This document shows positions 1 through 64,000 of a stretch of DNA of 64,000 bases, piece after piece; the first letter of the stretch is position 1; each line of letters begins with the position of its first letter. The translations under genes and the position numbers were made by a program. This DNA comes from Victivallis lenta. GTDB taxonomy: Bacteria; Verrucomicrobiota; Lentisphaeria; Victivallales; Victivallaceae. Location: NCBI RefSeq assembly GCF_009695545.1, contig NZ_VUNS01000010.1, positions 1-64,000 on the forward strand, in the 5' to 3' direction. The notes below the pieces were generated by a model. It worked only from the letters and a program-made list of their open reading frames with translations, was not told where the DNA came from and did no database searches.

Positions 1-8
1 GTTGCCAT
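1..8 (-). CDS. 5' end of a gene running off the left edge (partial)
   Basis: On the minus strand an ATG (6-8) is followed by GCA AC and preceded, 5 nt away, by a good ribosome binding site AGGAG (complement of 14-18). Only the first residues (Met-Ala-) are inside the window, so the product cannot be identified. A TATATT box on the minus strand (57-62) could be its -10 element. The gene would lie downstream of, and in the same direction as, the hydrolase ending at 260. Confidence 0.45.
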
Positions 9-259
9 CGTTTCTCCTATCGGGTTGAGTCCATTCGTTATGTTGTATTCTCATGTAATATACTGCAACCCAAGAGGTTTGCCTCTGTTTTAACTTTAAT
101 TTTACCTGTTATTTCACGGATTTAGGTCCATCTGATCGGTTTTTTCTTCCGGGCGGCCGGATATGCCGCCGGAACTGCTTTCCGATTATGATAGCGCCGG
201 TCCGGCCGTTTTGCAAGCTCCCTCCGCCGAATTTCGCATCGGACCGGCTGCCGTCTGGT
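9..259. other. Intergenic region with no recognised gene
   Basis: This stretch separates the hydrolase stop codon from the putative minus-strand start at the left edge. It is A+T-rich from about 45 to 150 and holds the ribosome binding site and possible -10 box of the edge gene. An imperfect GC-rich inverted repeat lies around 153-178 (TTCCGG...CCGGAA type). It is not followed by a T-run on the minus strand, so I do not call it a terminator. Confidence 0.5.
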
Positions 260-2134
260 TCAGTGCAGTATCACCCGTTCGGGGCCTCGGAGGTAGAGGA
301 GCACGGGAGAGGCGGTCAGGGTATTTTGCGGAATCGCCTGTTTTTCGCCGAGATGGTTTACTGCTTCGGTAACGGTTCCGCTGATCGTCAGCGATACGGT
401 TTCGGGAAGTGTCGGAGTCCAGATCGCCCAGACCTTTTCTCCGTCGGGCCGCACCCAGTGCACCATGTAGACATTCCCCCGCCGGGTCATGACCGGAATG
501 GTCGATCCGGAGGGGCAGAGGTTGCTGAGAACCTGATAGGCCCGGAAGGCCGGCTTGGGTTCCAGATTCTTGCGGACGATTCCGAAATGCGCTTCGTGGT
601 CGTCCCGCGCCCACTCTCCGGAACGGAAGTTGTACCAGAAGCAGCGTGAGACGCCGTTTGAGAACGCGAGCAGATAGGCGCGCGGCAGCAGTTCCGCCTG
701 GCGCTCCTCCGGGGTGTATTCGTTTTCACCGCGCCTGGTGAAGACGATGACGTTCCCTTTGAGATCACTGTTGAGCTTGTAAAGAGCGGCGACCGCACCT
801 CGGTAACCGTCAGCCCCAGCCTCCACGATCGGAAGGAACGTATCTCCCGGCTTCAGGTTGCGGTCGTGCAGGAAACGGGAAGCGGGGGCAAATTCGACCT
901 TGAATTTCCCTTCGAAGACCGCTGCCGGTTTCTGGTACGTCTCCTCCCTCGGAATGCCGTCACGGGTCCACCAGGCGTCCCAGCCGATGTGGAGGCTTGT
1001 CAGGAGCGGCCTGCTGTCGTGCTGGATCAGTTTGACGAATGCGCCGTTGCCGTCGAGCGAGTGGTCGTAGTAGAACGGCAGTCCGGAAGGCAGCAGCAGC
1101 GTACCGCCCCGTTTCACGTACTTTACCACCTCCGGAAAGTATTCGACAGGAAAATCTTCCCCTCCGGTCGGCATCAGAACCGGGTATCGGTACACATCCA
1201 GCCGGGCGATATCGTCCAGGTCGATATGCTTCACTTCCCGGAAACTTTTCAGATGGCGGATGGCGACGTTGATGCCGTGACTGAAGCCTCTCCGGTTGTC
1301 GTCAACAATGACGACCGGAGTCTCCGCAACGCGCAGTCCGATTTGTTCGAGCGCATGGGGCAGCACGTCGCTGACGAGCGAGGTCCCCTGGGCGGTAGGC
1401 CAGCCGATTTCCGTGATCCATATCGGTTTGTCGGCGATTTTGTACTGGTTCATCAGTTCCTTCAGACGCGCCAGTTGCGGAACGAGCCGCTCCGGCACAT
1501 CTTTGCTGAAGTAAGGATGGATATTCATGACATCGAACCACGCCCCCGCTCCGGCTGCAAACGACTCCTCGATGAACTCATACGGTACACCGGAGGTGCC
1601 GCCGTAAAGAACGGTCAGCTTCGGGTCGATTTTTTTGATCTCTTCCCAGGTGCGTTTCAGAAAGGCTGCATAGGTTTTTCCGTCAGGCTCCGGCCCGAAA
1701 CTGTTGAGATTCTGTTCGTTCCACACTTCCCAGTACCGAAGTTGCCCGGCATAGCGGGAGACGATTTTGTTCACATATTCGCGCCACGCTTCTGGGTGCT
1801 TCCAGGCAGGAGACGCCCAGGGGACTGAGTAGTCTAGAATGGGCAGGATGTTCATCTTTTTCCGGGCGGCGGTTTTCATCAGGTCATCGAGGTGCCCGAA
1901 GGTCCAGAGAGCATTCTGCCGCCGATGGACCATCCCCCAGTCGAAGTCGGTGCGGACATGGGTGATGCCCGCTTCACGCATGCTGTCGAACTCCTGCGCC
2001 GCGATGGGGCGTTCCACGTCGCGGCTGACGTGGGCGCAAATCCCGTACGGTTCTTCCAATACTGCCGGTGCGGCCGACAGCGACAATCCGGCCGCTGCTG
2101 CGACGGCGCTTATCCATCCGAATCTTCTGTTCAT
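260..2134 (-). CDS. Secreted glycoside hydrolase, clan GH-A (GH39/GH5-like)
   Basis: A 624-residue exported protein with a Sec-type signal peptide (residues 1 to about 22, ending SLSAAPA). Residues 30-320 look like a (beta/alpha)8 barrel of clan GH-A. The segment YWEVWNEQN places the predicted acid/base at Glu140, and WITEIGWPT places the predicted nucleophile at Glu242, the usual positions on strands 4 and 7. This architecture is typical of retaining beta-xylosidase, beta-glucosidase or related GH39-type enzymes. Residues 320-624 may form a beta-galactosidase-like amidotransferase-fold domain plus a C-terminal beta domain. It lies 43 nt downstream of a pseudopilin gene on the same strand and is probably cotranscribed with it under the regulator at 3123. 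The fold and catalytic pair are fairly secure; the substrate cannot be told. Confidence 0.8.
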   Translation of the reverse strand: MNRRFGWISAVAAAAGLSLSAAPAVLEEPYGICAHVSRDVERPIAAQEFDSMREAGITHVRTDFDWGMVHRRQNALWTFGHLDDLMKTAARKKMNILPILDYSVPWASPAWKHPEAWREYVNKIVSRYAGQLRYWEVWNEQNLNSFGPEPDGKTYAAFLKRTWEEIKKIDPKLTVLYGGTSGVPYEFIEESFAAGAGAWFDVMNIHPYFSKDVPERLVPQLARLKELMNQYKIADKPIWITEIGWPTAQGTSLVSDVLPHALEQIGLRVAETPVVIVDDNRRGFSHGINVAIRHLKSFREVKHIDLDDIARLDVYRYPVLMPTGGEDFPVEYFPEVVKYVKRGGTLLLPSGLPFYYDHSLDGNGAFVKLIQHDSRPLLTSLHIGWDAWWTRDGIPREETYQKPAAVFEGKFKVEFAPASRFLHDRNLKPGDTFLPIVEAGADGYRGAVAALYKLNSDLKGNVIVFTRRGENEYTPEERQAELLPRAYLLAFSNGVSRCFWYNFRSGEWARDDHEAHFGIVRKNLEPKPAFRAYQVLSNLCPSGSTIPVMTRRGNVYMVHWVRPDGEKVWAIWTPTLPETVSLTISGTVTEAVNHLGEKQAIPQNTLTASPVLLYLRGPERVILH

Positions 2135-2177
2135 TCCGTTGTTTTACTCCTGATAGGGTTGGGGAAGGGGCGTCTGG

Positions 2178-2888
2178 TCAGAGCGTCAGTTCGGTTCCGT
2201 CGGCTCTTCTGACCTTTTTCACTTTCATGGGGGAACTTTTCAAATCATTGACGTTCATCGTTTTGACATGTCCGTCCCCGAAGGCGGTATTGAGTCTGTC
2301 GCCATGTCCGAGCCAGAGGAATTCAGTTGAACCGAAGGCGGCGCAGTTTCCTTTCAGACCGGTTCCCGCCATCTCGACGCTATCCGCCAGAACCATGGTT
2401 GCAGAAGGGCGCCGCATCTGGCCGGGAAGCAGGTAAAAGGTATGGTACGGAATGCTCCGGGCGAAATCTCCCAGCTCCGGCTTCAGGTTGGCTGTGTAAT
2501 GGTTGCCGCCCTCGATATCGTCCGTCCAGCTGCGGTAGATTCCATACATGAAATAGAAATTGCCGCTGCCGGCCGGATTGATTTTTCCGGCGGTGCCGTT
2601 CATGGCGGGACACTCGAGCACCGGGCCGCGCGGAAGGTAGTTCAGGAGCGAAAGCCGGTACCCCCAGGTCTTGCTGCCGCCGCCGTCCTGAATGGTGCCG
2701 GCGATTGCTCCGTAGTCGTCGGCGTACATCAACAGCGCCGTCATGCACTGTTTCTGGTTGTTGACGCAACTGCTGGTCCGGGCGCTTTCCCGCGCCCGGT
2801 TCAGCGCGGGCAGCAGCATTCCGGCGAGAATGGCGATGATGGCGATCACTACCAGCAATTCGATCAGGGTGAATTTCGATCGGTTCAT
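2178..2888 (-). CDS. Type II secretion-like pseudopilin (H-X9-DG family), cassette 1
   Basis: A 236-residue protein with a prepilin-type N-terminus ([14 protein letters not shown]) followed by a hydrophobic helix ending in [11 protein letters not shown]. The globular part ends with the H...N..F.DGH signature ([14 protein letters not shown]) typical of the large pseudopilin-like families of Lentisphaerota and Planctomycetota. The start at 2888 is chosen because GGAGA lies 8 nt upstream; an upstream in-frame start (2978) would add 30 residues that break the short prepilin leader. The residue before the cleavage site is Lys, not the canonical Gly, while Glu+5 is kept. It is the first gene of an operon with the GH-A hydrolase. 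Whether it forms a filament, anchors the hydrolase or does something else is unknown. Confidence 0.85.
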
Positions 2889-2943
2889 GATTTCTGTCTC
2901 CACATTGCGGTTGTTGTCTTTTCGATGGAAAAGCGATTTAACT

Positions 2944-2985
2944 GGTATAATTATACCGGATGTACACAGATTAAACAAACTGTGT
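2944..2985 (-). promoter_or_regulatory. Promoter and candidate operator for pseudopilin/GH-A operon
   Basis: GGTATAATTATACC (2944-2957) is a perfect palindrome that supplies a TATAAT -10 box on the minus strand (2950-2955) and another on the plus strand. Upstream on the minus strand, ACACAG-N10-CTGTGT (2964-2985) is an inverted repeat covering the -35 region (TTGTTT at 2973-2978). A dyad on the -35 box of an operon divergent from a GntR/LacI-type gene is a reasonable operator candidate; a related but less regular ACACAG...CTGTTT occurs at 3073-3095 near the regulator's own -10 box. Confidence 0.5.
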
Positions 2986-3056
2986 CATTTTGATTTTGAG
3001 ATATCATCCGAAAAAAGAAATTCAACCGGAAATTTACAGGTGGCAGCATACTTCCC

Positions 3057-3084
3057 TTGACAATTCTCCGTGACACAGTATTGT
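3057..3084 (+). promoter_or_regulatory. Sigma70-type promoter of regulator gene
   Basis: A perfect -35 box TTGACA (3057-3062) is followed after 16 nt by TATTGT (3079-3084). The start codon is 39 nt further on. Confidence 0.55.
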
Positions 3085-3122
3085 AAGAACTGTTTCAGAA
3101 ACGAGCGGAGGGAGCGGAAGCC

Positions 3123-4193
3123 GTGTCACGTGATATTCAGCATCGGGCGGATCGCCTGTACGAAACGCTGCAGTCGGAGCTGGACCGTTTTGTCGTGTCG
3201 CAGCGTTTTTTCTCGATCCGCGAGCTGATCCGCCGGCACCGGGTATCGCGGCGGATCGTCGAGAAGGTGCTCGCAAGGCTTGAGAAAGAGGAGCAGATCA
3301 GGATCGAACCGGCCAGAGGAATCTTCGTCTGCGAGCGCAGGCGCAATACGCGCATCATCACGTCGGTCCATTACGACTGGCCGGCGGAGTATCTGCAGAA
3401 GCTCGATACGGCGATCGAGAAAGAGGTGAAGACGCATCCGGGGTGGGTATTTTCCCGCGCTTTCTTCAGCCCGGATTCCGAAATCCGCTTTGTGGAATTC
3501 CTGAAGAAGGTGCATGGGGACGCGATTTTGCTGATTCTGCCGTTTTTCCGCCTGGGGCAGCAGGAGATTGCGGAGATTCTGGGACTGCCGACCCCGATGA
3601 TTTTCCTGGGCAACGATATTCTGTGCGAAGGCGTCAATGCGATCGATTCTCTCCCGGAGGAGGCCGGCATGCGGGCGGCGGAGTGCCTGCTCCGCAATGG
3701 ACATCGCCGGATCGCGCTGATTCTCTCGGAGCCGCAGAGCGTCGGTTCCTGGCGGCGGAACGATGCATTCCTCGCCTACCTCCGGCTGCACGGGGTTTCC
3801 CCGCGGATCATTGACTGCGAGGTCCGCAGCGGGGAAGCCTCCTGCGCCAAGACGCATGACCGGATGACGGCATACTTCAGGAGGTACGGGGCGGATTTCT
3901 CCGGCTGTTTCGCCACCAGCGACTACTCCGCGTTCGGTGTGGTGAGCGCCTGCCGGGAGTGCGGTTACGGAGTTCCGGAGGAGATCAGCGTCATCGGAGC
4001 CGGCAACATTGCCAGCGCGGCCTGCTTTTTCCCGCCGCTCACCACGATCGCGGACGATCTGCCGGGCAGCGTCCGCGCCATCCGCGAGGGCCTTGAGGAG
4101 CTGTTCTGCGGCGGGCGCTTCGGAATCCGGACCGTACCGGCGGGCCTGATCGAACGCCAATCCGTCCGCAACCTTGCCGGCGGGGGCAAATAG
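3123..4193 (+). CDS. GntR/LacI-type transcriptional regulator
   Basis: A 356-residue regulator with an N-terminal winged-helix DNA-binding domain (about residues 10-75; SIRELIRRHRVSRRIVEKVLARLEKEE) fused to a periplasmic-binding-protein-like effector domain (about 80-350; contains RNGHRRIALILSEP and PEEISVIGAGN, as in LacI-type sensors). The start is GTG at 3123 with GGAGGGAG 8 nt upstream. It is transcribed away from the pseudopilin/GH-A operon and is its most likely controller, probably as a repressor released by a sugar. It reads towards the GH42-like gene, which is on the opposite strand and ends 28 nt away. The fold assignment is firm; the effector is unknown. Confidence 0.85.
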   Translation: MSRDIQHRADRLYETLQSELDRFVVSQRFFSIRELIRRHRVSRRIVEKVLARLEKEEQIRIEPARGIFVCERRRNTRIITSVHYDWPAEYLQKLDTAIEKEVKTHPGWVFSRAFFSPDSEIRFVEFLKKVHGDAILLILPFFRLGQQEIAEILGLPTPMIFLGNDILCEGVNAIDSLPEEAGMRAAECLLRNGHRRIALILSEPQSVGSWRRNDAFLAYLRLHGVSPRIIDCEVRSGEASCAKTHDRMTAYFRRYGADFSGCFATSDYSAFGVVSACRECGYGVPEEISVIGAGNIASAACFFPPLTTIADDLPGSVRAIREGLEELFCGGRFGIRTVPAGLIERQSVRNLAGGGK

Positions 4194-4221
4194 CTTCCCT
4201 GCCGGGAGGAAAGGCACCGGA

Positions 4222-6756
4222 TCAGGGCAGGATTGCGGTTTCGCCTTTTTTCAGGTGGAGCTGCCGTTCTCCTGCTCGGTAAATTCCGTCTTCCGGGGCG
4301 TTCACCGCACGGAAATGCGGATTGGCGTACACGTTGGCCGGCCGATCCGTGAAGATCTGTACGCCGGATAATTCGGCCATATGGCGCAGCAGGGGGGGCG
4401 GCAGTTCCGTCGTACCGCAGAAAAGCTGCGGTGCCGTTCCGGGGCGTAGAACCACGGCGGGCTTTCCGTCGCGGTAGGTCGCGAGGACGATGTCTCCCTT
4501 TTCCGGACGGACGGCCAGCCGCGGTTTCTGATCAGCGTCGGGGCCGAATTGGTCCGGCAGGCCCGCCCGCCTTCCGGCTTCGGTTGAAATGACCTGAAAG
4601 GTGCCTGCTTCGAGTTCTTCGACGGTGAAACCGGTCGTCTCCCGGACTGCCTGTATGGAGAATGTTCCCCGGTCAAGGTCGATGCAGCCCGGCGCCCAGC
4701 ACCAGACGGCTCCGCTCTTCTCCGCAAGCTTTCGCAGACGCGTTCTCGTTATCCGGTCGAGTGCGTAGACCGAGGTGAAGAGGTTGAGTTTCGGCGCAAT
4801 GCGTTCCGCGAGCAGGTCGTCAAGCAGGTACAGCCCGGCGGGAGCGCCCACCCGGTTCAGGGAGGCCCGGACCTGACTCGCCAGCGGGGCCGTGGTCGTC
4901 AGAGAAGCATCTTCCCCGGCTATGTGGCACATGGAGCGCTCGTCTGTCAGCAGCGCGATTTCGGGGCGGAACGGCGCGGGATTTCGCAGCAGCTTTTCCT
5001 CGATCGGACGGAACTCGTCCATGACTTTCCATAGGGACCGATCGTTGAACCAGCCGGTTCCACCGAGATCCATCCACCAGGTTCCGTAGTTGTGTGCTGC
5101 GGCGATTGCGAGGTTGCGCCGCAGCAGCAGGCGGCTCTCCTCCTGCGTGTGTGCGCCGTTCTCCCACCCCGGAGCACGGTTTCCGGTCCGGGCGGCAATG
5201 TGTGTACTGGTGTCGTCCTCATTGAACCAGAGCTTGCCGGAGAGCGTTACGCTTTCGGCGGGGCCCATTGTTGTACCGCCGCCGCCAAGGTGTCGGTCCT
5301 GATAGGATTGCGGACCAGCCAGGATGTCGATGTCGGGCGAATCGAGAATCTTCCGCAGCGCGTAATGGCCTGATGCGGCGGGACCGTTCGGAACCGCCGC
5401 GAATTCGAACGAATAGCCGTAGAAGAAGACGCAGAGCCGGTCCGGTCCGGCCGCTTCCCGGACGGTTCGCGCCAAGGCGAGAATCGTCTCCGCAACAGTA
5501 TCCTGCTGGAAGAAGGCGAAGTCCAGCGCAGCGCCCTCTTCAGCCGGAAGGCGCAGCGCCCGCCCCGGCGTTCCACGACGGGTTTTTCTGTCGGGGACAC
5601 TGGCTGTTTCTAGGCGGGCCGTCGGATCATTCCACGCTTTTCGCAGCCGTGCGTCATCCCGGTATTTGTTTTTCAGCCAGGCGCGCCAGGCGGAGAGGGT
5701 AGCCGGGTCATAGCCGTTCAGCGGCTTTTTCCAGGTATCCACGTAGAACCATTCATCGGTGTTGCCGCCGGCCGGATGGTAGCCGGCCATGCGGTCGGGA
5801 AAGCTCTTCTCGCAGTAGTCGATCAGCAGCCGGAGCGCCTCGGCGGCGTCTTTGCGGTATTTCCTGGAGGCGAGGCTGGGGGAGGCACCGCATCTGCCGT
5901 CGTCGAATTGCATCAGTTCGTCCGGATTCCGCCTGAGCCACCAGGCGGGCGGATCGAGCTTGATCCGGGGCAGCAGGTATGCACCGGGGTTGGCTTCCAG
6001 AATCTGGCGGCAGAAGCGGTCCAGTTCGGAATAATCCGGCCTGCCGCCCGGAGGAACCCAGATACCGGTGCATTTGAAGGAGACGATATTAACACCGGAT
6101 TTCGCGGCAAGCTTTACCTGGTCCGGCAGCGCGGAAGGCAGGCCGCCGAGCAGTTGATGGTTGTCCTTCTGGCGGTGAACGGTCGGACGGAATGGGCGCG
6201 GGGCGTCTGCCCGCCCGCGGATCGTTACTCGGTAGCGGTGTCCTTTCGCGAACTTCAGCCCTGGCAGGTACATGTGAAAGCCACGCAGCCGGGGATCGGT
6301 CGTCATGTCGATCCTGAGGATGCCGGACTGGGTTGTGAAGTTCAGCGGCGGCTTCCGGTCGATTCCGGCGCTCCAGAATCTCCACTCGGCTTGGAATCCG
6401 TCATCGAACCGGCACGATTTGAGCATATTGCCGGTTGTCAGGTCCTCGATATCAATCCGGCTGAAAAAGACGCTTCCGGTCTCCTCGCCGAAGCGAAGGT
6501 GAAGCGCTCCGACGGAACAATCTTCGTATGCGGGGAATTCGAAGCTGGTAACGCTCCAGTCCGGCCGCAGCTCGGTACTCCCGGCGCTGTAAAATGTGTG
6601 CCCCCAGAACATGCGGCTGCGTACCGGGACGCCGTCCCGGGTCAGTTGCGGTACCCCGGAGGAGGATTCCACACGGAACGACGCGCCGGAAAGCGGAAAC
6701 AGCAGCAGGGCGGACATCGCTCCGGCGGCAAAGAGGATGGTCGTCAGATCTTTCAT
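4222..6756 (-). CDS. Secreted GH42-like beta-galactosidase family protein
   Basis: An 844-residue exported protein with a signal peptide (residues 1 to about 25). Residues 30-190 form a beta-rich N-terminal domain with RFDDGFQAEWRFW, as in carbohydrate-binding-type modules. A TIM barrel follows (about 205-560). GNTDEWFYVD puts a plausible acid/base at Glu335, and KLWFNEDD carries a candidate nucleophile. Residues 600-740 resemble the amidotransferase-fold trimerisation domain of GH42 enzymes (EIALLTDERSMCHIAGED), and a small C-terminal beta domain closes the protein. It follows the pseudopilin gene with the two coding regions nearly abutting, so the two are probably cotranscribed and perhaps coupled. 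The family link is by pattern only and the activity may differ from beta-galactosidase. Confidence 0.75.
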   Translation of the reverse strand: MKDLTTILFAAGAMSALLLFPLSGASFRVESSSGVPQLTRDGVPVRSRMFWGHTFYSAGSTELRPDWSVTSFEFPAYEDCSVGALHLRFGEETGSVFFSRIDIEDLTTGNMLKSCRFDDGFQAEWRFWSAGIDRKPPLNFTTQSGILRIDMTTDPRLRGFHMYLPGLKFAKGHRYRVTIRGRADAPRPFRPTVHRQKDNHQLLGGLPSALPDQVKLAAKSGVNIVSFKCTGIWVPPGGRPDYSELDRFCRQILEANPGAYLLPRIKLDPPAWWLRRNPDELMQFDDGRCGASPSLASRKYRKDAAEALRLLIDYCEKSFPDRMAGYHPAGGNTDEWFYVDTWKKPLNGYDPATLSAWRAWLKNKYRDDARLRKAWNDPTARLETASVPDRKTRRGTPGRALRLPAEEGAALDFAFFQQDTVAETILALARTVREAAGPDRLCVFFYGYSFEFAAVPNGPAASGHYALRKILDSPDIDILAGPQSYQDRHLGGGGTTMGPAESVTLSGKLWFNEDDTSTHIAARTGNRAPGWENGAHTQEESRLLLRRNLAIAAAHNYGTWWMDLGGTGWFNDRSLWKVMDEFRPIEEKLLRNPAPFRPEIALLTDERSMCHIAGEDASLTTTAPLASQVRASLNRVGAPAGLYLLDDLLAERIAPKLNLFTSVYALDRITRTRLRKLAEKSGAVWCWAPGCIDLDRGTFSIQAVRETTGFTVEELEAGTFQVISTEAGRRAGLPDQFGPDADQKPRLAVRPEKGDIVLATYRDGKPAVVLRPGTAPQLFCGTTELPPPLLRHMAELSGVQIFTDRPANVYANPHFRAVNAPEDGIYRAGERQLHLKKGETAILP

Positions 6757-6757
6757 A

Positions 6758-7459
6758 TCAGATGTTCCTGGGAATGCCGTCGGGAGTGTAAACCTGCGTC
6801 GGCAGCTGCGGAATCCGGACGCCTTCGTTAAGCTGGTTCAACCGCTTCGCGTCCCCCGCCTCGGCATGGCCGTCGACGAACATCATATTGACGCGCCCGC
6901 GGGAATGGTATTCCGCCGGCATGCACCAATAGCCGCCGCCGAACATGTACTGAATGTACATGCGGTTGGAGTGGTTCCGCGATAGCGTATCCATCGCCAG
7001 CGGCAATTGCATGGGGTCGCGGAATCGCTTCACGAAAATATACTTGCCGCCACCGGTCGGATAGATGACGGCCTTTTCCGGCAGGGTACCGTCGTTCCAG
7101 CCGAGCCCGTACACAAAGTACCACGGGTGGGTTTCGCCGGCTTCGATCGGGATGGAGGTCGGGCAGCGGGCCGCTTTGTAGTAGTCTCCGAACTGCATGT
7201 AGCCGAGGTCGTTCAGTGCCCGGGCATAACCGTAGACCGCACCATCCCGGGTGGAGACCCACTGCCAGGAGATGATCTCGCGGTTGTCCTGCGCGTATTG
7301 GATCTGGGCGAGGCCGAGCTGCTTTTGCTGGTTCAGGCAGCTGGTGCCCCGCGCCTTTTCCCGCGCCCGGTTCAGGGCGGGCAGCAGCATTGAGGCAAGG
7401 ATGGCGATGATCGCAATCACGATCAGGAGCTCGATCAGGGTAAAGGTTTTTCTGCACAT
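6758..7459 (-). CDS. Type II secretion-like pseudopilin (H-X9-DG family), cassette 2
   Basis: A 233-residue protein opening with [14 protein letters not shown] and a hydrophobic helix to [15 protein letters not shown]. The C-terminal [14 protein letters not shown] carries the family signature. The residue before the presumed cleavage site is Thr; Glu+5 is present. The gene lies between the regulator (36 nt upstream) and the GH42-like hydrolase (abutting downstream), all on the minus strand, so regulator, pseudopilin and hydrolase look like one operon. The tight coupling suggests that the pseudopilin works with this particular hydrolase. Confidence 0.85.
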
Positions 7460-7494
7460 GGGGCGGATCGTCCTTTCTGTTGATGCATCTATGA

Positions 7495-8610
7495 TTACGG
7501 TTTCGGCGTCAGATCTTTGACACTTTCGCGTCCGATGACGTGGTGGGGGAACGAAATCCGGCGTTCGTCCGGTGTTTTGCGCCCGGCGGCGATTTCTACT
7601 GCCAGCTTGCTCATGGCCATGAAGTCACAGTCGATCACCGTCAGGCGCGGGTGGACATAGCGGCAGAAGGTACGGTCACCTTCGCCGATCACGCTGACCT
7701 TGTCCGGCACGCGGATCCCGAATTCAGCCAGCGTCTGGTGCGCCACGAGGGCGCAGGCGCCGGAGGTGACGATCAGTCCGGTCAGCTGCCGACTGCGGAT
7801 CACGTCGAGGTTTTTCTCCAGTTGTTTGCGCGTTGCGTCGAGAGAGCTCTCCCACGGGCTGATGCCGGAAGAGAAAATCTGTTCCGGAGGCAGTTCCACC
7901 CCGGCCATTTTCAGCCGCCGGGAGACTCCCTTCAGTTGAAGCTCGTTGGCATTGTTGGCTGGTTCGCTGCGGAGATAACCGATCCGCCGGTGGCCGTTTC
8001 GCAGCAGCACTTCCGCCATCAGTGCGCCGCCGTCGAGGGCGTCCGGCATCAGCCGGTAGATGTTGTTTGGTGCATCGTCGTAGAGCATGGAGGATTCATA
8101 GAGCACGATCGGCATATTCAATGTGCCGAGTTCCCGAAGTTCTTCGGCGGAGAGTTGCCCCGCGCCGTGTTTCAGGATCACGCCCGCGCAATTTTTCCGG
8201 CTTCGGGCGAAATCTGCGATTTCGGAGGCGTGCGTTTCGCGGTTGAGCTTGCAGTTCACCACGGCGATATCGTTCTGGCGGCAATACTGTTCGATCATGT
8301 AGACCTTGCTCCAGATTCCTTCGTCCGGATAATCTGTGTAGGCTACGACGATTGTCGTTTCGCATTTGGTCTGCGAGAATTCCGTACGGCCGATTGCGGT
8401 CGGCCGGCGATTGACGGTGATCCCGACTCGCGGACGGCGTATGATCATTTGCTGATTTTCCAGCTCCGTCAGCGCCCGGTTCACGGTCGCCATCGAGACG
8501 CTGAACCGCTCCATCAGTTGCCGCACTGAAGGCATGCGGTTAAGCGAATGCGGTTTCCGGATCTCTTCGAGTAGAAAATCTTTCACTACTTCGTATTTTA
8601 ATTGCGCCAT
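7495..8610 (-). CDS. GntR/LacI-type transcriptional regulator
   Basis: A 371-residue regulator: winged-helix GntR domain at residues 1-68 ([29 protein letters not shown]) and a LacI-type effector-binding domain from about 75 to the end ([25 protein letters not shown]). I chose the ATG at 8610 over the in-frame ATG at 8658, because the latter falls inside the promoter (TTGACT-17-CATAAT). It heads the minus-strand operon with pseudopilin and GH42-like hydrolase and is divergent from the GDPD gene. An inverted repeat in the shared intergenic region may be its operator. Confidence 0.85.
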
Positions 8611-8645
8611 GTTCTCATTGTCCCAGCATAAGTGTTGTCTGTGTA

Positions 8646-8674
8646 TATTATGATCCATTTCCTGTAAAAAGTCA
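8646..8674 (-). promoter_or_regulatory. Promoter of regulator/pseudopilin/GH42 operon
   Basis: Minus-strand -35 TTGACT (8669-8674), 17-nt spacer and -10 CATAAT (8646-8651), about 36 nt before the chosen start codon at 8610. Confidence 0.6.
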
Positions 8675-8676
8675 AG

Positions 8677-8727
8677 ACTGTATCGAAAAAATAAATAAAA
8701 TTTTAATATAGTAATGTTGCGATACAG
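8677..8727. promoter_or_regulatory. Inverted repeat between divergent genes, candidate operator pair
   Basis: CTGTATCG (8677-8684) and its exact reverse complement CGATACAG (8720-8727) flank a 35-nt A+T-rich stretch. One arm sits next to the -35 of the minus-strand regulator promoter, the other overlaps the -35 of the plus-strand promoter of the GDPD gene. The arrangement fits a regulator bound at two half-sites, but it could be chance. Confidence 0.35.
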
Positions 8728-8745
8728 GCAGGCGGATGATATATT
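8717..8745 (+). promoter_or_regulatory. Promoter of GDPD gene
   Basis: TTGCGA (8717-8722), 17-nt spacer, TATATT (8740-8745); the start codon at 8777 lies 31 nt beyond. Confidence 0.5.
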
Positions 8746-8776
8746 ACCACAAACCGGAAAGGAGCGGTGGACTGAA

Positions 8777-9631
8777 ATGAAATCGGATTTTGTGGTTCTG
8801 TGGGAAGCGCATCGCGGCGGCGGAGGGCGTGAGTTACCGGAAAGTACGCCGGCCGGCTTTGAATACGCATGGCGTCTCGGCGGCGTTCCGGAGGCGGACG
8901 TGAATGTGACGAGCGACGGCGTTATGATGAGCCTTCATGATGGCACGCTCGACCGTACGGCGCGCGTATTGAAGGAAGAGTGGAGAGGGAAACCGCTCTC
9001 CGGGCTTCTGAGCAGCGAAGTGCGTTCCGTCGATATCGGCAACGACATGTGGCCGGGTCAGCACGTGCCCGCCATCGATGAGTTGCTGGCCCGTTTGCGC
9101 ACGGATCCGGCCAAAGAGATCATCATCGATTACAAGGCGGCTCCCCTCGGGCGGCTGGCTGCGCTGATCCGCGCATACGGCGTGGAACGTCAGGTTACGT
9201 TCGCCACCACCGATGAAACCGTCGCGGCGGAATTCCGCCGCCTTGCACCGAAGGTTCGGATCAAGATCTGGATCGGCGGTCCGAGGGAGGCGATCCTGCG
9301 GCGATTTTACGGGATGGCGGAGCGAAATTTCGGGGGATTCGAACAGATTCAGCTCCACCTGGCTCCGAAATCGGGACAGGAGTGGCCTTATGCGCTTGCT
9401 CCGGAGGAGATCCGCTGCGCTCTGGCATTGACAGAAAAGGCCGGTGTCCTGCTGCAGCTCTTCGTCATGGAGTTCAGCCGTCGGGAGCTGTTTGCGCTGC
9501 TCGACCTCGGCATTCGCTCTTTCGCGGTGGATTATCCGCACCGATTCACCATGCTGATGGCGGAGTATGAGGCGCTGAACGGCTGGTCCGAATTTTGCTC
9601 GAAATCCGATGAGGTTGAAGAAAACCATTGA
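8777..9631 (+). CDS. Glycerophosphodiester phosphodiesterase family protein
   Basis: A 284-residue cytoplasmic protein (no signal peptide) of the GDPD TIM-barrel family, which cleaves glycerophosphodiesters to an alcohol and glycerol-3-phosphate. The start of the barrel has AHRGGGG with His12-Arg13, then PESTPAGF. PEADVNVTSDGVMMSLHDGTLDRT follows the family pattern: acidic metal ligands, then the catalytic His. I chose ATG 8777 because it sits behind AGGAG and directly before the first beta strand; an earlier in-frame start at 8714 lies inside the promoter. The enzyme is alone on the plus strand, convergent with the symporter gene. Substrates could also be glycan-linked phosphodiesters. Confidence 0.8.
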   Translation: MKSDFVVLWEAHRGGGGRELPESTPAGFEYAWRLGGVPEADVNVTSDGVMMSLHDGTLDRTARVLKEEWRGKPLSGLLSSEVRSVDIGNDMWPGQHVPAIDELLARLRTDPAKEIIIDYKAAPLGRLAALIRAYGVERQVTFATTDETVAAEFRRLAPKVRIKIWIGGPREAILRRFYGMAERNFGGFEQIQLHLAPKSGQEWPYALAPEEIRCALALTEKAGVLLQLFVMEFSRRELFALLDLGIRSFAVDYPHRFTMLMAEYEALNGWSEFCSKSDEVEENH

Positions 9632-9642
9632 ACTAAAGTGGA

Positions 9643-11172
9643 TTATGAGGTTTTTTCTTGCCGGTTTTCTTCCGGTTCGCGGGTCCAGACGGTCAGGCGC
9701 GCGAGGTTCTTCCGGTTCGGGAAGAGGAGCGACGCGAGCAGCGCGGCGGCGAGAATGAGCGCGTTGACGAGGATCGTGGTCCAGTATGGATGGACGGTCA
9801 GTCGCCACGTCTCCGGCAGGAGTTCGAAGGTGTTGAGCATCAGCCAGCCGTTGAGGACGAGCCCGAATCCGACGCCGGTCAGCAGCGCCGCGTTGCCGAC
9901 CCGCTGCGTGAAGAAGCCGAGCAGGTAGATCGCCAGCATGCCGCCGCCGAAGATCGAACCGAGGATCAGCGTGAAATCCGTCATGCTCTCGCGCGGAATG
10001 AAGTCGATGACCAGCGCTCCGGCGATCATGAGCGCGCCCGAGAGCCACGAGAAGAACTTTGCCGCGCCGAGCGATTCCGCGTCGCTGCAGTCCCGGCGGA
10101 ACCGTTTGACGAAGTCGACGGTCGAGACGGTCGAAACCGCGTTGACTGAGCTCGACAGCGTGCTCATGGCGGCGGCCAGACAGGCTGCGATGATGATTCC
10201 GGCCACGCCGGGCGGCGTCTCGTGCAGGATGAAGTGCGGCAGGACCGCGTCGGCCGGAATGCCCTCCGGCAGCAGTTTCGGGTAGACGTGGTAAAACGCG
10301 AAGAGGCAGCTGCCGACAAAGAAGAACGACAGCCAGGTCGGTACGCTCATCACAGCGCAGAGCAGAGTCGCCTTGCGCGCCTCGCGCGTGCTCCGGGCGG
10401 CGAGATAGCGCTGGACCACGTTCTGGTTGCTCGTGTATTCGGTTCCGAAATTGATGAATCCGAGTATGATCATGACTGTGAGCGTACGCTCGCCGAAGCC
10501 GGTTTCGAGCGGGCCGAGGCTGAATTTGTCGAACTCCGCACCGATGCGGAACACATCCGCGAACCCCTCCGGCAGCCGCAGGACGACGAGCGCCACGCAG
10601 AGCAGTCCGCCGAGCAGCAGCACGATGGTCTGGGCCACATCGGTCCAGATCACGGCCTCGATACCGCCGAGCGCCGTGTAGAATACGACGACGATCCCCC
10701 CGGCGAGGATGATCCAGCCGATGCCGACACCGAGCATTTCAGCCAGCGGAATCGATACGAGATAGAGCACGGTCGACAGCCGGAACTGCTGCAGCAGTAC
10801 AAAGCTGAAGGCGGCGTAGAAGCGGATTGCGCCGCCGTATCGTTTCTCAAGGTACTCGAATGCGCTGACCGCCGCACCCTGCCGGAAGAACGGGATGATG
10901 ATCCATGCCGCGAGCAGCGCGACGGCCGGCAGCGTCAGGTTCGGCACGAGCTGCCGGTAGTCGAGCACGAAAGCCGCCGCCGGCAGCGCGAGAAAGGTGA
11001 CTGAGCTGATCGAGGTCCCGAGCATCGAGAGCCCGACTGCCCAGCCCGGGAAGGCGCGGTTGCCGAGAAAATACTCCTCGGTGCTGTTGTTGCGCTTCGA
11101 GAAGAAGACGCCCATCGCCGCCATTCCGGCGAGGAAGAGCAGCAGGATGAACAGGTCGGCGGGCCGGATCAT
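9643..11172 (-). CDS. Sodium:solute symporter (SSS family)
   Basis: A 509-residue integral membrane protein with about 13 predicted membrane helices. The N-terminus (LFILLLFLAGMAAMGVFFSKRNNSTEEYFLGNRAFPGWAVG) and the GTSISSVTFLALPA segment are characteristic of sodium-coupled symporters that take up sugars, sialic acids or other organic solutes. It overlaps the preceding hydrolase gene by 4 nt and has GGAAGAG 5 nt before its ATG, so it is translationally coupled as the last gene of the operon running from 15401. Its likely role is uptake of the product made by the upstream enzymes. The substrate is unknown; a sialic-acid-like sugar would fit the aldolase and Asp-box neighbours. Confidence 0.85.
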   Translation of the reverse strand: MIRPADLFILLLFLAGMAAMGVFFSKRNNSTEEYFLGNRAFPGWAVGLSMLGTSISSVTFLALPAAAFVLDYRQLVPNLTLPAVALLAAWIIIPFFRQGAAVSAFEYLEKRYGGAIRFYAAFSFVLLQQFRLSTVLYLVSIPLAEMLGVGIGWIILAGGIVVVFYTALGGIEAVIWTDVAQTIVLLLGGLLCVALVVLRLPEGFADVFRIGAEFDKFSLGPLETGFGERTLTVMIILGFINFGTEYTSNQNVVQRYLAARSTREARKATLLCAVMSVPTWLSFFFVGSCLFAFYHVYPKLLPEGIPADAVLPHFILHETPPGVAGIIIAACLAAAMSTLSSSVNAVSTVSTVDFVKRFRRDCSDAESLGAAKFFSWLSGALMIAGALVIDFIPRESMTDFTLILGSIFGGGMLAIYLLGFFTQRVGNAALLTGVGFGLVLNGWLMLNTFELLPETWRLTVHPYWTTILVNALILAAALLASLLFPNRKNLARLTVWTREPEENRQEKTS

Positions 11173-12359
11173 TTGCGCTCTTCCATTTCACTGCTGCCGA
11201 TACAGTTCCGACTGTCGGTGATGCTGAAGAACCAGGCGGTCGCCCGGGCCGGGATTTCTGCTCGGACAGTCCGGTTTTCGCGGTCGAGCGCGGCCGGTGC
11301 GGTTTGCCAGCGGCGTCCAGTCCAGTCTCCGGCGTCCTCGGTGTAGTGAAACTCCGCCTGTTTCAGTGGTACGCTACTGGTGTAGACGGCACAGTCGCTT
11401 GTCCGGGAAAACAGGCGCGGCAGCGGTTCGCCGTTTTTCGCCATCGCGTCGGCGAAGACGGCGACTTCGGGCGGATCGCCGCTCGGCGGATGGGCGTGCC
11501 CCATCCGGATACGGTAAGCGGTATGGCGAAGCTCCGGCTTGACGAGGCGGCAGGTCTTCTTCCAAGAATCGGGACGGAAATGTTTGTCCGAAACCCAGTT
11601 GCAGAAGAGGATCGGCACGGTGTTCCCCGCGAGGTACGAGGCGGGGTCCCAGAGCAGCGTCCAGCGTTCAACCTGTTTCGGCGTCAGCCTGGCGAATTCG
11701 GTTTGGCTCCATGACGAGCTTTCGGCGAGGAAACCGCATCCGTAAACCATTGCGGCGAACCGGAAGCGACTGTCGACGCTGACCGCGAGCTCCCCGATTA
11801 CCGCGCCCCAGGAGATTCCGGTAACTCCGATCCGTTCCGGATCGATTTCCGGGAAACTCCGCAGCAGCGTATTGGCGCGGATTACCGCCCCAACTGCGTG
11901 ATACGGCCATTGCTCCTGCGGCGGGAGGTCGATGTCGCGGAAGATACGGCTGAGGCCGGGTCCTCCGTCGGGATGGCGGATGCTTCCGTCGCTGCCGGAA
12001 TCTCCGTTGTTGGCCGGTACGCCGCCGTTGGTGTCCATGGCCAGTACCGCGTAACCGCGCTTGACCCAGAGAGCGGCCCAGTAGCGGAATGCGGTTCCGC
12101 CGCCGCCGTGGATAAGAATGACGGCGGGCAGCGGCTCTTCGGCTCCAGCCGGTTTACCGTACCAGGCGAAAACACGGGTCGGCTTGCCGCGGTACGGCAG
12201 CCCGTCGTAGAAGATGCCGCGGATTCCGTCGGTTCCGGCCGGTTCATAACCGGGCGCGGTGCTCCAGTTGGGGAGTGCGAAGAGCGCCTCACGATTCGGC
12301 AGCTCGGCACTGCCCGGGGTCAGAACAAGGAGGGCGGCAAGGCAGAAGAGCAGTTTCAT
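11169..12359 (-). CDS. Secreted alpha/beta hydrolase (acetyl-xylan-esterase/DLH-like)
   Basis: A 396-residue protein with a signal peptide (MKLLFCLAALLVLTPGSA). It is an alpha/beta-hydrolase of the esterase/prolyl-oligopeptidase type: the oxyanion-hole region PAVILIHGGGG is followed by the nucleophile elbow GVTGISWGAVIG (GxSxG, nucleophile Ser). Asp and His of the triad probably lie in the C-terminal third; the HAHPPSG region is a candidate for His. Such enzymes in glycan cassettes remove acyl groups. It overlaps the upstream gene and the downstream symporter by 4 nt each (ATGA), showing tight coupling. Confidence 0.75.
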   Translation of the reverse strand: MKLLFCLAALLVLTPGSAELPNREALFALPNWSTAPGYEPAGTDGIRGIFYDGLPYRGKPTRVFAWYGKPAGAEEPLPAVILIHGGGGTAFRYWAALWVKRGYAVLAMDTNGGVPANNGDSGSDGSIRHPDGGPGLSRIFRDIDLPPQEQWPYHAVGAVIRANTLLRSFPEIDPERIGVTGISWGAVIGELAVSVDSRFRFAAMVYGCGFLAESSSWSQTEFARLTPKQVERWTLLWDPASYLAGNTVPILFCNWVSDKHFRPDSWKKTCRLVKPELRHTAYRIRMGHAHPPSGDPPEVAVFADAMAKNGEPLPRLFSRTSDCAVYTSSVPLKQAEFHYTEDAGDWTGRRWQTAPAALDRENRTVRAEIPARATAWFFSITDSRNCIGSSEMEERK

Positions 12360-13720
12360 TTCAACGTCTCCATCGGAATTCGGGTGATGCCGATCTGCTC
12401 CTTGGCGATGCTGTACACCAGATAGATAGTTCCGCCGCGGCTGATCGCCTGAAAATACTGCGCTCCTGCTTCAGCCGGTTTGCTGATGCCGGGTATCGCC
12501 TTGTGTCGTTGGTATATCAGCAATTTTGTCCGGTCAAATACCCGGCCGTCTTTCGACCATGTGATGAAGGTATTGAATCTCTTCATGTCGCTGCCTGCGA
12601 TCCAGACGGTGCCGTCCGGCAGCTCTCCGGCGGCCGGCATGGCGGTGCCGAACAGATTGGTTTTGACGCCGGGGCTGTAGGCTTCGTCCGGATGGTTTTT
12701 CTCGGCTGCATAGTAGGTAGTCGGGTCGAGCAGATTGTCGCGGATGGCCACACTGCTGCCGTCCGGCCGGAGGAACTCGGCGTGGTGGGCGAGCCCGTTT
12801 TTGCCGTTCGCGGCCAGTTTAGCGGTCCCGGGTGCATATTTGGGATAACGCTGGAAACGGATCTGTTTCCCCGTCAGCGCCTGTCGGAAATCCAACGGAG
12901 ATTCTTCCAGCGGCTTCGCGGTGTCATAGGGCGGGTTGAAGGGACCCATCTTCTTGCGGATGGTCGGCGTGACCTGCAGTTCGGCCGGGGCGCGCTCACC
13001 CGAAATATAGAGCTCGGAGGCTGGGAGGAGACGGCCGTTTTCGAGCTTCCACTCCTGTACGAAGTGCATGAGTATCCAGTAGATGTCGAACCGGAACCGG
13101 GCCTGACGGGTGTGACGGTAATGCTTGTCCGGTACCGGGCTCCGGTTGGCGCTGTGGTGGTAGAGCATTGAATCGGTCCAGCCGTCGCAGAGCAGCAGCC
13201 GGCCGCGCAGGAACAGGCGTCCGCCGATCAGTTGAAGCGTGCCGTCCATGAAGGCGCCGGTGATCAGGTCCGAATCGTCCGAAGCCGGGCGGCGTCCGGC
13301 TGGCATGGCGGGCGGGGCGAGTTCGACGATCTCTTCCGGTTTCCCCCAGTCGATCCGGCTGCCGCCGTCGCGGAAGGTGCCGACCCGGGCGAGAATCCGC
13401 TGGCCCGGCCCGTTTTCATCCTGCACATGGTTGGTCCAGTAGACGATGACGTATTCTCCTGCGACCACGAATTGCTGATGGTGATTGTAGGTGCCGTGCA
13501 GCACACTTTCGTAGACTCCGCCGGTTTCGGGCGAGGCGTTCGAGGGTTTCGGGTCGTAGAGCAGTTCCGAAGTGATTCCCTCGAGAGGTTCCAGCCCGAG
13601 GCCCGGCTTTGACGCATCGAACGAAGCGGGGGGGCGCCACTCGATCGGAGAAGGCGGTTCCGCCGCAGCGATGCCGGCGGCGAGCGCGAACGGTGCGAGA
13701 AGTGCGGTCAGTCGTTTCAT
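12356..13720 (-). CDS. Secreted Asp-box (sialidase-like beta-propeller) protein
   Basis: A 454-residue protein with a signal peptide (MKRLTALLAPFALAAGIAAA). The mature part is rich in short beta strands and has an Asp-box-like repeat (TWSKDGRVFD near residue 385) and YNHHQQFVVAGEYVIVYW, as in six-bladed sialidase-fold propellers. The complete set of sialidase active-site residues cannot be confirmed by eye, so it may be a sialidase, another propeller glycosidase or a binding protein. The start at 13720 follows AGGAAGGGA; the in-frame upstream starts overlap the pseudopilin gene. It sits between pseudopilin and esterase in a five-gene operon. Confidence 0.6.
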   Translation of the reverse strand: MKRLTALLAPFALAAGIAAAEPPSPIEWRPPASFDASKPGLGLEPLEGITSELLYDPKPSNASPETGGVYESVLHGTYNHHQQFVVAGEYVIVYWTNHVQDENGPGQRILARVGTFRDGGSRIDWGKPEEIVELAPPAMPAGRRPASDDSDLITGAFMDGTLQLIGGRLFLRGRLLLCDGWTDSMLYHHSANRSPVPDKHYRHTRQARFRFDIYWILMHFVQEWKLENGRLLPASELYISGERAPAELQVTPTIRKKMGPFNPPYDTAKPLEESPLDFRQALTGKQIRFQRYPKYAPGTAKLAANGKNGLAHHAEFLRPDGSSVAIRDNLLDPTTYYAAEKNHPDEAYSPGVKTNLFGTAMPAAGELPDGTVWIAGSDMKRFNTFITWSKDGRVFDRTKLLIYQRHKAIPGISKPAEAGAQYFQAISRGGTIYLVYSIAKEQIGITRIPMETLK

Positions 13721-13736
13721 CGGCAATCCCTTCCTG

Positions 13737-14411
13737 TTAGAATTCATACCATGCTTTGGCATCTTCACTGATTACTTTCCAGATGGTACCCTCGGCATGT
13801 CCGTCGGCAAAGGCGATATTGGAGTTGGAGGGTTTGTGGCGCGGGTAGAGACCGTACGGGTTGTCATACGGATTTTCGATTTTACTCTTGAGGCGCATGG
13901 CGACGGCGCCGTCTTCCGGCGTGTGTCCGCTGTCGCCGAAGGCAATGAGTTGCGTGGCTTTGCGGATACGGGAGATTTTCCGGAACGCGTACGGATTACC
14001 GGCCTCCGTCCCGTCGATTCCACCGAGCGTTGAATCGTTATACCCGTAAGAGGGTTCGTTGGCGTCATAGACATTGGGCGTCCCGTTGCTGTTGAACCCG
14101 GGGTCGGCCGGACACCGGTAGATTTCGGGCAGCTTGCCTTTCCACGACGTGACCGGCTCGAACCCGAAGTAGGGAGCGAAGGCGACTTTGTGCCAGCGGG
14201 TGGCGTCATTCCCCCCCAGGATCGGCATGAAGTCGCTGTTGTCGCCGGTGTACTGGATGAAGACGGTGCCGATCTGCTTGAGGTTGGAGGCGCAGGAGAT
14301 CGTATGGGCCCGCGCCCGCGCCGAATTCAGCGCCGGGAGCAGCATGGCCGCGAGAATCGCGATGATGGCGATCACGACGAGGAGTTCGATCAGCGTAAAA
14401 TATTTTTTCAT
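13737..14411 (-). CDS. Type II secretion-like pseudopilin (H-X9-DG family), cassette 3
   Basis: A 224-residue protein with [13 protein letters not shown], the hydrophobic helix through [13 protein letters not shown], and a C-terminal [14 protein letters not shown] signature. The residue before the presumed cleavage point is Tyr. GGGAGA lies 6 nt before the ATG. It lies 48 nt downstream of the aldolase-family gene and 16 nt upstream of the Asp-box protein, inside the operon. Confidence 0.85.
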
Positions 14412-14459
14412 CTCACTTCTCCCGTTTCAATTAGGACAATACGGCAAATATGTTGTTAT

Positions 14460-15401
14460 TCAATGATTCTCCGCAGATTTTTCGCGGATTGCGAACCGTT
14501 CGATGTAATTCCGCAACGCTTCCTGCTGAAGCAGCTGTTCCGCGGAAAGACGGTCGCAGCCGACCCGGCAGAAATCATCCATCGGCACTCCGCAGCGGTT
14601 CAGAAAGTGCTTGGCCGAACGCGGATATTTGAATTCGACGTGACGCTGGACCAGATTGAAAAATTGCTGCAGTTCCCGCGCGCGCTCCGGGTCGTCCCGG
14701 AAACAGCGGCACAATTCCGCGAGCAGTCCCGGATAGAAATTGGCCGAAGTGCCGCTGTATCCCGCCGCGCCGAGCTTCAGCGACTCGAGGCAGGTCGTCA
14801 GGTTCGCATTGTAAAGCCTGAGGCTGGTTCCGGCGCAGGCGCGGAGCTTCCCGGCAATCGCGGCCGGGTCGCAGCAGGTGTCCTTCAGGAACGCGAGACG
14901 CTCCCCGGCAAGATGTGCCATGCGCCCGAGCAGCTGCGGAGGAATGAGCCGATGATACGGAAGCGGACACTCGTAGATGCCGAGCCGGATCTCCGCCGTC
15001 TGCGCCAGCAGGGTTTCGAACGCCGCGAACAGCGCCTCGTCCCCCGCTTCCTGCGGGACCAGGAGGCAGACCGGAATTACCACGGCATCCATGCCGAGCG
15101 CGGCCATGTCGAAGACAGACTGGAGCTTTTCCGCCTCGGTATTGCCGAGATATCCGCAGGCGACGACCGGAACGCGGCCGCCGCTTACGGCAACAGCTTC
15201 CCGGGCGAGTTCGAGCCGTTCGGACGGCGTCAGCTGGTACAGTTCGCTGCTGAGACAGACGGCGAACAATCCGGCGACCCCTTCGGCGATATAGTATTCA
15301 AGCAGCTTCCGGTAGGCCGGGAAATCGATTTTCCCGTCCGGCCGGAACGGAGTAAGCACGACCGGCCAGACTCCGGCGGCATGGTTGATGGGCGAAATCA
15401 T
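14460..15401 (-). CDS. Dihydrodipicolinate synthase / N-acetylneuraminate lyase family protein
   Basis: A 313-residue class I aldolase of the DapA/NanA family: TPFRPDGKIDFPAY near the N-terminus, the AVCLSSELYQLTPSER loop in place of the classical GGSTGE, a Tyr in GIYECPLPYH and the Schiff-base lysine Lys173 in AFLKDTCC. Members make or cleave 2-keto acids with pyruvate. The altered GGSTGE loop argues against plain DapA. As first gene of an operon with secreted hydrolases and a sodium symporter it is more likely to degrade a sugar acid. RBS AGGAACC, 9 nt from ATG. Confidence 0.75.
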   Translation of the reverse strand: MISPINHAAGVWPVVLTPFRPDGKIDFPAYRKLLEYYIAEGVAGLFAVCLSSELYQLTPSERLELAREAVAVSGGRVPVVACGYLGNTEAEKLQSVFDMAALGMDAVVIPVCLLVPQEAGDEALFAAFETLLAQTAEIRLGIYECPLPYHRLIPPQLLGRMAHLAGERLAFLKDTCCDPAAIAGKLRACAGTSLRLYNANLTTCLESLKLGAAGYSGTSANFYPGLLAELCRCFRDDPERARELQQFFNLVQRHVEFKYPRSAKHFLNRCGVPMDDFCRVGCDRLSAEQLLQQEALRNYIERFAIREKSAENH

Positions 15402-15436
15402 CTTTCAGGTTCCTTTCGATTGCGTTCGATACGTTA

Positions 15437-15465
15437 ATTATAGTGAATCCGGCCGTGAAAAGCAA
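15437..15465 (-). promoter_or_regulatory. Promoter of aldolase/pseudopilin/symporter operon
   Basis: Minus-strand TTGCTT (15460-15465), 17-nt spacer, perfect TATAAT (15437-15442), 36 nt before the start codon at 15401. The adjacent A+T-rich segment to 15600 has repeated TTTGCA elements (about 15475, 15494, 15558) that may bind the divergent AraC-type regulator. Confidence 0.6.
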
Positions 15466-15618
15466 TACGGAAGTGTTTGCAAAAAAAATAAAAGTTTTTG
15501 CATTTTTTATAAGGATATCCGGCTTGAATCCGAAAATGAAGAAAAAAAGGAATATAATTTGCAAAATAACTTGAATTTATGCAATTGCCGGATAGAGTAA
15601 AAGCGGAGGCGGAACCAT

Positions 15619-16530
15619 ATGATGACGCAGACGGAACGGCTGATCGGTGAAATCAGGGAGAAATGCCGGGCGATCGCCGAACCGCTCCGGTATCTGAAGG
15701 GAGTCGGCGGAACGCTGCCGGATCTGCCCGGCGACATCGTCCTGCTGCAGCGGAATCGCGATTATCCGATCAACCGGACGCCGCAGCCGATGCAGCTGCT
15801 GCACCGCTGTTATGTGCTGACCGTCAGCCTGCAGGAGGAGGGGCTGGTCTGCGCGGCAGAGCATACCTGCCGTATTCCGGAGGGAGGCGCAACTCTGGTC
15901 TACCCGTTTCAGGGGCATCATTATGTGGTCGAGCAGGAAAATTTTTTCTGGCTGGTGGCGACTTTCCACATGGAGAACGCGTTCCTGCCGGATCTCATGC
16001 TGCGCAGCTTTGAACTTTCTCCGTTCGCCTGGCGGCTGACGGCCCGCATGGTGGAGCTCTATCTCGAACTGCTGGCCGGTTCGGCGGAGCGGGTGCGCGA
16101 AGGATTGCTCCAGACGACGCTCTATGCGCTTTTGCTTGAGCTGCGGCTGGGCCGCTGCGGGGAGGAGGGGCGGCCCGGCGGTGCGTTGCCTCCGCGGCAG
16201 CACCGGATTGAGCTCTTCGAACGGATGAGCCGCCGCATCTCCGGCGGAATTGCCGATCCCGCGCTTTCGGTTGCCGCATTGTCGGACGAGTTCGGCATTT
16301 CGATTCCGTCGATGTATCTCCTGTTTCACTCGCTGGTCGGCTGCAATCCCGGCGAATATATCCGGACGCTCCGGATCAAGCGGGCGATCAAACTCCTGAA
16401 TGCGAACAATATGCTGATTGCGGAGGTCGCCGGGGAGTCCGGTTTCACCTCGCAGGCGGTTTTCAGCCGCTGCTTCCGCAAGGTGGTCGGCTGCTCTCCG
16501 AGCGAGTATCTGCGGAAACTTCGCGACTGA
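15619..16530 (+). CDS. AraC-family transcriptional regulator
   Basis: A 303-residue activator-type regulator. Residues 1-190 form an N-terminal cupin-like sensor domain (VLTVSLQEEGLVCAAEHTCRIPEGGATLVYPFQGHHY). Residues 205-300 hold the AraC double helix-turn-helix (LSVAALSDEFGISIPSMYLLFHSLVGCNPGEYIRTLRIKRAIKLL...VAGESGFTSQAVFSRCFRKVVGCSPSEYLRKLR in two parts). ATG 15619 follows GGAGG at suitable spacing. It is divergent from the aldolase-to-symporter operon and probably activates it in response to the imported sugar. Confidence 0.85.
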   Translation: MMTQTERLIGEIREKCRAIAEPLRYLKGVGGTLPDLPGDIVLLQRNRDYPINRTPQPMQLLHRCYVLTVSLQEEGLVCAAEHTCRIPEGGATLVYPFQGHHYVVEQENFFWLVATFHMENAFLPDLMLRSFELSPFAWRLTARMVELYLELLAGSAERVREGLLQTTLYALLLELRLGRCGEEGRPGGALPPRQHRIELFERMSRRISGGIADPALSVAALSDEFGISIPSMYLLFHSLVGCNPGEYIRTLRIKRAIKLLNANNMLIAEVAGESGFTSQAVFSRCFRKVVGCSPSEYLRKLRD

Positions 16531-16588
16531 CCGGCACTGCCCGCGATGCGGCCGGTCCGCGCGTTGCGTCTTTTGCGATGATGCGGAA

Positions 16589-16616
16589 TTGACAATTTCC
16601 GCAACCGTGATATATT
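16589..16616 (+). promoter_or_regulatory. Promoter of the 159-aa gene
   Basis: TTGACA (16589-16594), 16-nt spacer, TATATT (16611-16616). The -35 sits inside an inverted repeat GCGGAA-N8-TTCCGC (16583-16602), a possible operator. Confidence 0.6.
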
Positions 16617-16678
16617 GACGGCAGGGGAAAGCGGGAGAACGTCATTCATCCGGAGGGAGATAAAGAGGAGGAGTAATC

Positions 16679-17158
16679 ATGAACTGTTTTCAACTGATCG
16701 ACTGTAATTCCGGCGAGGTCTGCGAAGTCGGCGCGAACGCCGTCGCTCCGTCGCTCCGGGAGTTTCTGTATCCGGCCGTACGGGAGGGGACCGGGCTGTA
16801 CAAAGGGCTCTTTTACCGGATCGCCTGTTTCGACGGCCGGCAGGGGGCCTGCTTTCAGGTTCTCTGGCACGGGGAGGACGGCGAGGAGCTGCTCGACTGC
16901 TTCGTCGGCTGGGCGCCCGGGCAGGAGATGGTGCGGGACAAGCTGCGCGAATGCTGTCTCGTGCGCGCGCTCGGCATCGACTGGGAGGCGCTTGAACCGG
17001 ACGACCGGTTCGCCGCCGTGCTGCGCTACGAGTGCGATCCGGCGGCTGCGGCGGTGAGGGACAGCGAATTTCCGGAGTGGAAGCGCCATCTCGAGAATCT
17101 CGTCCTCGCGCTGTCGGCCATCCTGATCGACACCCGCGGGCTGGAACATGCCGGCTGA
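16679..17158 (+). CDS. Hypothetical protein, 159 aa, unknown function
   Basis: I do not recognise this soluble, acidic protein. It has no signal peptide or membrane segment. It has several cysteines (CF, CNSG, CEVG, ACF, CFQ, CFVG, CCL) but no regular CxxC spacing. The real-gene call rests on a strong RBS (GAGGAGGAG before ATG), a consensus-like promoter and codon use like its neighbours. It precedes the LemA/M48 pair by 127 nt. Confidence 0.6.
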   Translation: MNCFQLIDCNSGEVCEVGANAVAPSLREFLYPAVREGTGLYKGLFYRIACFDGRQGACFQVLWHGEDGEELLDCFVGWAPGQEMVRDKLRECCLVRALGIDWEALEPDDRFAAVLRYECDPAAAAVRDSEFPEWKRHLENLVLALSAILIDTRGLEHAG

Positions 17159-17285
17159 ACCGCCGGAGGCAGGGAGTTTTTTTGCGGAAAATATCGCGCC
17201 GTGCGGTTTTTCCGCTTGTTTTTCGCCCGATTCCCGGTATAATATCCGACGGCGACTGGTCACTTGAAACGATGGGAGGTTGGCG

Positions 17286-17846
17286 ATGATTGCCGGATTG
17301 ATTGTTCTTGCTGCTGCGGTTGTTCTGGTTCTGATTGTGATCGGCATGTACAACGGACTGGTGCGGGCGAAAAAACAGGTCGAAAACGCCTGGTCGCAGA
17401 TCGACGTGCAGCTCAAGCGCCGGTACGACCTCATCCCGAATCTGGTCGAAACGGTCAAGGGGTACGCCGGTCACGAATCCGCGGTGCTTGAGAATGTGAC
17501 GCGGGCGCGTTCGAATGCGATGTCCGCAAGCTCTTCCGACACCGGCGCGAAGATCTCGGCCGAAACCGAACTCTCCGGCGCGATCAGGAGCCTGATGATT
17601 CAGGTGGAGGCCTATCCGCAGCTCAAGGCGAACGAAAATTTCCTGCAGCTTCAGGAGGAGCTGACCGCCACGGAAAACAAGATTTCGTTCGCGCGTCAGC
17701 ACTACAACGATACGGCGACGAACTTCAATACCGCGATCGCGGTGTTTCCGGCCAGCGTCATCGCCGGCATGTTCCATTTCCGCGACGCGGAGCTCTGGCA
17801 GATCACCGATGCGTCCGAGCGTGAAGCCCCGAAGGTCAAATTCTGA
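17286..17846 (+). CDS. LemA family protein
   Basis: A 186-residue membrane protein with one N-terminal membrane segment (MIAGLIVLAAAVVLVLIVIG) followed by the LemA signature (YNGLVRAKKQVENAWSQIDVQLKRRYDLIPNLVETVKGYAGHE) and a long helical domain. ATG 17286 has GGGAGG 6 nt upstream; a TTG two codons earlier is a weaker option. LemA proteins often pair with M48 peptidases, as here (next gene 2 nt away), suggesting an envelope-quality-control unit. A TATAAT box (17238-17243) lies upstream. Confidence 0.9.
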   Translation: MIAGLIVLAAAVVLVLIVIGMYNGLVRAKKQVENAWSQIDVQLKRRYDLIPNLVETVKGYAGHESAVLENVTRARSNAMSASSSDTGAKISAETELSGAIRSLMIQVEAYPQLKANENFLQLQEELTATENKISFARQHYNDTATNFNTAIAVFPASVIAGMFHFRDAELWQITDASEREAPKVKF

Positions 17847-17848
17847 CG

Positions 17849-18790
17849 ATGCGGCCCCGGCAGACGTTTCAGCAGCTGATTGCGGCGAACAAGCGCAACA
17901 GCGTGTTCCTGATTGCCGGCATGTTCGCGTTCCTGCTGCTGCTCGGCGCTGTTTTCGGCGGCGCCTACGGAGGTTTCGAGTGGGGATTGCTGATCGCGGC
18001 GGTGACGGCGGTTATCGTGTTCCTGGCCGCCTGGTTCGGCGGATCGGGGACGCTGCTGGCCGTCAGTGGCGCGCGCCGTCTGGAGAAGGCGGATGATCCG
18101 CAGCTCTTCAATGTGGTCGAGGAGATGTCCATCGCGGCCGGAATCCCGATGCCGAAAATCTACGTCATCGATTCCGCCGCGCCGAATGCGTTTGCTACCG
18201 GGATCGACCCCGCCCATGCGGCCGTGGCGATCACCGAAGGGCTGCGGGAAAAGCTGACCCGGGAAGAGCTGCAGGGGGTCATGGCCCACGAGATCGGCCA
18301 CATCCGCAACTTCGACATCCGTTATACGATGCTGATGGCGGTGCTGGCCGGTGCGATCGTGATGCTGGCCGATGCGTTTCTGCGTGTTTCGTTCCGTTTC
18401 GGCGGGGGCAGGCGGCGCGGCGGCAAAGGAGACGGCGCCGCGCAGCTCGTTCTGCTGCTGGCCGGTGTGGTGCTGGCGTTGCTTGCGCCTCTCGTCACCA
18501 TGCTGATCCAGATGGCGATGAGCCGCCAGCGCGAGTATCTGGCGGACGCATCGGCCGTGGAATTCACCCGCAACCCGAGCGGACTTGCGCGGGCGCTTTC
18601 CAAGATTTCCGGCGACCGGACGCCGTATGAGGCGAGCCGGGCGACGGCGCCGCTCTATATCGTGAATCCGAAAGTCGAACTGCGCAGCGGCGCGGACGGC
18701 TGGTTCTCCACCCATCCGCCGATCCGGGAGCGAATCCGGCGGCTGTTCGAGCTGGCCGGCGGCGGAGCGGAGAACGGCGCGCGGAACTGA
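17849..18790 (+). CDS. M48-family membrane zinc metalloprotease (HtpX-like)
   Basis: A 313-residue protein with two N-terminal membrane helices (about 19-38 and 45-66). The zinc-binding HEIGH motif has ligands His147 and His151 with catalytic Glu148. A hydrophobic hairpin region follows (about 165-215), and REYLADASAVEFTR supplies the third zinc ligand. These are hallmarks of HtpX-like peptidases that degrade damaged membrane proteins. It starts 2 nt after lemA, so the pair is cotranscribed. It is close to the usual HtpX length (about 290). Confidence 0.9.
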   Translation: MRPRQTFQQLIAANKRNSVFLIAGMFAFLLLLGAVFGGAYGGFEWGLLIAAVTAVIVFLAAWFGGSGTLLAVSGARRLEKADDPQLFNVVEEMSIAAGIPMPKIYVIDSAAPNAFATGIDPAHAAVAITEGLREKLTREELQGVMAHEIGHIRNFDIRYTMLMAVLAGAIVMLADAFLRVSFRFGGGRRRGGKGDGAAQLVLLLAGVVLALLAPLVTMLIQMAMSRQREYLADASAVEFTRNPSGLARALSKISGDRTPYEASRATAPLYIVNPKVELRSGADGWFSTHPPIRERIRRLFELAGGGAENGARN

Positions 18791-18793
18791 GTT

Positions 18794-19009
18794 TCATGCT
18801 GTTTCACTTTCAGGCATGGAGCCGTCTTTGCCCTTCCGGTTTGCTTTGCGCCTTGCGGCCTTGCACGATTCCTCGTGCTTCCTGCGCGACAAGGCAAAAA
18901 TCAAATCAGGAATGTCTGCGCCTCTTTTCTGTTCCTGAACCCGCAGGGACGTCAAGGCTTTGTTAAGAACTCTCCGGATTTCGATTTTGTATAAAAACCG
19001 TTTTTTCAT
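18794..19009 (-). CDS. Possible small basic protein (uncertain)
   Basis: A 71-codon reading frame (ATG 19009) with GAGGGG at good spacing, coding a Lys/Arg-rich product beginning MKKRFLYKIEIRRVLNKAL. Another in-frame ATG lies at 19027. It is divergent from the regulator at 19105 and would use the minus-strand face of the GGTATAATTATAAG element, but no good -35 is visible. It has no recognised domain, and the C-terminal half reads like low-complexity charged sequence. It may be spurious. Confidence 0.3.
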   Translation of the reverse strand: MKKRFLYKIEIRRVLNKALTSLRVQEQKRGADIPDLIFALSRRKHEESCKAARRKANRKGKDGSMPESETA

Positions 19010-19020
19010 TGTTTCCCCTC

Positions 19021-19049
19021 TTGACATCGGCTTGGTTTTCCGGTATAAT
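19021..19049 (+). promoter_or_regulatory. Consensus sigma70 promoter with adjacent direct repeat
   Basis: Perfect TTGACA (19021-19026), 17-nt spacer and perfect TATAAT (19044-19049). Just downstream of the expected transcription start, AAGCAGCT is repeated head to tail (19066-19073 and 19074-19081), a candidate autoregulatory operator for the regulator at 19105. Confidence 0.7.
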
Positions 19050-19104
19050 TATAAGCGAACCGGATAAGCAGCTAAGCAGCTTGCCGGCGACAGGAGAATA
19101 CAGA

Positions 19105-20232
19105 ATGGAAAACTGCTCGAAATCGGAATTGCTCGAACAGCATCTGCTGCGCGAGGTCCTGCCGCGCTTCCGGCCCGGTGAACGGATTCCGTCCGAACAG
19201 GAGATGGCCGACCGGCTCAACACGTCGCGCACGACCATGCATAAGGTCTACTTCAATCTGATGTCGCGCGGGCTCATCTATCGGCGCAACGGGGTCGGCA
19301 CTTTTGTGGCCGAGCCGCCCGCGCCGCCGAAACCGGCGGTTCCGGCGCGCATGATCACGGCGGTCATGCCGTCTTTGCACCTGCTGAACGCGAAGGAGAC
19401 TCCGAACTGGTTCAACCACCAGTATACGCTCGAATATTTCGCGGATGCGGCGCGGGAGGATAATTTTATCCTGAACGTTGTTTTCCTCGACCATGACCGC
19501 CATTCGCCGGATGAGGCCGAGAAGCTGCTGAATCGCGCCGACGTTCCGGCTTTTCTGTTTTCGTCGCTGGTGCCGGAGCACGCGCCGATCATCGAACGGC
19601 TGACCGCGGCCGGGAAAACCTGCGTCGGACGCTATTTCGGAAGGGCCGATTTCTGCCACAGCGTCTGGTTCGACATGGAAAATGCGTTTCTGCTGGCGGT
19701 GAAGCACCTGGCCGGAACCGGCCGGAAGCGGATCGCGCTGCTGGACTCCTGGTCGCCGGAGCTGCCGCAGATACCGCATTACGGCTACCCGATCATGCGG
19801 TATCGGATGTTCCGGCGGGCGCTGGAACAGGCGGGGCTCCCGTTCATCGCCGGGCTTTACCGCTTTTGTCCGCCGAGCATGTCCGACGGCGAGTGGGCGG
19901 CGCGGCGGATGCTGGAGGAGGGGCTGCGTTTCGACGCGATTCTCTGCGGCACCGACCAGCGTGCGTTCGGCGTGCTCGGCGCGCTGAGAAAAGCGGGCGT
20001 CCGGGTTCCGGACGACGTCGCCGTGATCGGACTCAACAATGAGGCGCAGTGCGCCGAGTGCGATCCGCCGCTCGCTTCGATCGAGGTGTCGTACCGGGCG
20101 ATCGCGCGGGAGCTGTATGTGCTTCTGCGCGAACTGCTGGCGTCACCGCTTCCTCCGGGCGAATTCACCGGCCGCGCATGCCCGGGCCGCTTCATCTGGC
20201 GGGAGTCGGCGGGAGGAGGTGCGCCCGCCTGA
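19105..20232 (+). CDS. GntR/LacI-type transcriptional regulator
   Basis: A 375-residue regulator with a GntR winged helix (residues 5-70; [42 protein letters not shown]) and a LacI-type sensor domain (about 80-370; [27 protein letters not shown]). I prefer ATG 19105 because AGGAG lies 8 nt upstream; an earlier in-frame start (19009) precedes the promoter. It heads a plus-strand cassette with a pseudopilin and a secreted hydrolase-like protein. A GGCCGG...CCGGCC hairpin (about 20241-20272) without a T-run follows. Confidence 0.85.
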
Positions 20233-20368
20233 AAAAAAGAGGCCGGACAGTGCTGCAACACCGCCCGGCCCCAAGTTTGAGTATCCCGCGTCAACGGAAC
20301 GCCAAACCGTATTAACATACATCGGTTCGGCGTTGCAATCAAATCCGAAAGAGAGGAATTGCGAGAAA

Positions 20369-20980
20369 ATGGAAAGAAAACGCCGAACATTCACCCTGAT
20401 CGAACTGCTGGTCGTCATTGCGATCATAGCGATCCTGGCCTCGATGCTGCTGCCGGCGCTGCAGCAGGCGCGAGAGCGCGCCAAGTCGATCTCGTGCATC
20501 AATAACCTGAAGCAGCTTCACACCGCGACGGCGATGTATGCCGGTGATTACGGCTACTATCCGGCCGCCTGGTCCGGGAATTCGCCCGAAAAGAACTGGA
20601 AGACCGATATCGTCGGTTATCTGGCCGGGAAGCGGACCGACGCGAATTCGGCCGGAATCTACGGCAGTTTGAAAGTGCTTCAGTGTCCGTCGGCGATCGG
20701 TGCGCGTCCGTCGTGGTCGTACGGCATGAACTATCGTACCTACGCGGCGTCGGGCGGCGTCGGCAAACCGGTCCGCCGCGACGTCTGGGGGAGGGGAAAG
20801 CATAAGCCGCTGATTCTCGATATCGACATGAGCGGGCATTACATCAGCCCTTATGCGGCGACGCCGTGGTTCGCACCGCGCCACTTCGGATATTTCAATG
20901 TCGTCTGCGTCGACGGCAGCGCGCGGCCGGAGAAGGATATGGCCGCGAACAGCAAAACTCTCGACTGGTCGGCGAACTGA
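20369..20980 (+). CDS. Type II secretion-like pseudopilin (H-X9-DG family), cassette 4
   Basis: A 203-residue protein with [16 protein letters not shown] and the helix through [13 protein letters not shown]. The C-terminal [13 protein letters not shown] is a DGS variant of the DGH signature. Thr replaces the usual Gly before the cleavage site. ATG 20369 is chosen because it gives a short basic leader and has AGGA 11 nt upstream; longer in-frame starts run into the regulator gene. It lies 136 nt after the regulator and 11 nt before the next gene. Confidence 0.85.
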
Positions 20981-20991
20981 AGGAGCGGAAA

Positions 20992-22074
20992 ATGAAACAT
21001 CTCACCATTTTGACGGGAGTCATCATGCTGATTGCAGCTGTATCGAACGGAACGGCCGGAGAACTCCCGGCGCTCGACGGCAAACCGAAGCCGGGCATCT
21101 ATGCGCTGACCAACACCTGCAACTGGGTGCAGAAGGACGGGAAACGGATCAACCTCTTCGAAACTCCGGTTGACGGCGTTACGAATTACGTGACCTGGCG
21201 TATGGTCCGGCCGGCGGAGGAGAGTGTGCGTTATCCCGGGCTCGACCGGATGATGCGGGAAGCCGTCGATAGCGGCAAGTTCCTCTCCTACGGGATTCTG
21301 GCTGGAATCCACACGCCGGACTGGGTCTATGAAAAGGCCGGCATTCCGCGCGTGGTTTACGATACCGTGCAGAATCGCGGCGGCTACCTGCCGTGGCTCG
21401 AAACCGGCGGCCGCCGCGTGCTGAACACTCCGTTCCTCGAGGTATGGGAGCAGACGGTCAAGGAGTTTTCGGAACGGCTCCATGCCGACCCGAACCGCGA
21501 CCGGATCAACTATGTTCCGGTGACCGGTTTCCCGTTCGGCAACGGCTTGGAACTCTATATCCCGCTCGGCAAAAAGGATTTCGATGCTCTGAAATATGAC
21601 CGGCCTTCCCAGAAGCTTTATATTGAGTTCTGCTGCCGCGTCATCGATATTTTCCTGCGCCATTTTCCGGATATGCCGCTCGGGATCGCCTATACCGACT
21701 GGTTCGGCGCCGATGCGGAGGGCAACCGCCGCGACCTGACCGAGAGCACGGCGATTCTCGGTTATGCCGTCGCGCAGGCGAAAAAAAACGGAGCCGTCGT
21801 CGTCCCGATGGGGCTCTGGCTCGGCTGGGACGGCATCTGCAACAACCCGGACCACCCGATGATGCGCCTGTTCGCAAAGAGCGCGCGTACGGCCGGTTTC
21901 GGCGCCTGGGAGGGGCAGATGGGCAGTTGCGAACGCAAATGCCTGCCGCTCGCCGAACAGATCGAATTGGCTCGCCGGAACCGGGTCGACTGGGTCCAGT
22001 TCTGGCATCACGACTGCATCTGCACCGAATGCGTGAAAACGCTCGGCGCGTACCGGAAGGCGGTGGCGCGATGA
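20992..22074 (+). CDS. Secreted putative TIM-barrel glycoside hydrolase-like protein
   Basis: A 360-residue protein with a signal peptide (MKHLTILTGVIMLIAAVSNGTAG). The pattern of alternating hydrophobic strands with conserved acidic residues (VTWRMVRPAEESVRYPGLDRMM, YVPVTGFPFGNGLELY, GIAYTDWFGAD, FGAWEGQMGSC) resembles secreted (beta/alpha)8 proteins of Lentisphaerota glycan cassettes. I do not see an assignable GH family or a definite catalytic pair. ATG 20992 has AAGGAGCGG upstream. It overlaps the following MBL-fold gene by 4 nt (ATGA). Confidence 0.55.
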   Translation: MKHLTILTGVIMLIAAVSNGTAGELPALDGKPKPGIYALTNTCNWVQKDGKRINLFETPVDGVTNYVTWRMVRPAEESVRYPGLDRMMREAVDSGKFLSYGILAGIHTPDWVYEKAGIPRVVYDTVQNRGGYLPWLETGGRRVLNTPFLEVWEQTVKEFSERLHADPNRDRINYVPVTGFPFGNGLELYIPLGKKDFDALKYDRPSQKLYIEFCCRVIDIFLRHFPDMPLGIAYTDWFGADAEGNRRDLTESTAILGYAVAQAKKNGAVVVPMGLWLGWDGICNNPDHPMMRLFAKSARTAGFGAWEGQMGSCERKCLPLAEQIELARRNRVDWVQFWHHDCICTECVKTLGAYRKAVAR

Positions 22075-22916
22075 ACCTCCTGTTTCTCGGCAGCGCGGCG
22101 TCGGAGGCGATTCCGGCGCTCTGGTGCGAGTGCCCGAACTGCCGGAAGGCGGCGGCGCTCGGCGGCAGGAACCTGCGGCGCCGGACCTCGTATCTGGCAG
22201 GCGGAAGCACCCTCGTTGATTTCGGTCCCGACGCGAACTGGCAGATGAAGGAGTTCGGGATCGACCCCGCGAAGATCGAACGGCTGCTGGTGACCCATTC
22301 GCATGTCGATCATTTCAATCCGGTCGAACTGCTGTGGCGCAGCGAAAATTTCAGCGTTACCGGCAGGCGGCTCGGTTTTCTGGCGAATGCCGCCGTGATC
22401 GCCGAACTCGATGCGCGGGTGCGGGAGTGCTCGATGGGGCGTTCGCTCGACGCCCTGCGGCTCGATGTGCGGGAGCTCAGGCCCGGCGTTCCGGTGCGGG
22501 ACGGGGAGCTGGAGATCCTGCCGGTCCGCGCCTCCCATGCGCCGAAGGAGTGCGCGTTGAACTTCCTCCTTTCCGGGCGCGATGAGTCGCGCATTCTCAT
22601 CGCGAACGACACCGGCTGGTGGCCGGAAGAGTCGTGGGAGCTGCTGCGCGGCCGGCGGCTCGACGTCGCCGTCATCGAAATCAGCATGGGAATCCGCATG
22701 CCGTACGCAGAGGAGCGCGGGTTTCATCTCGGCGCGAAGGCCGCGATCGCTTTCCGCGACCGGCTGGCGGAACTCGGCGCGGTGACCGCTTCCACGCAGG
22801 TCGCCGTGACCCATATCAGCCACCATGTCGGAGCGACCCATGAGGAGCTCGAGGCGTATTTCAGGCCATACGGCATGCTGGTCGGTTATGACGGCATGCT
22901 TCTCGGGAGGGCGTGA
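22071..22916 (+). CDS. MBL-fold metallo-hydrolase (PhnP-like phosphodiesterase)
   Basis: A 281-residue cytoplasmic protein of the metallo-beta-lactamase fold. It opens MNLLFLGSAASEAIPALWCECPNC, has the metal-binding HSHVDH motif, and later His ligands in RASHAPKE and THISHHVG. The N-terminal LGSAASE..P..C.CP.C resembles PhnP-type cyclic phosphodiesterases and related lactonases; the Cys pair may be structural. Translational overlap with both neighbours places it firmly in the pseudopilin operon, where it might process an imported product. Confidence 0.75.
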   Translation: MNLLFLGSAASEAIPALWCECPNCRKAAALGGRNLRRRTSYLAGGSTLVDFGPDANWQMKEFGIDPAKIERLLVTHSHVDHFNPVELLWRSENFSVTGRRLGFLANAAVIAELDARVRECSMGRSLDALRLDVRELRPGVPVRDGELEILPVRASHAPKECALNFLLSGRDESRILIANDTGWWPEESWELLRGRRLDVAVIEISMGIRMPYAEERGFHLGAKAAIAFRDRLAELGAVTASTQVAVTHISHHVGATHEELEAYFRPYGMLVGYDGMLLGRA

Positions 22917-23386
22917 AAATGATGATGCCTTATCATGCCGCGCCGCTTCCGGAACGGGAGCGGCCGGTTGTGCGGGAAGCCGCCGCGGAGCTGCGCCCGG
23001 CCGATTCCTGCTTCGCTTTTTCCCGCGGAGATTTCGGTTTCACCGCATATGAACTTTCCGGGAGCGGGCGTTATCTGCTGCGGGTCGATCTCTGCGGATC
23101 GGCGTCGGCGCTGATCGCGTTCTCCCAGTATCTGTACGATCATCCGGAGCGGAGCCGTGCGGCGCTCGTCGTGATCGGCGGCTGCCCGCTCACGGAAGAG
23201 ACGGTGAACGGTTTCATCGAGCTGCTGCCGGATTTTCCGCTGCTGCTGCCGGGCGGAGTTCCGGACAAGCTTCGCGATTACGCCGTCTCGCGCGCCGCGC
23301 TGAAAGGCGTGACCCTGTTCGTCGCGGAAACCGGGGCAATTCCGCCCGGGGAAAGAAAAACGGAAAAAAATCGGAAAACCGGTTGA
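22913..23386 (+). CDS. Hypothetical protein, about 157 aa
   Basis: No family is recognised. It starts with GTG 22913 (GTGA overlap with the previous stop) or ATG 22919. The protein is soluble, with a Rossmann-like central segment (RAALVVIGGCPLTEETVNGFIELL...FPLLLPGGV), and ends in a Lys-rich tail. It is the last gene of the operon starting at the pseudopilin. Coupling to the MBL-fold gene suggests a shared pathway. Confidence 0.6.
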   Translation: MKMMMPYHAAPLPERERPVVREAAAELRPADSCFAFSRGDFGFTAYELSGSGRYLLRVDLCGSASALIAFSQYLYDHPERSRAALVVIGGCPLTEETVNGFIELLPDFPLLLPGGVPDKLRDYAVSRAALKGVTLFVAETGAIPPGERKTEKNRKTG

Positions 23387-23505
23387 TCTTTTCCGACAAG
23401 CGCATATCTTAAATGAAGAGCCGATTTCAATCCTTTGAAATTGGCTCGAACATTAATTTGTGAAATACGTGACCGGGGAGGGGCTTCCGAGAGCTGAAAC
23501 GTACC

Positions 23506-25305
23506 ATGTCTACCAAAGACACGCATAAGTTCAAAGAACTGTACCGCTTCGTAAAACCGTATCAGACGATGCTCACCGTGGCCGCCGTGTTTCACGTGGT
23601 CTGCACGTGTCTCGGGCTGCTGATGCCGCTGGTGCTGAAGATCATCATCGACAAGGCGCTCGGCGGGTCGGACCTGAGTCTGCTCTATGTGCTGCTGGCC
23701 GGCGTGATCCTGCTCTACTGGGTCCGGGCGTTCTTCTTCTACACCTGCAACTACCTGACTTATTACCCGATCCACCGCATGCTGCTTGATTTGCGCGTGA
23801 AGCTCTTCAAGCACCTGCAGAGCCTGTCGCTGCGTTTTTACCAGGAGTACCGGACCGGCAAGCTGATTTCGAACATCCTGACTGACGTGGCCGCGCTGCA
23901 GTCGATGATTTCGACCGTGATCGTCGGCATCGCGTCGAACTTGTTCTCGCTGCTGTTCGTCGGCGTCATGCTCGTGGTGCTGAGCCCGACGCTGTCGCTG
24001 ATCTGCCTGGTGGTGCTGCCGGTGGTCTATCTGGTGTTCTCGCGTTTCCGGAAGATCCTGCGGGAGCGTTCGATGATGCTGCGCGAGCATATGTCCGAGG
24101 TCTCCGCCAACCTCGCCGAAGTCATCAACGGCATCAAGGTCGTGAAGTCGTTCGGCAAGGAGCGTTCCGAGAACCGCAGCTTCATGGAGCGGCTCAAGCC
24201 GACCTTCGACATGTCGCTGAAGCTTTCGATGCGCGGTTTCATGCTGAACATCGTCATGGACCAGATTTCGATCTACACGTCGGTGGCCGTGCTCGGCTTC
24301 GGCGGCTACCTCGTGTCGCAGGGGAGGATGACGCTCGGAGAGCTCGTCGCGTTCTACACTTATATGCAGATGTTCTTCGGCCCGGTGGTCCAGCTGACCG
24401 GTTTTGCGCCGGCGATCAGCGAAGGCGCGGTCAGCGCCGAACGGCTGCTGACCCTCATGGCCTATGTTCCCGAGATCAAGGAGCGCGAGCACGCGATTCA
24501 CATGTACCACGCGAAGGGGCATGTCCGCTTCGAGAACGTCTCGTTCGGCTACGCTCCGAACCGGATGGTGCTTCAGGAGTTCGATCTCGATGTCGAGCCC
24601 GGGCTCAAGGTCGCGCTGGTCGGGCCGTCCGGCTCCGGGAAGTCCACCATCGCGAGTCTGCTCATGCGCTTTTTCGATGTGACGAACGGGCGGATTCTGC
24701 TCGACGGCGAGGATATCCGCGACCTGTCGCTCGATTCGCTGCGCCGCAATGTCGGCATCGTGCTGCAGGAGTCGTTCCTGTTCTCCGGCACGATCGAGGA
24801 AAATATCCGCTACGGCAAGCAGGAGACGAGCTTTGAGGAGGTCGTCGAAGCCGCTAAAATGGCCAATGCATACGAGTTCATCCGCGAGCTGCCGCTCGGC
24901 TTCAGGACCGAGGTCGGGGAAAACGGCGTTTCGCTTTCCGGCGGGCAGAAGCAGCGGATCGCCATCGCGCGCACTGTGCTGCACAACCCGTCGGTGCTGA
25001 TTCTCGACGAGGCGACGAGCGCGCTCGATACGATCTCGGAAGCGGTCGTGCAGCAGGCGCTCGACAAGCTCATGGCGAACCGGACCACGATCATCATCGC
25101 GCACCGGCTCTCGACCGTGCGCAACGCGGACCGCATCGTCGTCCTGAAGGACGGCCGCATCGCCCAGAGCGGCCGCCACGAGGAGCTGCTCTGCCAGGAT
25201 GGGCCGTACCGCCGGCTCTACGCCATGCAGCTCAAGGAGCAGAAGGAGCAGGATTCACCCAACTATGCGGCGGGGCGTTTCGGCCTCGAGGATCCGGAGG
25301 AGTAG
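23506..25305 (+). CDS. ABC exporter, fused permease and ATPase (MsbA-like)
   Basis: A 599-residue half-transporter. Residues about 20-320 form a six-helix type IV ABC exporter domain, and residues about 340-580 the ATPase. Walker A is GPSGSGKST (residues 373-381), the signature is LSGGQKQRIAIAR (from 477), Walker B is VLILDEATSALD (about 495-506), and the switch His is in IIAHRLSTV. A homodimer would flip lipids or export drugs or peptides. No strong RBS is visible directly before ATG 23506. The HlyD-like gene follows 3 nt later, an arrangement more typical of exporters that act with a periplasmic adaptor. Confidence 0.9.
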   Translation: MSTKDTHKFKELYRFVKPYQTMLTVAAVFHVVCTCLGLLMPLVLKIIIDKALGGSDLSLLYVLLAGVILLYWVRAFFFYTCNYLTYYPIHRMLLDLRVKLFKHLQSLSLRFYQEYRTGKLISNILTDVAALQSMISTVIVGIASNLFSLLFVGVMLVVLSPTLSLICLVVLPVVYLVFSRFRKILRERSMMLREHMSEVSANLAEVINGIKVVKSFGKERSENRSFMERLKPTFDMSLKLSMRGFMLNIVMDQISIYTSVAVLGFGGYLVSQGRMTLGELVAFYTYMQMFFGPVVQLTGFAPAISEGAVSAERLLTLMAYVPEIKEREHAIHMYHAKGHVRFENVSFGYAPNRMVLQEFDLDVEPGLKVALVGPSGSGKSTIASLLMRFFDVTNGRILLDGEDIRDLSLDSLRRNVGIVLQESFLFSGTIEENIRYGKQETSFEEVVEAAKMANAYEFIRELPLGFRTEVGENGVSLSGGQKQRIAIARTVLHNPSVLILDEATSALDTISEAVVQQALDKLMANRTTIIIAHRLSTVRNADRIVVLKDGRIAQSGRHEELLCQDGPYRRLYAMQLKEQKEQDSPNYAAGRFGLEDPEE

Positions 25306-25308
25306 AAA

Positions 25309-26454
25309 ATGACGCACAAGACGGCGGGATTGCGGGGAAAGCTCCGGCTGCTGACCATCATCGGTTTTTCGCTGGTGCTGCTGGTCTGCGGCGGCATCGT
25401 CGCGTTGTTTCTGTTCGATATCGAAGACGTGATTTACGCGCGCGGCAAGATCGCTTCGGAGATCGCCTACGACATCATCGGCCATATGGACGGCCGGGTC
25501 ATCAGGCTGAATTTCGAGGAAGGAGACGATGTGGAGGCCGGTGAAGTCATCGCGCTGCTCGACACGATCCTGTACGACGAGCAGCGGGTCCGCATCGAGG
25601 CCGAGCTCCGGGAATACGAGGCCGAGCTCGAGGTGAAGAAGGCCGAACTCGAAGCGCTCAGGACCAATCCGCTGCCGAAGGAACTCTGGTATGCGGAGAC
25701 GAACCTGAAGGAGAGCGAGGACAAGGCGAAGCGGACGCAGGCGAGGCTGAACCGTTCGCTGCAGCTGTCGAGCAGCAACGCGATTTCGAAGCGCGAATTC
25801 GAGGATGCCGAGATCGAAAACATCAAAGTGCAGGGGGAGCTGGCCCGCGCCCGGGAGAATCTGGCGAAGGTCAAGAGCGGGATCGGCGAACGCAACATTG
25901 AAAAGGCCGAACGCGACATCGACCTCGTGCGCGCCAAGATCGAGGGGCGCAAGGAGGAGCTGAAGCTGGTCGAACGCCGGATTCGGGAGTGCCGGATCGT
26001 TGCGCCGAACGACGGCCGGCTGGTCAGCATTCCGTGCAAATACACGCGGTATGTCCAGAAGGGCGACGTTGCCGTGAAAATGTCCTCCGGCGAAACGGTC
26101 AAGGGGCTTGCCTACGTCGACGAGAACGTCGTGCGCAAGGTGCGCCGCAACCAGAACGTCCGGATTTCGAGCGGCGTTTTCAACCGCCTCGAGTACGGTT
26201 CGTTCTACGGCAAGGTGGACCGCATCTACGATACGCCGGTTCAGGACCCCGCCACGAATGCGACGCGCTATCCGGTCGAGATCACGATCGACGCGCAGGG
26301 CCGCCCGCTCCGGCTCGGTTCGAGCGCTGAATTTGCAATCGTGACCGGCCGCGAGCCGGTCATCTACACGATCCTGAACCTGACCAAAGATCATGACGAC
26401 TATCTCGAGCCGGAGCCGGAGGCGCGGCCCGAAGGAGCCCGGGCCGTCCGCTGA
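25309..26454 (+). CDS. HlyD-family periplasmic adaptor (membrane fusion) protein
   Basis: A 381-residue protein with an N-terminal membrane anchor (about 12-36) and a biotinyl-lipoyl half-motif (IGHMDGRVIRLNFEEGDDVEAGEVIALLDT). A long coiled-coil hairpin follows (about 85-215; KKAELEAL, RTQARLNRSLQL, KAERDIDLVRAKIEG), then a second lipoyl half (RIVAPNDGRLVSI) and beta-barrel domains. It has GGAG 12 nt before ATG 25309. The gene is cotranscribed with the ABC exporter; together they would need a TolC-like channel, not in the window. Confidence 0.85.
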   Translation: MTHKTAGLRGKLRLLTIIGFSLVLLVCGGIVALFLFDIEDVIYARGKIASEIAYDIIGHMDGRVIRLNFEEGDDVEAGEVIALLDTILYDEQRVRIEAELREYEAELEVKKAELEALRTNPLPKELWYAETNLKESEDKAKRTQARLNRSLQLSSSNAISKREFEDAEIENIKVQGELARARENLAKVKSGIGERNIEKAERDIDLVRAKIEGRKEELKLVERRIRECRIVAPNDGRLVSIPCKYTRYVQKGDVAVKMSSGETVKGLAYVDENVVRKVRRNQNVRISSGVFNRLEYGSFYGKVDRIYDTPVQDPATNATRYPVEITIDAQGRPLRLGSSAEFAIVTGREPVIYTILNLTKDHDDYLEPEPEARPEGARAVR

Positions 26455-26479
26455 AAGCCGATGCCGGAAAAGTCCCGCT

Positions 26480-26511
26480 GCGCGCGCCGTTTTCCCGGTG
26501 CGCGCTTTTTT
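26480..26511 (+). terminator. Rho-independent terminator after the ABC/HlyD operon
   Basis: A GCGCGC stem (5' arm about 26480-26487, 3' arm 26500-26505) with a loop containing GTTTTCCCGGT, followed by TTTTTT, lies 25-57 nt past the stop codon. Confidence 0.8.
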
Positions 26512-26729
26512 ATGCTGACCGTGCGCTTACCTGATCCTGACCTTCTTCTAATCGGCCGGATCTTTCGTTTTTGCAATTCCGCGGTATGTTATCGGCAGGA
26601 CCGCGGCGGGATTCAGTAAAATGGTACGCGGTTGTGCATATTATGCTTTCTATTGTACGTTTTATGCCGGTTTTCATGCGGGCGTGTCGAAGGTACGATG
26701 AAATATAACTTGTTGGAGGATAATGTCAT
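26512..26729. other. A+T-richer intergenic region without a recognised gene
   Basis: Between the terminator and the acyltransferase operon. It contains several TATTAT/TATAAC-like -10 candidates (for example TATAAC at 26704-26709) and the element GCGGTATGTTATCGGCA (about 26580-26596). This resembles GCGGGATATGTTATACGGCA at about 28005-28024 after the same gene, so the acyltransferase gene is loosely bracketed by related sequences. No promoter can be assigned with confidence. Confidence 0.4.
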
Positions 26730-26849
26730 ATGTTGCTTTCCTTTATCTTGGCACGCCGATTGCTGTTAGGATTGTCAGAAAGCCACAACTCCAAAGGAAG
26801 GGAGCTCTATCATGATGACGACGATTATGGAAACGCTGCGTTCGGATAA
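26730..26849 (+). CDS. Possible 39-aa leader peptide overlapping the acyltransferase start
   Basis: An ATG at 26730 is preceded by GGAGG (26715-26719) and opens a frame coding MLLSFILARRLLLGL followed by a hydrophilic tail. It stops at 26849, 38 nt inside the acyltransferase gene in another frame. It may be a short leader that couples or attenuates translation of the downstream gene, or a hydrophobic small protein. Nothing but the RBS and overlap supports it. Confidence 0.35.
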   Translation: MLLSFILARRLLLGLSESHNSKGRELYHDDDDYGNAAFG

Positions 26850-27720
26850 GGTACGGGGGAATATCGGGCACTTGCTGCATCTGCCGGCAGGCCGGGAATC
26901 CTCGGTGCTGGCCGAGCAGGAGAATTTTCGTTTGAAACTGGCCGAAAGCCCGGCCGAGGTCGAGGCGGCGCTGCGCCTCCGCTATCGGGTGTTCAAGGAG
27001 GAGCAGGGACGGCTGGCGAACTGCTGCGGGGGAATCGACCGCGACCGGTTCGACCGTTACTGCCGCCATCTGCTCGTGATCGACAAGGCGACGGAAAACG
27101 TGGTCGGCACCTACCGCGTGCTTTCCGGGGGCGGGGCGGCGTCGGCCGGAAACTTCTATTCGGAGGAAGAGTTTTCGATTCGGGGGCTTCAGGCGATCCG
27201 GCACGAGGTCTGCGAGGTCGGCCGTTCCTGCGTGGCGCCGGAGTTCCGCAGCGGGGCGGTGGTCGGTTTGCTCTGGAGCGGACTTGCCGCGCTGCGCCGC
27301 CGCCCGAAACCGTCGCGCTCTCTGCTGGTGCGGTATGCGCGGCGGAGACGGCCGGGAAGCAGCTGCGCGTTTCATTACCTGTTCGGCTGCGTGAGTCTTG
27401 AGGAGACCGACCAGGCGGCGGCGATGGCGCTTTACGAGTATTTCCGGCGGAACGGATTGCTGAGCGACCGATTGCAGGCGAAGCCGCGGGCCGGTTTCGA
27501 GCTCGACCCGGTTTCGGCGGAGGAGGTCGAACGACGGCTTGAAGAGACCGGCGGCGGAATAATCCGGACGCTGCCGCCGCTTTTCAAGGGGTACGTCAAG
27601 CTCGGAGCGAAGATCTGCGGCGCGCCGGCTTATGACCGGGAGTTCGGAACGATCGATTTTCTGATCCTGCTCGATATGCGTGATATACCGGAACGCTACG
27701 CGCGCCATTTCATGGCGTAA
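26812..27720 (+). CDS. GNAT-type N-acyltransferase, OlsB/hemolysin-like
   Basis: A 302-residue soluble protein of the OlsB-like acyltransferase family (COG3176 type), which uses acyl-ACP to acylate amino acids such as ornithine in aminolipid synthesis. Supporting features are FRLKLAESPAEVEAALRLRYRVFKEE, the VVGTYRVL strand, EVGRSCVAPEFRSG at the acyl-donor site and the later CAFHYLFGCVSLE. ATG 26812 follows a strong AGGAAGGGAG. No OlsA partner gene is adjacent. Function in membrane lipid modification is inferred from family alone. Confidence 0.75.
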   Translation: MMTTIMETLRSDKVRGNIGHLLHLPAGRESSVLAEQENFRLKLAESPAEVEAALRLRYRVFKEEQGRLANCCGGIDRDRFDRYCRHLLVIDKATENVVGTYRVLSGGGAASAGNFYSEEEFSIRGLQAIRHEVCEVGRSCVAPEFRSGAVVGLLWSGLAALRRRPKPSRSLLVRYARRRRPGSSCAFHYLFGCVSLEETDQAAAMALYEYFRRNGLLSDRLQAKPRAGFELDPVSAEEVERRLEETGGGIIRTLPPLFKGYVKLGAKICGAPAYDREFGTIDFLILLDMRDIPERYARHFMA

Positions 27721-28115
27721 CGCGGCTGTCCAGGCGTCAGGGCTGCCCTGCCGCTCTTCGGGGAGGGAGCGCGCAGGGCTGGGCCGGATGCAGCGCTGAC
27801 GCGCCTTCAAAGTCCCCATTGCGAAACAAATTTCTGACGGATTCAACGGACTTGACGGATTTAACGGACGAATCGTTATTTTGGTCCTGTTTTACTGAAT
27901 TTTGTCCGTTTTGTCCGTTGCCGCCTCATCACGCTATTCTTCATCTTCCCGGTTCCGATGTTCTAACCTGATTGTCATTTTGCCTGAATCCGGTTTTAAC
28001 AATTGCGGGATATGTTATACGGCATACGGGAAAGAAGATGGTATGTTAATACCATCGGAATATTAACAATTCCTCTCTCGAAGGTGTGAGTACGGCGGAG
28101 TTGCACGGAACACCG
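27721..28115. other. Intergenic region with repeated AACGGAC/GTCCGTT elements
   Basis: No gene seen. Two direct copies of GACGGATTyAACGGAC (27836-27851 and 27854-27869) are followed by two inverted GTCCGTT copies (27904-27910, 27913-27919). Further on, ATGGTAT-GTTA-ATACCAT forms a small hairpin (28038-28055). The elements could be operators, a phage or repeat scar, or a weak terminator for the acyltransferase gene. Confidence 0.5.
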
Positions 28116-28340
28116 GAGACGAGCACGACACACAGTGTCGGGCATGGTCTTTTGAGACGAGCCCGACACACAGTGTCGGGCATGGTCTTTTGAGACGAGC
28201 CCGACACACAGTGTCGGGCATGGTCTTTTGAGACGAGCCCGACACGCAGTGTCGGGCATGGTCTTTTGAGACGAGCACGACACACAGTGTCGGGCATGGT
28301 CTTTTGAGACGAGCCCGACACACAGTGTCGGGCATGGTCT
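28116..28340. repeat. Tandem array of six 38-bp hairpin-forming units
   Basis: The unit starts GAGACGAGCCCGACACACAG and ends TGTCGGGCATGGTCTTTT; copies begin at 28116, 28154, 28192, 28230, 28268 and 28306, the last being cut after 35 nt. Each contains an 8-bp palindrome CCCGACAC-ACA-GTGTCGGG. Copies differ by single bases (GAGCAC in copies 1 and 5, CACGCAG in copy 4). Copies abut without spacers, so this is not CRISPR. The array is just upstream of the pseudopilin gene at 28472; further dyads follow (CATCCGC...GCGGATG 28370-28395, GACAAG-CCCGA-CTTGTC 28395-28411). Confidence 0.9.
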
Positions 28341-28471
28341 CCTCAGAGAGCGGGGCCCCCGAAAAGTACCATCCGCCGCGCAAGCGCTGCGGATGACAAG
28401 CCCGACTTGTCCTCCGCAGCCTCGGCGAAGGAGGAAGGATGGCAACTGTTTGGGGAACATCAGGAGAAAGC

Positions 28472-29245
28472 ATGATGAGAAGACATTTCACTCTGGTCGA
28501 ATTATTGGTCGTGATTGCGATCATCGCGATTCTGGCGGGGATGCTGATGCCCGCGCTGGGGCGCGCCCGTTCCGCCGGGAGGAATACCGCCTGCATCAAC
28601 AATGAGAAGCAGATCGGTGTTGCCATGGCGTTCTACGCCGACGACTATAACGACTATCAGATTCCGGGACGTTTTCTTTATACTCCCGCCACCGGGGGAT
28701 GGGGCAACTGGACGAACGTGCTGGACCGGCTTTATACGCACAATCCGAAACTGTTCCGCTGCCCCGAGGAGCCGCAGTTCGCCTGGGATGAAAAGAACAA
28801 CAAGGACGGCAAGGACACGAGTTACGGCATCGCCATCTGCACCTGGGGGTATGAGCCTTATACGAATCTCTCCGGCTGCAACTCCCAGGTCGGCAACGCG
28901 GTGAAGCGCGGCACGGTCCTGCAGGCCATGGCGAACTATCCGGGTTCGAATCCGTATGTGTTCGGGGACAGCGTGCCGAAAATGGTCAACGCCAACGGCG
29001 GCTGCCATCTCTGGACGCTCTCCGGCAATGTGGCGACGCAGTTCTGGTATCCGGCGCGCGGACCGGCCACTTACAGCTGGGGAATTCATGCGCTGCGCCA
29101 CCCGAACCGCAGCGGAAACTTCGGATTTGTGGACGGCAGCGTCCGCACGCTGCGGTACGAGGATCTCGCCGGGAACCGGAACGTCTACGCGTCGCCCTAT
29201 CAGGTCATGAGCGGCAAGGTGCTTTCCGGCTGGGCCTCGTTCTGA
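28472..29245 (+). CDS. Type II secretion-like pseudopilin (H-X9-DG family), cassette 5
   Basis: A 257-residue protein with [14 protein letters not shown], the helix through [13 protein letters not shown], and C-terminal [14 protein letters not shown]. The residue before the presumed cleavage site is His. ATG 28472 (or 28475) follows AGGAG; an in-frame ATG at 28439 lies upstream of that RBS. The tandem hairpin array lies 130 nt upstream. It leads two further envelope-protein genes, but no obvious glycosidase. Confidence 0.85.
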
Positions 29246-29266
29246 GCGGTACGGGAGAAAATCGCC

Positions 29267-29944
29267 ATGTGGCTTTATCTGATTGTCAGTCTGACGGCGT
29301 TCGCCGGATTCCTGATCGGCCGCCGCAGCGAAAGGCCGGCCGGCCGGATCGCCGCCGGCGTCTGCTTCGCCGTGCTTCTGCTCAGCACCGTTTTCGGGCT
29401 CATGCGTTCCGAAGACCGCGATTTCGCCGCCAGGGAACGCGATTACTACGCTTCGCAGGCCGCCAGGATCGGGGTGGCACTCAAGGAGCGCAACGCTTCC
29501 GGACGGGTTACGCTCCTGGTTTTCGAGGAACTGAAGGAGACGGAAGAGGTCGAGGAGTTCCGGCGCGTTCTGGCCCGGTTCGGGGAGTGCGGCGATATTG
29601 CGATCCGCACCGTTGCGCTGGCTCATCCCGCGGCACTTACCGGGGCCGGCCGGCTTGATGCCGGCGAGTTTCGCCGTGTGCTGGAGGAGGCGGCGGATGA
29701 CGCAGTCGTTTCGCTGGTCGGATTGCCCCGGGACCTTCGGGGCGTTCGCGAACTCCGGCGCGGCCGGGCGGAACGCATGCCGCTGATCGCGGTCTGCGAT
29801 GACCCGGTTCCCCCGCGGGTGCTGAAGGAGAATCTGATCGATGCGGCGGTTCTGCCGAAGCGGAACGCATTTTTCAGCACCGAGCCGGTTTCCGATTATC
29901 TGAAAGCATTCGACGAACGTTATTATTATGCAAAGGCTTATTAA
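29267..29944 (+). CDS. Membrane-anchored hypothetical protein, 225 aa
   Basis: Two N-terminal membrane helices (about 1-17 and 27-46, separated by GRRSERPAGR) precede a domain with alternating strands and helices (VTLLVFEELKETEEVEEFRRVLARFG, AVVSLVGLPRDL, MPLIAVCDDP), reminiscent of a Rossmann or receiver-like fold. No family is recognised. GGGAGA lies before the ATG. It sits 21 nt after the pseudopilin and 6 nt before the next gene, so it is probably part of the same operon. Confidence 0.65.
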   Translation: MWLYLIVSLTAFAGFLIGRRSERPAGRIAAGVCFAVLLLSTVFGLMRSEDRDFAARERDYYASQAARIGVALKERNASGRVTLLVFEELKETEEVEEFRRVLARFGECGDIAIRTVALAHPAALTGAGRLDAGEFRRVLEEAADDAVVSLVGLPRDLRGVRELRRGRAERMPLIAVCDDPVPPRVLKENLIDAAVLPKRNAFFSTEPVSDYLKAFDERYYYAKAY

Positions 29945-29950
29945 GATCAA

Positions 29951-30760
29951 ATGAATTGCAGAACCGAAATCATCTGTTTGCTTCTGGCCGTCGTCTGGGC
30001 AGCCGTCAATCTCTCCGCCGCTTCCCTGGTGGAACTGCCGGTCGGCAGCGTCATCGCCTGCGAAGGCAGTTACGGGGACCATATTCAGGGAATGGCCACC
30101 GACGGGGAGGCGATCTACTGGTCGTTTGCATCGACGCTGGTCAAGACGGACCTGAACGGGAAAGTGTTGAAGAGCGTCCCGGTCCCATACCATTGCGGCG
30201 ATCCGTGCTGGGCGGACGGGGCGCTCTATGTCCCGTACGGCGGCGGCTCGTGGAACCGGGAGATCGGGGATGCGGAGTCACGCAATTTCATCCGCGTTTA
30301 CAATGCGGAGCTTGAGCTGACCGGCGAACACCATGTCCCGGAAGTCGTGTACGGCGCGGGCTGCATTGAATTCCGCAGCGGGAAGTTCTATGTCGGCGGC
30401 GGATTGCCGGACGGGAAGGGGGAGAATTACATTTACGAATACGATGCGAAGTTCCGCTTCGTAAAGCGGCATGTGATCCCGGTGTCGTCGCATCTCGGGG
30501 TGCAGACGATCAAATACGCGGCCGGCTCGTTCTGGCTCGGCTGCTACGGGAAACCGAATTTCTGCATCCGGACCGACGAGCAGTTCCGGATCAGGGAACG
30601 TTACGACTACGCCACCACGGTGGGAGTGATTCCGCTGGGCGGCACGGCAGACCGGGTGAAACTGCTGGTCGCCTGGCATATTTTCGATCCGCAGGCGAAG
30701 GGGAACCGGGCCAGGGCGGTCGTGCTGGAAGTGACGGACGGAGTGTTCCGGAAAAAATGA
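29951..30760 (+). CDS. Secreted beta-propeller-like hypothetical protein
   Basis: A 269-residue protein with a signal peptide (MNCRTEIICLLLAVVWAAVNLSAA). The mature part is almost all short beta strands with repeated motifs such as DGEAIYWSF, DGALYVPYGG, SGKFYVGGG and AGSFWLGCYG, suggesting a propeller that may bind glycans or act as a lyase. No catalytic set is visible. The RBS is weak. It follows the membrane protein in the cassette led by pseudopilin 28472. Confidence 0.6.
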   Translation: MNCRTEIICLLLAVVWAAVNLSAASLVELPVGSVIACEGSYGDHIQGMATDGEAIYWSFASTLVKTDLNGKVLKSVPVPYHCGDPCWADGALYVPYGGGSWNREIGDAESRNFIRVYNAELELTGEHHVPEVVYGAGCIEFRSGKFYVGGGLPDGKGENYIYEYDAKFRFVKRHVIPVSSHLGVQTIKYAAGSFWLGCYGKPNFCIRTDEQFRIRERYDYATTVGVIPLGGTADRVKLLVAWHIFDPQAKGNRARAVVLEVTDGVFRKK

Positions 30761-30784
30761 CGGAACGGCGGAGCCGCCGCCGTC
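30759..30784. other. GC-rich hairpin between convergent genes
   Basis: GACGG-aac-GGCGG-ag-CCGCC-g-CCGTC can fold across both stop codons. There is no T-run, so termination would have to be factor-dependent. Confidence 0.4.
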
Positions 30785-31151
30785 AAAGTCTGGTTTTGTC
30801 GCGGAGCTGCGAAATCGCTTCGACGGTTTCGAGGAAGCGGACCGAGGGGAGGGGACCGAAACAGTCGGTTTCCTCGTGTGTGCCGTCAATGCGGAAGAAC
30901 ATGTCCTCCGCGCCTTCGAACATCTCGATCCGCTTGAGTCCGTGGTCGGTCAGCGAGTAGGCTCCGGCTTCCGGGAAACCCTGCACGAGATCGTCCTTGC
31001 TGATGATGTCCATCGCCGCTTCGCGCTCGTCCCAGAAATAGACCTGAATCCGTTCGGCCACGCCGTCCTTGTATTCGGCCGCCGTGACCAGGACGGCCTC
31101 CTTCTTCATCAGTTCTTCGGCTTTCTGCGTCAGCTCCTTGACTCCCGGCAT
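30783..31151 (-). CDS. Hypothetical protein, 122 aa
   Basis: A small soluble acidic protein starting MPGVKELTQKAEELMKKEAVLV, with helical N-terminus and mixed alpha/beta remainder. No family is recognised. GGGAGG lies about 8 nt before the ATG, and a TATACT-like box lies further upstream (minus strand about 31192-31197). It is monocistronic, divergent from adhE. Confidence 0.65.
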   Translation of the reverse strand: MPGVKELTQKAEELMKKEAVLVTAAEYKDGVAERIQVYFWDEREAAMDIISKDDLVQGFPEAGAYSLTDHGLKRIEMFEGAEDMFFRIDGTHEETDCFGPLPSVRFLETVEAISQLRDKTRL

Positions 31152-31254
31152 CGCTGTTACCTCCCGTTCCGCTGTTTTTACCGTATTCTGATAGTATAAT
31201 TCCGGTCCGCACCGAAAGCAATGTTATTTTTCCGGAAAAATTGAAAAATCCCGC

Positions 31255-31282
31255 TTGCAATTTCCTAAAGCAGATTTATATT
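31255..31282 (+). promoter_or_regulatory. Promoter of adhE
   Basis: TTGCAA (31255-31260), 16-nt spacer, TATATT (31277-31282), leaving a leader of about 85 nt before the chosen start codon. Confidence 0.55.
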
Positions 31283-31297
31283 AGGTCTAGATAAAAA

Positions 31298-31331
31298 AAT
31301 ATCGATGTTTAAATATCGATATTAAGATATC
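31298..31331 (+). promoter_or_regulatory. Overlapping ATCGAT dyads in the adhE leader (candidate operator)
   Basis: AATATCGAT (31298-31306) is inverted as ATCGATATT (31315-31323), and this runs into the palindrome GATAT-TAAG-ATATC (31318-31331). The cluster is just downstream of the predicted transcription start, where a repressor would block expression. The TATCTTAATAT read on the minus strand resembles TATCTTGATAT at the rex promoter. Confidence 0.4.
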
Positions 31332-31375
31332 AAAACTCGACAATGAAGTTTCCACGAGGATGGGAGGAACTGATC

Positions 31376-34057
31376 ATGGCTGACAAGAAGAAAGAAGTGT
31401 TGGATCCCGAGCAGGCAAAGCTTCGGGAGGAGCAGGACCGCGAGATGCTCAATGCGCTGATCGCCCGCGTCAAGGCCGCGCAGGTCAGGTACGCGGAGTA
31501 CACGCAGGAACAGGTCGACAGGATTTTCGCAGCGGCGGCGCTTGCCGCGAACAATGCGCGGATTCCGCTGGCGCAGATGGCGGTCGCCGAATCCGGTATG
31601 GGCGTGGTGGAAGACAAAGTGATCAAGAATCACTTCGCCTCCGAATACATCTACAATAAATACCGCGACATGAAAACCTGCGGCGTCATCGAGGAAAACG
31701 AGGCGATGGGCATCGCGAAGGTCGCGGAGCCGGTCGGCGTCATCGCCGGCATCGTTCCGACCACGAACCCGACCTCGACCGCGATCTTCAAGTCGCTGCT
31801 GGCGCTGAAGACCCGCAACGGCATCATTTTCAGCCCGCACCCGCGTGCCAAGAAGAGCACCATCGAGGCGGCCCGCATCGTGCTCGAGGCGGCCGTCAAG
31901 GCCGGTGCTCCGGAGGATATCATCGGCTGGATCGAGAATCCGACCGTTGCGCTCTCCGGCCACCTGATGAGCCATCCGGACATCAGCCTGATTCTCGCCA
32001 CCGGCGGCCCCGGCATGGTCAAAGCGGCTTATTCGAGCGGTACTCCGGCGGTCGGTGTCGGCCCCGGCAACACCCCGGTCGTCATGGGTGAAACCTGCGA
32101 CATCAAGATGGCTGTGAGCTCGGTCCTGCAGAGCAAGACCTTCGACAACGGCATGATCTGCGCCTCCGAGCAGTCGGTGACGGCGGTCGCGTCGATCTAT
32201 GACGCGGTCAAGAAGGAGTTTGCCTACCGCGGCGCCCACATCCTCACCAGGGCAGAGGCGGAGAAGGTCGGCAACGTGATCCAGATCGACGGCAAGCTCA
32301 ACCCGAAAATCGTCGGCCAGAGCGCCTACAGGATCGCCGAGATGGCCGGCGTCACCGTCCCCTCCGACACGAAGGTGCTGATTGCGGAGACCGACGGCGT
32401 CGGCCCGGATTACCCGTTCAGCCGCGAAAAGCTCTCCCCGGTGCTCGCCCTCTACAAGGCGAAGGACTTCGAGGCCGCCGTCGAGAATGCGAAGAAGCTG
32501 CTTGAGTACGGGGGGCTCGGCCATACCAGCGTGCTCTACACGAATTCCCAGAATTTCGACCGCGCGAAATATTACGGACATGTCATGATGTCCTCGCGCA
32601 CGCTGGTCAACATGCCCTCCAGCCAGGGCGCGATCGGCGACATCTACAACTTCGCGCTGAATCCGTCGCTGACCCTCGGCTGCGGCAGCTGGGGCGGCAA
32701 TTCGGTCAGCGAGAACGTCACGCCGGAACAGCTGCTGAACATCAAAACGATTGCGAAACGGAGAGAGAATATGCTGTGGGTCCGCATTCCGGAGAAGGTC
32801 TACTTCAAATACGGCTGTTTGCCGGTCGCGCTCGGCGACCTCGAAGGGCGCAAGCGCGCATTCATCGTGACGGACAAGTTCCTCTACTCGACCGGCATCC
32901 TCGCCGATCTGCTGCACAAGCTCGATTCGATGGGCATTGCGACCGAGGTGTTCGCGGACGTCGAGCCCGACCCGACCATTCAGCTGGCCCGCAAGGGGCT
33001 TGAGCGGATCAACTCGTTTCAGCCCGACGCGATCATCGCGGTCGGCGGCGGCAGCCCGATTGACGCGGCCAAGATCATGTGGCTCATGTATGAGCTGCCG
33101 GAGATCAGCTTCGAGGATGTCGCGATGCGGTTCATGGATATCCGCAAGCGCATCGTGAAGCTGCCGGAGCTCGGCAAGAAGGCGACGATGGTCGCGATCC
33201 CGACCACTTCCGGCACCGGTTCGGAAGTCACGCCGTTCGCGGTCATCACCGATGCCGACACCGGCAACAAGTACCCGCTCGCGGATTATGCGCTGACTCC
33301 GAAAATGGCGATCATCGATACGCAGCTCGTCATGAAGATGCCGAAGCGGCTGACCGCGTACAGCGGCATCGACGCCCTGACCCACGCCCTTGAGGCGCGC
33401 GTCTCGGTCATGGCCAGCGACTATACGAACTCCCTTGCGAACGAAGCGGCCAAGCTCGTCTTCGAATACCTGCCGCGCTGCTTCAACAACGGCGCGATGG
33501 ATGAGGAGGCGCGCGAGCATATGCACAACGCCTCGACCATGGCCGGCATGGCGTTCGCGAACGCGTTCCTCGGCGTCTGCCACTCGATGGCGCACAAGCT
33601 CGGCGGCATGTACCACATTCCGCACGGCCTTGCGAACGCGATGCTGATCTGCGAGGTGATCCGCTTCAATGCGACCGACGTTCCGACCAAGCAGGGGACC
33701 TTCCCGCAGTACAAGTATCCGAATGCGAAGGCCGCTTATGCGAATATCGCGACCTACTGCGGCTTCGGCGGCAGGTCCGACGACGAGAAGGTCGAAAAGC
33801 TGATCGCCGCGATCGAGAAGCTGAAGGCCGAGCTCGAAATTCCGAAGAGCATCAAGGAGTACGGCATCGACGAGGCGACCTTCCTCGCGCAGCTCGACGA
33901 ACTCGCCCTCAAGGCGTTCGACGACCAGTGCACCGGCGCGAATCCGCGCTATCCGCTGGTCTCCGAGCTCAAGGAGATTCTGCTGAAGGTCTACTACGGC
34001 GAAGAGTACGCCGGCCGGCGGGCCGAGCTTCCCGGTGAAAAACCGGCGGCAATGTAA
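31376..34057 (+). CDS. adhE: Bifunctional acetaldehyde-CoA/alcohol dehydrogenase
   Basis: An 893-residue fusion enzyme that reduces acetyl-CoA to acetaldehyde and then ethanol with NADH. The N-terminal aldehyde dehydrogenase half has the catalytic Cys262 in GMICASEQSV and the TNPTSTAIFK motif. A linker with a second dinucleotide site (GGGSPIDAAK) leads into the C-terminal iron-dependent alcohol dehydrogenase (TTSGTGSEVTPFAVI; His ligands in GVCHSMAHKLGGMYHIPHG). Length is typical for AdhE. ATG 31376 follows GGAGG at 8 nt; an upstream ATG (31343) lacks an RBS. It adjoins the hydrogenase island, linking ethanol and H2 as electron sinks. Confidence 0.97.
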   Translation: MADKKKEVLDPEQAKLREEQDREMLNALIARVKAAQVRYAEYTQEQVDRIFAAAALAANNARIPLAQMAVAESGMGVVEDKVIKNHFASEYIYNKYRDMKTCGVIEENEAMGIAKVAEPVGVIAGIVPTTNPTSTAIFKSLLALKTRNGIIFSPHPRAKKSTIEAARIVLEAAVKAGAPEDIIGWIENPTVALSGHLMSHPDISLILATGGPGMVKAAYSSGTPAVGVGPGNTPVVMGETCDIKMAVSSVLQSKTFDNGMICASEQSVTAVASIYDAVKKEFAYRGAHILTRAEAEKVGNVIQIDGKLNPKIVGQSAYRIAEMAGVTVPSDTKVLIAETDGVGPDYPFSREKLSPVLALYKAKDFEAAVENAKKLLEYGGLGHTSVLYTNSQNFDRAKYYGHVMMSSRTLVNMPSSQGAIGDIYNFALNPSLTLGCGSWGGNSVSENVTPEQLLNIKTIAKRRENMLWVRIPEKVYFKYGCLPVALGDLEGRKRAFIVTDKFLYSTGILADLLHKLDSMGIATEVFADVEPDPTIQLARKGLERINSFQPDAIIAVGGGSPIDAAKIMWLMYELPEISFEDVAMRFMDIRKRIVKLPELGKKATMVAIPTTSGTGSEVTPFAVITDADTGNKYPLADYALTPKMAIIDTQLVMKMPKRLTAYSGIDALTHALEARVSVMASDYTNSLANEAAKLVFEYLPRCFNNGAMDEEAREHMHNASTMAGMAFANAFLGVCHSMAHKLGGMYHIPHGLANAMLICEVIRFNATDVPTKQGTFPQYKYPNAKAAYANIATYCGFGGRSDDEKVEKLIAAIEKLKAELEIPKSIKEYGIDEATFLAQLDELALKAFDDQCTGANPRYPLVSELKEILLKVYYGEEYAGRRAELPGEKPAAM

Positions 34058-34067
34058 TTCCCATCCG

Positions 34068-34110
34068 GGCGGATGCGGAGGGGCGGCGCCCCTTTGTGTC
34101 CGCCTTTTTT
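34068..34110 (+). terminator. Rho-independent terminator of adhE
   Basis: GGCGGA (34068-34073) pairs with TCCGCC (34099-34104) outside an inner AGGGGC..GCCCCT stem, followed by TTTTTT. Confidence 0.8.
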
Positions 34111-34151
34111 CTTTCTTCATTCATTTATCCCCATTTTTTCTGACGGGACCC

Positions 34152-34180
34152 TTGAAATTCGCTCCGGAAAACTGTACATT
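34152..34180 (+). promoter_or_regulatory. Promoter of the plus-strand hydrogenase operon
   Basis: TTGAAA (34152-34157), 17-nt spacer, TACATT (34175-34180). A 7-bp inverted repeat AATTCGC (34156-34162) / GCGAATT (34194-34200) flanks the -10 and could be a regulatory dyad. Confidence 0.5.
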
Positions 34181-34217
34181 GACTACGATATTTGCGAATT
34201 GAAACCAGGGCGGGAAA

Positions 34218-34475
34218 ATGGCGAAATCTAAAATTGTGATCTGTCTCGGAAGTTCCTGTTTTGCACGCGGCAACGAAGAGAACATCAAGGTCGTGGAGAA
34301 TTACCTCTCCGCGAACTCCTATCAGGACGATGTCGACGTCGAACTCTCCGGAACGCTCTGCCAGGGGCGTTGCGCCGACGGTCCGAATGTGATTATCGAC
34401 GGCGAGTTTTACAGCAAGGTGGATCCCGGCGTGATGCTCGATCTGCTGAAACGGCTGCTGCCGCCCCGGGCCTGA
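34218..34475 (+). CDS. Thioredoxin-fold [2Fe-2S] ferredoxin, HydS module copy 1
   Basis: An 85-residue protein of the NuoE/HydC-like thioredoxin-fold ferredoxin type. Cluster ligands are visible as CLGSSC (N-terminal pair) and CQGRC (C-terminal pair). It probably passes electrons to or from the sensory hydrogenase encoded 50 nt downstream. Its counterpart at 43479 has the same CxGSSCFARGN opening (81 aa), so the two are paralogues. First gene of a five-gene operon. Confidence 0.85.
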   Translation: MAKSKIVICLGSSCFARGNEENIKVVENYLSANSYQDDVDVELSGTLCQGRCADGPNVIIDGEFYSKVDPGVMLDLLKRLLPPRA

Positions 34476-34525
34476 CAGGAACGGTCTGCGGTTTTCCCGC
34501 GCAACCCAGCATGGAGAAAATTGAA

Positions 34526-36241
34526 ATGAATCTGCATTTCCCGGTGTTCACCACCGAAAACATATGTCACGACTGTTACAAGTGCATCCGCCATTGCCCG
34601 TGCAAGGCAATCCGCATCGTCGACGGCCGCGCCGGAGTCATTCAGGAGCTCTGCGTGGCCTGCGGCATGTGCGTGAAGGTCTGCCCGGCCCACGCGAAGA
34701 AGATCCGTCCCGACCTGGCGCGTGCGCGTTATCTGCTCGGCAGCGGGAAAAAGGTCTATGCATCGCTGGCGCCGTCGTTCGTGAGCTTCTTCAAGCAGTA
34801 CGAGCCGGGAGCGCTTGTTGCGGCGCTGAAGCGTCTCGGTTTTGCCGGCGTCAGCGAGACCGCGCTCGGCGCGCAGGCGGTCAGCGCCGAGACCGGCGCG
34901 TTTCTCGCGCAGGCGAAGCCCGGCATCTACCTTTCGAGCGCCTGTCCGGCGGTCGTGGATTATGTGAAGAAATATGCGCCGGCCTATGTCGGCAACATCA
35001 CGTCGGTGCTTTCGCCGCTCCTGTCGCATGCAAGGCTGCTGCGCAGGGAGTTCGGCGACGATATCGGCATCGTGTTCTTCGGCCCCTGCGCCGCGAAGAA
35101 GAACGAGGCGGACCGGCACGCCGATCTGCTCGACCTGGCGCTGACTTTCGACGATCTCGCCGAATGGCTCTCCGCCGAGAACATCGATCCGGCCCGGATC
35201 AACGCCGCTGATTACGCGAAAATGGTTCCCGAAACCGCGCGGGAAGGGAAGATCTATGCTGTCGAAGGCGGTATGAACGACACGCTGCGCGACCCGAAGG
35301 GCGGTGATATCCGCTATCACGCCGTCTCCGGGCTGCACAATCTGGCCCGGCTGCTGAAGGACCCGCCGGAAAAGATCGATACCGGCAGCTGCAAGCTTTT
35401 CATCGAGTGTCTCGCCTGTTCCGGCGGCTGCGTGAACGGCCCGGTGATGCCGCAGAACGATGCCGGCACCCTGTCGTCGATCGTCCAGGTGGCCCGCGGT
35501 TATGACGGGACGAACAGTCTTGCGCGCACGGTCGACGTTCCGATCGACGAACGGATCATCGCCGAACCGCAGACCGATCCGGAGGTGACCGAGGAGGACA
35601 TCAAGAACGCCCTCGCTTCTGTCGGGAAATTCACTCCTGCGGATGAGTTGAACTGCGGCGGCTGCGGCTACTTCAGCTGCCGCGATTTCGCGAAAGCGCT
35701 GCTGGCCAACAAGGCCGAGGTCGGCATGTGCGTGTCGCACCTGCGGCAGCTCGCGCAGAAGAAGAGCAACGCGCTGATCCGCTATATTCCGGCCGGCGTC
35801 GTGATCGTCGACCGCCACATGAAGATCGTCGAATGCAACCGCCGTTTTGCGGAGCTGTTCGACGAGGATACGGTGCTCGCCTACGATTCGTGCGGCGGGC
35901 TGACCGGCGCGGAGCTCGGCGCGTTCGCCGATTTCAGCGACCTCGTGGCGGCGGCGCTGATTTCCGGCGGCGAGGTCGAGCGGCACAACCAGGTGTGCGG
36001 CGACAAGATTCTGAACATCAGCGTATTCTGCATCGCGCAGAACCAGAGCGTCGGCGCGATCATTCAGGACGTGACGAGCCTCGAGCTCCATCGCGAACAG
36101 GTTTCGGAGAAGGCGCGCAAGGTGATCCAGAAGAACATCATCACCTGCCAGAAGATCGCCCGCGACCTCGGCGAACATATGGCCGAGACCGAAATCCTGC
36201 TGCGCGAGGTCGCCGGCAGTTACACCGAAATCAAGAAGTGA
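34526..36241 (+). CDS. hydS: Sensory [FeFe]-hydrogenase with PAS domain (HydS-like), copy 1
   Basis: A 571-residue protein. Residues 10-60 carry two [4Fe-4S] motifs (CHDCYKCIRHCP, CVACGMCVKVCP). The H-cluster domain follows (75-305): LSSACPAVV (Ala139-Cys140), GPCAAKKNE (Cys188) and ECLACSGGC (Cys298, Cys302). A four-Cys Fe-S domain comes next (about 420-460; NCGGCGYFSC), then a PAS domain (about 475-545; YIPAGVVIVDRHMKIVECNRRFAELF). Ala in place of the proton-transfer Cys of TSCCPAW is the trait of sensory group C enzymes. ATG 34526 is preferred over 34511 because GGAG precedes it and copy 2 starts at the same point. Probably senses H2 or redox state and signals to the phosphatase encoded 7 nt downstream. 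Confidence 0.88.
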   Translation: MNLHFPVFTTENICHDCYKCIRHCPCKAIRIVDGRAGVIQELCVACGMCVKVCPAHAKKIRPDLARARYLLGSGKKVYASLAPSFVSFFKQYEPGALVAALKRLGFAGVSETALGAQAVSAETGAFLAQAKPGIYLSSACPAVVDYVKKYAPAYVGNITSVLSPLLSHARLLRREFGDDIGIVFFGPCAAKKNEADRHADLLDLALTFDDLAEWLSAENIDPARINAADYAKMVPETAREGKIYAVEGGMNDTLRDPKGGDIRYHAVSGLHNLARLLKDPPEKIDTGSCKLFIECLACSGGCVNGPVMPQNDAGTLSSIVQVARGYDGTNSLARTVDVPIDERIIAEPQTDPEVTEEDIKNALASVGKFTPADELNCGGCGYFSCRDFAKALLANKAEVGMCVSHLRQLAQKKSNALIRYIPAGVVIVDRHMKIVECNRRFAELFDEDTVLAYDSCGGLTGAELGAFADFSDLVAAALISGGEVERHNQVCGDKILNISVFCIAQNQSVGAIIQDVTSLELHREQVSEKARKVIQKNIITCQKIARDLGEHMAETEILLREVAGSYTEIKK

Positions 36242-36248
36242 GCCGAAG

Positions 36249-37436
36249 ATGTCGAACGATGTATTTGTCGAAATGGAGTGCAGCCAGCTCTTTCACGACG
36301 GGGAGGAGGTCTGCGGCGACGATTTTCTGTTCGAGCGGCTCGAGGCGGAGAACCGGCACCTCGCCGTGCTCTCCGACGGGCTCGGCAGCGGGATCAAGGC
36401 GAATCTGCTCGCATCGATGACCACGACGATGGCGATGAAGTTCATCCGCTCCGACATGGATGTCCTGCAGTCGGCCGAGATCATCATGGATACGCTGCCG
36501 GTCTGCGAGATCCGCAAGATCAGCTACGCGACCTTCACGGTTTTCGACCTTCAGATCGGAGGGAAATCCCGTATTATCGAGATGGACAATCCGCCGTTCA
36601 TCCACCTGCGCAACAACAAGGATCTTCAGGTCAAGCGCCAGAGCATGGTCTCCGAGCGCTGGCCGGACCGGCGGGTGCAGCTGGCCGAGCTTTACGCGAT
36701 CACCGGCGACCGGCTCATCGCGTTTTCGGACGGGGTGACGCAGGCCGGCCTCGGGCAGCCCGGCTATAAATTCGGCTGGCGGCGCGAGGGGTGCCTCGCC
36801 TTTATCCAGCAGAAGGTTGCGGAGTGCCCGGATATTTCGGCGCGCGATCTGTCGCAGGCGGTCGTCGCCGCCGCGCGAATGCGCAACAAGGACAACCGCT
36901 GCATCGACGACATCAGCTGCATGGTCATCTACCTGCGGCAGCCGCGGCGGCTGCGGCTGCTGACCGGGCCGCCGTTCCGTCCGGAGTCCGACGCGGCTTA
37001 CGCTTCGCTGGTGAAGAACTTCGACGGCAAGTGCATTCTCTGCGGCGGCACGACGGCCAACATCGTGTCGCGCGAGCTCAAGCGCCCGGTTGAGGTCGAT
37101 ATGAAGCTGATGCTGAAGGCCGGTTCGCTGCCGCCGCCGGCCAGACTCGAAGGAGTGGACCTCGTGACGGAGGGCATTCTCACGCTGACTGATGTGGCGC
37201 AGCGGCTCGAATCGGGGTCGGCGCTCTCCGGCAACGTGCCGCTGGCGGCTCGGCAGATGATCGAGCTTTTCCGCCAGAGCGACGAAATCGAGTTCGTGGT
37301 CGGCACGAAGGTCAACGAAGCGCACCAGGACCCGAGCCTGCCCGTGGACCTCGAAATCCGCCGCAACATCGTCAAGCGGCTCAAGACGGTGCTTGAAAGC
37401 AAATATCGGAAACGCGTACTATTGCGATTTTTTTAG
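36249..37436 (+). CDS. SpoIIE-type serine/threonine phosphatase, HydS-associated, copy 1
   Basis: A 395-residue PP2C-superfamily phosphatase. Residues 1-235 hold the SpoIIE-like domain with metal-binding Asp motifs LAVLSDGLGSGIKANLLA, LIAFSDGVTQAGLG and DDISCMVIYL. Residues about 240-395 form a C-terminal domain shared with copy 2 (LLTGPPF, CGGTTANIVSREL, INEAHQDPNLPVDLE-like stretch); I know no function for it. Phosphatases of this type lie beside group C hydrogenases in several anaerobes and are thought to form the output of H2 sensing. The substrate is unknown; no partner kinase is in the window. Confidence 0.85.
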   Translation: MSNDVFVEMECSQLFHDGEEVCGDDFLFERLEAENRHLAVLSDGLGSGIKANLLASMTTTMAMKFIRSDMDVLQSAEIIMDTLPVCEIRKISYATFTVFDLQIGGKSRIIEMDNPPFIHLRNNKDLQVKRQSMVSERWPDRRVQLAELYAITGDRLIAFSDGVTQAGLGQPGYKFGWRREGCLAFIQQKVAECPDISARDLSQAVVAAARMRNKDNRCIDDISCMVIYLRQPRRLRLLTGPPFRPESDAAYASLVKNFDGKCILCGGTTANIVSRELKRPVEVDMKLMLKAGSLPPPARLEGVDLVTEGILTLTDVAQRLESGSALSGNVPLAARQMIELFRQSDEIEFVVGTKVNEAHQDPSLPVDLEIRRNIVKRLKTVLESKYRKRVLLRFF

Positions 37437-37451
37437 AAAGGAAAATGCAGC

Positions 37452-37724
37452 ATGGCGAATAAGATCAAAGTGGAGATCTGTCTCGGAACCACCTGTTATG
37501 TTCTCGGGTCGTTCCGGCTTTCGGCGCTGGAAGAGCAGTTGCCGCCCGAATTCAAAGACCGGGTGGAAGTGGTGGGCTGTGCCTGCCTCGACGTCTGCCA
37601 CGACCGCAACTACGGCAACGCCCCGTTTGTCCGGATCGATGAAAAGCGCATCGTCGACAATGCGACGATCGAAAAGGTCATCGACATTCTTCGCGAAGAG
37701 TATTTCGCGGGAGGTGCTGAATGA
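37452..37724 (+). CDS. Thioredoxin-fold ferredoxin-like protein next to HydA
   Basis: A 90-residue protein with CLGTTCYVLGS and VVGCACLDVCHD, a NuoE/HydC-like cysteine layout that differs from the HydS-linked ferredoxins by one extra Cys and a basic stretch. Presumably carries a [2Fe-2S] cluster for the hydrogenase encoded next, with which it overlaps by 4 nt (ATGA). AAAGGA lies about 10 nt upstream. Confidence 0.8.
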   Translation: MANKIKVEICLGTTCYVLGSFRLSALEEQLPPEFKDRVEVVGCACLDVCHDRNYGNAPFVRIDEKRIVDNATIEKVIDILREEYFAGGAE

Positions 37725-39112
37725 ATAATGCCGAGAGGACGCGCCGTCAGCTCATGATCCGTTTCGTTCAGGACTTCTATGACGGGACATTGGAGCAGAA
37801 CATCGACCGGATTCCGGTTGAAATGCGTCCGCGCGATTACGAGCCGAACCGCTGCTGCATCTACAAGGACCGCGCCATGCTGAAATACCGGCTGATGGCG
37901 CTGATGGGGTTCGGCATGGAGGAAGAGACCGATGAGACGCGCCAGCTGAAGGAGTATCTGGTCGACGCGAAGGCCGGGAACAACAATACCGATCCGGTGC
38001 TTACGGTCTGCTCCGTCGGCTGCCACGGCTGCGTCGACAGCCATGTGCAGGTTTCGAACAGCTGCGTCGGCTGCTTTGCGCGGCCGTGCGTCGGCGCCTG
38101 CCCGAAGCAGGCGATTTCCGTTGTGAAGGGCCGCTCGACCATCGACCGGACCAAGTGCATCAACTGCGGCAAGTGCATGACGGTCTGCCCGTACCATGCG
38201 ATCATCCGCAACCCGCTGCCGTGCGAGGACGCCTGTCCGGTCGGCGCGATCGGGAAGGGGGAGGACGGCCTTGTCCGGATCGACTTCGACCGCTGCATCT
38301 ATTGCGGCAAATGCTTCCGCTCCTGTCCGTTCAGCGCGATTATGGAGCGTTCGCAGCTGACCGGCATTCTCGAAGCGATGAAGGAGGGGAAAAAGGTTAT
38401 TGCGATGGTCGCGCCGTCGATCACCGACCAGTTCCCCGGCACCATCGAGCAGTTGTTCAAGGCGCTCAAGATCGCCGGCTTTTCGGATATCATGGAGGTC
38501 GCGCTCGGCGCTGAGCTGACCACCGAGCACGAGGCAGAGGAGTTCTTTGAACGCATGGGCAAGGGCGACAAGCTCATGACCAGCAGCTGCTGTCCGGCCT
38601 GGGTCGAGGCGGCGAAGCGGCATGTTCCCGAGATCCTGCCGTTCGTCTCCTCCACGCCGAGCCCGATGGCTTATGCCGGGCAGCTGACCGCGAAAGAGCA
38701 TCCGGATGCGGTCAAGGTGTTCATCGGCCCCTGTATTGCGAAGCGGCGCGAGGCGCAGCAGGACCCGAATGTCGATTTCGTCATGACCTTCGAGGAGCTC
38801 GGCGCGCTGCTGGCGGCGCTGGAGATCGACGTGATTTCGCTTGAAGCTCCGCCGCTCGAGTGTCCGGCCGCGAGTTACGCGCGGAACTTTGCGAAGAGCT
38901 GCGGAGTTTCGCAGGCGATTCTGCAGGAGATCGGCAAGGAGGGGGACAACGGGACGCGCCCGAAGATCGACGAGAAGTTCATCAACGGTCTCGACCGCAA
39001 GTCCGTCAATCTGCTGAAGCTCTACGCCAAGGGAAAACTGCCCGGCAATTTCGTCGAAGTCATGGCGTGCGCCGGCGGCTGTGTCGGCGGCCCATGCTCG
39101 CTCGCCCGCTGA
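37721..39112 (+). CDS. hydA: [FeFe]-hydrogenase, catalytic type (group B-like)
   Basis: A 463-residue monomeric hydrogenase. An N-terminal domain (1-90) with RCCIYKDRAMLKYR precedes an Fe-S-rich region (97-205; CSVGCHGC, CINCGKCMTVCP, CIYCGKCFRSCP). The H-cluster domain has all three signatures: TSSCCPAW (Cys290-Cys291), GPCIAKRRE (Cys338) and EVMACAGGC (Cys450, Cys454). Both L1 cysteines are present, so it should turn over H2, unlike the HydS copies. The N-terminal layout recalls group B enzymes. It probably disposes of reduced ferredoxin as H2. Maturases HydE/F/G are not in the window. Confidence 0.92.
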   Translation: MNNAERTRRQLMIRFVQDFYDGTLEQNIDRIPVEMRPRDYEPNRCCIYKDRAMLKYRLMALMGFGMEEETDETRQLKEYLVDAKAGNNNTDPVLTVCSVGCHGCVDSHVQVSNSCVGCFARPCVGACPKQAISVVKGRSTIDRTKCINCGKCMTVCPYHAIIRNPLPCEDACPVGAIGKGEDGLVRIDFDRCIYCGKCFRSCPFSAIMERSQLTGILEAMKEGKKVIAMVAPSITDQFPGTIEQLFKALKIAGFSDIMEVALGAELTTEHEAEEFFERMGKGDKLMTSSCCPAWVEAAKRHVPEILPFVSSTPSPMAYAGQLTAKEHPDAVKVFIGPCIAKRREAQQDPNVDFVMTFEELGALLAALEIDVISLEAPPLECPAASYARNFAKSCGVSQAILQEIGKEGDNGTRPKIDEKFINGLDRKSVNLLKLYAKGKLPGNFVEVMACAGGCVGGPCSLAR

Positions 39113-39131
39113 GCGCCGGCGGGGAGATACG

Positions 39132-39166
39132 AAAAAGGAGGCTGTTTCCGCCTCCTTTTTTTTTTT
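39132..39166. terminator. Bidirectional terminator between hydA and eis-like gene
   Basis: GGAGGC (39137-39142) and GCCTCC (39150-39155) flank a 7-nt loop, with A5 before and a run of 11 T after. It therefore serves the plus-strand hydrogenase operon strongly and the convergent acetyltransferase gene more weakly. Confidence 0.85.
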
Positions 39167-39192
39167 ATCTCCTTCCGGCGGACCGGCGCGCT

Positions 39193-40401
39193 TCAGATGT
39201 AGTCGGAGATATAGGCTTTCTCCTTCGGGATCAGATTATTCAGCAACTTCAGCGTCTCCTCGTCGGTTTTGAGCCGTCCCATCTTCTGCAGGTAGGAGGG
39301 GCTCTTGTAGCTGAGCAGCAGCGCCGTCAGTGTGCCGATATCGAGTTCGACCGGGCGGACGGACTCCTCCGGGAGCAGCTCGACCGCTCCATTTTCCGCA
39401 AGGCGGATGGAGAAGGTGCGGTTGTTCCACTCGAGGAACGGGTCATGCACCCGGAACGTGAGTTCCTCGCCGCCCCGGCAGTTGGCAAACCGGTATTGTT
39501 CGAGAAACTGGGCCACATCCACGATCCGTCCCATGATGTAGGGGCGGATCGTTTCGCGGATGTCGCTGTCCTCGAGCCAGAAGGCGATGGATTCGTTGGA
39601 GTAGTTGTTGCCCACAACTTCATCGACCATGGACTCATGGGCGCTGATGTATTTCCACAGCCCTTTCCAGGCGTCGATGTCGAGATAAATCATTTCCTTG
39701 ATGTGCATGATGTTGTCTTTCAGCAGATACACCATGTATCCGGTCGGGGTGTCGTGATCGTCGTAGTAGAGGGCGACGGTGGTGTCGTCCACATCCCAGC
39801 GCCAGTACTCCTCCCACGCCAGGTCGTTGCGCAGCAGGCAGCCGTGAGTCTGCGCGGCGAAGATGTTGTGCAGCCGTTTGAGGTCGGGATTGTTCTCCTC
39901 CACCCGGCGCACATAGCCGCCGATGCTGATTTTGCGCGGCAGCTGGTTGTCCTTGATCCGGAAGGACATCTTGTCGGAGATGATCTCCCAGCCCCGGTGC
40001 CGGTAGAGCGGAATGGAGAACGGGTAGAGGATCGCCAGACACTCGCCGAGTTCGCGCATCTCTTCAAGGCTGCGCCGCATCAGCCGCGACATCAGTCCGA
40101 GCCCGGTATACTCCGGATAGGTCGCCACGCTGGTGATGAAGCCGATCCGGCAGATATGGCCGAAGATATTCATCTTCAGGGGATATACCGCGAATTGCGA
40201 GGCCAGGTGCCCGTGGTCGAACCAGCCGATCACCCGGGCTTTCTCCAGCACCGGCCTTTTCGACTGCCGGATGTCCTCGTTCTCCCAACCGTAGTCGAGC
40301 AGTTGTTTCTCCGTGACCTGAAATGCGTAGCGCAGCAGATCGTTATATTGTTCCAGATCCTGCTCCGCCATCAATTTTCTGATTTGCATGTCGTCCGCCA
40401 T
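39193..40401 (-). CDS. Eis-family GNAT N-acetyltransferase
   Basis: A 402-residue protein with an N-terminal GNAT fold (FITSVATYPEYTGLGLMSRLMRRSLEEM holds the acetyl-CoA-binding V-x-P-x-x-x-G-x-G/L region) and a second GNAT-like plus SCP2-like C-terminal half (ELTFRVHDPFLEWNNRTFSI), the Eis layout. Eis enzymes acetylate amines of aminoglycosides, peptides or proteins. ATG 40401 has AGGAGG 7 nt upstream; the in-frame start at 40449 has no RBS. It lies 127 nt behind the SpoIIE-type gene of copy 2, on the same strand, so it may be the last gene of the rex operon. Confidence 0.8.
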   Translation of the reverse strand: MADDMQIRKLMAEQDLEQYNDLLRYAFQVTEKQLLDYGWENEDIRQSKRPVLEKARVIGWFDHGHLASQFAVYPLKMNIFGHICRIGFITSVATYPEYTGLGLMSRLMRRSLEEMRELGECLAILYPFSIPLYRHRGWEIISDKMSFRIKDNQLPRKISIGGYVRRVEENNPDLKRLHNIFAAQTHGCLLRNDLAWEEYWRWDVDDTTVALYYDDHDTPTGYMVYLLKDNIMHIKEMIYLDIDAWKGLWKYISAHESMVDEVVGNNYSNESIAFWLEDSDIRETIRPYIMGRIVDVAQFLEQYRFANCRGGEELTFRVHDPFLEWNNRTFSIRLAENGAVELLPEESVRPVELDIGTLTALLLSYKSPSYLQKMGRLKTDEETLKLLNNLIPKEKAYISDYI

Positions 40402-40528
40402 GATATGCCTCCTCATTGCGTATATGGGGTTATTTGGAAATAACGGCACGCCCTCCGGGGCGTGATTCGATTGTTATGAAATTCAGTATCCGCTCCGGCG
40501 ACGCCTCTTCCCGCGGCCGGAAACCGTA

Positions 40529-41737
40529 TCAGACAAAGGTGATCCGCACCTCCTTCATGTAACGGTTGCGCAGCGCCTCCGCCAGGCGCTTGACGATGTT
40601 GCGCCGAAGCTCGAGGTCGACCGGCAGATTCGGGTCCTGGTGCGCTTCGTTGATCCGGGTGCCGACCAGAAAATCGATGATGTCGTTCCGGCGCATGAGT
40701 TCGACGAGCTGTCCGGCCGGGTCGTTCCTGCCGTGTTCGCCGTTTTCGAGATAGGTCGCGGCGCGTGAAAGCGTGAAGATGCCCTCCGTCACGAGGTCGG
40801 CACCCGCCATCTTCGACATCGGCGGCAGGTCGCTCGTAATCGTGTCGAGCACGAGTTCGAGCGGCGTGCCGAGCTCGCGGGAGATGATTTCGGCCGAAGT
40901 TCCGCCGCAGATGACCTTGGTTCCCGCGAAGTCGCGGAACAGCCCGGCGCACTCCGCATCGCGCGCCTGGTCGAACGGGGGGCCGGTGAACAGCAGCATG
41001 CGGTGCGGTTTGCGGAAATAGAGGCAGGCCGCCGTGATGTCGTCCGCCGGCCGCAGCCCCGGTTCATGGGCAATCGCTTCGCGGAGGATCCGTTCGGTGA
41101 GCTCCTGAGCCGAGATATCCGGCGAGGCGGCCAGCTGCGCCTTCACATAGTCGCTGACGCCGGAGTTGCGCCAGCCGAGCGGAAAGCGAGGACTGCCGAG
41201 CCCCGCCTGCGTGACTCCGTCCGAGAAGAAGAGCACCCGGTCGTTCGGCTGGGCCTGGAAGGTGTAGGCGGTCATCGTCCGGTCCTGATATTTGGGGGAC
41301 GCGAATTCGTCGCCTTTGACCGGCAGTTCGTCGCCGCCGCGGAACAGCAGGAACTCCGGATTGCCCATCTCGACCACGCGGGTGATCCCGCCGAGCCGGG
41401 TGTCGACGATCGTGAAGGTCGCGTAGCTGATCTGGCGCACCCGGCAGACCGGCAGCGAATCCATGATGATTTCGGCGGAGTGGACGATTTCACGGTCTTC
41501 CGCGCTGAATCGCAGCGCCATCGTGGTCGTCATCAGGGCAAGGATGTTGGCCTTGAGCCCGTGGCCGAGTCCGTCGGCCAGCACGGCGAGCAGCCGCTCC
41601 TCGGCCGGAATGCGTTTGAAGGCGACCGCGTCGCCGCACGCTTTCTCGTCGTAGTGGCAGCACTGGCTGTAACCGGTGTCGATGAACAGATTCTCGGTGG
41701 CGAGATTCATTTTCTGCCGGACTGGGGTCGGACTCAT
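40529..41737 (-). CDS. SpoIIE-type serine/threonine phosphatase, HydS-associated, copy 2
   Basis: A 402-residue paralogue of the copy 1 phosphatase. Motifs are LAVLADGLGHGLKANILA, LFFSDGVTQAGLG and ADDITAACLYF for metals, and the C-terminal domain repeats LFTGPPF, CGGTSAEIISREL and INEAHQDPNLPVDLELRRNIVKRL. The start at 41737 overlaps the hydS stop by 4 nt (ATGA); a later in-frame Met (about 9 codons on) is a less likely start. Differences from copy 1 are spread over the whole length, so the duplication is old. Confidence 0.85.
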   Translation of the reverse strand: MSPTPVRQKMNLATENLFIDTGYSQCCHYDEKACGDAVAFKRIPAEERLLAVLADGLGHGLKANILALMTTTMALRFSAEDREIVHSAEIIMDSLPVCRVRQISYATFTIVDTRLGGITRVVEMGNPEFLLFRGGDELPVKGDEFASPKYQDRTMTAYTFQAQPNDRVLFFSDGVTQAGLGSPRFPLGWRNSGVSDYVKAQLAASPDISAQELTERILREAIAHEPGLRPADDITAACLYFRKPHRMLLFTGPPFDQARDAECAGLFRDFAGTKVICGGTSAEIISRELGTPLELVLDTITSDLPPMSKMAGADLVTEGIFTLSRAATYLENGEHGRNDPAGQLVELMRRNDIIDFLVGTRINEAHQDPNLPVDLELRRNIVKRLAEALRNRYMKEVRITFV

Positions 41738-43482
41738 TTTTCCTGCTCCGGATCTTTGGGGTCGCTCATGAGATCCCGGTCGTCGGCATAGTCGTCGGCG
41801 ATCGAACGGAGCAGCAGCTCGGTGTCGGCCATCTGTTCGCCGAGACGGCAGGCGATCTCCTGCACGGTTGCGATGTTGCGGTCGATGACCTCGCGGGCGC
41901 GGGCGGCGATCTGTTCGCGCCTGAGTTCGGTCTTGGTCACGTCGAAAACCACGCCGCCGATGACTTCGCCGGGGTCGATGTTGAAGATGTTCACGCTGAA
42001 CAGCCGTTTGCCGACCTTCAGCGAGTCGCGCCGGATGTCGCGGCCGCTCTGGAGCGACGATTCGAAGAGGTTGGCGAACGGGACGATCCGGGTCAGGTCC
42101 GCGCCGGCCATGCCGGGACAGGCGTCGAACGCATCGAGGATCTCTTCGCCGAAAAGCTTTGCGAAGTTCCGGTTGCACTCGATGATCTGCATCTTCTTGT
42201 CGACGATCACGGCGCCGGAGGACATGCTGCGCAGCAGGGCGTTCGCTTTTTTCTGCGCCTGCTTTTTCAGGTACGACACGCACATCGACGGCTCCGCATG
42301 CCCGGCGATGAGCGCCTGCGCGAAGTTCCGGCACGTGTCGTAGCCGCATCCGTCGCAGTTCAATTCGTCCTCGGGGGTGGTCTTGCCGATGCTGCGGAGC
42401 GCGGCCTGCACGTCGGCGGCGCCCGGCGCGGGGGCCGGAACCGCATCTTCCGGGAATGCTGCCGCGATCTCTCCGGCGGTCTCCCGCCGTTTCGGCGCCG
42501 CGGGGTAACGGGTCTTGCCGAGCACCCGGAGCCGTTCGAGCAGTCCCGGCGAATCGTGTTCCGTGCAGGGGCCGTGAACGCAGCCGCCGGGGCAGGCGAG
42601 GGTTTCGATGAAGATGATTTCGTCTTCCGGAATGTCATCCAGTCCGTCGAGCGCGAGCTTCAGGTTGTCCAGCCCGGTCAGCGTGAAATAGTGTACGCGC
42701 TTGTTTCTGCTCTGGAACTGGATCGTGTCGTTCATGCCGCCTTCGACCGGATACTGTGCGCCTTCCTCGGCCGTTTCGGGAATGAAGCGGTCGTCCTCCT
42801 CCGGAGTCAGCCGCTCCGGCTCGATCTTGTTTTCGCGCAGCAGCTGTTTGAGTTCAGGGTAGGTGATGGCCAGATTCAGCAGCGCCGGATTGCGGTCCGC
42901 CTCGTTCTTCTTGCTGATGCACGGCCCGACGAAGACCACCCGGATGTCGTTCCCGAAGGTGTCGCGCAGCAGCCGGCAGTGGGCCATGAGCGGCGAACCG
43001 ACCGGCGTGATGTTCGACGCGAGGCGCGGAATGTATTTGCGGATATAGTCGACCGCGGTCGGGCAGGCGGAGGAGAGCAGCAGCCCGGGTTTGCCGCCGT
43101 CAAGCTCCCCGGCGACCTGCGCCGAGACGAGCTGGGCGCCGAGCGCGGTTTCGCTGACTCCGGCAAAACCGAGAAGCTTCAGCGCCCGGATCAGCTGACC
43201 CGGCGTGACGTTCTTGAATTCGCTGACCCACGAGGGGGCGAGCGAGGCGTAGACCGGTGCCGGTTCCGCGAGCAGCCGCTTCAGCCGCCCGGTGTCGTTG
43301 CGGACCTGCTTGGCCTTGACCGGGCAGACCTCGACGCATTTGCCGCAGGCGACGCAGAGTTCCGGCAGGACGGCCGCATGGCCGTCGCGCACGCGGATCG
43401 CCTTGACCGGACAGTGGCGGACGCACTTGTAGCAGTCCTGACATTCGGCTTCGATGGTGTAGACGGGGTAGGTGTGATTCAT
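41734..43482 (-). CDS. hydS: Sensory [FeFe]-hydrogenase with PAS domain (HydS-like), copy 2
   Basis: A 582-residue paralogue of copy 1 with the same domain order: two [4Fe-4S] motifs (CQDCYKCVRHCP, CVACGKCVEVCP), then the H-cluster domain with LSSACPTAV (Ala139-Cys140), GPCISKKNE and ETLACPGGC. A four-Cys domain (NCDGCGYDTC), a PAS domain (MSSGAVIVDKKMQIIECNRNFAKLF) and a C-terminal helix follow. The proton-transfer Cys is again Ala. A Pro/Ala-rich linker (about residues 335-355) sets it apart from copy 1. It starts at 43482, overlapping the ferredoxin stop by 4 nt. Confidence 0.88.
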   Translation of the reverse strand: MNHTYPVYTIEAECQDCYKCVRHCPVKAIRVRDGHAAVLPELCVACGKCVEVCPVKAKQVRNDTGRLKRLLAEPAPVYASLAPSWVSEFKNVTPGQLIRALKLLGFAGVSETALGAQLVSAQVAGELDGGKPGLLLSSACPTAVDYIRKYIPRLASNITPVGSPLMAHCRLLRDTFGNDIRVVFVGPCISKKNEADRNPALLNLAITYPELKQLLRENKIEPERLTPEEDDRFIPETAEEGAQYPVEGGMNDTIQFQSRNKRVHYFTLTGLDNLKLALDGLDDIPEDEIIFIETLACPGGCVHGPCTEHDSPGLLERLRVLGKTRYPAAPKRRETAGEIAAAFPEDAVPAPAPGAADVQAALRSIGKTTPEDELNCDGCGYDTCRNFAQALIAGHAEPSMCVSYLKKQAQKKANALLRSMSSGAVIVDKKMQIIECNRNFAKLFGEEILDAFDACPGMAGADLTRIVPFANLFESSLQSGRDIRRDSLKVGKRLFSVNIFNIDPGEVIGGVVFDVTKTELRREQIAARAREVIDRNIATVQEIACRLGEQMADTELLLRSIADDYADDRDLMSDPKDPEQEK

Positions 43483-43724
43483 GGCGCATCCTTCCTCAGC
43501 TTGGAATCGAGCAGGTCGATCAGGGTTTCGGAGTCGACCTGCTCGAATGCTTCGCCGTCGATCGAGAGGTTCGGGCCGGAACGGCATCTGCCGACGCAGC
43601 CGCGGCCGTTGAGCGCGCAGTCGATCTTGTATCTGGCGAGATACTCCTCGATGATTTTCAGATTGCGCTTGTTGCCGCGCGCGAAACAGGAGCTGCCCAT
43701 GCAGATGGTGATCGTGTGTTTCAT
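43479..43724 (-). CDS. Thioredoxin-fold [2Fe-2S] ferredoxin, HydS module copy 2
   Basis: An 81-residue paralogue of the protein at 34218: CMGSSCFARGN and CVGRCRSG supply four cluster cysteines. Overlaps rex upstream and hydS downstream by 4 nt each, which predicts equimolar, coupled synthesis of Rex, ferredoxin and HydS. Confidence 0.85.
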   Translation of the reverse strand: MKHTITICMGSSCFARGNKRNLKIIEEYLARYKIDCALNGRGCVGRCRSGPNLSIDGEAFEQVDSETLIDLLDSKLRKDAP

Positions 43725-44386
43725 TGCTTATCCTCCCCGCAGCCGTCGATTTCGCGCAGTCTCCGGGCCAGTTTGACCGACAGCACCGCGAAATCACCGG
43801 CGAGATTGACCTTCTGCCGGATGATATCCTCCGGCAGCAGCAGTGTGTGCCCGGTGAAATTCCAGATGGCGAGAATTCCGGCCTCGACCATCTTTTCGGC
43901 GACCTCCTGGGCGGCATCGTCCGGCACGCAGAGAATCGCCATGCGGATCTGAAGCCGCCGCGTCAGGTGCGGAAATTCAGCGAAGTCGAAGACCGGCACA
44001 TCGTGAACGAGCGTATCTTTCGGAACCGGTCCCTTGTCGAAGGCCGCGATGATTTTGAGCCCGTAGTCCGCGAAGCCGCGGTAGCCGAGCAGCGCCGTGC
44101 CGAGGTGGCCGGTACCGACCAGGAACGCTTCGGAGGCGTTTTTCCAGCCGAGAAAGCTCTCGAGCGCGTCGATGAGCGGTTCGACCTGATAACCGACGCC
44201 GGGCGAACCGGCGGCTCCGATCATCTCGAGGTCTTTGCGCACGCTGATCGCGTCGATCCGGAGCGCGCGGGCCAGGACCGGGCTCGTGGCGTGCAGCCGG
44301 CCGGCGGCCTGCAGCTTCTTGAGTTCGCGCAGGTAGGCCGGGAGGCGCTTGAGAGCGGGAATGCTGAAAACCTGGGGTTTGGCCAT
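43721..44386 (-). CDS. rex: Redox-sensing transcriptional repressor Rex
   Basis: A 221-residue Rex protein. The winged-helix domain (about 1-80) has IPALKRLPAYLRELKKLQAAGR and ALRIDAISVRKDLEMIG. A Rossmann domain (about 85-205; FLVGTGHLGTALLGY) follows, with a helix that swaps in the dimer. Rex binds DNA at low NADH/NAD and releases it when NADH rises, derepressing fermentative genes. ATG 44386 follows GGAG at 9 nt. It heads the coupled operon with the second HydS module, a direct genetic tie between NADH sensing and hydrogenase sensing. Likely targets include adhE, hydA and its own operon. Confidence 0.92.
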   Translation of the reverse strand: MAKPQVFSIPALKRLPAYLRELKKLQAAGRLHATSPVLARALRIDAISVRKDLEMIGAAGSPGVGYQVEPLIDALESFLGWKNASEAFLVGTGHLGTALLGYRGFADYGLKIIAAFDKGPVPKDTLVHDVPVFDFAEFPHLTRRLQIRMAILCVPDDAAQEVAEKMVEAGILAIWNFTGHTLLLPEDIIRQKVNLAGDFAVLSVKLARRLREIDGCGEDKQ

Positions 44387-44400
44387 ATCGTTCTCCATAT

Positions 44401-44436
44401 TTATATCAAGATAACCGCCCCGCGCCCGGTTGTCAA
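44401..44436 (-). promoter_or_regulatory. rex promoter with overlapping dyad
   Basis: Minus-strand TTGACA (44431-44436), 17-nt spacer, TATCTT (44408-44413). The -10 lies in the imperfect palindrome TTATCTTGATATAA (44401-44414), a plausible site for autoregulation. Confidence 0.6.
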
Positions 44437-44477
44437 GTCCCGTCGCCGGATTTTTTGCAAGACCGCCGGGAATGGCG

Positions 44478-45443
44478 TCAGCTCCCGCGCAGGTCGCGGC
44501 TGCGGGCGGCGAGTCCGCAGTATTCGCAGTAGCGGTCGAAGAGCGCGCCGGCGGCCGGATACATGCTGTTCGGGCTCATGAAGTGCGAAAACTCGAAGGT
44601 GATCCCTTCGCTGATTCCGGCGGCTTCGGCGGATTCGAGCTTCCAGAGAAATTTTTCCCACTTGATCGGCGGGAAACGCCACGGCATGTCGCGGTCGAAG
44701 CTCTCGATGTTGCTCCAGCAGCGGATATGGTTCGCATCGGCGAGTTCGCGGGTGACGGTCAGGTATTCGGCGAGCTCGGGATAGTCGACGTGGCCGTCCT
44801 GGAACGCGGTGATGTCGACCGCGCCGGCGATGTCGCGGAAGATCCGGCCCCAGTGTTCGGCGTGAAGCTCCGGCGTCAGCCGCAGCGCGTTCGGGTCGCA
44901 GGTCGCGGCGGCGGCCTTGACGCCGGCGAAATACGGGGAGATCAGCGTCGGCTTGTTGCCGGAGACCTTCTTGGCGTGGCTGCCGAGGGTCTGGAACAGT
45001 TCGATCGTGCCGGGCTCGTTCGAGCAGACCTCATGCGTCAGATACCAGCCGGCGAACGCCTTGCGGTGACCGTACCTGGCCTGCAGCTCGTCGATGACGT
45101 CGAGGTTGATCCTGATTTCATCGAGGTACTGCTCCCGGCTCCAGTCGATGCAGTTGCCGGGGTTGCAGTGCCAGGTGCCGGCGAAGAATTCGAAGCCGTG
45201 TTTTTCGGAGAGTTCGAGGAAGAGGTCCACAAGGTCGATCGGGGGCCGGTGCTTGACGCCGCGGCGCGGAATCACCTCCGACGGGTAGGCCATGAAATAT
45301 CCGCTGGCGCAGCGGATCAGCACGACCCGGCGGATGCCCATCGCTTTCATGGCGGCAAAATCGCGGTCCCACTCGTCGCGTCCCCAGTTGTGATGCGGGA
45401 TGTCGAACGAAATTTCATCGAGGAACGTTGCGGTGATTCTCAT
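44478..45443 (-). CDS. DUF4434-like TIM-barrel protein
   Basis: A 321-residue cytoplasmic protein opening MRITATFLDEISFDIPHHNWGRDEWDRDF, the typical start of DUF4434-type putative glycosidase-like barrels. Candidate active-site acids lie in GWYLTHEVCS and the later CWSNIESFDRD. No signal peptide, so it would act on an imported sugar. RBS AAGGACC. It is divergent from the GntR regulator at 45768 and shares operator-like repeats with it. Confidence 0.7.
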   Translation of the reverse strand: MRITATFLDEISFDIPHHNWGRDEWDRDFAAMKAMGIRRVVLIRCASGYFMAYPSEVIPRRGVKHRPPIDLVDLFLELSEKHGFEFFAGTWHCNPGNCIDWSREQYLDEIRINLDVIDELQARYGHRKAFAGWYLTHEVCSNEPGTIELFQTLGSHAKKVSGNKPTLISPYFAGVKAAAATCDPNALRLTPELHAEHWGRIFRDIAGAVDITAFQDGHVDYPELAEYLTVTRELADANHIRCWSNIESFDRDMPWRFPPIKWEKFLWKLESAEAAGISEGITFEFSHFMSPNSMYPAAGALFDRYCEYCGLAARSRDLRGS

Positions 45444-45487
45444 GATCGGTCCTTTCTTCCGGCTGTTGATTCCGCGTGTTGCTGTAA

Positions 45488-45516
45488 AGTATAGCAGAGG
45501 ATCGTGCGAAAGGCAA
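45488..45516 (-). promoter_or_regulatory. Promoter of DUF4434-like gene
   Basis: Minus-strand TTGCCT (45511-45516), 17-nt spacer, TATACT (45488-45493), 45 nt before the start codon. Confidence 0.65.
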
Positions 45517-45767
45517 ATTGTCTACTCTGTATTTCTTGTGTTTTTTTATGATAAAAGCATATAATATGTATAGAATGTATATAGACAATTTGATTTGCAT
45601 TTTGTATTGCAGTACGAAGCGTGTCCGGTTCGGAAAAGGGTGGGTTTCCGGGGATTTGTCTGTTTTTTATGAAAAAAATGCTCTTTTTTATCGAATTGCT
45701 ATTGACATTTTGCTTTGAAATGTCCATAATATATACAAACGAAATAACCCGATAAGAGATAGACAAT
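45514..45767. promoter_or_regulatory. TAGACAAT-type operator sites in divergent intergenic region
   Basis: An 11-bp perfect inverted repeat, CAAATTGTCTA (45514-45524) and TAGACAATTTG (45582-45592), and a third TAGACAAT (45760-45767) just before the regulator start codon. The first covers the -35 of the DUF4434-like gene, the last blocks the ribosome-binding region of the regulator. The rest of the 324-nt region (45444-45767) is A+T-rich and has no gene. Confidence 0.55.
45702..45730 (+). promoter_or_regulatory. Promoter of GntR regulator
   Basis: Perfect TTGACA (45702-45707), 17-nt spacer, CATAAT (45725-45730). Confidence 0.65.
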
Positions 45768-46919
45768 ATGGAAACACCGGTATACAAAAGACTCGGCGAG
45801 ACCATCCGCCGGCGGATCAACGAGGGCGTGTATCCGCTCGGCAGCCAGCTGCCGACCGAACTTGAGATGGTCAACGAATTCAACGTCAGCCGCATGACCG
45901 TCAGCAAGGGGCTGACCGAACTCATCGAGGCGGGGATCATCAAGCGCATCCGCGGCAAGGGAACCTTCGTCTGCAGCCAGAAATTCGAGGCGATCGACAG
46001 CAAAAGCGAAATTCCGGTCATCAAGTGCATCCTGCCGGGGGCGATCTACGAGCAGTCGTTTGCAAGCAACGCCCTGCTTCAGGGGGTCTGCGCCGAACTC
46101 AAGAACACCCCCTATCAGACCGGCATCGCCTTCTGCGGCAATGAGGATGAAATTCTCGCCGAGCTCGGCAAGGCCGAATCCGACAACTGCGCCGGCTACA
46201 TCCTCTGGCCGCGGGAGTCGAAGCGCTTCTGCGAGGCGGTCGGCAAACTTCAGGCGGCCGGTTTCCCGCTGATTCTGCTTGACAGCTTCTTTCCCGAATA
46301 TCAGGGCGAATTCATCGGCACCGACAACTTCGCGGGGGCCGAAACCGCGGTCGACTGCCTCGTCGCGCACGGACACCGCCGCATCGGCTACCTGACGCTG
46401 ACGCCGGACCGCAGCAGCCTGGCGGAACGGCTCGCCGGATTCATCGCCGCTTCGACCCGGCACTGCCTGACTTTCGACCCGCGGCTGGTCGAGGTCATCC
46501 CGAACGATCCGCAGCTGCCGACGGAGAAGATTCCGGCGCACCGGAGCGAATTTTTGCGGGAAGCTTTCAAGCGGATGCTCGCCCTGCCGGAGGCGGAGCG
46601 GCCGACTGCGCTCTTTACGAGCCACGACTTCATCGCCATCGAACTGTTCCGGATCGCCGCCGAGACGGGCGTGAAGATTCCCGGGCAGCTTTCGCTGATC
46701 GGATTCGACAACATCGACTGCTCCGGCTGGCTGCCGGTTCCGCTGACCACCGTCGCGCATGACTTCGCCGGAATGGGCAGGCTCGCGGCGCGGCTGATGG
46801 TCTCCGGCTTCGGCCGGAACCGGGAACTGCCGCCTCTTCCCGAAGGGACGGCACCCCGCTACCGCGTCCGCCCGACCCTGATTGAGCGGAAGTCGGTGCG
46901 AACTCTTTCGCAGCCCTGA
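45768..46919 (+). CDS. GntR/LacI-type transcriptional regulator (AraR-like)
   Basis: A 383-residue regulator with a classical GntR winged helix (residues 5-70; YKRLGETIRRRINEGVYPLGSQLPTELEMVNEFNVSRMTVSKGLTEL in shorter blocks) and a LacI-type sugar-sensing domain (85-380; [27 protein letters not shown]). The layout is that of AraR-like repressors. It probably controls the divergent DUF4434-like gene and perhaps the pseudopilin operon 104 nt downstream. Confidence 0.87.
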   Translation: METPVYKRLGETIRRRINEGVYPLGSQLPTELEMVNEFNVSRMTVSKGLTELIEAGIIKRIRGKGTFVCSQKFEAIDSKSEIPVIKCILPGAIYEQSFASNALLQGVCAELKNTPYQTGIAFCGNEDEILAELGKAESDNCAGYILWPRESKRFCEAVGKLQAAGFPLILLDSFFPEYQGEFIGTDNFAGAETAVDCLVAHGHRRIGYLTLTPDRSSLAERLAGFIAASTRHCLTFDPRLVEVIPNDPQLPTEKIPAHRSEFLREAFKRMLALPEAERPTALFTSHDFIAIELFRIAAETGVKIPGQLSLIGFDNIDCSGWLPVPLTTVAHDFAGMGRLAARLMVSGFGRNRELPPLPEGTAPRYRVRPTLIERKSVRTLSQP

Positions 46920-47022
46920 AAACATTGGCGCGCCCCGGTGAAGGTGATTGGCCACACATTCCCTCCGGCGCGTTTCACCGTAAAACAACACTCTGAATGA
47001 TTGAACTTGAAAGGATTGCAAC

Positions 47023-47724
47023 ATGTTTGAAAGAACCGGACATTTCACCCCCCGCTTCACGTTGATCGAATTGCTGGTCGTCATTGCGATCATCGCGATT
47101 CTGGCCTCGATGCTGCTGCCCGCGCTGAACCGCGCCCGGGCAGCGGCCAAACAATCCAACTGCACCGGCAATTTGAAGCAGATGGCGACCGCCCAGCTGA
47201 TGTATGCGGATGCCGACAGGGGAAACCGCATTCCCTATGCGAATGCCTATGATTCGGAGATGGAGGCCAACCTGAGCTGGATTCGGCTGCTGATCGAGGG
47301 CGGGTATATCCCGAACAAGATGTTTGCATGTCCTTCTGATTCTTTTCGGGAGAAGCATCAGTATATGATTCTTGACGAAGTCGTTGCTGTTTCCTATGCG
47401 GAAAATGCGTATCTCTGCAGTAACAACCACTCTGAAAAGCTTCCGCTCAAGAAGATTGTGAAGCCCGGCATCACGTTTCTGGTCGGTGACGCGAATTACT
47501 CCCTGGCCAGCGGATACAACGCGGAAGAGCGCAGTGTGATCGCCAATGCGAACACCTTGAATAAATGTGAGAAAAGCTCCATCATCCAGCCGGCGCTTTC
47601 TCCGCATGGCGGCCGCAGCGTGATCGGCTTTGCCGATGGCCATGTCGGCGCCCTCGTGCAGTCGAAAATCATGCAGGTCAACAATAACGACGAGCTGATC
47701 TTTTCGGAAAAGTGGGGCTGGTAA
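47023..47724 (+). CDS. Type II secretion-like pseudopilin (H-X9-DG family), cassette 6
   Basis: A 233-residue protein whose leader is longer than in the others ([20 protein letters not shown]), followed by the helix to [13 protein letters not shown] and C-terminal [13 protein letters not shown]. Arg precedes the presumed cleavage point. AAAGGA before ATG. The gene stands between the GntR regulator and the 993-aa hydrolase. Confidence 0.85.
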
Positions 47725-47794
47725 GCTCTGTCGCCGCGCCTCCGTCCGGTTTCCGGGAGGAGGGCGGGCCATCAATTGTCAAGGATTTTCAACG

Positions 47795-50776
47795 ATGAGA
47801 CTCAAGCATATTGCAACCGGCGTCTCCTTCCTCGGCGCGGTTTGTGTCCTGGCTGCCGCGGACTTTCGGATTCCGGCGGAAACGCTCAGGGGAGGGGCCA
47901 TTGCTCCGCCCGGCGTCGATCAGGTGGACGGGGAGCTCGGCAACCTCCCGCTCGAAAAATTCCGGGCGATCCGGGAACGGTTCACGCTGAACTTCGATTC
48001 GGATTCATTTCCGGAACACCCGGAAACGGTCGATATCGGAGTCAACCGCATGGTTTTCAGCGGATTCCGCCGCGCCTCGAAGGCCGGATACTTCATCTCC
48101 GCGCCGAATGCGCTCGTCGGTGCCGGGCGGGAGAAGACGGTCACGGCTTCGATCACTTTCGACCGGCCGGTCAAAGCGGCCGGCTTCGTGCTCCAGTTCA
48201 TGACCGGGACCGTCAAGGTGCGGTTCGTCGACGCGGACGGAGAAACGCTCCGGGAAATCGAGCAGAACGGGCAGGGCGACCCCTCCGGCAACGGGACCTG
48301 GGCGGATTATTTCGTCGGTTTCGAGAACTCCGGCGAATTCGGCCGGATCAAAAAAGTCGAATTCAGCCGCAGCAACCTCACGGCGGGCTCCATCCCGGAG
48401 TTCTCCCTCGACGACCTGTCGATCGTCGAGGGGGCGGAGCCGCTTGAAATCACGGCTCCCGAGCCGCGGAAGGTCGATGTCGCCCTGCTCGGAAGCGCCG
48501 GGGCCGCCAATGTCGCGCCGCAGCGCCCGGCGGGGAAACCGGCCGTTTCCCGGCACGGCGACGTTTTCACGCTCGAAAACGAGGTGGACGGAACCGCTTA
48601 CTCCTATACGCTGGATGCGGCGGCGGGACTCGCTTCCCTCACGGCCCGGACCAACGGCGCGGCGCCGCTCGCCGTCGGCCGCGGCTGGTCGTTCCGGCTC
48701 GGCGGGGAACCGGTCGGCTGGAAGCTCAGGCTGGCGGAGCTCTCCGGCGGCCGTGTGCTGCTCGCTTACGACTGGACGACGCCGACGCAGGTTTTCCCGG
48801 TGCAGGTCGTCCTGTCGCTCTCCGGCGGCACGCTCTGTCTCGAGCTCGCTTCGGAACAGGGCGGGCCGGTTGCGATCGACACGCCGGAACTCTCCGGCGT
48901 GCTGAAGCTCTCCGATGCGCACGACACGGCGATGCGCGGCATGGACCCGGTTGCGTTCCTCGGCTTCTCCGGCGACCTTTTCTTTGTGGCCGGTACGCGG
49001 CAGTTCTACTCATATTACGTGGATTGGACGAAATCCAACAGTACGGCGCCCTATCCGGAGCTCCATTATGCCCCGGCGGGGGGAAAGACCGCTCCGTTGA
49101 AGGAGACCATCGCCATCACGCTCTCCGACGCGCTGCCGAAGGTGCTGCCGACCATTCCGAATCCGGTCTCGCCGTACCGCGCGCAGATCGCCGGTTCGAT
49201 GGTCATGGAGTTCTGGTACGGCCATTTCGACGAGTTGTCCGAGCTGCTCGAACAATATCATCGCTACGGTATGGACAATCTGGTCGTCCTGATGCACCGC
49301 TGGCAGAATGCCGGGTTCGACCGCAAATATCCTTCGGTCATGCCGCCGTCGCCGTCGCGCGGCGGGCTCGAATCGCTGCGCGCCGCCGCCGCCGTTGCCC
49401 GGCGGAACGGGCAGACGCTCGCACTGCACGAGAACTACAAGGATTTCTACCCGGACTCTCCGCAGTGGAACGAAGCCGATCTGCTCGTCCGGCACGACGG
49501 CACGTACCAGGATGCCTGGGCCGACTCCAAGGAGCTGGCGCCGTCGAAAATCCGCAAATACGCCGAGCCGATGATGAACCGGATCAGGCGGGAGATCGGC
49601 ACGAACGGCTGTTTTCTCGACGTCCACAGTACGCATCTGCCGTGGTGGCGGGTCGATTTCCGGCCCGGCGCGCCCGGAGCGGGGACCATGCGGGGGACGC
49701 TTCTGCCGACCAACCGGCTCTGGCAGCTGGCGCGCGATGTCTACGGCGGGCCGGTGTTCGGGGAGTCCTACGCGCTCTCGAGCTGGATTCACTCCGGCAA
49801 CATCGATTCGGTCATGGGGCAGGCAAAACACAACTCCAGCCTGATCCTGGACTTTCTGCTGATGAAGATCCGGCCGCTGGCAACCTGGCACGGTGCCGGT
49901 TACTTCGAGCGCTGGAATCCGCGCGGCTATGTCGCCGACTGGCAGAACTGCCCGCTGCCGGCTCCCGAATACGCCCGCTACTCCCTGCAGGAGGTCGCTT
50001 TCCTGACCGCTCCGACCATGGATGACAAGATCAAACGCGAAATCCTGCCCGCCGCAGTCAACTATTACCAGAAGCGGCGGCTGGTTCACCGTCTGAATCC
50101 GCAGCCCGTCACGGAGATCGCTTATTATACGGCCGGCGGCGGATGCCTGACCTCCAGCGAAGCGGTGCTTCGCCCGAAGGCGGAGATTCAGCGGCTGCGC
50201 GAAACCTTCGCCGACGGTTCCGAACTGTATCTGAACTTCTCGGACAAGCCCTGGGTGATCGGCGGCAGGCAGATCGAACCGCTCGGCTTTTATGCATCCG
50301 GCCCCGGCTTCGAAGCCGAAACCGGCCGGAAGGACGGCCTCTGGTTCGACTGGTACGGCGATGCGGACGGCTGCTTCCTGAACGCCCGCAACTACGACTG
50401 GCTGATGGAACCGAAGGGAACCGCCGCGATGGGACGCGGGCCGGAGGGGGCCGAACCGCAGTTTGCGAACCGCGGCGACGCGGTCGTGAAGCACGGTCCG
50501 CTTGCGACGGATACCGCCGTCGCAGTCATGAGGGAGGCGGACGGCTCCCGGAGAATCCGCTTCTTTCCGCAGAAGCAGATGGGATTCGTCTCGATCGACC
50601 TTGCGGCGTCCGGCTTCGAACCGGCGGAGGTCGTTGCGCTTGACGCGGAGGGCAATCCGGTCGCCGGCAGCCTCGACGGGGTGGAACGCGGTTCCGGCAC
50701 GCTGACGATCCGGCACCGCGATCCGCGCGTCTGGTCGTTCCGGCTGACTCCGGGGAAGGGGCGGACCGGAAGATGA
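47795..50776 (+). CDS. Large secreted glycoside hydrolase-like protein (993 aa)
   Basis: Signal peptide (MRLKHIATGVSFLGAVCVLAAA), then a lectin-like beta domain (about 55-215; FDRPVKAAGFVLQFMTG, FSLDDLSIVEG). A beta-sandwich domain follows (about 240-420) and then a TIM-barrel-like region (about 430-760; LALHENYKDFYPD, GCFLDVHSTHLPWW, GPVFGESYALSSW) and C-terminal beta domains. The barrel recalls GH101/DUF5696-type enzymes: Asp in FLDVHST and Glu in FGESYA are candidate catalytic acids. The family is not certain. It overlaps the GPH symporter gene by 4 nt, so product release and import are coupled genetically. Confidence 0.7.
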   Translation: MRLKHIATGVSFLGAVCVLAAADFRIPAETLRGGAIAPPGVDQVDGELGNLPLEKFRAIRERFTLNFDSDSFPEHPETVDIGVNRMVFSGFRRASKAGYFISAPNALVGAGREKTVTASITFDRPVKAAGFVLQFMTGTVKVRFVDADGETLREIEQNGQGDPSGNGTWADYFVGFENSGEFGRIKKVEFSRSNLTAGSIPEFSLDDLSIVEGAEPLEITAPEPRKVDVALLGSAGAANVAPQRPAGKPAVSRHGDVFTLENEVDGTAYSYTLDAAAGLASLTARTNGAAPLAVGRGWSFRLGGEPVGWKLRLAELSGGRVLLAYDWTTPTQVFPVQVVLSLSGGTLCLELASEQGGPVAIDTPELSGVLKLSDAHDTAMRGMDPVAFLGFSGDLFFVAGTRQFYSYYVDWTKSNSTAPYPELHYAPAGGKTAPLKETIAITLSDALPKVLPTIPNPVSPYRAQIAGSMVMEFWYGHFDELSELLEQYHRYGMDNLVVLMHRWQNAGFDRKYPSVMPPSPSRGGLESLRAAAAVARRNGQTLALHENYKDFYPDSPQWNEADLLVRHDGTYQDAWADSKELAPSKIRKYAEPMMNRIRREIGTNGCFLDVHSTHLPWWRVDFRPGAPGAGTMRGTLLPTNRLWQLARDVYGGPVFGESYALSSWIHSGNIDSVMGQAKHNSSLILDFLLMKIRPLATWHGAGYFERWNPRGYVADWQNCPLPAPEYARYSLQEVAFLTAPTMDDKIKREILPAAVNYYQKRRLVHRLNPQPVTEIAYYTAGGGCLTSSEAVLRPKAEIQRLRETFADGSELYLNFSDKPWVIGGRQIEPLGFYASGPGFEAETGRKDGLWFDWYGDADGCFLNARNYDWLMEPKGTAAMGRGPEGAEPQFANRGDAVVKHGPLATDTAVAVMREADGSRRIRFFPQKQMGFVSIDLAASGFEPAEVVALDAEGNPVAGSLDGVERGSGTLTIRHRDPRVWSFRLTPGKGRTGR

Positions 50777-52173
50777 GCGGGCAAAGCAGCCAGGGGGATA
50801 AGCTCGGCCTCGGCGAAAAGCTCGCCTTCGGAGCCGGGAATATGAACAACCTCCTGATGAACAACATCCTGAACGTTCTCCTGAATCCGATCTACAACAT
50901 CGCGCTCGGCGTGAGCCCGGCGCTGGTCGGCTACGCGACGGCGATTCCGCGGCTGTGGGATGCGGTGACCGATCCGGTCGTCGGTTCGCTGTCGGACAAC
51001 TTCCGGTCGCGCTGGGGGCGCCGGAAGCCGTTCATGGTGCTCGGCGCCCTGATTTCCGCGTTGAGCCTCATCGCGATCTGGCTGGTTCCGCCGGTCTGGG
51101 GGGAGTATTCGAAGTTCCTCTACCTCATCGCGGTTTCGCTGGTGTTCTACACCGGCAATACGCTGTTTCTCGTGCCGTACACCGGGCTCGGGCTCGCGCT
51201 CAGCGACGATTACCGGGAGCGCACGAACCTCTTCGCCTACAAAGCGGTGGTTGATGCGCTCGGCGGATTCCTGATTCCGTGGTTCTACTGGCTGGTGACC
51301 CGCCCGTGCTTCGAAAGCACACTGCACGGCACTCGGGTCCTGAGCCTCGGGCTGGCCGTCTGGATCATCCTCTTCGCGGCGATTCCGCTCTGTTTCTGCC
51401 GGGAGCGTTACGACCGGAGCATCGCCCGCCAGGAGAAGGTGCCGATCCTGAAGGGAATCGCCGAAACCATGCGCAACCGCCCGTTCCTGCTGCTGACGCT
51501 GTCGGTGACGCTGATGTTCTTCGGGTTTTACGCATCGAGCGCGCTCGGCATGTACCTGAACATCTACTACATCTTCGGCGGCGTCGAGAAGGACGCTTCG
51601 ACCTATGTCGGGCTCAGCGGCACACTCTGGAAGGTTTCGTCGCTGGCCGCGCTCCCGGTCATCGTGCTCATCAGCCGGAGGTTCGACAAGCGGAACACCT
51701 TTGTCGTCTCGATGATCCTTTCGCTGTTCGGCGCAGTCGGCGGCTGGTGGTGCATCGATCCGGAACGGCCGTGGCTGCAGGTGCTGCCCTCCATCCTTTA
51801 CGGACCCGGCATCAGCTGCGTGCTCATGCTCTGCGACTCGATGCTGGCGGACATCTGCGACCTTGACGAGCTGCGCGGCGGCGTTCGCCGCGAGGCGATG
51901 TTCGGAGCGATCTACGGATGGTTCACGAAGGTGGGTCTGACCATCGCGCTCGCTCTCTCCGGGCTGCTCCTGGTCTGCACCGGGTTCGATGTGAAGTTCG
52001 GCGCCGGCCAGCCGGAGGGAACGGTCTTTCTGATGCGCGTTCTCGCCGTCACGGTCCCCGCCTCCGGCATGCTGACCGCAATTCTGCTGATGGCCGGCTA
52101 CCGGCTCAACGCCGGCCGCATGGCGGAGGTGAAGCGGGAACTCGACGCGCGTCGGCGCGGCAGCCGGAGTTAA
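50773..52173 (+). CDS. GPH-family glycoside/hexuronide:cation symporter
   Basis: A 466-residue MFS-type transporter with about 12 membrane helices. The N-terminal LGEKLAFGAGNMNNLLMNN, the loop SDNFRSRWGRRKPFMVLGA and the central break are typical of MelB/XylP-like symporters that import glycosides or uronides with Na+ or H+. It starts inside the stop codon of the hydrolase gene (ATGA) and probably imports that enzyme's product. Confidence 0.88.
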   Translation: MSGQSSQGDKLGLGEKLAFGAGNMNNLLMNNILNVLLNPIYNIALGVSPALVGYATAIPRLWDAVTDPVVGSLSDNFRSRWGRRKPFMVLGALISALSLIAIWLVPPVWGEYSKFLYLIAVSLVFYTGNTLFLVPYTGLGLALSDDYRERTNLFAYKAVVDALGGFLIPWFYWLVTRPCFESTLHGTRVLSLGLAVWIILFAAIPLCFCRERYDRSIARQEKVPILKGIAETMRNRPFLLLTLSVTLMFFGFYASSALGMYLNIYYIFGGVEKDASTYVGLSGTLWKVSSLAALPVIVLISRRFDKRNTFVVSMILSLFGAVGGWWCIDPERPWLQVLPSILYGPGISCVLMLCDSMLADICDLDELRGGVRREAMFGAIYGWFTKVGLTIALALSGLLLVCTGFDVKFGAGQPEGTVFLMRVLAVTVPASGMLTAILLMAGYRLNAGRMAEVKRELDARRRGSRS

Positions 52174-52232
52174 CCCGGACCCGCTTTCCGGCCGTGGGCC
52201 GCGGGAACCGGGGGAGCTCTGCGGCTCCGGCC

Positions 52233-53252
52233 TCAGACCCGGTTTCCCGGCTGGGAGCGCGGCAGGACGAAAAGCCGGGTGTCCAGCTCCTGCAGCGTGA
52301 TTTCGCCGTTGCTGAAGCGGCGGCGGAATTCCGTCGGCGTGAGCCCGGCGTATTTGCGGAACTGGCGCGCGAAATAGTTGCTGTCCTCGAAGCCCACCCG
52401 GAACGCGATGTTCGTGATGTTTTCGGGGGTCGTCAGCAGCGGAGCCGCCATCTTCAGCCGGAGCCGGGTCAGGTACTCGACCGGAGAGACTCCCATCACC
52501 TCGGAGAAACGGTGGCGGAAATTGGAGGCGGACATCCCGGCGAGTTTCGCCATCTGCGGAACGTTGAACCCCTCCGGATACCGGCTGTTCAGCTGCTCGA
52601 CCACCCGGCTGATCCGGAACGAACTCTCGTCGCCGCGTCCGCCCTGCACCCGCGCCCGGCGGCAGATCGCGGTGAGCGCGCGCAGAAACGACGCCACCGC
52701 GGCGCTCTGGAATCCCGGTTCGAGTTCGTCAAGTTCCCGGCGGCACTCCTCGAGCATCAGCATGACGTTCGCCATCTCGGTCTCCGGCAGGAAGAGACAC
52801 GGCGAAACCGCGGCGGGGTCTCCCGCCGCGCCGAAGCTCCGGAACAGCGTCTGGAATCCCGGCAGCTCCTCAAGATCGAACCGGACCTGATTCAGCAGTT
52901 CCGGCCGGAAGAGGATGTTGAAGTGCGCGAATTCATGAATCGCCTGATAACGGTGGATGCTTCCCGGCGGCAGCAGGAAAACATTGCCGACCGTGACGGT
53001 CTCGAGCCTGCCGGTCCCGTTGTCGTTCCGGGCGGAGCCCCGGTACACGAGAACCAGCTCGTAGAAGTCGCAGTGGCGGTGAAAGGAGTCGTTCCGGGCG
53101 TAGGTATCCCAGCGGAACACCGCCAGCGGCAGGGAGTAGGAGACGATCTCCAGTTCATAAAAGCGGAAGTCGTAAAGTTTCTCCCCCCTCCATTCTTCAC
53201 CCGCCGGGTGCATATGGGGGTTGTTTTCATTGGCGATGTAAGGGCGCAGCAC
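52233..53252 (-). CDS. AraC-family transcriptional regulator
   Basis: A 339-residue regulator. The N-terminal cupin sensor (about 30-165) has FHRHCDFYELVLVYRGSA and NVFLLPPGSIHRY. The C-terminal AraC double helix-turn-helix (about 220-320) has FNVPQMAKLAGMSASNFRHRFSEVMGVSPVEYL and NITNIAFRVGFEDSNYFARQFRKYAGLTPTEFRRR in two helices. Typical of regulators of sugar operons. It is convergent with the GPH gene; upstream lies a broken hydrolase gene, which may have been its former target. Confidence 0.87.
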   Translation of the reverse strand: MLRPYIANENNPHMHPAGEEWRGEKLYDFRFYELEIVSYSLPLAVFRWDTYARNDSFHRHCDFYELVLVYRGSARNDNGTGRLETVTVGNVFLLPPGSIHRYQAIHEFAHFNILFRPELLNQVRFDLEELPGFQTLFRSFGAAGDPAAVSPCLFLPETEMANVMLMLEECRRELDELEPGFQSAAVASFLRALTAICRRARVQGGRGDESSFRISRVVEQLNSRYPEGFNVPQMAKLAGMSASNFRHRFSEVMGVSPVEYLTRLRLKMAAPLLTTPENITNIAFRVGFEDSNYFARQFRKYAGLTPTEFRRRFSNGEITLQELDTRLFVLPRSQPGNRV

Positions 53253-53340
53253 GGATATCCTCTTTCCTGTTTTTCAATGCTTATGATACACGCGGTTCCG
53301 CAATAAGTCAAACCGCAGCGTGCCGGAGAGCCGGCAAGCT

Positions 53341-53495
53341 TTATAATTCCACTCCGGAAAAGTAGAGAATGCCGGGAGAGGCGGAAAAGGTGAGCACGGA
53401 ATTTTCCGGCGACAGTTTCACTTCTCTGCCGAGATGATCATGCACGGCGGTGAGCCGGCCGCTTTTGATTTTCAGCAGAATAATTGCGCACGCAT
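53341..53495 (-). pseudogene. 3' remnant of a secreted hydrolase gene
   Basis: On the minus strand about 50 codons (CAIILLKIKSGRLTAVHDHLG..., ending in FSGVEL and stop at 53341-53343) read like the C-terminal beta domain of a cassette hydrolase. Going upstream the frame meets a stop near 53500 and no start. Codon use is of the resident GC-rich type, in contrast with the adjacent A+T-rich gene. I read it as the tail of a gene whose 5' part was lost when the 53650-57470 block arrived or by deletion. Confidence 0.55.
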
Positions 53496-53649
53496 ATCGT
53501 CAATAGCGGCGAAAATCCCCAAATAATCGCTTCGAGCGGAACGCCTGCGTCGAGAAATGTTTGTGGGCCGATCAACATAGATTTTTATATTGGCGAGGTA
53601 TGGTACTGGGGGAGCCGAAAATCCAGAAGTACCATACCTTCGATGATTA
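53496..53649. other. Junction sequence without recognised gene
   Basis: Lies between the truncated hydrolase tail and the end of the 1023-aa gene. A short plus-strand frame exists here but has no RBS or family. It contains GGTATGGTACTGG and AGTACCATACC (53599-53640), a small inverted repeat with GGTATGGTACT/AGTACCATACC arms. It may be a terminator-like or insertion scar element. Confidence 0.4.
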
Positions 53650-56600
53650 TCAACGTGAGAAAAGATTAACTTTCCACAATATCCGGCATTTGTCAGTGGA
53701 AGCCGGCATTTTCAACGTGACGAATTGTTGCGTGGTCTTGAATTTCAGTTCCGCACCCGACTCCAGAACCGCTTTTTTCAAGGCAAATCCTAGTGGCAGC
53801 GGGAAAGTGACCGATGTTTCCGGCTTGGCATACAACCATGCCGCGGTTCCGGCACCGTCCGCGCCGACCACGAAACTGAAGTCGTCCTGGGCCTGTATGT
53901 TCCCCCAGGCCTTGACCACGCCGGCCACGAAGTCCGTCCCCTTGGCGATGAATCCGTATGGCGCAATCAGGTTATTTCCGTCCTGCAGGGGTGCGGGACC
54001 CAGGTTGGCGGTGATTTCCACTGGTCCGTAGGCGGTTTTCACTACTCCGTCGTTGGTGTTTTCCCGGTATTCGCGGATGGTGTGTCTGCCCTTGGGAATG
54101 TATGACCTGCGGAGCATCACGCCTTCGTGTTCCTTGCCATAGAGATTCCAGTCGTGGCTGAAGGATTTAAGCGGGACTCCGGCGTAGGCGGCGCAGACGC
54201 TTTTCTGGACGCGATCCAGCCACTTCACCCACTCCAGGTTCTGCCGGTCGTCATATTTCTCCGTCCAGCCGTAATTGATCATGGAGAAGCCGAAGGCCAG
54301 CGAGAGCGACATCTGGTACATGTTGTCCACTGCGCCGCCCAGGTCATGCTGGGTGAAGATCACCTTGTCATGGGTCATGGCGGCGATCAGCGGATAGAAA
54401 TTCCAGACTGAGTTCGGCAAATCCTTGTGTATGGAGTCATACCAGTCCTCCGAGGGGATGATGCCGAAGGAGTGTCCGCAACCTAGAATTACACTGTCGA
54501 CCATCCCCCACCACAAGTCTTCCGATGACAGCGGGATTCGCCGTCCGTCGCGACGCACCGTCGAGGCAAGTCCCTCGATATATGCGGAGGGCGTTGGGGA
54601 CGCAGGATTGTAATCACGGATGGCCGTGCGGGAACAGACTTGGTCTTGGAACACAATGTCGGAGGGATAATCCTCAGTGAAGAGCCTGATCATTTCGTCG
54701 TTGGCCTTGCGGACTTCATCATGCCACATGGTGACCGTGGCTCCGCCGGATCCCCAGCTTTCGCTGATTGAACTGCCATCTGCTTTGGCTACCAGTGCGG
54801 CCTTCCCCACCCGTGCAAAGGTCGGACCGGGCGGGCACCACCAGGTGTTGTTGGTGTAAGGCATGAACAGTGAGCCTGAGGCATGTACCTCGTCGATGTA
54901 TCGCTTGAACTCCTCGGGACTGGCATAGCTTGGCTTCGGAGGCAGCAAATCAGGATAGCCGTGGTCATGGCCGTACCGGCAATACTGGAACAGGTGGAAG
55001 ATCCCCGGCTTGGGCAGCCGCTCCAGGGTCTTGAACTCGTCCTTGATATTCCTGGCGAAACAGCGATAGAGTACCGACGACTTCAATCTCTCCAGTTTTT
55101 CCGGCGGCATCTTGTCCGACAGCTTCCGGGCTATCTTGTTGTCGGCGCAGAAGGAGTTGCACGACTCCATGATGTTCTGTCCGAAGCGCAGCCGGACGAC
55201 GGGGCTTTGCCAGGTCGTCTCCTTGGCAATCATGAAATCAAACGGCCGCTCCAGGAATCCGCCATTTTCATTGCCGCCGATGGAATATTTGGACGGCGTG
55301 AAGATCTTGGTGAGGTCGTGCTTGCCGGCGAACGGCTCGTAGTCCATCGGCTGGACGCTGTAGATGGCCAACTCACGGCCTTTGAGCTTGAAGTGGAAGA
55401 AGTCGGCGAAGGCCGACGGCACCGGGCGGTCCCGCAGTTCCAGAAAGCGTCCGTCAAGCTGATACCAGAAGGGGTATCCGGCAGTTTCCAGCCACGATCC
55501 GCCGCCTCTGACATATCTCCTGATGGCATGACCGAATTGCGGCGGAGTCATGCCATTGGGCATGAGGCACATCTCGCCATAGGGATTGACGATCAGGGCG
55601 GTATCCGGGTTGTCCATTGCTGCGACCAGCTCGTCCTCGTTCTTGATCTCCAGGTAATTGCCGCCCATGCTCTTGAGTTTGTCGCACCATTCCGCCACAG
55701 TGGCCCAGGCCGCCCAGCCCATCGCCGGACCATTCTTGACACGGATCACCGCGATCGTGGAGCGGCCGTCGGCCTTCGCTTCTTCGGAGACCCGGCGCAT
55801 TGCGGCCAGAATCATGTTGAAAGCGACATCTTTTGCATTGGCGCCATTGGCGACCTTGGGCTTGTTGCCGGCGCCGCCGCCGACCCGAAAGAAATACCCC
55901 TTGCCACCCAGGCGGGAGGCTCCGAAGAACACCCCCTTGTCGGAGTCGCCGATGACAATCTCCGCCTGTCCGTCGGCGAAGGTCCGGTTGGCGGTCACCG
56001 GGACGCCGTCAATGGTCTTGGACAAATCTTCACCCAGCCAGTCGGCGGCATCCTTGCCGGGGCGCAGGTTGCTCGAGGCAAACGAACGATTATCCGAATT
56101 GCCATCGGAGCCGAAGATGGTGTGATATGCCGCGCCGCTGTGCATCCGCCCCTTGACATAGATGTTCCCGGACGAGTTGGAGGCGGTGCGATCCATGAAG
56201 AACTGCTTGTTCAGGGTCATGCCGACATTGCGCGGCCAGTCCAGATGCAGGGTGACGCCATCCACCGCCTGCGGCGAAAATGTCAATTTGCCGGGAAGCA
56301 TGAATTGGCCAATATCGTTTCCTTTGGGGGTAACTGCGGCACGAAAATCGATATAATCGTTCTGCGGCACAATTGTGACATCGACGTTGATTTTCTCCGA
56401 GTCAAAGGAAAATTGCACGCGGTCATCATTGATGGCATAGGACATCTTCTTTTTGCCGTCAGGCGAGTACTGGCTGGAATTTTCACTTCCAGCCACCCAC
56501 AGGCAGCCGCCATTCTCATTACTCAGGGAAATATCGGTTCCCCTGCTACTGATTTTCTTGATGCCGCCGTTGCGCTTTGACAACTGGATTTTATAATTAC

Positions 56601-56721
56601 TGTTGTCGATAACGATTTCTTGAGAATTTTCAGAGATTGTTGCTACCCCTGCCCAACTTATCCAAGGCAGTAAATATGTAACTATCAGCAAGCTGCAATT
56701 TATGTGAAAGAGAGATCTCAT
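53650..56721 (-). CDS. Very large secreted hydrolase-like protein (DUF6259-like, 1023 aa)
   Basis: Signal peptide (MRSLFHINCSLLIVTYLLPWISWA), then an N-terminal beta-sandwich (about 30-320; YKIQLSKRNGGIKKI opening, as in carbohydrate-active enzymes that bind along a galactose-mutarotase-like fold). A ThuA/amidotransferase-like segment (about 340-440) and a central barrel (about 560-880; FHLFQYCRYGHDHGYPD, DIVFQDQVCSR, IPLSSEDLWWG, ITHDK-like) follow, with a beta C-terminus. The barrel resembles DUF6259-type putative glycosidases; Asp in FQDQV and Glu in LSSEDLWW are candidate catalytic acids. ATG 56721 has AGGAAG 8 nt upstream. Cotranscribed with the pseudopilin 14 nt before it. The A+T-leaning codons suggest later acquisition. 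Confidence 0.65.
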   Translation of the reverse strand: MRSLFHINCSLLIVTYLLPWISWAGVATISENSQEIVIDNSNYKIQLSKRNGGIKKISSRGTDISLSNENGGCLWVAGSENSSQYSPDGKKKMSYAINDDRVQFSFDSEKINVDVTIVPQNDYIDFRAAVTPKGNDIGQFMLPGKLTFSPQAVDGVTLHLDWPRNVGMTLNKQFFMDRTASNSSGNIYVKGRMHSGAAYHTIFGSDGNSDNRSFASSNLRPGKDAADWLGEDLSKTIDGVPVTANRTFADGQAEIVIGDSDKGVFFGASRLGGKGYFFRVGGGAGNKPKVANGANAKDVAFNMILAAMRRVSEEAKADGRSTIAVIRVKNGPAMGWAAWATVAEWCDKLKSMGGNYLEIKNEDELVAAMDNPDTALIVNPYGEMCLMPNGMTPPQFGHAIRRYVRGGGSWLETAGYPFWYQLDGRFLELRDRPVPSAFADFFHFKLKGRELAIYSVQPMDYEPFAGKHDLTKIFTPSKYSIGGNENGGFLERPFDFMIAKETTWQSPVVRLRFGQNIMESCNSFCADNKIARKLSDKMPPEKLERLKSSVLYRCFARNIKDEFKTLERLPKPGIFHLFQYCRYGHDHGYPDLLPPKPSYASPEEFKRYIDEVHASGSLFMPYTNNTWWCPPGPTFARVGKAALVAKADGSSISESWGSGGATVTMWHDEVRKANDEMIRLFTEDYPSDIVFQDQVCSRTAIRDYNPASPTPSAYIEGLASTVRRDGRRIPLSSEDLWWGMVDSVILGCGHSFGIIPSEDWYDSIHKDLPNSVWNFYPLIAAMTHDKVIFTQHDLGGAVDNMYQMSLSLAFGFSMINYGWTEKYDDRQNLEWVKWLDRVQKSVCAAYAGVPLKSFSHDWNLYGKEHEGVMLRRSYIPKGRHTIREYRENTNDGVVKTAYGPVEITANLGPAPLQDGNNLIAPYGFIAKGTDFVAGVVKAWGNIQAQDDFSFVVGADGAGTAAWLYAKPETSVTFPLPLGFALKKAVLESGAELKFKTTQQFVTLKMPASTDKCRILWKVNLFSR

Positions 56722-56735
56722 CAGTATTTCTTCCT

Positions 56736-57470
56736 TTATTTGACTAACCTGAAGTAGTAATATTGTTTCCACGTCATCCAAGCTACATGTGTTCCTCCTC
56801 TGAATAGTTCCCTTTCCGTCATTGCATTTACATGTCCGTCAAGCCACGCAATATTAGCGTGCCTGTTATGTGGATAGCGGTATTTGTAAATTGCATAGCA
56901 ACCGCTATTTCCATCGTCTGTTCCACGCACAGCTAGCCATCCCCAGCCGCCTACAGCGCCGTCAAAAACCGTGACAGTCTGTGCCGGGGCATTTGCCTCG
57001 GTGAGGCGATGCCATTTGGTAATGGTGCCTTTGCATTCGTCGCTGCTGGTATTGCAGAGACCGCCGTTGTTATACGCGTAACTGCTTGTATAAGGGTTAT
57101 CAGAGGCCGGTAAAAATGTCGGACAGCCGAGTCTGGAAACTTTATAGGGAAAATAAGATGCCAGTGGCCCGTCATCTTTATCTCTCCCCCAAATGGTGTA
57201 TTTCATACTTTGGCCTACAGCCCAGGAACCAACCCATGGAGGCGCAATATAATCATTAAAATCACTGGCATACACTGCAAAACCTAGTCCCATCTGCTTG
57301 AGGTCGGAAGTGCATTGGGTGCTCTGCGCTGCCGCACGTGACTTATTCAATGCAGGCAACAACATTGCTGCCAAAATCGTGATAATCGCAATCACCACCA
57401 GAAGTTCAATCAGCGTAAAACGGTACAGCCTGCCGTCCGGCAGCGCAGTCGGTCTGGAATCCCTTTTCAT
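56736..57470 (-). CDS. Type II secretion-like pseudopilin (H-X9-DG family), cassette 7
   Basis: A 244-residue protein with leader [26 protein letters not shown], the helix through [13 protein letters not shown], and C-terminal [13 protein letters not shown]. Arg precedes the presumed cleavage site. GGGAGA lies before the ATG. Codons are clearly richer in A/T than in the other six pseudopilin genes. First gene of the two-gene operon with the 1023-aa hydrolase. Confidence 0.85.
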
Positions 57471-57513
57471 CGTCGTCTCCCTTGGTTTCGTGTTCCGGGT
57501 TGATCTATCCTAT

Positions 57514-57541
57514 ATTATAGTACAAAATGGACGATGTTGTC
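57514..57541 (-). promoter_or_regulatory. Promoter of cassette 7
   Basis: A perfect minus-strand TATAAT (57514-57519) with a weak -35 (CAGACA) 18 nt upstream, about 45 nt before the start codon. The flanking interval to 57607 has no gene. Confidence 0.45.
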
Positions 57542-57607
57542 TGTATTTTTCACTGCAATGTTAGCACAAAACGGCAAAAGCATGAAAACCGTGCGGATTC
57601 GCCTGTA

Positions 57608-57651
57608 AAAACTGCGGTCCGGCATGGAATCTTTCCATGCCGGACCGCAGC
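57608..57651 (-). terminator. Strong Rho-independent terminator of the Tat/AKR operon
   Basis: A perfect 18-bp stem (57613-57630 with 57634-57651) and 3-nt loop, followed on the minus strand by TTTTT (57608-57612). It lies 134 nt past the AKR stop codon; the interval 57652-57784 has no recognised gene. Confidence 0.88.
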
Positions 57652-57784
57652 AGGTGTGCGTGTGAGGCTGTCTGTTCCCTGACTGTTCCTGCGGCGAAAT
57701 TGCCGTCGGGAAGCGACGGCGTTCCGCCTTGCTTCCGGTTCGGCCGGATATATCCGGAATCCATCCGGCCGCCGGTTTGTTTTT

Positions 57785-59029
57785 CTATGCGATCTCCGCC
57801 GCGATCTTTTTCAATTGCGCAGGGATGTCGATTTTCTGCGGACAGTGCTTCACGCACCTGCCGCAGTTGACGCAGGCGGAGGCTCCAGAGTCTTCCGGAA
57901 TCGCATTGTAGTTGTTGAGGAACAGCCACTTGTTGCCGGTGATCTTATACTGATTGTAAAGGCCGAAGATTCTGGGAATCTCCACCCCGACCGGACACGG
58001 CATGCAGTAGCGGCAGGCCGTACAGGGGACCGCCAGGCGTTTCCGGTACGCCGCCAGCGCCAGATCCAGCGTTTTGCGTTCGCTGTCCGTCAGCGGTTTC
58101 AGCGGAGAGAAGGTTTTGAGGTTATCCTCCATGTGTTCCGGCAGCGTCATGCCGGAGAGAACGCACAGCACATTCGGCAGACTCGCCACATAGCGGAGCG
58201 CCCACGCCGCGTTGCTCGAACCGGGATCGGCAGTTTTCAGGATTTCCGTCGCATCCGGGGAAAGCGTCGCAAGCGAACCGCCGCGCAGCGGCTCCATCAC
58301 GATCACCGGGATTCCGGCTTTCGTCAGGATCTCATACTGTTCCCGCGAGCGGTACAGCTCCCAGTCGAGGTAATTAAGCTGGATCTGCGCGAAATCCCAC
58401 TCCTGCGCATCGACGATCTGCTGCAATACCTCCGGCGTGTCGTGGAAGGAAAAGCCGAGCTTGCGGATTTTGCCCTCCTTCTTCATCCGGGCGAGGAACT
58501 CACAGGCTTCATAGGTTTGCGCCAATTTCCAGTTCGCCGTATCGAGCGCGTGGAGCATGTAGAAATCGAAATAGTCGGTTTTGCACCGCGCAAGCTGTTC
58601 CCGGAAAATCTTTTCGATGTCTCCGGGATTCTTTGCGAACCACACCGGCATCTTGTCGGTCAGGTAATAGGAGTCGCGCGGATACGCCTGCAACAGCTCG
58701 CCGAGGCAGCGTTCGCTCAGTCCGTCATGATACATGTAAGCCGTGTCGAAGTAGTTGCAGCCCGCCTTCATCGCGCGGTCGATCATCTTTTTCACGGTGG
58801 CCTGGTCGATATCCGGTCTGTCCGGCGAAAGCCGCGGCAGCCGCATGCAGCCGAATCCGAGCAGCGGCACTGTAAGGGCGGTGTTTTTATAGCGGCGGCG
58901 GGTGACCTGCGCCCCTTCGGCCGCATCGGATGTTTTGTCGCCGTCGGCTCCGGCCCCCGCCGCAAGGCGGGTGACGGGTGCGAGCGCGGCAATGGTCAAC
59001 GCGCTTTTCAGAAATTCACGCCTGTTCAT
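57785..59029 (-). CDS. Tat-exported aldo/keto reductase with two [4Fe-4S] clusters (1)
   Basis: A 414-residue protein with a twin-arginine signal (MNRREFLKSALTIAALAPVTRLAAG). An aldo/keto reductase barrel (about 45-320) carries the tetrad Asp and Tyr in YFDTAYMYHDG, Lys in LTDKMPVW and His in YMLHALD. The C-terminus has a ferredoxin-like part with CTACRYCMPCP and CVNCGRCVKHCP, enough for two [4Fe-4S] clusters. The signal implies folding with its cofactors in the cytoplasm and export to the periplasm. It overlaps tatC by 14 nt. An electron donor may be the membrane polyferredoxin at 60560. The substrate is unknown. Confidence 0.85.
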   Translation of the reverse strand: MNRREFLKSALTIAALAPVTRLAAGAGADGDKTSDAAEGAQVTRRRYKNTALTVPLLGFGCMRLPRLSPDRPDIDQATVKKMIDRAMKAGCNYFDTAYMYHDGLSERCLGELLQAYPRDSYYLTDKMPVWFAKNPGDIEKIFREQLARCKTDYFDFYMLHALDTANWKLAQTYEACEFLARMKKEGKIRKLGFSFHDTPEVLQQIVDAQEWDFAQIQLNYLDWELYRSREQYEILTKAGIPVIVMEPLRGGSLATLSPDATEILKTADPGSSNAAWALRYVASLPNVLCVLSGMTLPEHMEDNLKTFSPLKPLTDSERKTLDLALAAYRKRLAVPCTACRYCMPCPVGVEIPRIFGLYNQYKITGNKWLFLNNYNAIPEDSGASACVNCGRCVKHCPQKIDIPAQLKKIAAEIA

Positions 59030-59750
59030 ATTCCTGTTCTCCTTTTCGTTTCATCTGTCCGGCGAGAAATAGGCCGAGTTCAAAGAGCAGCCAGGTCGGG
59101 ATGGCCAGCGCCACCTGGCTGACGATATCCGGCGGTGTCAGGATCGCGGCGAGGATCAGGATCGCCGTCATCACATACGGTCTTTTACGCTTCAGCGACT
59201 CTGTGGAAATCGCGTCGAAACGGACCGCCAGCAGCACTGCAATCGGCGCCTGGAACATGACGCCGAAGGCGAGCATCAGCCAGCCGGCGAGGTTCAGGAA
59301 GTTCGCCAGTCCGAGGATCGGCTGAAGCTCCGGCGTGGCGAAGCCTCCGGAAAAGTTCATCAGCATCGGCAGGATCACTCCCGTGCAGAACGCCACCCCG
59401 CCGAAGAATAAAACCGATGAAAAAACGATCCACCATCCGAGAACCCTCCGCTCCCCGTCGTAAAGCGCGGGGAGCAGGAAGCGCCAGAGCTGCAGCATGT
59501 TCCACGGATACGCCAGCGCCAGCGCCAGAATCAGCGCAAGTTTGAGCTGCACCCAGAACACCTCCATCGGCGCAAAGTAGTGCAGTTTGCCGGCCGATTC
59601 GGGAAAACACCACTGCGCCAGCGCATTGATGACATACGGCGACGCCAGATATCCGACCGGATACAGGAGTGCCGTAACCGTCACGCAGCGCAGAAGGGTG
59701 CGGCGCAATGCGTCCAGATGGGCGATCAGGGTGTTTTCGGAATCGTTCAT
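59016..59750 (-). CDS. tatC: Sec-independent protein translocase TatC
   Basis: A 244-residue membrane protein with six predicted helices and the TatC traits: LIAHLDALRRTLLRC at the cytoplasmic N-terminus, PMEVFWVQLKLALILALALAYPW in two helices, and FGVMFQAPIAVLLAV. It binds twin-arginine signals. It overlaps tatA by 4 nt upstream and its substrate AKR gene downstream, suggesting a locus-specific Tat translocon. Confidence 0.92.
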   Translation of the reverse strand: MNDSENTLIAHLDALRRTLLRCVTVTALLYPVGYLASPYVINALAQWCFPESAGKLHYFAPMEVFWVQLKLALILALALAYPWNMLQLWRFLLPALYDGERRVLGWWIVFSSVLFFGGVAFCTGVILPMLMNFSGGFATPELQPILGLANFLNLAGWLMLAFGVMFQAPIAVLLAVRFDAISTESLKRKRPYVMTAILILAAILTPPDIVSQVALAIPTWLLFELGLFLAGQMKRKGEQEYEQA

Positions 59751-59962
59751 GCCTGTTCTTTTTCCTGCTTTTCTTCCTTTGCCGCGGCTTTTTCCGCCGC
59801 GTTCATCAACTCCTGTCCTTCGGTGGACAAGGCGTTCTTCGCCTTTTTGAATTCATACGATGCGCGCCCCATCGCACGAGCCAGCTCCGGGATGCGCTTT
59901 GCGCCGAATACGATCAGGATAAAGAGCACGATCAGGATGATTTCCGTAAATCCGAGCGACAT
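59747..59962 (-). CDS. tatA: Twin-arginine translocase subunit TatA (1)
   Basis: A 71-residue protein: MSLGFTEIILIVLFILIVFGAKRIPELARAMGRASYEFKKA shows the short N-terminal membrane helix, hinge (FGAKRIPEL) and amphipathic helix of TatA, then a charged tail. AGGAGG precedes the ATG. A near twin lies at 62116. No TatB is visible. Confidence 0.93.
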   Translation of the reverse strand: MSLGFTEIILIVLFILIVFGAKRIPELARAMGRASYEFKKAKNALSTEGQELMNAAEKAAAKEEKQEKEQA

Positions 59963-59985
59963 GTTATACCTCCTGCGGTTTGTTT

Positions 59986-60489
59986 TCAGTTCCGGTTCTT
60001 TCTGAATGATTCGATTTTATTCTTCAGGGCGGCGAGGGCTTGTTCCGGATCGTCGATGCCGGCGACCGACTGCTCCAGCGGACAGAGCCCGTCGCGTTTC
60101 CGGTTCAAGATGCGCGGCACCGGCAGCGTGCAGCCGGAAGTGATGCCGTGCGCTTTCAGAAACTCCGCCGCATCCTCGCTCATGACTTCGCCGTGGACGT
60201 GCCGGGCTTTCCCGCAGATGGCGATTGCCGCGGCGGCGCGGCCGACGACTTTGTCGACGATCACGGCATCGGCCATATCGCCTTTCCGGGTTTCGTAGAT
60301 GGTCAGCAGCGGGCTGACGCCGCCGCCGCTCTCCTGCGCCAGAATCCGGCCGTCCTTCACCAGCACGCACTCGGCCCGGCCGTCCAGAATCATCCTCCGG
60401 GCGGCTTCGAGGCCGGGTTCCGGCGCGGAAGCGCAGCCGGCGAACACGCCGGACAGGATGAGCGCGATGGTCGAAAATACAAATTTCAC
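59986..60489 (-). CDS. DUF1893-containing lipoprotein
   Basis: A 167-residue protein beginning at GTG 60489 (GGAGGAAAG upstream) with a lipoprotein signal (LSGVFAGC, lipid-attached Cys19). Residues 28-135 form a DUF1893 domain (GRAECVLVKDGRILAQESGGGVSPLLTIYE, AVIVDKVVGRAAAAIAICGKARHVHGEVMSEDAAEFL), which resembles cytidine-deaminase-like or ligand-binding folds and is known from fermentative anaerobes. It lies between polyferredoxin and tatA; a role in the periplasmic redox chain is only inferred. Confidence 0.7.
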   Translation of the reverse strand: MKFVFSTIALILSGVFAGCASAPEPGLEAARRMILDGRAECVLVKDGRILAQESGGGVSPLLTIYETRKGDMADAVIVDKVVGRAAAAIAICGKARHVHGEVMSEDAAEFLKAHGITSGCTLPVPRILNRKRDGLCPLEQSVAGIDDPEQALAALKNKIESFRKNRN

Positions 60490-60559
60490 TTTTCTTTCCT
60501 CCGGTCGTTGGATGTTTTATTGCCCGGCAGCTTGTCGGCTGCTTCCCGATTGTTGTCCG

Positions 60560-61897
60560 TCATATCGCCCCCTTTCCATTCAGCACGATCTGCCTTTCGA
60601 TTTCATGAACGGTCATCGCCTTTCCGGGAGCCGGGCAGACCGCCTGACAGGCGCCGCAGCCGATGCACAGCGCGGCATTCACCGGGCGCGGCGTGCCGTT
60701 GGCCCGGAGCGTGATTGCGCCGGTCGGACAGGCGGCCGCGCATTTCCCGCATTTTTCCCCATCCTGAAAGACGATGCAGCTTCGCGGATTGAATTTCGCC
60801 TCCGCAATCTTCGTTTTCCGTTTGGCGGCGAGCGTCAGCGAACGGATCGCCCCCGTCGGACAGACCTGCGAGCACCGGTTGCAGTCGAATCGGCAGGCGC
60901 CGCGCGAGAGATCCAGCGATACCGGACCGTCGCCGCCGGGAGCCGGAACGATGATCTTCGCCGGACAGTTCGCCGTGCAGAGCTGGCACGCCGTGCATCT
61001 GGCGGCGAACCGCTCCGCATCCCCCGCGCCGGGCGGCAGGATCAGGAACCGTTTCGCATACTCCGCCAGTTTGCCCATGCCGGTTTTCGCCAGCACCATC
61101 CCGGCGGCGACTCCGGCGACCAGCACGCCGCCGTTGATCAGAAACGCCCGGCGCGCCTGATCGACCGGCGGAGTTTTCCGCTCCGGCAGCGCGAACTTCA
61201 CCGCCTGGAGCCGGCAGGCGGAAACGCAATTCATGCAGCGGACGCAGCGTTCGTTGTCAAGCGTTCCGTTGTGAGGGTCGATGCATCCCGCCGGACAGAC
61301 CTTCACGCACATGCCGCATTTGACGCACCGGTCGGTCAGGCGCAGCCGGAAAACCCCGTGCTTTGCGATCAGGCCGAGCAAAGTTCCGACCGGGCAGATC
61401 GCGGTGTAGTAAATCCGTTTTTTCCAGACGGCGAGGATCACAATCACAATCAGCGGGATCACGCTTCCGGCGGTGAACGAACCGGCGATCCGCCCGAAAT
61501 TGGAATAGGGATCGAGCAGCAGAAACAGCGCCGTCCAGCCGAACGCCAGCATTCCGAACGCGGTTCCGGCGACGGCGTAGCGGGTTCTGCGGAAATTCGG
61601 AACCGCCGTTCCCTTTCGCCGGGAGAGGAAGCCGATCGCATCCTGCAGGATGCCGAACGGGCAAAGCACCGCGCAGTAGAACCGTCCGAACAGAAACGTG
61701 AACGCCGCGATTCCGAGCGCGGTCGCGAGTGCCCCGGCGGAAAATGCCGCAAGGCACCTCATCAATGCCGGACCGAACTGCACATGCAGCATTTCTGCAA
61801 TACCGCCGCCGATTCCGGCAAATGCGGCTCCGCAACCCAGCAGAAAAAACGCGGCGGCGGCGATTCGCAGCGGTTTCCATAACGATTGTCTTTTCAT
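60560..61897 (-). CDS. Membrane polyferredoxin (NapH/CcoG-like 4Fe-4S protein)
   Basis: A 445-residue protein with about four to five membrane helices in residues 1-180 carrying CxxxCP motifs (FYCAVLCPFG, IYYTAICPVG) typical of NapH/YccM/RdxA-like membrane electron-transfer proteins. Several [4Fe-4S] motifs follow (CVKCGMCVKVCP, CVRCMNCVSAC, CTACQLCTANCP, CNRCSQVCP, CGKCAAACP, CIGCGACQAVCP) and a further hydrophobic segment (about 235-255). It could move electrons from quinol or ferredoxin across the membrane to the exported AKRs. ATG 61897 has GGAGAG at 6 nt. Confidence 0.82.
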   Translation of the reverse strand: MKRQSLWKPLRIAAAAFFLLGCGAAFAGIGGGIAEMLHVQFGPALMRCLAAFSAGALATALGIAAFTFLFGRFYCAVLCPFGILQDAIGFLSRRKGTAVPNFRRTRYAVAGTAFGMLAFGWTALFLLLDPYSNFGRIAGSFTAGSVIPLIVIVILAVWKKRIYYTAICPVGTLLGLIAKHGVFRLRLTDRCVKCGMCVKVCPAGCIDPHNGTLDNERCVRCMNCVSACRLQAVKFALPERKTPPVDQARRAFLINGGVLVAGVAAGMVLAKTGMGKLAEYAKRFLILPPGAGDAERFAARCTACQLCTANCPAKIIVPAPGGDGPVSLDLSRGACRFDCNRCSQVCPTGAIRSLTLAAKRKTKIAEAKFNPRSCIVFQDGEKCGKCAAACPTGAITLRANGTPRPVNAALCIGCGACQAVCPAPGKAMTVHEIERQIVLNGKGAI

Positions 61898-61941
61898 TTT
61901 GCTCTCTCCGGGGCGATTCGTTTCCGGCCTTTCCTCCATTC

Positions 61942-61971
61942 AAGATAACGGTTACAGTTACTCTAAGTCAA
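61942..61971 (-). promoter_or_regulatory. Promoter of polyferredoxin-tatAC-AKR operon
   Basis: Minus-strand TTGACT (61966-61971), 18-nt spacer, TATCTT (61942-61947). The -10 is within GTTATCTTGA (61940-61949), identical to the ten bases around the rex -10. Confidence 0.5.
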
Positions 61972-62115
61972 TGATGCTTTTTCAAAAAATGCGGAAAAAT
62001 TTATTTGAGCCGGAAAAAACTGATATCCGAGGGAGAATGGATCACCACTCATCCCTCTTGCCGTTCCCGAAGAAGCCGTCGGGGGAGGCGGAAAGGAGTG
62101 ACCTTCCGGCCCGAT

Positions 62116-62319
62116 TCAGGCATTTTTTTCTTCGCTTTCGGCGGTATTTCCCTTTGCAGCCGTCAACTCCCGGCTCTCTGAATTCAGGGACTCCTTCGCC
62201 TTTTTGAATTCATAGGAGGCCCGGCCCATCGCGCGGGCGAGTTCGGGGATGCGTTTTGCGCCGAAGACGATCAGGATAAAGAGTGCGATCAGAATGATTT
62301 CCGTAAAACCGAGCGACAT
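62116..62319 (-). CDS. tatA: Twin-arginine translocase subunit TatA (2)
   Basis: A 67-residue protein nearly identical to the other TatA over the first 41 residues (one Val/Ala change) but with a different acidic tail (ESLNSESRELTAAKG). GAAGGAGAA precedes the ATG. It follows the second AKR gene by 22 nt. The conserved head suggests a recent duplication or strong constraint. Confidence 0.92.
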   Translation of the reverse strand: MSLGFTEIILIALFILIVFGAKRIPELARAMGRASYEFKKAKESLNSESRELTAAKGNTAESEEKNA

Positions 62320-62341
62320 GGTGAATTTCTCCTTCTTATGA

Positions 62342-63628
62342 TTACGCTTCGAGATCGTTTCTGACCCGTTTCAGCAGCTCCGGGATGTTGAGCTTCTGCG
62401 GACATTTTGCGAGGCAGGCGCCGCAGTTCACGCACGCCGACGCGGGCGCGCCGCGCTGGATCGGCGACATGGAGACCGTGTAGTCGAACAGCGCCTTCTT
62501 TTTGTTCTTGTGCAGCAGATAGTTGTTGTAGACGTAAGCGAAAATGTAACCGATCGCCACGTTGTGCGGACACGGAATGCACTGATAGCAGCCGGTGCAG
62601 TCGATGTGGCCGGGGGCCTGCCGGAACGCCCTGATCGCCGCTCCGAGCGCCTTGCGTTCATCCGGCGTGAGCATGTTCGGCTTCGCTTTGGAGGCGTAGC
62701 GGAGGTTGGCTTCGACATCCGCCATCGAGCCCATGCCGCTGACCGCGACGCTGACCTCCGGGATATCCCACAGGTAGTCGAGCGCCCACTCCACGTCGGG
62801 TTTGACAACTCCCGTTGAGCGCAGGGCTTCGCGCATCGCCGGCGGCAGGTTTGCGAGAAATCCGGTGCGGACCGGCTTCATCACGGCCAGTCCCATGCCG
62901 TTGGCGGCGGCGTACTTCGGGCCGAGACATCCTGCTTCATATTCATAGTCGAGATAATTGTGCTGGATCAGGCAGAAGTCCCAGGGGGCGGATTCGACCA
63001 CCTCCTTGAACAGTCCGAGCCGGTCGTGGAACGAAAAGCCCGCGAAACGGATTTTTCCCTGCTCCTTGAGCTTCATGATCCTGTCGATCAGTTTGAACGG
63101 GATCACCTTCTCCTTCCAGCCCCGGTGCATGATCATGTGGATGTGGTAGAAGTCGATCACGTCGGTTCCGATCGCCCGGCGGGACTCGTCGAAAAATTTC
63201 TCGAAATCCTCCGGCCGCTCCATGATCCACCACGGCGACTTGGAAGTCACGTAGACCCGGTCGCGCCAGTTCCCCTTGAGAGCTTTTCCTGCAACCGCTT
63301 CGCTCTGTCCGCCGAGGTAGACCCGGCCGGTGTCGATGTAGTTCACGCCGCCTTCGATTGCGCGACGGATCATGGCGACGCTCTGCGCCGCGTCCACGGT
63401 CTTGCCGTCTGCGAGCATCGGCAGCCGCAGGAGGCCGAAGCCGAGCGCGGAGACATTGACGCCGGTGCGCCCCATCGGGCGATACTGCATCTGGGGATTG
63501 AAATTCAAAACCGGACCTTGGGGGGGTACGGCGGCACTCTCCGCCGCTTTCAGAACCGCTCCTTTGCCGAACATCGCTCCGGCGGTGGTCATCAACGCCG
63601 CTGATTTCAGAAATTCACGTCGGTTCAT
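62342..63628 (-). CDS. Tat-exported aldo/keto reductase with two [4Fe-4S] clusters (2)
   Basis: A 428-residue paralogue of the AKR at 57785 with the signal MNRREFLKSAALMTTAGA, barrel residues Asp and Tyr in YIDTGRVYLGG, Lys in VTSKSPWW and His in FYHIHMIM, and C-terminal CTGCYQCIPCP and CVNCGACLAKCP motifs. AAGGAAAC before ATG. It precedes tatA2 and probably is cotranscribed with the partial hydrolase gene upstream (19 nt away). Confidence 0.85.
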   Translation of the reverse strand: MNRREFLKSAALMTTAGAMFGKGAVLKAAESAAVPPQGPVLNFNPQMQYRPMGRTGVNVSALGFGLLRLPMLADGKTVDAAQSVAMIRRAIEGGVNYIDTGRVYLGGQSEAVAGKALKGNWRDRVYVTSKSPWWIMERPEDFEKFFDESRRAIGTDVIDFYHIHMIMHRGWKEKVIPFKLIDRIMKLKEQGKIRFAGFSFHDRLGLFKEVVESAPWDFCLIQHNYLDYEYEAGCLGPKYAAANGMGLAVMKPVRTGFLANLPPAMREALRSTGVVKPDVEWALDYLWDIPEVSVAVSGMGSMADVEANLRYASKAKPNMLTPDERKALGAAIRAFRQAPGHIDCTGCYQCIPCPHNVAIGYIFAYVYNNYLLHKNKKKALFDYTVSMSPIQRGAPASACVNCGACLAKCPQKLNIPELLKRVRNDLEA

Positions 63629-63647
63629 GGTGTTTCCTTCTTGTTTC

Positions 63648-64000
63648 TTATGCAGCCAAACCGATCAGGTGCGCCGGATTGCTTCGCACCATCTGGTCAA
63701 TCGCTTTTTGCGGAATCCCGTCGTCGAGCAGTTCGCGGACGCACTGCCGCATTCCGTCGATCGGATTCGGATTTCCGCGTTGTCCGAGATCGGTCGAAAT
63801 GAAGCTGCGTTCGGGGATGATTTTGATATAGTTCAGAAATTCTTCACGGCTTTGCCGTTCGAACTGCGGATTGCCGGTGCCGGGACCCCAGAGGCGGGGC
63901 AGATAGCAGTACTCCACAAAGGCTCCGAAGTCGACCGCCTGTTTGATCTGGTCCGGCGTCATCTTCCAGATCAGCGAGTTGACGTGGGTGACGACGAACT
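63648..64000 (-). CDS. Metal-dependent hydrolase-like protein (DUF6282/amidohydrolase type), 3' part
   Basis: The frame enters from the right edge (..VVTHVNSLIWKMTPDQ..) and ends at 63648, giving at least 117 residues. VVTHVNSLIWKMTPDQIKQAVDFGAFVEYCYLP and the later SFISTDLGQRGNP resemble the second half of DUF6282/phosphotriesterase-like TIM-barrel hydrolases, in which the His of THVN and the Asp of STDLGQ would bind metal. The gene lies 19 nt upstream of the AKR gene in the same direction. The N-terminal half is outside the window. Confidence 0.65.
   Translation of the reverse strand, partial: FVVTHVNSLIWKMTPDQIKQAVDFGAFVEYCYLPRLWGPGTGNPQFERQSREEFLNYIKIIPERSFISTDLGQRGNPNPIDGMRQCVRELLDDGIPQKAIDQMVRSNPAHLIGLAA

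Follow-up and report, generated by a model that had tools for sequence, protein, structure and literature searches.

Sensory [FeFe] hydrogenases have been the subject of spectroscopic studies. A cluster of hydrogenase, AdhE and HydS genes in Ruminococcus albus was reportedly described by Zheng et al. in 2014, as relayed by papers that cite that work. This cluster (ferredoxin hydrogenase, AdhE and sensory hydrogenase) is down 111-fold in low-H2 co-culture (PMC6776011). In T. saccharolyticum, deletion of hfsB increases adhE expression, and deletion of hfsC or hfsD leaves it unchanged (PMC5707799); therefore, adhE may not be a target of the phosphatase output. The hfs operon of T. saccharolyticum has a predicted Rex site with the geometry of the TNGATA-N6-TATCNA palindrome described below (PMC5886521). 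Lastly, group C3 genes are found beside group A3 hydrogenases in Hydrogenedentota (PMC11406978).

The window analyzed here is a stretch of 64,000 nucleotides from Victivallis lenta (GCF_009695545.1, contig NZ_VUNS01000010.1, positions 1 to 64,000, forward strand), a host described as a gut-type Victivallales bacterium. Pfam matches and gene calls bear out an initial annotation in which a unit of a [2Fe-2S] protein, HydS and a SpoIIE-type phosphatase is present in two oppositely oriented copies flanking a ferredoxin and one HydA, with module 1 in an operon with HydA and module 2 in an operon with Rex (Table 1). The two copies are convergent. That annotation omitted the GNAT/SCP2 acetyltransferase between the modules and adhE directly upstream of module 1. 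HydA matches TIGR04105 over its full length (positions 3-459 of 462), which places it in group B1. The survey sample was 137 genomes of the order Victivallales, 67 with HydS, and included 41 HydS1 loci and 41 HydS2 loci. Across the order, adhE adjoins module 1 in 25 of the 41 HydS1 loci, and Fdm is kept in nearly all module-1 loci.

Table 1. Features of the two hydrogenase-sensor modules and their surroundings (positions in the window)
Feature	Position	Strand	Evidence or remark
Three overlapping palindromes (TAGATAAAAAAATATCGA, TCGATGTTTAAATATCGA, TCGATATTAAGATATCAA), putative Rex-type operator	31288..31333		10 bp upstream of adhE; kept across order and genus
adhE, bifunctional aldehyde/alcohol dehydrogenase	31343..34057	+	Pfam PF00171, PF00465, PF25137
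Terminator-like hairpin 3' of adhE, 18 pairs, T run	34067..34105	+	Consensus match only
Promoter-like site 5' of module 1	34152..34180	+	Consensus match only
Fd1, thioredoxin-like [2Fe-2S] protein	34218..34475	+	PF01257, 44.6 bits
HydS1, sensory-type [FeFe] hydrogenase, C-terminal FeS and PAS domains, B1-linked clade	34526..36241	+	Fer4, PF02906, PF04060, PF13188; alignment; tree
PPM1, SpoIIE-type Ser/Thr phosphatase with C-terminal domain	36249..37436	+	PF07228; AF2 model, Foldseek
Fdm, second thioredoxin-like [2Fe-2S] protein, directly 5' of HydA	37452..37724	+	PF01257, 23.3 bits, slightly under the 24.8 cut-off
HydA, monomeric group B1 [FeFe] hydrogenase	37721..39112	+	TIGR04105, 511.3 bits (cut-off 450)
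Terminator-like hairpin closing module 1	39131..39161	+	Consensus match only
GNAT/SCP2-type acetyltransferase between modules	39193..40449	-	PF13527, PF17668, PF13530
PPM2, SpoIIE-type phosphatase, C-terminal domain as in PPM1	40529..41716	-	PF07228, 54.9 bits
HydS2, sensory-type [FeFe] hydrogenase, trimer-linked clade	41734..43479	-	PF02906, PF04060, sub-threshold PAS; alignment; tree
Fd2, thioredoxin-like [2Fe-2S] protein	43479..43724	-	PF01257, 34.1 bits
rex, NADH/NAD+-responsive repressor, first gene of module 2	43721..44398	-	NF003994, 235.9 bits (cut-off 130); solved Rex structures matched

We think it likely that these are two separately inherited H2-sensor operons, one for each class of hydrogenase, with a common NADH-responsive operator that is probably read by Rex. 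The gene content and orthology of the modules, their partner specificity, intact catalytic motifs and purifying selection, and the distribution of the operator are directly visible in the sequence. Module 1 (Fd1-HydS1-PPM1-Fdm-HydA, behind adhE) would be a combined control and enzyme operon that serves both a B1 ferredoxin hydrogenase and the formation of ethanol. Module 2 (rex-Fd2-HydS2-PPM2) would be the control part of an operon for a trimeric group A hydrogenase, hydCBA, from which it has since separated in this genus. We postulate that H2 alters the redox state of the H-cluster and FeS relay in HydS, and that the PAS domain hands this change to the partner SpoIIE-type phosphatase. The phosphatase would then reset a phosphoprotein, its presumed target, and so adjust the cognate hydrogenase, in its expression or its activity. 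NADH/NAD+ would be a second input, through Rex at TNGATA-N6-TATCNA operators 5' of adhE/module 1 and hydCBA.

More tentatively, and with somewhat less than even confidence, we propose two sensors and one repressor across Victivallales: HydS1-PPM1 would serve the ferredoxin hydrogenase and AdhE, HydS2-PPM2 would serve the bifurcating hydrogenase, and both would be joined by a Rex whose DNA specificity has shifted to TNGATA-N6-TATCNA. In this genome, rex and HydS2 face their likely target operon, and therefore the H2 and NADH/NAD+ signals would meet at one locus.

As initially annotated, the sensors have diverged: HydS1 and HydS2 are 48-49% identical in amino acid sequence. HydS1 forms a fully supported clade in the HydS tree and HydS2 a clade of moderate support (84, with 97 for its core), and each includes other genera and families; by this phylogeny, the two are ancient paralogues. 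The four H-cluster cysteines (C140, C188, C298 and C302) are present in 82 of 82 HydS sequences, within a PF02906 H-domain. In the alignment, the C299 and M497 sites are Ala and Leu in all 82, and the M353 site is Gly in 80. The C-terminal Cx2Cx4Cx16C FeS motif (C377-C380-C385-C402 in HydS1) is invariant and matches PF04060. HydS1 and HydS2 thus have the H-domain, altered sites and FeS motif that mark group C sensory [FeFe] hydrogenases at the sequence level, and both are predicted to sense H2. Against the Pfam cut-off of 21.8 bits, the PAS domain scores 23.1 bits in HydS1 and 20.7 bits, slightly below, in HydS2. The idea that the sensors differ at the C299, M353 or M497 sites was rejected, the residues being the same in both proteins; an Asn/His difference between HydS1 and HydS2 near the last H-cluster cysteine is the exception to otherwise identical surroundings of the H-cluster. 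Purifying selection acts on both modules (dN/dS of 0.04-0.19 versus congeners), with H-cluster and phosphatase residues intact.

The phosphatases PPM1 and PPM2 are 47% identical. Metal-binding residues D43, D161, D220 and D221 are invariant in their alignment, both proteins match PF07228, and the AF2 model has a PP2C fold, with 3pu9 and SpoIIE (5mqh) as the best PDB matches in Foldseek. The C-terminal domain of PPM1 (approximately residues 229-395, about 165 residues) resembles no Pfam or PDB entry in either sequence or fold; the best TM-score to the query was 0.48, with E > 0.001 (AF2 model, Foldseek). A kinase, STAS or anti-sigma partner was sought in the locus and none is present. The genome has one RsbW-like gene, on contig C21, that is not obviously linked to the modules. 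Each HydS is presumed to be coupled to its phosphatase.

Across the order, the TNGATA-N6-TATCNA palindrome, which has Rex-operator geometry, is found 5' of adhE/module 1, rex/module 2 and hydCBA. In 1.40 Mb of fetched loci, 48 of 53 sites are at most 350 bp 5' of adhE, Fd1, rex or hydC. The strict form occurs four times in the 5.5-Mb V. lenta genome, three of them at these operons (including adhE here), and 24 times in nine congeneric genomes, about 21 at these operons, versus 0 for the reversed pattern. Rex itself is recognized by NF003994, an Arg-Lys recognition helix (VRKDLEMIG) and solved Rex relatives. A shared DNA switch, read by Rex, probably ties most of this H2 and ethanol machinery together. 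There is no canonical TTGTNA-N6-TNACAA Rex site near the locus, and the one distant, weak match in the window is at chance level. Because the canonical motif is absent, the case for Rex as the reader rests on geometry and neighborhood.

We doubt, while allowing it some real chance, that the reader of the operator is not Rex but another regulator, which the phosphatases might control. Such a reader would fit a motif that departs from the canonical TTGTGA/TTGTTA and that is absent upstream of rex/module 2 in this genus. However, the motif has the 18-bp geometry of Rex sites, retains G and A at a spacing of three positions, which are the contacts of Arg48/Lys49 in Thermotoga maritima Rex (PMC8836258), and lies 5' of rex itself in other genera. 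Furthermore, some genomes of the order have canonical-type sites in the corresponding places, and Victivallales Rex keeps the Arg-Lys of the recognition helix, although it differs at the Ser52 and Arg60 positions. A literature search for a Rex motif from Lentisphaerae or Victivallales found none, which is not proof of novelty.

That each sensor has its own hydrogenase partner follows a consistent pattern across the order. HydS1 loci contain a group B1 HydA in 39 of 41 cases, the remaining two being on contigs cut short. HydS2 loci contain a trimeric group A hydCBA in 21 of 41 cases, and 20 stand alone, some on short contigs. There is no crossed pairing, neither HydS1 with the trimer nor HydS2 with B1 (Fisher p ~1e-16, with related genomes counted separately), and the HydS tree has one change of partner. 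Unbroken rex-Fd-HydS2-PPM2-hydCBA loci occur in many genera (L049, L084, L095, L101 and L102). The trimer has HydC/NuoE-, HydB/NuoF- and HydA-like subunits within one operon, as in HydABC, and is a putative electron-bifurcating enzyme and the probable ancestral partner of HydS2. In V. lenta, hydCBA is on contig C19, with a HydA 81% identical to the HydS2-linked copy of genome G066, and a second rex-hydCBA is on contig C18. Because 20 HydS2 loci have no adjoining hydrogenase, the HydS2-trimer link may have been lost functionally as well as physically.

These pairings speak against the initial view that both sensors serve the one HydA. They also bear on whether the modules are a near-universal pair with identical function: the pair is common (27 of the 67 HydS-bearing genomes), but the partners differ. 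We regard it as improbable that the two sensors converge on a single HydA or phosphoprotein, at two affinities or as antagonists, in a functional mirror arrangement. The modules are physically adjacent in this genome, module 2 is apart from hydCBA throughout the genus and could have been re-used, and the His/Asn difference could shift affinity. However, adjacency is found in only 1 of 27 two-module genomes, no other locus in the order links HydS2 to HydA-B1, and the C299, M353 and M497 sites do not distinguish the sensors.

Nor did the mirror arrangement hold up as an evolved unit. No other fetched genome has it, and congeners carry modules 1 and 2 unlinked, on different contigs. Because the modules are adjacent in none of the 26 other genomes of the order that have both, the mirror arrangement is a juxtaposition observed in this genome alone. 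The acetyltransferase is probably unrelated to both modules; its orthologues are placed elsewhere in congeners G134 and G130, and none was found in six further congeners. It is very unlikely that two distant regions were joined in assembly at the junction (39112-40529). No congener has the junction and the neighbors of both modules vary between genomes, but the genome, in 78 contigs, has a completeness of 99.9% and a contamination of 0.48%, the junction spans a whole GNAT gene with congeneric orthologues, and module flanks vary freely within the genus anyway. The idea that one module was recently duplicated locally, in inverted orientation around HydA, has next to no chance of being correct and is refuted by the HydS tree and identity: inverted-repeat arms of 74-77% complementarity are still visible in the DNA, but the HydS and PPM copies are too dissimilar (48-49% and 47% amino acid identity), the HydS copies fall in separate clades common to other genera and families, and congeners hold both copies at unlinked places. 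Insertion of module 2 as a cassette behind HydA was also rejected, the module flanks being non-syntenic in congeners with no clean empty site. The MATE gene after HydA in genome G133 is on another contig in V. lenta, and nothing in the V. lenta genome matches the gene that follows PPM2 in G133.

Two separately inherited sensor operons would bear on how fermenting anaerobes sense H2 and split electrons between hydrogen and ethanol. Paralogous sensors sorted by hydrogenase partner provide a natural comparison for sensor-phosphatase-target coupling, the order-specific operator is a concrete link to test between Rex and these operons, and the PPM C-terminal domain is a candidate for the output step of sensory hydrogenase signaling.

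The modules resemble several known systems in part. PPM1 and PPM2 share the PP2C fold and metal-binding Asp motifs of SpoIIE/RsbU phosphatases, but have the additional C-terminal domain and a locus without partner-switch genes. Like T. maritima HydS, the sensors are altered at the C299, M353 and M497 sites, although the M497 site is Ser in T. maritima and Leu in Victivallis (PMC10055695). The Hydrogenedentota sensor is encoded next to a trimer, as in module 2 (PMC11406978); for neither of these systems did we find a description of rex as first gene or of a coexisting B1-linked paralogue. Module 1 with adhE resembles both the R. albus cluster and the Thermoanaerobacterium hfs cluster. The R. 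albus cluster also has adhE, a ferredoxin-dependent [FeFe] hydrogenase, a PAS-bearing sensory hydrogenase and a Ser/Thr regulatory protein, is H2-responsive, and is accompanied by a separate bifurcating hydrogenase, as is probable here (PMC6776011). The same paper gives the catalytic enzyme as A1 (B1 in Victivallis) and describes one sensor with no report of a second, rex-linked module, whereas Victivallis has two modules. Thermoanaerobacterium hfsABCD likewise encodes a PAS-bearing [FeFe] hydrogenase (HfsB), a serine phosphatase homologue (HfsC) and a ferredoxin hydrogenase (HfsD) (PMC5707799, PMC11837493), with a predicted Rex-type site upstream (PMC5886521). However, HfsA is not described as a thioredoxin-like ferredoxin, whereas Fd1 is a thioredoxin-like [2Fe-2S] protein, and Thermoanaerobacterium has a single hfs module with adhE elsewhere, whereas Victivallis has two modules, with adhE beside module 1.

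Gene calls and profile searches of the window bore out the anatomy proposed in the initial annotation, in which a ferredoxin-HydS-phosphatase unit occurs twice in opposite orientations around a single HydA. The plus-strand order is adhE followed by module 1 (Fd1, HydS1, PPM1, Fdm and HydA). Module 2 (rex, Fd2, HydS2 and PPM2) lies on the minus strand and heads toward module 1, from which it is separated by an acetyltransferase gene, with 1.4 kb between HydA and PPM2. PPM1 and PPM2 are SpoIIE-type phosphatases. Comparison with congeners gave dN/dS of 0.04-0.19 for both modules, indicating that both are maintained.

Features of the hydrogenase-sensing locus
Feature	Position	Strand	Remark
Three overlapping palindromes	31288-31333		before adhE; motif scan
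adhE	31343-34057	+	upstream of Fd1
PPM1 C-terminal domain	36933-37433	+	about 165 residues
Fdm		+	second thioredoxin-like [2Fe-2S] protein, between PPM1 and HydA
HydA		+	group B1 monomeric [FeFe] hydrogenase
Terminator-like hairpin	39131-39161	+	at end of module 1
PPM2 C-terminal domain	40532-41026	-	about 165 residues

The two modules belong to distinct operon types. A search of 137 genomes of the order Victivallales with HydS1 as query found HydS relatives in 67, and 82 HydS-bearing loci fetched from other genomes were annotated with the proteins of the window and of hydCBA, the trimeric group A hydrogenase operon. HydS1 loci have the order Fd-HydS-PPM-Fdm-HydA(B1) in 39 of 41 cases, with adhE nearby in 25 of the 41. 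Of the 41 HydS2 loci, 21 continue from rex-Fd-HydS-PPM into hydC-hydB-hydA of the trimeric group A type, and the other 20 have no adjoining hydrogenase. None of the 82 loci pairs a sensor with the other type's enzyme. In a 74-sequence HydS tree built by a quick method, the HydS1 clade (SH-aLRT 100) and the HydS2 clade (84; core 97) are sisters with moderate support, and HydS2 as a single clade is not rejected by the data. Within the order, the hydrogenase partner switches once on this tree; outside it, HydS mostly accompanies a B1 hydrogenase (Spirochaetota, Melainabacteria, Pseudomonadota and Bacteroidota). Together, operon types, tree and partner pattern indicate that modules 1 and 2 are paralogues sorted by enzyme class.

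Module 2 in this genus has lost its adjoining hydCBA. The V. lenta genome has five [FeFe] catalytic-domain genes, three in the window and two trimer hydA genes. One trimer HydA (contig C19) is 81% identical to the copy behind HydS2 in another genome, G066, and the trimer on contig C18 is accompanied by its own rex. The two trimers differ, and both have the TNGATA operator described below, with the second rex before the C18 trimer.

The facing arrangement appears to be specific to this genome. Both modules occur in 26 other genomes, and in none are they adjacent within the fetched stretches; they lie about 740 kb apart in G126 and about 40 kb apart in G023. In the five closest congeners they are on separate contigs, with at least 3.6 kb of other sequence behind HydA, compared to 1.4 kb between HydA and PPM2 in the window. 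Most of the genus shares the adhE-side flank of module 1; the remaining module flanks are not conserved. The absence of adjacency elsewhere and the variable flanks thus favor a genome-specific rearrangement, with an assembly join as the less likely alternative.

Both sensors begin with a ferredoxin domain, continue with the H-domain and carry a Cx2Cx4Cx16C FeS motif toward the C terminus. The PAS domain clears the Pfam threshold in HydS1 and falls slightly short of it in HydS2. All four H-cluster cysteines are invariant, and three sensory-marker sites are altered identically in both sensors (C299 to Ala, M353 to Gly and M497 to Leu). Position 304 (HydS1 numbering), two residues past the last H-cluster cysteine, is Asn in 41/41 HydS1 and His in 35/41 HydS2 sequences. 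In G136, HydS1 (L118:7945-9617) is seemingly in two frames, from a frameshift or a sequencing error. The metal-binding aspartates of the phosphatases are also invariant. Their C-terminal domain, a candidate output or partner-binding part, is kept across phyla (motif NEAHQDPxLPVDLEIRRNIVKR) and has a confident AF2 model (pLDDT 89) and no relatives in Pfam or the PDB.

A scan of upstream regions for canonical Rex sites instead yielded TNGATA-N6-TATCNA, a palindrome that recurs and whose spacer is A/T-rich. The fetched loci (1.40 Mb) contain 53 occurrences, of which 48 are within 350 bp upstream of adhE, Fd1, rex or hydC. Because the selection of these loci centered on hydrogenases, a genome-wide test weighs more. 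The strict operator has four copies in the whole 5.5-Mb genome: at adhE/module 1, rex-hydCBA (C18), hydCBA (C19) and one unrelated place (C17:105637; L228:8637). This last, the only copy without a hydrogenase or adhE nearby, has by eye metallophosphatase-like and RodA/FtsW-like neighbors. Nine genomes of the genus contain 24 strict sites and none of the reversed pattern; about 21 of the 24 precede adhE/module 1, rex-hydCBA or hydCBA, two of them by orthology at a contig edge. The three overlapping copies of the motif before adhE in the window share half-sites, which suggests cooperative binding. The motif is found upstream of rex/module 2 in other genera and is absent there in this genus.

We infer that Rex reads this operator. 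Its geometry is that of Rex operators. In the structure of T. maritima Rex on DNA (PMC8836258), Arg48 and Lys49 contact a G and an A, and the operator retains these two bases at the same spacing. Rex of the order retains the Arg-Lys pair but has other residues at the positions of Ser52 and Arg60; it occurs in 120 of the 137 genomes, so its presence alone is not discriminating. Five loci (L073, L075, L077, L079 and L115) have canonical-type sites (TTGTGA/TTGTTA) where other genomes have TNGATA; thus, the order seems to have undergone a shift in operator specificity.

Based on these data and on R. albus and Thermoanaerobacterium, HydS most likely signals the presence of H2 to the adjoining phosphatase by way of its H-cluster, FeS relay and PAS domain. 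HydS1 would tune the ferredoxin hydrogenase and AdhE, and HydS2 the trimeric hydrogenase, with Rex contributing NADH/NAD+ control through the shared operator. In the literature searched, we found no description of a paralogous HydS pair sorted by hydrogenase class, of rex as the first gene of a sensor operon, or of the TNGATA-N6-TATCNA operator. Module 1 has described counterparts in R. albus and hfs, and the described counterpart of module 2 is the group C3 genes that adjoin A3 hydrogenases (PMC11406978).
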